From: Desulfuromonas sp. SDB
Lineage (GTDB): Bacteria; SDB-A
Assembly: GCA_001412365.1 (NCBI GenBank)
Contig: LKUE01000431.1
Span: 1 to 8,248, forward strand
Length of the DNA stretch: 8,248 bases
Direction: 5' to 3'
The position numbers were made by a program, and so were the translations under genes. Every line of letters begins with the position of its first letter. Within the stretch, counting starts at the first letter, position 1. The notes beneath the pieces are model-generated. The model saw only the letters and a list, made by a program, of their open reading frames with translations, was not told the origin of the DNA and searched no databases. Of the stretch, positions 1 through 8,248 are shown one piece after another.

Positions 1-34
1 ATCCTGTGTTCTTCCGTGTTCATCTGTGGTTAAT
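1..34. repeat. Degenerate short tandem repeat (GTGTTC/GTGGTT units) at the window edge
   Basis: Three imperfect units of about 10-11 bases follow one another: CCTGTGTTCT, TCCGTGTTCA and TCTGTGGTTAA. They lie just past the stop codon of the last minus-strand gene and are followed by a perfect TTAATATTAA palindrome at 30-39. From memory, strings like 'CCGTGTTCATCTGTGGTT' recur between genes in many environmental bacterial genomes, but I cannot test that here. The repeat may continue left of the window. It may mark the downstream edge of the operon. I see no clear terminator hairpin in it. Confidence 0.5.
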
Positions 35-52
35 ATTAATTTTCAGTAACCG

Positions 53-763
53 TCACCCCCAATCCCTCAATATCAATTTTACTTTTTCTTTTACCGTTCG
101 GTATATCTCCAGATCAATATACTCTTCAGTACTGTGTTCATTGAAAAATCCTGCTGAAAGGTTAACCGACGGAATGCAATAATATTCAGTTAAATAGTAG
201 ATATCAGAACTGCTTCCAGCCTGATCGGTAAATCCGTATTTTCCACAGAATCCGCATTCTCTGATAAAAATTCTTGATATTTCATTATAGGTTACCGCAT
301 CATTCTCCCCTCTCCGGTCCAGTTCAATGAAAAGGGAGACTTTCTCCGATGGAAAATAATAAAAATCTTCAATGAATTTTCTAACCCCGGTACATCCCCT
401 CTCCTCCCCATTGCAGAACAGCAGATCCGGCTTGTTCTCATCTGTTATCAAATCCAGCATCATACAAACCCCCATCCGGTCATCTCCCCCCAGGATATCA
501 TCCCGGGCATAGATTATATCTCCGTCTTCGATGATATTTAACTCCATTCTCTCATCCCGGACGGTATCAATATGAGAAACCAGGCAGATATGCCAATTTC
601 CCCGGGCATAGATGTAATGATTTCTCCGGCAGTAGATCTGATGCCGGTAATATTTACTTAAATAAGACAGTACTAAATCAAAGACCTGATTTTCATTACT
701 CAGCAACAATTTTTTCAGCAGCTTACTAGTATTTTCTTTTTTCTTAACTGCATTCAACTTCAT
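53..763 (-). CDS. Minimal M20/PepT-like zinc metallopeptidase
   Basis: This 236-residue protein is probably a cytoplasmic two-zinc peptidase of the M20/M28/M42 superfamily (clan MH); its substrate is unknown. The expected ligand set is visible in order: H64-x-D66 in SHIDTV, D94/D95 in LGGDDRMG (close to PepT LGADDKAG), the E120-E121 pair in NGEERG, D149 in ELDRRG, and H210 in NEHSTEE. M20 peptidases are usually about 350-450 residues because a dimerisation or lid domain is inserted in the catalytic domain. That insert is missing here, leaving a bare catalytic core. I see no signal peptide or membrane segment. The ATG directly abuts the TAA of the upstream VWA gene (no spacer), with a GGTGA Shine-Dalgarno inside that gene's end, so translation is probably coupled. 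Fold and zinc site are well supported; any link to the neighbours' function is inferred. Confidence 0.8.
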   Translation of the reverse strand: MKLNAVKKKENTSKLLKKLLLSNENQVFDLVLSYLSKYYRHQIYCRRNHYIYARGNWHICLVSHIDTVRDERMELNIIEDGDIIYARDDILGGDDRMGVCMMLDLITDENKPDLLFCNGEERGCTGVRKFIEDFYYFPSEKVSLFIELDRRGENDAVTYNEISRIFIRECGFCGKYGFTDQAGSSSDIYYLTEYYCIPSVNLSAGFFNEHSTEEYIDLEIYRTVKEKVKLILRDWG

Positions 764-2173
764 TTATATCACCAGACTGTGATCGGTTTTTGATCTTTCA
801 TACAAAAACCATGATTTTTTTAGCCTGCCGGTAGTTTTAAGCTTTGAACTTTCCCTGCTCTCCGAATCGTATTTTTTTAGTAAAATCTCATATATATCCC
901 CATTGATCTGAACTTGCGGAGTATGGAAAAATCCGTCGGTAATAATCAGCGCTTTTCTGAATTTATGTTCATTGATATGCTCCAGAACCACATCAATATT
1001 GGTACCTCCGGAAATTGCATATCCCTTTTTAATATCCTCCAGACTGATTTTTTTGATTATAGTGGAAAAGAGGAAATAGGGTCCTCTGAAAAAATCTCTC
1101 AGTTCCAGGAGGAGATAATAGATTTTTCCCTTGTAAAGGTCGGTGGAACCGGAAAAATCAATATATACTGCAGAAAACTTTTTTTCCCTGTCCCTGCCTA
1201 CAAACCTTCCGGGAAAGAACACCGGGCTGCACCCCCCGGTTACCAGGGCAATCTGTTTTCTTGCATAAAAAGGGATCACCGAATTGAACAACAATTCCTT
1301 TTCAGCTTCAGTGTGATAATTACTGCAGTCGGCAAAGGATCGGGTAATGGCATTTTTCAGTAATTTTAATTCCCGGTTATCCTTTTTACTCAGGGGATTG
1401 AGGTCTATCTTATCTTCAAAATAACCGATATTCTGACCTAAACCCAGGTATTTTAAAATCTTCTGTTTATACCTGGTTCTGATTTTCTTCTTCAAATCTT
1501 CATTAAATACTCCCTCGGACTGAATTAAACTAATGTAATAGTTATTTACTTTTTTCAGATCGAAGATCGTTGACAGCCGGGCGTAGATAACCTGAACGGT
1601 TAATCCTTTTTCAGAATATATATCAAACCACAGGGAAATGAATCTTTCCCACTTCTCCTCAGAGAGCAGATTAATTTTACCCAGCTTTATCTCAATAATT
1701 TCCCTTTTCTCAGGCGGGGGAAAAAGAAGGACATTCAGCAAAGCGGATTTTTCCGGTTTATGTTCCAACTGGCGGTAAAATCTCCGGTAGATCTTGGTTA
1801 AAAAGTCAATGTCCTTCCTTAAATTGATATTGTACATCAGGCTGTTTACCTGGGTATCCAGAACAAAATTATCCATCCGGCTTTTCCGGAAAGGACGGTC
1901 AAAATGCCCCAGCAGATAGTGGGATACTTCATGGATAATCATCCACATGATATCAGCGGAATCCAGATCAAAATCAGAAATGAACTTCTTATTCAGAGTT
2001 ATTGAATACATCCCGTTCCGGTAATAACGGATGCAGGCAGTTCTGGTGATTCCGTCATCTTCAGTAATCCGGAAATCAGTTATTTTATCTCTGAAAACCG
2101 GCAGAAAAGGAAGCAGGGAATTATAACTGCAGTAAATGATTCTAATAAAATCCTGTTTAATCCGGTCCTTCAT
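764..2173 (-). CDS. VWA domain protein with N-terminal HExxH metallopeptidase-like domain (DUF2201 type)
   Basis: A 469-residue two-domain protein. The N-terminal part carries a zinc-peptidase signature, H81-E82-V-S-H85, in MIIHEVSHYLLGH, with a possible further ligand region near D106/N110 (LDTQVNSLM). The C-terminal part, from about residue 333, is a VWA-like domain with a complete metal-ion-dependent adhesion site: D339-x-S-G-S343, T391 in SGGTNID, and D413 in IITDGFF. This architecture matches the DUF2201 family (putative metallopeptidase plus VWA-like domain), usually encoded beside a MoxR AAA+ ATPase, as it is here. About 200 residues between the domains are charged and helical-looking with no motif I recognise. 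The start is supported by an AGAAGGA Shine-Dalgarno 5-6 bases upstream of the ATG. It lies 14 bases after the unknown gene and its stop abuts the M20-like gene. Expected to be cytoplasmic. Whether the HExxH site is active is not shown by sequence alone. Confidence 0.85.
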   Translation of the reverse strand: MKDRIKQDFIRIIYCSYNSLLPFLPVFRDKITDFRITEDDGITRTACIRYYRNGMYSITLNKKFISDFDLDSADIMWMIIHEVSHYLLGHFDRPFRKSRMDNFVLDTQVNSLMYNINLRKDIDFLTKIYRRFYRQLEHKPEKSALLNVLLFPPPEKREIIEIKLGKINLLSEEKWERFISLWFDIYSEKGLTVQVIYARLSTIFDLKKVNNYYISLIQSEGVFNEDLKKKIRTRYKQKILKYLGLGQNIGYFEDKIDLNPLSKKDNRELKLLKNAITRSFADCSNYHTEAEKELLFNSVIPFYARKQIALVTGGCSPVFFPGRFVGRDREKKFSAVYIDFSGSTDLYKGKIYYLLLELRDFFRGPYFLFSTIIKKISLEDIKKGYAISGGTNIDVVLEHINEHKFRKALIITDGFFHTPQVQINGDIYEILLKKYDSESRESSKLKTTGRLKKSWFLYERSKTDHSLVI

Positions 2174-2187
2174 CTCGATCCTTCTGC

Positions 2188-3225
2188 TTAAATTTTATTG
2201 AAAAAATCATCAACAACCCCCAGAGCCAAAAAGTTGAAATTATTCAAATCCGGTTTCAAACTGTTCCGGGGATGATAGATAAAATCATCAATCCGGCTCA
2301 TCAGGTTGATGTCATTGTTCTTTGTTCCCACAACTTCAAGCTCATCATAAAAAATTATCTGAGGGTCGCAGCTCACATAATAGACGTTTTCCCGGAAATC
2401 TTGTTTACGGTCAGTACTGTCGTTTTTAACTAAATATTTTGTTTTAATCAGCAAAGATCGCAGGTCTTCATCAGTTAAACACATGGTCCTGATAAAACCA
2501 TCCCGGGAAAACTCCAGGATGATCTCATCATTCAACTTAACCATCTTTCCGTCAAAAACTGCTGCCAGTTTGCTTTTTCTCCGGGATGGCTTTAATTTCC
2601 GGTAGCTGTACTCATTGAAATCTTCCGAGGCAAATATATAATCGTGTATTATTAAATCCTGATTTATTCTTGTTCTGGCAATGCAGTTAAAGCAGTTTCT
2701 TCTATCCGTTCTGGGGTTGCAGTCAATAATTCCCTCAATTAAGCTGTGCAGATCTGCTTTGTTGTTATAGAGGATAATAGAAAAAATATCTTCTTTAATC
2801 CTTATTCTTCCCCGGTTGCGGGGATAATGCTTAACCAGTTCAGATATCAATTTATTGTGGAACTCGGTTTTGCTGATAACATTTTTTATTCTCTTTCTTT
2901 TCCGGTAATTTTTAACCACCGATTCAAATCCCTCCGAGGTCATCGCATTTTCCCAGAGAAAATCAACTGCAGTAGCCACGTAATTCATCTTGATTGCCAG
3001 AAGACCGGTATATTTTTTATTATCAATAATAAATTCAGAGGATAATTTCCTCTCCGCTTCAGGAGGGATAAACCTGCTGATTATAGAATTTTCCGAACGA
3101 ATTTTCTTATCTTTCAGCAAATTCCGTATTTCATCTTCAGTTTCAAAGGATCTTTCAAATTCTCCGACGGTGAATATCTTCACTCCCCGGAAAATTTTAA
3201 TTTCTCTAAGCTGTTTTAATATCAT
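2188..3225 (-). CDS. Unrecognised 345-residue protein between AAA+ and VWA genes
   Basis: I do not recognise this protein. It is soluble-looking, with no signal peptide or membrane segment, and strongly basic in places (YRKRKRIKNV at 107-116, KPSRRKSK at 212-219). A central cysteine cluster, C169-x8-C178-x2-C181 (CNPRTDRRNCFNC), could bind zinc or another metal, but a fourth ligand is not obvious. The C-terminal half reads like alternating beta strands (for example VYYVSCDPQIIFYDELEVVG at 281-300). Its start overlaps the end of the AAA+ gene by 20 bases and has a GAGG Shine-Dalgarno 6-7 bases before the ATG; the VWA gene begins 14 bases after its stop. This tight packing between the two halves of an AAA+/VWA pair suggests a third subunit or adaptor of that complex. 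That role is inferred from position only. Confidence 0.75.
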   Translation of the reverse strand: MILKQLREIKIFRGVKIFTVGEFERSFETEDEIRNLLKDKKIRSENSIISRFIPPEAERKLSSEFIIDNKKYTGLLAIKMNYVATAVDFLWENAMTSEGFESVVKNYRKRKRIKNVISKTEFHNKLISELVKHYPRNRGRIRIKEDIFSIILYNNKADLHSLIEGIIDCNPRTDRRNCFNCIARTRINQDLIIHDYIFASEDFNEYSYRKLKPSRRKSKLAAVFDGKMVKLNDEIILEFSRDGFIRTMCLTDEDLRSLLIKTKYLVKNDSTDRKQDFRENVYYVSCDPQIIFYDELEVVGTKNNDINLMSRIDDFIYHPRNSLKPDLNNFNFLALGVVDDFFNKI

Positions 3226-4537
3226 AATTATCCTCTTCTTTTTTTATCTGCTTTACCAGCCGCTTAAGTTTTTCCGGTTTGATCTCCTGCAGATAACGAA
3301 AGTTATGAAATAACCTGCACCAGTTGATATCAGCATTCTTAACCGCCAGGGGGAATCCTTCCATATCCTCACCATCTACAGTTAATTCATCTATAATTTT
3401 AAATACCGAAACATCCTGTTCCAGGGCTTGGGACGGATTTTGCTGAAGACGGTATATTTCAAACAGCATTTTCAGGAAAGTGACTAACTTTTTCTTCGGA
3501 GATATCGAGTTTTTATAGTTTTGGATAAAATTTTCGGTTCTCCTCTTTTCAAATTCATTAACCCTTATCATTCCGATATCATAGAGGGTCTTATACAGGA
3601 CTTCTTCCCGGTAGTCTGAATATTCTTCCTCTCCCGCTGAATATATCCAGGAATAACCAGCAATTTCATTTAAATTAACCAGTATGTCCTCCCGGGAAAG
3701 ACTGCCCCGGTGGTACAGATCAATAGACAGAAAAATTTTAAGATTCCTGAAGATCATAGATGCCCTCCTGGGACTGACCGTCAGATAGAGAACAGGGGAC
3801 AGGGCAAAGGCATTTTGATAGTACATTTTTGAAAATTTATCCGCGGTATCCACAAGCTCTTCCGGCAGATTTTCGTAAATTTCCTTGATCTTTGACAGTA
3901 GTTTTTTTAACTTCCGCTGATCTGATTTTTCCGGACAGGTTTTTTCCTTTCTCAATCCCGGGGAATCATCCCGGTGTAGGGAATTAATTATTCCGGAGAT
4001 GGACTCGTGACTGAAGATATCCGGTATTTTCACGATCAGAGAAAACCGGTCGGCCAGAGCAGGATCAAGCGGATTTGCCCCGGGATATTCAACCGGGTTC
4101 ATTGCAGCGAAGATGTATTCCAGGCCGGAAATATCTTTGCCCATGACTGATCGGGAACGGATGATCTCCAGCCATTTGTTCTGCATGGAAGAATTTGCTC
4201 TTGATATCTCGTCAATTAAGATGAATTTCTTATTCCAGATGGTTATCGCTGAATTAAGATAATCCACCCTCCCTTCTTTCATTTTTTCCGGGTCAGGAAA
4301 ACCGATGATATCTTCAAATAGTGATTTTGAAGCATCATAAGCATGGAACTCCCGCTCCTCCCCTTCCACTTTATATCCCAGGGCTTTAGCCAGAGTGTAG
4401 GACAGGAGAGTTTTCCCGGTTCCGTGAGATCCGATAAGCAGAATAGGTTCCCTGGTCAACAAACAGGCAAGCAACGGTTTTTCAATTGATTCATAACCGT
4501 AAACCTCAAGATTTTTTAATATAGAATCAATTAACAT
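3206..4537 (-). CDS. MoxR-type AAA+ ATPase
   Basis: A 443-residue AAA+ ATPase, first gene of the minus-strand operon. Visible motifs are Walker A G36-SHGTGKT43, Walker B FILIDE with D109/E110, sensor 1 N147 in AAMNP, arginine finger R164 in LADRFS, and sensor 2 SPRR at 255-258. The Walker B to sensor 1 layout and the SPRR sensor 2 are typical of MoxR ATPases, which usually work with a VWA partner to remodel or activate proteins; the VWA partner is two genes downstream. Residues from about 190 to 443 exceed a minimal MoxR core and contain helical, charged segments without recognisable motifs. The ATG has a good AAAGGA Shine-Dalgarno (plus-strand 4545-4550) 7 bases upstream. The 3' end overlaps the next gene by 20 bases. 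All nucleotide-binding residues are intact, so it is expected to be active. Confidence 0.9.
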   Translation of the reverse strand: MLIDSILKNLEVYGYESIEKPLLACLLTREPILLIGSHGTGKTLLSYTLAKALGYKVEGEEREFHAYDASKSLFEDIIGFPDPEKMKEGRVDYLNSAITIWNKKFILIDEISRANSSMQNKWLEIIRSRSVMGKDISGLEYIFAAMNPVEYPGANPLDPALADRFSLIVKIPDIFSHESISGIINSLHRDDSPGLRKEKTCPEKSDQRKLKKLLSKIKEIYENLPEELVDTADKFSKMYYQNAFALSPVLYLTVSPRRASMIFRNLKIFLSIDLYHRGSLSREDILVNLNEIAGYSWIYSAGEEEYSDYREEVLYKTLYDIGMIRVNEFEKRRTENFIQNYKNSISPKKKLVTFLKMLFEIYRLQQNPSQALEQDVSVFKIIDELTVDGEDMEGFPLAVKNADINWCRLFHNFRYLQEIKPEKLKRLVKQIKKEEDNYDIKTA

Positions 4538-4573
4538 GTCTTGTTCCTTTCTCTATTACGTTTTTTATATTTA

Positions 4574-4590
4574 TAGTGTTTAATACACTA
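4574..4590. promoter_or_regulatory. Operator O1: perfect 17-bp inverted repeat
   Basis: TAGTGT-TTAAT-ACACTA is a perfect palindrome with 6-bp arms and a 5-bp centre. It lies just downstream of the predicted minus-strand -10, over the likely transcription start, which is a classic position for repression of the AAA+ operon. Two close copies, O2 and O3, lie on the other side of the control region. A dimeric helix-turn-helix repressor is the likely ligand, but none is encoded in this window. Confidence 0.75.
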
Positions 4591-4591
4591 A

Positions 4592-4619
4592 TTTATTCAC
4601 ATACCTTTTCAAATGTCAA
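4592..4619 (-). promoter_or_regulatory. Predicted sigma70-type promoter of the AAA+/VWA/peptidase operon
   Basis: Read on the minus strand, a perfect TTGACA -35 (plus 4614-4619) is followed after 16 bases by AATAAA (plus 4592-4597), a 4/6 match to the -10. The start point would fall near 4585, inside operator O1, about 50 bases before the ATG at 4537. The -10 is weak, so another hexamer may be used; TATAAA lies a little further downstream. Confidence 0.5.
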
Positions 4620-4629
4620 GAAAAATATT

Positions 4630-4646
4630 TAGTGTAATTGTCGCTA
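4630..4646. promoter_or_regulatory. Operator O2: degenerate copy of the 17-bp inverted repeat
   Basis: TAGTGT-AATTG-TCGCTA. The left arm is identical to O1; the right arm matches the perfect inverted arm at 4 of 6 positions. AT-rich flanks extend the symmetry (AAATATT before, AAAATAT after). It overlaps the predicted -35 of the plus-strand operon. Its centre is 56 bp from that of O1 and 34 bp from that of O3. Confidence 0.65.
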
Positions 4647-4667
4647 AAATATATTTAACTTTATAGT
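4638..4667 (+). promoter_or_regulatory. Predicted promoter of the HsdS-like/HsdM-like operon
   Basis: TTGTCG (4638-4643, 4/6 match to the -35) and TATAGT (4662-4667, 5/6 match to the -10) are separated by 18 bases. The start point would be near 4674, about 75 bases before the chosen ATG. Both elements lie inside or against operators O2 and O3. An alternative -35-like TTGACT occurs at 4704, but a start from it would fall on the ribosome binding site, so I prefer the upstream pair. Confidence 0.45.
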
Positions 4668-4680
4668 GTAATATACGCTA
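4664..4680. promoter_or_regulatory. Operator O3: near-perfect copy of the 17-bp inverted repeat
   Basis: TAGTGT-AATAT-ACGCTA. The right arm has one mismatch to the perfect inverted arm, and the preceding TTA is shared with O1. It overlaps the predicted -10 and start point of the plus-strand HsdS/HsdM-like operon, so binding here should block that promoter. Confidence 0.7.
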
Positions 4681-4747
4681 TTAAATTTTATCAAAAAAAG
4701 TGCTTGACTTGCTAAAACTTGACCCATTAAATAAAACAAGAGGAAAT

Positions 4748-5335
4748 ATGCAGAAAAAACACCTACAGGACGTAGCAGAAATATTCTCCGGTTATTTGTT
4801 CAAGGAAGTCCTGAAAAATGATGAAGACGGGGAAATCATGGTAATCCAGCTGAAAAATGTAAATGATGATGGGGAAATAACCCTGAACAACCTGTTCAAG
4901 GTTTCCCTGGATAATGTCAGTGAAAGACTGTACCTCCGCAAGAACGACATTATTTTCAAATCAAAGAGTACCAGTCATTCTTCAGCTATCATTCCTGAAG
5001 TAACCGGTAAGATCATAGCCAGTTCTCATTACCTGACCGTCAGGATTACTGAAGATTCAGTTCTGCCGGAATATTTATTGTGGTATCTTCAGCAGGATTT
5101 TACCCAGGACTACTTTATGAAAAAAGCGGGGCGGAGGCTGATCCGGCTGATCAATAAAAAAGTACTGGGAGAACTGGAAGTAAAGATTCCTTCTATTGCC
5201 CATCAGGAGCAGATAGTTCAGTTGAATGACCTTTTCCGGAAAGAGAAGAAGCTGACCCTTAAACTCCTGAAAAAGAAAGAGCAGATGATTTACGGCATTT
5301 TCCTGAAATTACTGGGAGAGGACAGTGGAAAATAA
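4748..5335 (+). CDS. Half-length HsdS-like type I specificity protein (single TRD)
   Basis: A 195-residue protein resembling half of a type I R-M specificity subunit: one target-recognition domain (about 5-150) plus one conserved helical segment (about 157-185). HsdS-like landmarks are LQDVAEIFSGYLFKE at 6-20, VIQLKNVN at 32-39, LRKNDIIFKSK at 63-73, LPEYLLWYL at 106-114, and the end-of-TRD pattern LGELEVKIPSIAHQEQIV at 140-157. A full HsdS is about 400 residues with two TRDs, so this form probably dimerises to read a symmetric site. I chose the ATG at 4748 because AAGAGG lies just before it and HsdS similarity begins there. An in-frame GTG at 4700 would add 16 residues without a Shine-Dalgarno. 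The stop overlaps the HsdM-like start by 11 bases, so the two are probably translated together. DNA binding is inferred from family; the target is unknown. Confidence 0.8.
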   Translation: MQKKHLQDVAEIFSGYLFKEVLKNDEDGEIMVIQLKNVNDDGEITLNNLFKVSLDNVSERLYLRKNDIIFKSKSTSHSSAIIPEVTGKIIASSHYLTVRITEDSVLPEYLLWYLQQDFTQDYFMKKAGRRLIRLINKKVLGELEVKIPSIAHQEQIVQLNDLFRKEKKLTLKLLKKKEQMIYGIFLKLLGEDSGK

Positions 5336-6722
5336 AAAACAGCCCAAGAGAATACAGACTAGCACGGAAAGCATCGGCTACCGGCTGGATAAACTGCACC
5401 GGGCATTAAAACTGGACATGGACCCTGATCTATGTGCAATGTACATCCTCACCTTTTATTTCTATAAATATATAAATGATATTTTCCCGGATAAACAAAA
5501 CTCTCCTTTTGCAGTTCCTGAAAACTGCCGGTTTGAGTATATCTGCAAACACCGAAATAAGAAAAAAATCGGAATAATCATAAACGAGGTTTTCGCTGAA
5601 CTGGAGAGCCGAAACGAGGATAAGCTGAAAGGCTTGCTCAGTATTGTTGATTTTAACTCCACCCGGTTGGGAAGGAAAAACTACCGGAATTTGAAGCTGA
5701 TCCATCTGATTGAAGAATTTTCCCGGATAAATTTCAACTCTCCCCCCTACCGGGAAGAAAATAAGAACCGGATTCCGGATACTTTCTACTACTTTATCTC
5801 CAGTAATTACCAAAGGGGAATAGATATCCCTGTTTACCAGGCAGAACTGTTGACCAAACTTCTCGAACCCCAAGACGGTCAAAGTATCTGCGACCCATTC
5901 TGCAATGCCGGCTCCCTCCTCCGATCTTTTGCTCTGCTCAATCCGTATAAAGATCTGTTGTTCTTCGGTCAGGAGAAGAACCGGCATCTCCATGCACTCT
6001 GCAAGATGGGATTATACCTGCAGGAGGTCTATCAATCAGAAATTGAATTGCGGGATAATCTGGCTGAATCAGATTCTTCTCTTTTTGAAAGCAAGTACAA
6101 ACTGGTGGTCACCAAGATATATACAAGGATTCCCCTTCCGGTTAGACTTAGAATGAAAAGAGAAGGCCGTCCCCGGTTTAAAATACATTATGACCGTATA
6201 TCCAAGTCATTAGAGATGATGGACACTGGAAAAGGAAAAGCGGGATTTATTGTTTCCGGAGCATTTCTTTCTGCCAGTGAAGAGTACGGGGATTTCTGGG
6301 AACATATTTTCAAAGAAAATCTTCTGGATGCAGTAATCGGTTTTTCATATTATCCATCCCAGTCCGGTTACTTCAGTAATGCAGTACTGGTGTTTAAAAA
6401 AGACCGCACTACCAGTGATGTGCTGTTTATCAGCGTAGAAAACAGGATAAGGAGTTTTTTAAAGAGAATAAACAGGGATAAGAACCTGGAAAAAGTAATA
6501 GACATTTACCGGCAGTACAAATCTGAGGAGAACTTATCCTGCCTGGCTGGTATTGAGGAAATCCGGAATAATAATTTCAGCATTGATATCAATTCCTATC
6601 TGGAAACGGAGAAGAAAGAACATTCCGATATCGGTAGTTTAAAAATGGAAATTGAACAACTAGAAACCGAATTACAGAAAGTCAGACAATCTCTGGATAG
6701 TAAACTGGAGGAGATTGATTAA
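5325..6722 (+). CDS. HsdM-like N6-adenine methyltransferase homologue, probably catalytically dead
   Basis: A 465-residue HsdM relative. Shared landmarks are motif I region ICDPFCNAGSLL (188-199), motif II-like FFGQEKN followed by ALCKMGLYLQEV (213-235; canonical GQE.N...ARMNL), motif III-like ELRDNLAESD (241-250), and the late HsdM segment ENLLDAVIGF...GYFSNAVLVFKK (331-359). Key catalytic features are lost. GSGG of motif I reads NAGS. The FYTP-like motif X position reads IDIPVY. The place after YKLVV (258-262), where NPPF/Y should be, reads TKIYTR. An SPPY at 139-142 lies before motif I and looks coincidental. The C-terminus (about 436-464) is a predicted coiled coil. The start is GTG, with GGGAGAGG just upstream, inside the HsdS-like gene. 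Most likely a pseudo-methyltransferase that scaffolds the HsdS-like protein or senses SAM; residual activity cannot be excluded from sequence. Confidence 0.85.
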   Translation: MENKKQPKRIQTSTESIGYRLDKLHRALKLDMDPDLCAMYILTFYFYKYINDIFPDKQNSPFAVPENCRFEYICKHRNKKKIGIIINEVFAELESRNEDKLKGLLSIVDFNSTRLGRKNYRNLKLIHLIEEFSRINFNSPPYREENKNRIPDTFYYFISSNYQRGIDIPVYQAELLTKLLEPQDGQSICDPFCNAGSLLRSFALLNPYKDLLFFGQEKNRHLHALCKMGLYLQEVYQSEIELRDNLAESDSSLFESKYKLVVTKIYTRIPLPVRLRMKREGRPRFKIHYDRISKSLEMMDTGKGKAGFIVSGAFLSASEEYGDFWEHIFKENLLDAVIGFSYYPSQSGYFSNAVLVFKKDRTTSDVLFISVENRIRSFLKRINRDKNLEKVIDIYRQYKSEENLSCLAGIEEIRNNNFSIDINSYLETEKKEHSDIGSLKMEIEQLETELQKVRQSLDSKLEEID

Positions 6723-6936
6723 TTGCTACTTTTTATATCTTTTCTCTCTTGCCAATGATTTAACATGCATCACTCTAATCATTTTGAGATTTATTTAATA
6801 ATTCAATGAAATTAGAAATAAAAAACCTTATAATATTAATGAAATAATTTATTCGTTATCAGATTTTGGGATAAAAGTTAGCAACATTCCTAAGAATAGA
6901 ATGTTTATTAGAAATTTCAACAATAAAATTTAATAA
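6723..6936. other. AT-rich junction between the two gene blocks
   Basis: This 214-base gap has no complete gene. Base composition drops sharply here towards AT. It holds a weak inverted repeat, AATGATT (6754-6760) and AATCATT (6777-6783) around a 16-base loop with a central ATGCAT; it is too weak and U-poor to call a terminator. A frame open from 6802 to a TAA at 6931-6933 has no start codon and ends just before the methyltransferase ATG. It may be the remnant of a lost gene or chance. Confidence 0.6.
6806..6834 (+). promoter_or_regulatory. Possible promoter of the methyltransferase/endonuclease pair
   Basis: A perfect TATAAT (6829-6834) is preceded by ATGAAA (6806-6811, 4/6 match to TTGACA) with a 17-base spacer. 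It would give a leader of roughly 95 bases. Such AT-rich DNA produces -10 matches by chance, so the call is tentative. Confidence 0.35.
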
Positions 6937-7797
6937 ATGGAAATAAAAACAGAAATAAGGTTAGGTGACTGTAAACAAATATTAAAAGAATATAATGACA
7001 ACATCGTTGATTTAATTTTTACTTCTCCTCCTTATGCCGACCAGCGAAAAAAAACCTATGGTGGTATACCACCTGATAAATATGTTGATTGGTTTTTGCC
7101 AATTTCAGAACAGCTTTTAAGAGTATTAAAACCTACTGGAACTTTTATATTAAATATCAAAGAAAAAGTAGTCAATGGTGAACGTAGCACCTATGTTATG
7201 GAATTGATACTAGAAATGAGAAAACAAGGTTGGCTATGGACAGAAGAATTTATATGGCACAAGAGGAATTGCTATCCTGGAAAATGGCCTAATCGTTTTC
7301 GTGATGCCTGGGAGCGACTATTACAGTTTAACAAAAATAAAAAGTTTAACATGTATCAGAAAGAAGTAATGATCCCCATGGGAGACTGGTCTAAAACACG
7401 TTTAAAAAACCTAAGCGAAACAGATTTGATACGAGATGAATCAAAAGTAGGGAGTGGATTTGGGAAAAATATTTCTAATTGGTTGAATCGTGATAAAGTA
7501 TACCCAACAAATGTATTGCATCTAGCTACTGAGTGTAATAACAAGAATCATAGTGCAGCTTTCCCAGAAGGATTACCTACATGGTTTATTAAACTTTTTA
7601 CTAAATCACATGATGTAGTACTTGATCCTTTTATGGGATCAGGCACAACAAATTTTGTTGCTCAAAGAATGAACCGAAACTCTATTGGAATCGAAATTCA
7701 AAAGAAATATTACGATATGGTTAAAAAGAAAATTGACGAAAAAAAACTTGTACTTTTTGAACCTGGAGAAATATATGGCAAAACTAAAATTAAATGA
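6937..7797 (+). CDS. Beta-class site-specific DNA methyltransferase of a type II R-M system
   Basis: A 286-residue SAM-dependent DNA methyltransferase. The catalytic motif IV T29-SPPY33 comes first, and the SAM-binding motif I D230-PFMGSGTT238 with GIEI (251-254) lies near the C-terminus, which is the beta-class order (N4-cytosine or N6-adenine; the sequence alone does not decide which). RLGDCKQIL at 8-16 is the usual opening of these enzymes, and NHSAAFPEGLP at 204-214 matches the conserved H..xFP..LP segment before motif I. Length is normal and all motifs are intact, so it is probably active. The ATG has no clear Shine-Dalgarno, only an AT-rich leader preceded by two TAA codons. The endonuclease gene starts 23 bases before this gene's stop. 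It should protect host DNA at the endonuclease site. AT-rich codon use sets it apart from genes to the left. Confidence 0.9.
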   Translation: MEIKTEIRLGDCKQILKEYNDNIVDLIFTSPPYADQRKKTYGGIPPDKYVDWFLPISEQLLRVLKPTGTFILNIKEKVVNGERSTYVMELILEMRKQGWLWTEEFIWHKRNCYPGKWPNRFRDAWERLLQFNKNKKFNMYQKEVMIPMGDWSKTRLKNLSETDLIRDESKVGSGFGKNISNWLNRDKVYPTNVLHLATECNNKNHSAAFPEGLPTWFIKLFTKSHDVVLDPFMGSGTTNFVAQRMNRNSIGIEIQKKYYDMVKKKIDEKKLVLFEPGEIYGKTKIK

Positions 7798-8248
7798 CGT
7801 AACTAGGTATGTGGAAGAAAATATTGGAACATTCCACCAAAAAAGAATTGAGAGTCTTAACAAACTAAAACTTAAAACAGTGCTTAAAAGAAAAAATCCA
7901 TACTTGTTTAAAGCAAAACATTTACTTACAGCAGGAGAAATAGTTCAAGGGATTGTAGATGCTTTTATTTCTTCAAACGAAGAAACAATTTTTGGTGATT
8001 GGTTAGAAGGATTAGCAATCTTTATAAATCAAAAGGTTTTTAATGGTTGGAAATCTGGTATTACAGGTATTGACTTAGAATTTGATAAAGATACTATAAG
8101 ATATATTGTCAGTATCAAATCTGGTCCAAATTGGGGAAATAGTCGGCAAATTTCCAAAATGAAATCTGATTTTAGCACTGCAAAGAAAACGCTTAGGACA
8201 AGTAATTCAAAATTGAGTATAATTGCAATAAATGGATGCTGCTATGGT
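7775..8248 (+). CDS. PmeII-like type II restriction endonuclease, 3' end outside the window
   Basis: An ATG at 7775 opens a frame of 158 codons that stays open to the window edge. The product begins MAKLKLNDVTRYVEE. NPYLFKAKH (41-49), SSNEETIFGDWLEGLAIF (66-83) and SIKSGPNWGNSRQI (113-126) match what I recall of the PmeII family of type II endonucleases. The probable nuclease core is E78 in WLEGLA, D100 in GIDLEF, and S113-I-K115 in YIVSIKSGP; this resembles PD-(D/E)xK with serine at the usual acidic position. The gene overlaps the methyltransferase by 23 bases in another frame, the expected pairing of cognate methylase and nuclease with coupled translation. The recognition site cannot be read from sequence. 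The C-terminal part is not in the window, so completeness is unknown. Confidence 0.8.
   Translation, partial: MAKLKLNDVTRYVEENIGTFHQKRIESLNKLKLKTVLKRKNPYLFKAKHLLTAGEIVQGIVDAFISSNEETIFGDWLEGLAIFINQKVFNGWKSGITGIDLEFDKDTIRYIVSIKSGPNWGNSRQISKMKSDFSTAKKTLRTSNSKLSIIAINGCCYG

Follow-up and report, generated by a model that had tools for sequence, protein, structure and literature searches.

A half-HsdS and an HsdM homologue without catalytic motifs as a candidate operon-specific repressor of an AAA+/metallopeptidase machine

What might a pair of proteins built like the DNA-reading subunits of a type I restriction-modification (R-M) enzyme be doing beside an operon for an AAA+/VWA/metallopeptidase machine? 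The locus that raises this question was analysed in a window consisting of one entire contig of 8248 bp, and is thus seen within the contig ends only. A sequence-only reading had proposed two operons diverging from a shared control region, and this arrangement is borne out: all six ORFs lie on the strands it gave, and the control region contains three operator palindromes. Operon A (minus strand) encodes a MoxR AAA+ ATPase, a conserved unknown protein (UNK), an HExxH-VWA protein and an M20-like protein, while operon B (plus strand) encodes a half-HsdS and an HsdM homologue. A type II R-M system with an EcoO109I-like nuclease adjoins them in the window. The features are as follows.

53..763, minus strand: M20/M28-like (PepT-like) peptidase, 236 aa (PepT-like match, 3.7e-10); variable accessory gene
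764..2173, minus strand: HExxH (zincin-like) protein with C-terminal VWA domain, 469 aa (HEVSH, MIDAS)
2188..3225, minus strand: UNK, conserved unknown protein, 345 aa, between the AAA+ and VWA genes
3206..4537, minus strand: MoxR-type AAA+ ATPase, 443 aa (AAA_5, 1.7e-11; bpMoxR, 34 bits over cut-off)
4538..4747, no strand: divergent control region between the AAA+ and half-HsdS genes
4574..4590, no strand: operator 1, TAGTGTTTAATACACTA, at the AAA-operon promoter
4590..4619, minus strand: candidate AAA-operon promoter, TTGACA-N18-TAAATT (consensus scan only)
4630..4646, no strand: operator 2, TAGTGTAATTGTCGCTA, overlapping the candidate -35 of the HsdS promoter
4638..4667, plus strand: candidate HsdS/HsdM-operon promoter, TTGTCG-N18-TATAGT (consensus scan only)
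4664..4680, no strand: operator 3, TAGTGTAATATACGCTA, overlapping the candidate -10 of the HsdS promoter
4748..5335, plus strand: half-HsdS, one target-recognition domain (TRD), 195 aa (PF01420, 2.9e-8)
5325..6722, plus strand: HsdM homologue without catalytic motifs (pseudo-methyltransferase), 465 aa (PF02384, 1e-27)

The gene set originally assigned to operon A also holds good. The AAA+ protein has both Walker A (GSHGTGKT) and Walker B (ILIDE) intact, while in the VWA protein the HExxH motif reads HEVSH (residues 81-85) and the MIDAS is intact (DFSGS at 339-343, T391 and D413); the VWA assignment comes from alignment to relatives, none of the Pfam VWA models reporting this protein. Its profile match to MJ1213 is weak, and distant relatives such as L043 match the Pfam families DUF2201_N and DUF2201, neither of which is matched by the window protein. 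UNK matched no Pfam or NCBIfam family and its relatives no Pfam family; it is related to the copies in genome G001, and a weak profile link (P 0.003, probability only 11%) connects it to a 15-member family in other phyla. Neither Foldseek nor VIA gave a match of any weight for its fold, the models having pLDDT values of 69 (for the copy in locus L088) and a poor 48 (for that in the window).

Operon B, likewise, encodes what had been proposed, namely a half HsdS and an HsdM that has lost its catalytic motifs. PF01420 matches the half-HsdS just once, over 162 residues, and for the start of its gene the ATG at 4748 (after AGAGGAAAT) is more likely than the GTG at 4700. The HsdM is recognised by PF02384 and HsdM_N (1.5e-8) and aligns to the HsdM of EcoR124I (3.8e-13); in this alignment motif I reads DPFCNAGSLL (residues 190-199), and motif IV is occupied by VVTKIY (261-266) in place of NPPY, so that NPPF/Y, which together with motif I is expected of an active N6-adenine HsdM, is missing. 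It is gone, indeed, from every full-length HsdM of the loci containing this module. No HsdR was found among the window ORFs, and the system thus lacks both HsdR and an active methylase, as had been claimed. One might then suppose this S/M pair to be what decay has left of a type I system, but that explanation was rejected because two lineages have retained the dead pair beside this machine, and because the G290 genome, which carries one such copy, contains no HsdR and no further HsdS or HsdM. The HsdR that genome G000 has at C411 lies in a different locus, which has a two-TRD HsdS of its own.

How firmly, then, is the pair tied to the machine? A five-gene core (half-HsdS, dead HsdM, AAA+, UNK and zincin-VWA) recurs at four or more other loci, which belong to G001 and to Caldifarciminota (WOR-3), so that the association, which spans two genera of the window's family as well as Caldifarciminota, is not due to chance. 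In G001 contig C36 has the same divergent layout as the window and C92 is divergent too, C70 probably being its continuation, while the Caldifarciminota copies are those of G290 (L088), G291 (L052) and G312 (split over two contig ends). The dead-HsdM family occurs in three of 147 Caldifarciminota genomes (matches above 200 bits, the next score being 112), which are exactly the three having the closest VWA protein, a coincidence of probability 1.9e-6 if the genomes are assumed independent. Half-HsdS relatives occur in both lineages and also head type I operons on plasmids. Of the six-gene system that had been envisaged, however, the M20-like gene forms no part: it is missing from the other loci, where other genes take its place (in G001, G290 and G291/G312), and a unit with M20 as a fixed member must be discarded.

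The AAA+/UNK/VWA core, on the other hand, has a far wider spread than the S/M pair and is mostly found without it elsewhere, as a stand-alone operon in many phyla; the pair is therefore an add-on. It follows that the two operons are routinely apart as far as the machine is concerned, but not as far as the dead S/M pair is concerned. With the VWA protein as query there was no match among plasmids, nor any in a first scan of genome contigs or in a viral scan, whereas an alignment of the AAA+ protein did find copies.

The control region itself offers a clue to function. Its three 17-bp bipartite palindromes conform to TAGYG-N7-CRCTA; none of 400 shuffles gave a trio of this quality, and they are the only exact matches to the pattern in the 3.14-Mb genome. 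G291 has a different private set, GCGAATA-N6-TATTCGC, of which all three exact copies lie in this module's locus, one abutting the AAA promoter (TTGACA-N17-TATAAT), and a near-copy is found in the spacer of the HsdS promoter, within a block that is identical in G291 and G312 although the sequence upstream has diverged. In both these genomes an operator-like palindrome also lies within the end of the VWA gene. The pattern is not universal: both G001 copies lack clear repeated operators, their promoter palindromes being no better than shuffles, as are the single ones of L088. A further candidate, ATACTC-N7-GAGTAT at a second S/M pair of G291, was set aside as an operator, being neither private nor present in G312.

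Independent evidence comes from the plasmid relatives of the half-HsdS, which are in all 11 cases gene 1 of a complete type I operon. Ten of the 11 (the exception being L215) have perfect bipartite palindromes in the half-HsdS promoter, with a mean score of 7.23 against 4.44 in shuffles, none of 300 shuffles scoring as high. All 11 HsdMs keep a DPAC-type motif I and NPPF, and since these enzymes are intact it could be that methylation of the operator, rather than binding alone, is the mode of control on the plasmids. Operator type tracks the half-S only loosely, as operons with CTGTA half-sites (spacer 7 or 8) are also close kin. In the half-S promoter of Neotabrizicola the palindrome is CTGTAG-N6-CTACAG. 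That half-HsdS dimers can read bipartite palindromes is an experimental fact, established for ACC-N5-GGT (PMC6158711).

Taken together, the private palindromes, the plasmid promoters and this known property of half-HsdS dimers make it the likeliest role of the S/M pair to be an operon-specific repressor, derived from a dead type I methyltransferase, that controls the AAA+/metallopeptidase machine; reasoning from sequence, we would give this about an even chance of being correct. The half-HsdS would dimerise and, with two dead HsdM subunits, form a sequence-specific DNA-binding complex, which would read TAGYG-N7-CRCTA and repress both divergent promoters in an autoregulated switch. Were the complex lost, titrated or removed, the machine would be made, its AAA+ ring and VWA adaptor presumably gripping client proteins that the zincin domain would cut or process, with the M20-like protein as an exchangeable accessory. 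We know of no dead-methylase S/M pair to which the job of an on/off switch has been assigned. A defence role for the module is possible, its neighbours being of mixed kinds. An elaboration that we regard as quite improbable makes half-HsdS/HsdM complexes transcription regulators of a new class; here the dead methyltransferase would be a guard that represses the AAA+/metallopeptidase effector and doubles as a decoy for phage anti-restriction proteins, an attack on restriction then releasing the effector. Such proteins, of the Ocr and ArdA types, are DNA mimics that bind type I methyltransferases.

Other ways of relating the pair to the machine have to be weighed against repression. The sequence-only reading had supposed that invading DNA is detected by the S/M complex through its target sites, and that the complex then acts directly on the AAA+/VWA protease, either recruiting or activating it, for instance in phage defence. 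The conserved association of pair and machine, the adjoining type II R-M system and the WYL regulators found on the flanks of the machine at three further loci would all suit such a scheme, but the target sites are confined to the operon's own promoters, which argues for self-regulation, the dead HsdM cannot mark self DNA and would therefore leave host copies unprotected, the core machine lacks the pair in most lineages, and, S/M-type matches aside, no defence gene family was matched. DNA sensing that triggers proteolysis thus gains no support over a simpler operon-specific regulator, and appears improbable.

If the operators are indeed regulatory, they could instead be read by a separate transcription factor encoded elsewhere, with S/M as the machine's substrate, scaffold or partner. 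The same WYL-HTH regulators adjoin those three versions of the machine, and the G291/G312 cluster has, after VWA, a helix-turn-helix-like gene (assigned by eye) that could read the operators there; but neither the window nor the set of ORFs around L088 yielded a recognisable gene of this kind, the plasmid promoters carry such palindromes without any annotated regulator between half-S and HsdR, and a single half-site with a spacer of either 7 or 8 is easier to reconcile with a type I reader than with a rigid dimeric HTH protein, so that we consider a separate factor unlikely. It is about as doubtful as the DNA-sensing scheme that the AAA+/UNK/VWA operon is a housekeeping machine for maturation or assembly, under merely local control by S/M and with no role in conflict. 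The core does stand alone in many phyla (in L035 and L048, for example, it lies next to genes similar to those for ATP synthase subunits), and three large viral contigs carry it as well, while a jumbo-phage pair of MoxR and metallopeptidase-vWA proteins has been proposed to act in virion assembly (PMC7824862); yet its patchy occurrence (11 of 147 Caldifarciminota genomes and two of four in the window's own phylum) and the variability of its accessory genes are more suggestive of an accessory system. An operon-specific repressor remains the preferred reading.

Among known systems, type I R-M variants with a half-HsdS share the one-TRD HsdS, the HsdM-fold partner and the bipartite target geometry, but here the HsdM is without NPPY, there is no HsdR nearby (or anywhere in G290), the candidate targets are private operators and S/M is tied to an AAA+/VWA operon. 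The claimed difference from BREX, DISARM and classical type I R-M can be maintained, PADLOC finding no match to BREX PglX/PglZ/BrxC or to DISARM DrmA/DrmB and DrmMI/II among the window proteins (within the contig). Of MADS profiles, mad5 matches the half-HsdS (1.3e-17) and mad2 the HsdM (6.1e-11), which reflects general HsdS/HsdM similarity; beyond these, the eight-gene set is represented by only a weak mad8 match (0.011), and NCBIfam MAD5 scores 22 bits where its cut-off is 400. The MoxR-vWA-centric conflict systems of Kaur et al. 2020 (PMC7159879) have in common with this locus a MoxR AAA+ protein (bpMoxR being above cut-off in the window), a vWA with MIDAS, a variable third component and peptidase themes; here, however, UNK is not recognised as VMAP, iSTAND, FtsH or beta-propeller, the zincin is N-terminal to the vWA, and HsdS/HsdM are absent from the text of that paper. 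The jumbo-phage pair (PMC7824862) and the DUF2201 family do have zincin followed by vWA beside MoxR, although no S/M pair is reported for them. C proteins, with HTH motifs, and RptR, with its 6-bp palindrome TAGCTA, are small operon-proximal regulators of R-M that bind repeated promoter palindromes (PMC12707154, PMC12255303), but these are dedicated proteins, whereas the candidate reader here is the R-M enzyme's own specificity subunit.

Should operator reading prove true, type I specificity subunits would have been turned into gene switches, both in plasmid type I operons (whose gene 1 is a half-S having operators of its own) and, with a dead methylase, here. This would go some way towards answering how type I operons are controlled, a question on which the reviews consulted name other modes but not a half-HsdS mode, and MoxR-vWA systems would gain a regulated class with an exchangeable reader.

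As regards the genes that follow VWA, that in G001 has a C-terminal motif that looked retropepsin-like by eye, an idea dropped as no Pfam, PDB or PHROG match was found. For the M20-like peptidase of the window, the alignment to 3gb0 spans SHIDTV, GGDDR, NGEERG and EHSTEE, and to judge from these segments its metal ligands are apparently kept.

ORF calling on the window, a complete contig of 8248 bp from a genome in 433 contigs, recovered all six of the open reading frames proposed in the sequence-only reading, the four on the minus strand overlapping or nearly abutting:

53-763, minus strand: M20-like peptidase
764-2173, minus strand: HExxH-VWA protein
2188-3225, minus strand: UNK, an uncharacterised protein
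3206-4537, minus strand: MoxR AAA+ protein
4748-5335, plus strand: half-HsdS (start picked from AGAGGAAATATG)
5325-6722, plus strand: HsdM homologue

Downstream of the HsdS/HsdM pair, at 6937-8248, there is a type II R-M pair: a methyltransferase of PF01555 (N4/N6), and a nuclease of EcoO109I type (PF14511, 1.6e-71) whose gene is cut by the contig end.

Elsewhere in the same genome (L009:836-6952) there is a classic type I system, with a two-TRD HsdS and HsdR, that is interrupted by a 517-aa gene, transposase-like by eye.

In a 403-residue alignment with EcoR124I HsdM, the window homologue has VVTKIY in place of NPPY, and its motif I reads DPFCNAGS; given the known role of motif IV, adenine methylation should not be expected of it. 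The other motifs are intact, namely Walker A and B in the AAA+ protein, HEVSH and a DxSxS/T/D MIDAS in the VWA protein, and, where the M20-like protein aligns with peptidase T, its metal-binding motifs (H, D, EE and H).

The link between the HsdS/HsdM pair and the AAA+, UNK and VWA genes of the original proposal recurs in four other genomes (G001, G290, G291 and G312), and although the sample consists of few genomes and MAG contigs (four genomes for the window's phylum), it is near certain that the association is real. Searching with the VWA protein revealed two copies in G001, from another genus of the same family: one (C36) is divergent like the window, half-HsdS and an HsdM-like gene pointing away from AAA+, UNK and VWA, while for the second the AAA+ gene diverges from half-HsdS/HsdM on C92 and the VWA end is probably C70. 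Within a few kilobases of the G001 module there is a gene for a RES-domain protein (L007:946-1533), likely a toxin, accompanied by a putative antitoxin gene. An AAA+ alignment search gave 46 loci in many phyla, among them two from WOR-3 (Caldifarciminota), L088 (G290) and L052 (G291), where half-HsdS, HsdM-like, AAA+, UNK and VWA genes all run in one direction (with two small ORFs between HsdM and AAA+ in L052); a third WOR-3 genome, G312, has pieces of the module at two contig ends. No full-length HsdM of these loci contains NPPF/Y. Three of 147 Caldifarciminota genomes hold the best VWA matches (600-672 bits, next 148), and exactly those three hold the dead-HsdM family (>200 bits, next 112), a coincidence with p = 1.9e-6 if genomes are independent, the true figure being weaker as G291 and G312 are close kin. 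G291 and G312 each carry another half-HsdS/dead-HsdM pair (L052:1110-3072 and L212:2279-4244), which lies some kilobases upstream of the one described and adjoins no AAA+ gene.

That the pair might have its own hsdR elsewhere and no link to the AAA+ operon was named at the outset as an outcome adverse to the proposal; the whole genome of G290 has no HsdR, no other PF01420 protein and no other HsdM-profile match, so the pair is not a stray piece of a type I system. Routine separation of the two operons, the other such outcome, does hold for the machine, but in Caldifarciminota the dead-HsdM family occurs only in the genomes with the closest VWA. AAA+, UNK and VWA without the pair are common, for instance in Ignavibacteriota, Goldbacteria, Endomicrobia, Myxococcota, Planctomycetota and Kiritimatiellota, and occur also on three viral contigs. 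In three such loci, from Ignavibacteriota and Myxococcota, a WYL-HTH-WCX regulator adjoins the machine (L046:3662-4699, L047:3901-4887, L065:1529-2623), so that the HsdS/HsdM pair appears to be one control module among several. On large viral contigs (L092-L094), VWA and AAA+ genes are followed by a gene of ~450-610 aa, the order being altered.

The 210-bp control region of the window contains the palindromes TAGTGTTTAATACACTA, TAGTGTAATTGTCGCTA and TAGTGTAATATACGCTA, which abut or overlap candidate promoters of both operons. Perfect matches to TAGYGWNNNNNWCRCTA number exactly three in the 3.14 Mb genome, all of them here, and a trio this good arose in 0/400 shuffles. Likewise, GCGAATA-N6-TATTCGC occurs perfectly three times in the 2.0 Mb of G291, always at the module locus: adjoining TTGACA-N17-TATAAT ahead of AAA+, deeper in the AAA+ leader, and inside the terminal part of the VWA gene (L052:13770-13789), where G312 also has a perfect copy (L136:3306-3325). 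The HsdS promoter of G291, TTGACT-N17-TATTAT, has a near-copy in its spacer, and this block is identical in G312 although the DNA upstream has diverged. In L088, GAATA-N6-TATTC before the AAA+ promoter resembles the G291 operator, but alone is no better than shuffles, and clear operator repeats are absent from both G001 copies.

Comparison with plasmids served as an independent test. The surroundings of eleven distinct plasmid relatives of the window half-HsdS (L214-L224) were read, and in 11/11 it heads a complete type I operon, followed by an HsdM whose motifs are intact, additional genes, a second S and HsdR. Within 120 bp before it, 10/11 have a perfect bipartite palindrome, often paired as two copies around TTGACx:

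CTGTA-N8-TACAG: L214, L217, L221
CTGTA-N7-TACAG: L218, L219, L220, L224
GCATCA-N7-TGATGC: L222, L223
TGAGCC-N6-GGCTCA: L216

The mean best palindrome score was 7.23, versus 4.44 in shuffles (maximum 5.41) and 5.18 in sequence 500 bp farther upstream. Type I readers show this pattern of a single half-site at two spacer lengths, and the window sites share the geometry when read as TAGYG-N7-CRCTA. In the sole informative group, L222/L223 versus L216, HsdM is 74-75% identical and half-S 29-34%, and the operator types differ; this hints weakly that operator type may track half-S rather than HsdM, weakly because promoters and genes are inherited together. The layout of a first-gene half-HsdS behind paired promoter palindromes is apparently undescribed.

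When a half-HsdS was engineered and combined with HsdM, it dimerised and recognised ACC-N5-GGT, in a study that also compares half-HsdS dimers with transcription factors (PMC6158711). In the proposed mechanism, a half-HsdS dimer with dead HsdM would bind the operators, as their geometry, their confinement to the locus and the plasmid family suggest; from the operator positions, the bound complex would block both promoters; and on release the machine would be made, to remodel and cut proteins, judging from MoxR/VWA biology (RavA-ViaA, NorQD) and from the intact HExxH. We put the chance that the pair is a regulator at about even. The sequence-only reading had suggested instead that a DNA-sensing complex may trigger the machine, for example in phage defence; a trigger by foreign DNA is less likely than self-regulation because a dead methylase cannot mark host sites.

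Among the open-access papers searched, none combined MoxR, vWA, HsdM and HsdS, and in those on R-M regulation, located by keyword, half-HsdS as a regulator was not found, though earlier work may exist. MoxR-vWA conflict systems have been described (PMC7159879), but HsdM and HsdS, present in the window module, go unmentioned there. Jumbo phages carry pairs of MoxR and metallopeptidase-vWA proteins (PMC7824862). The closest family to the short M20-like peptidase (53-763) is the phage peptidase phrog_4191 (1.4e-31), members of which occur in large phages of Enterococcus, Brevibacillus and others.
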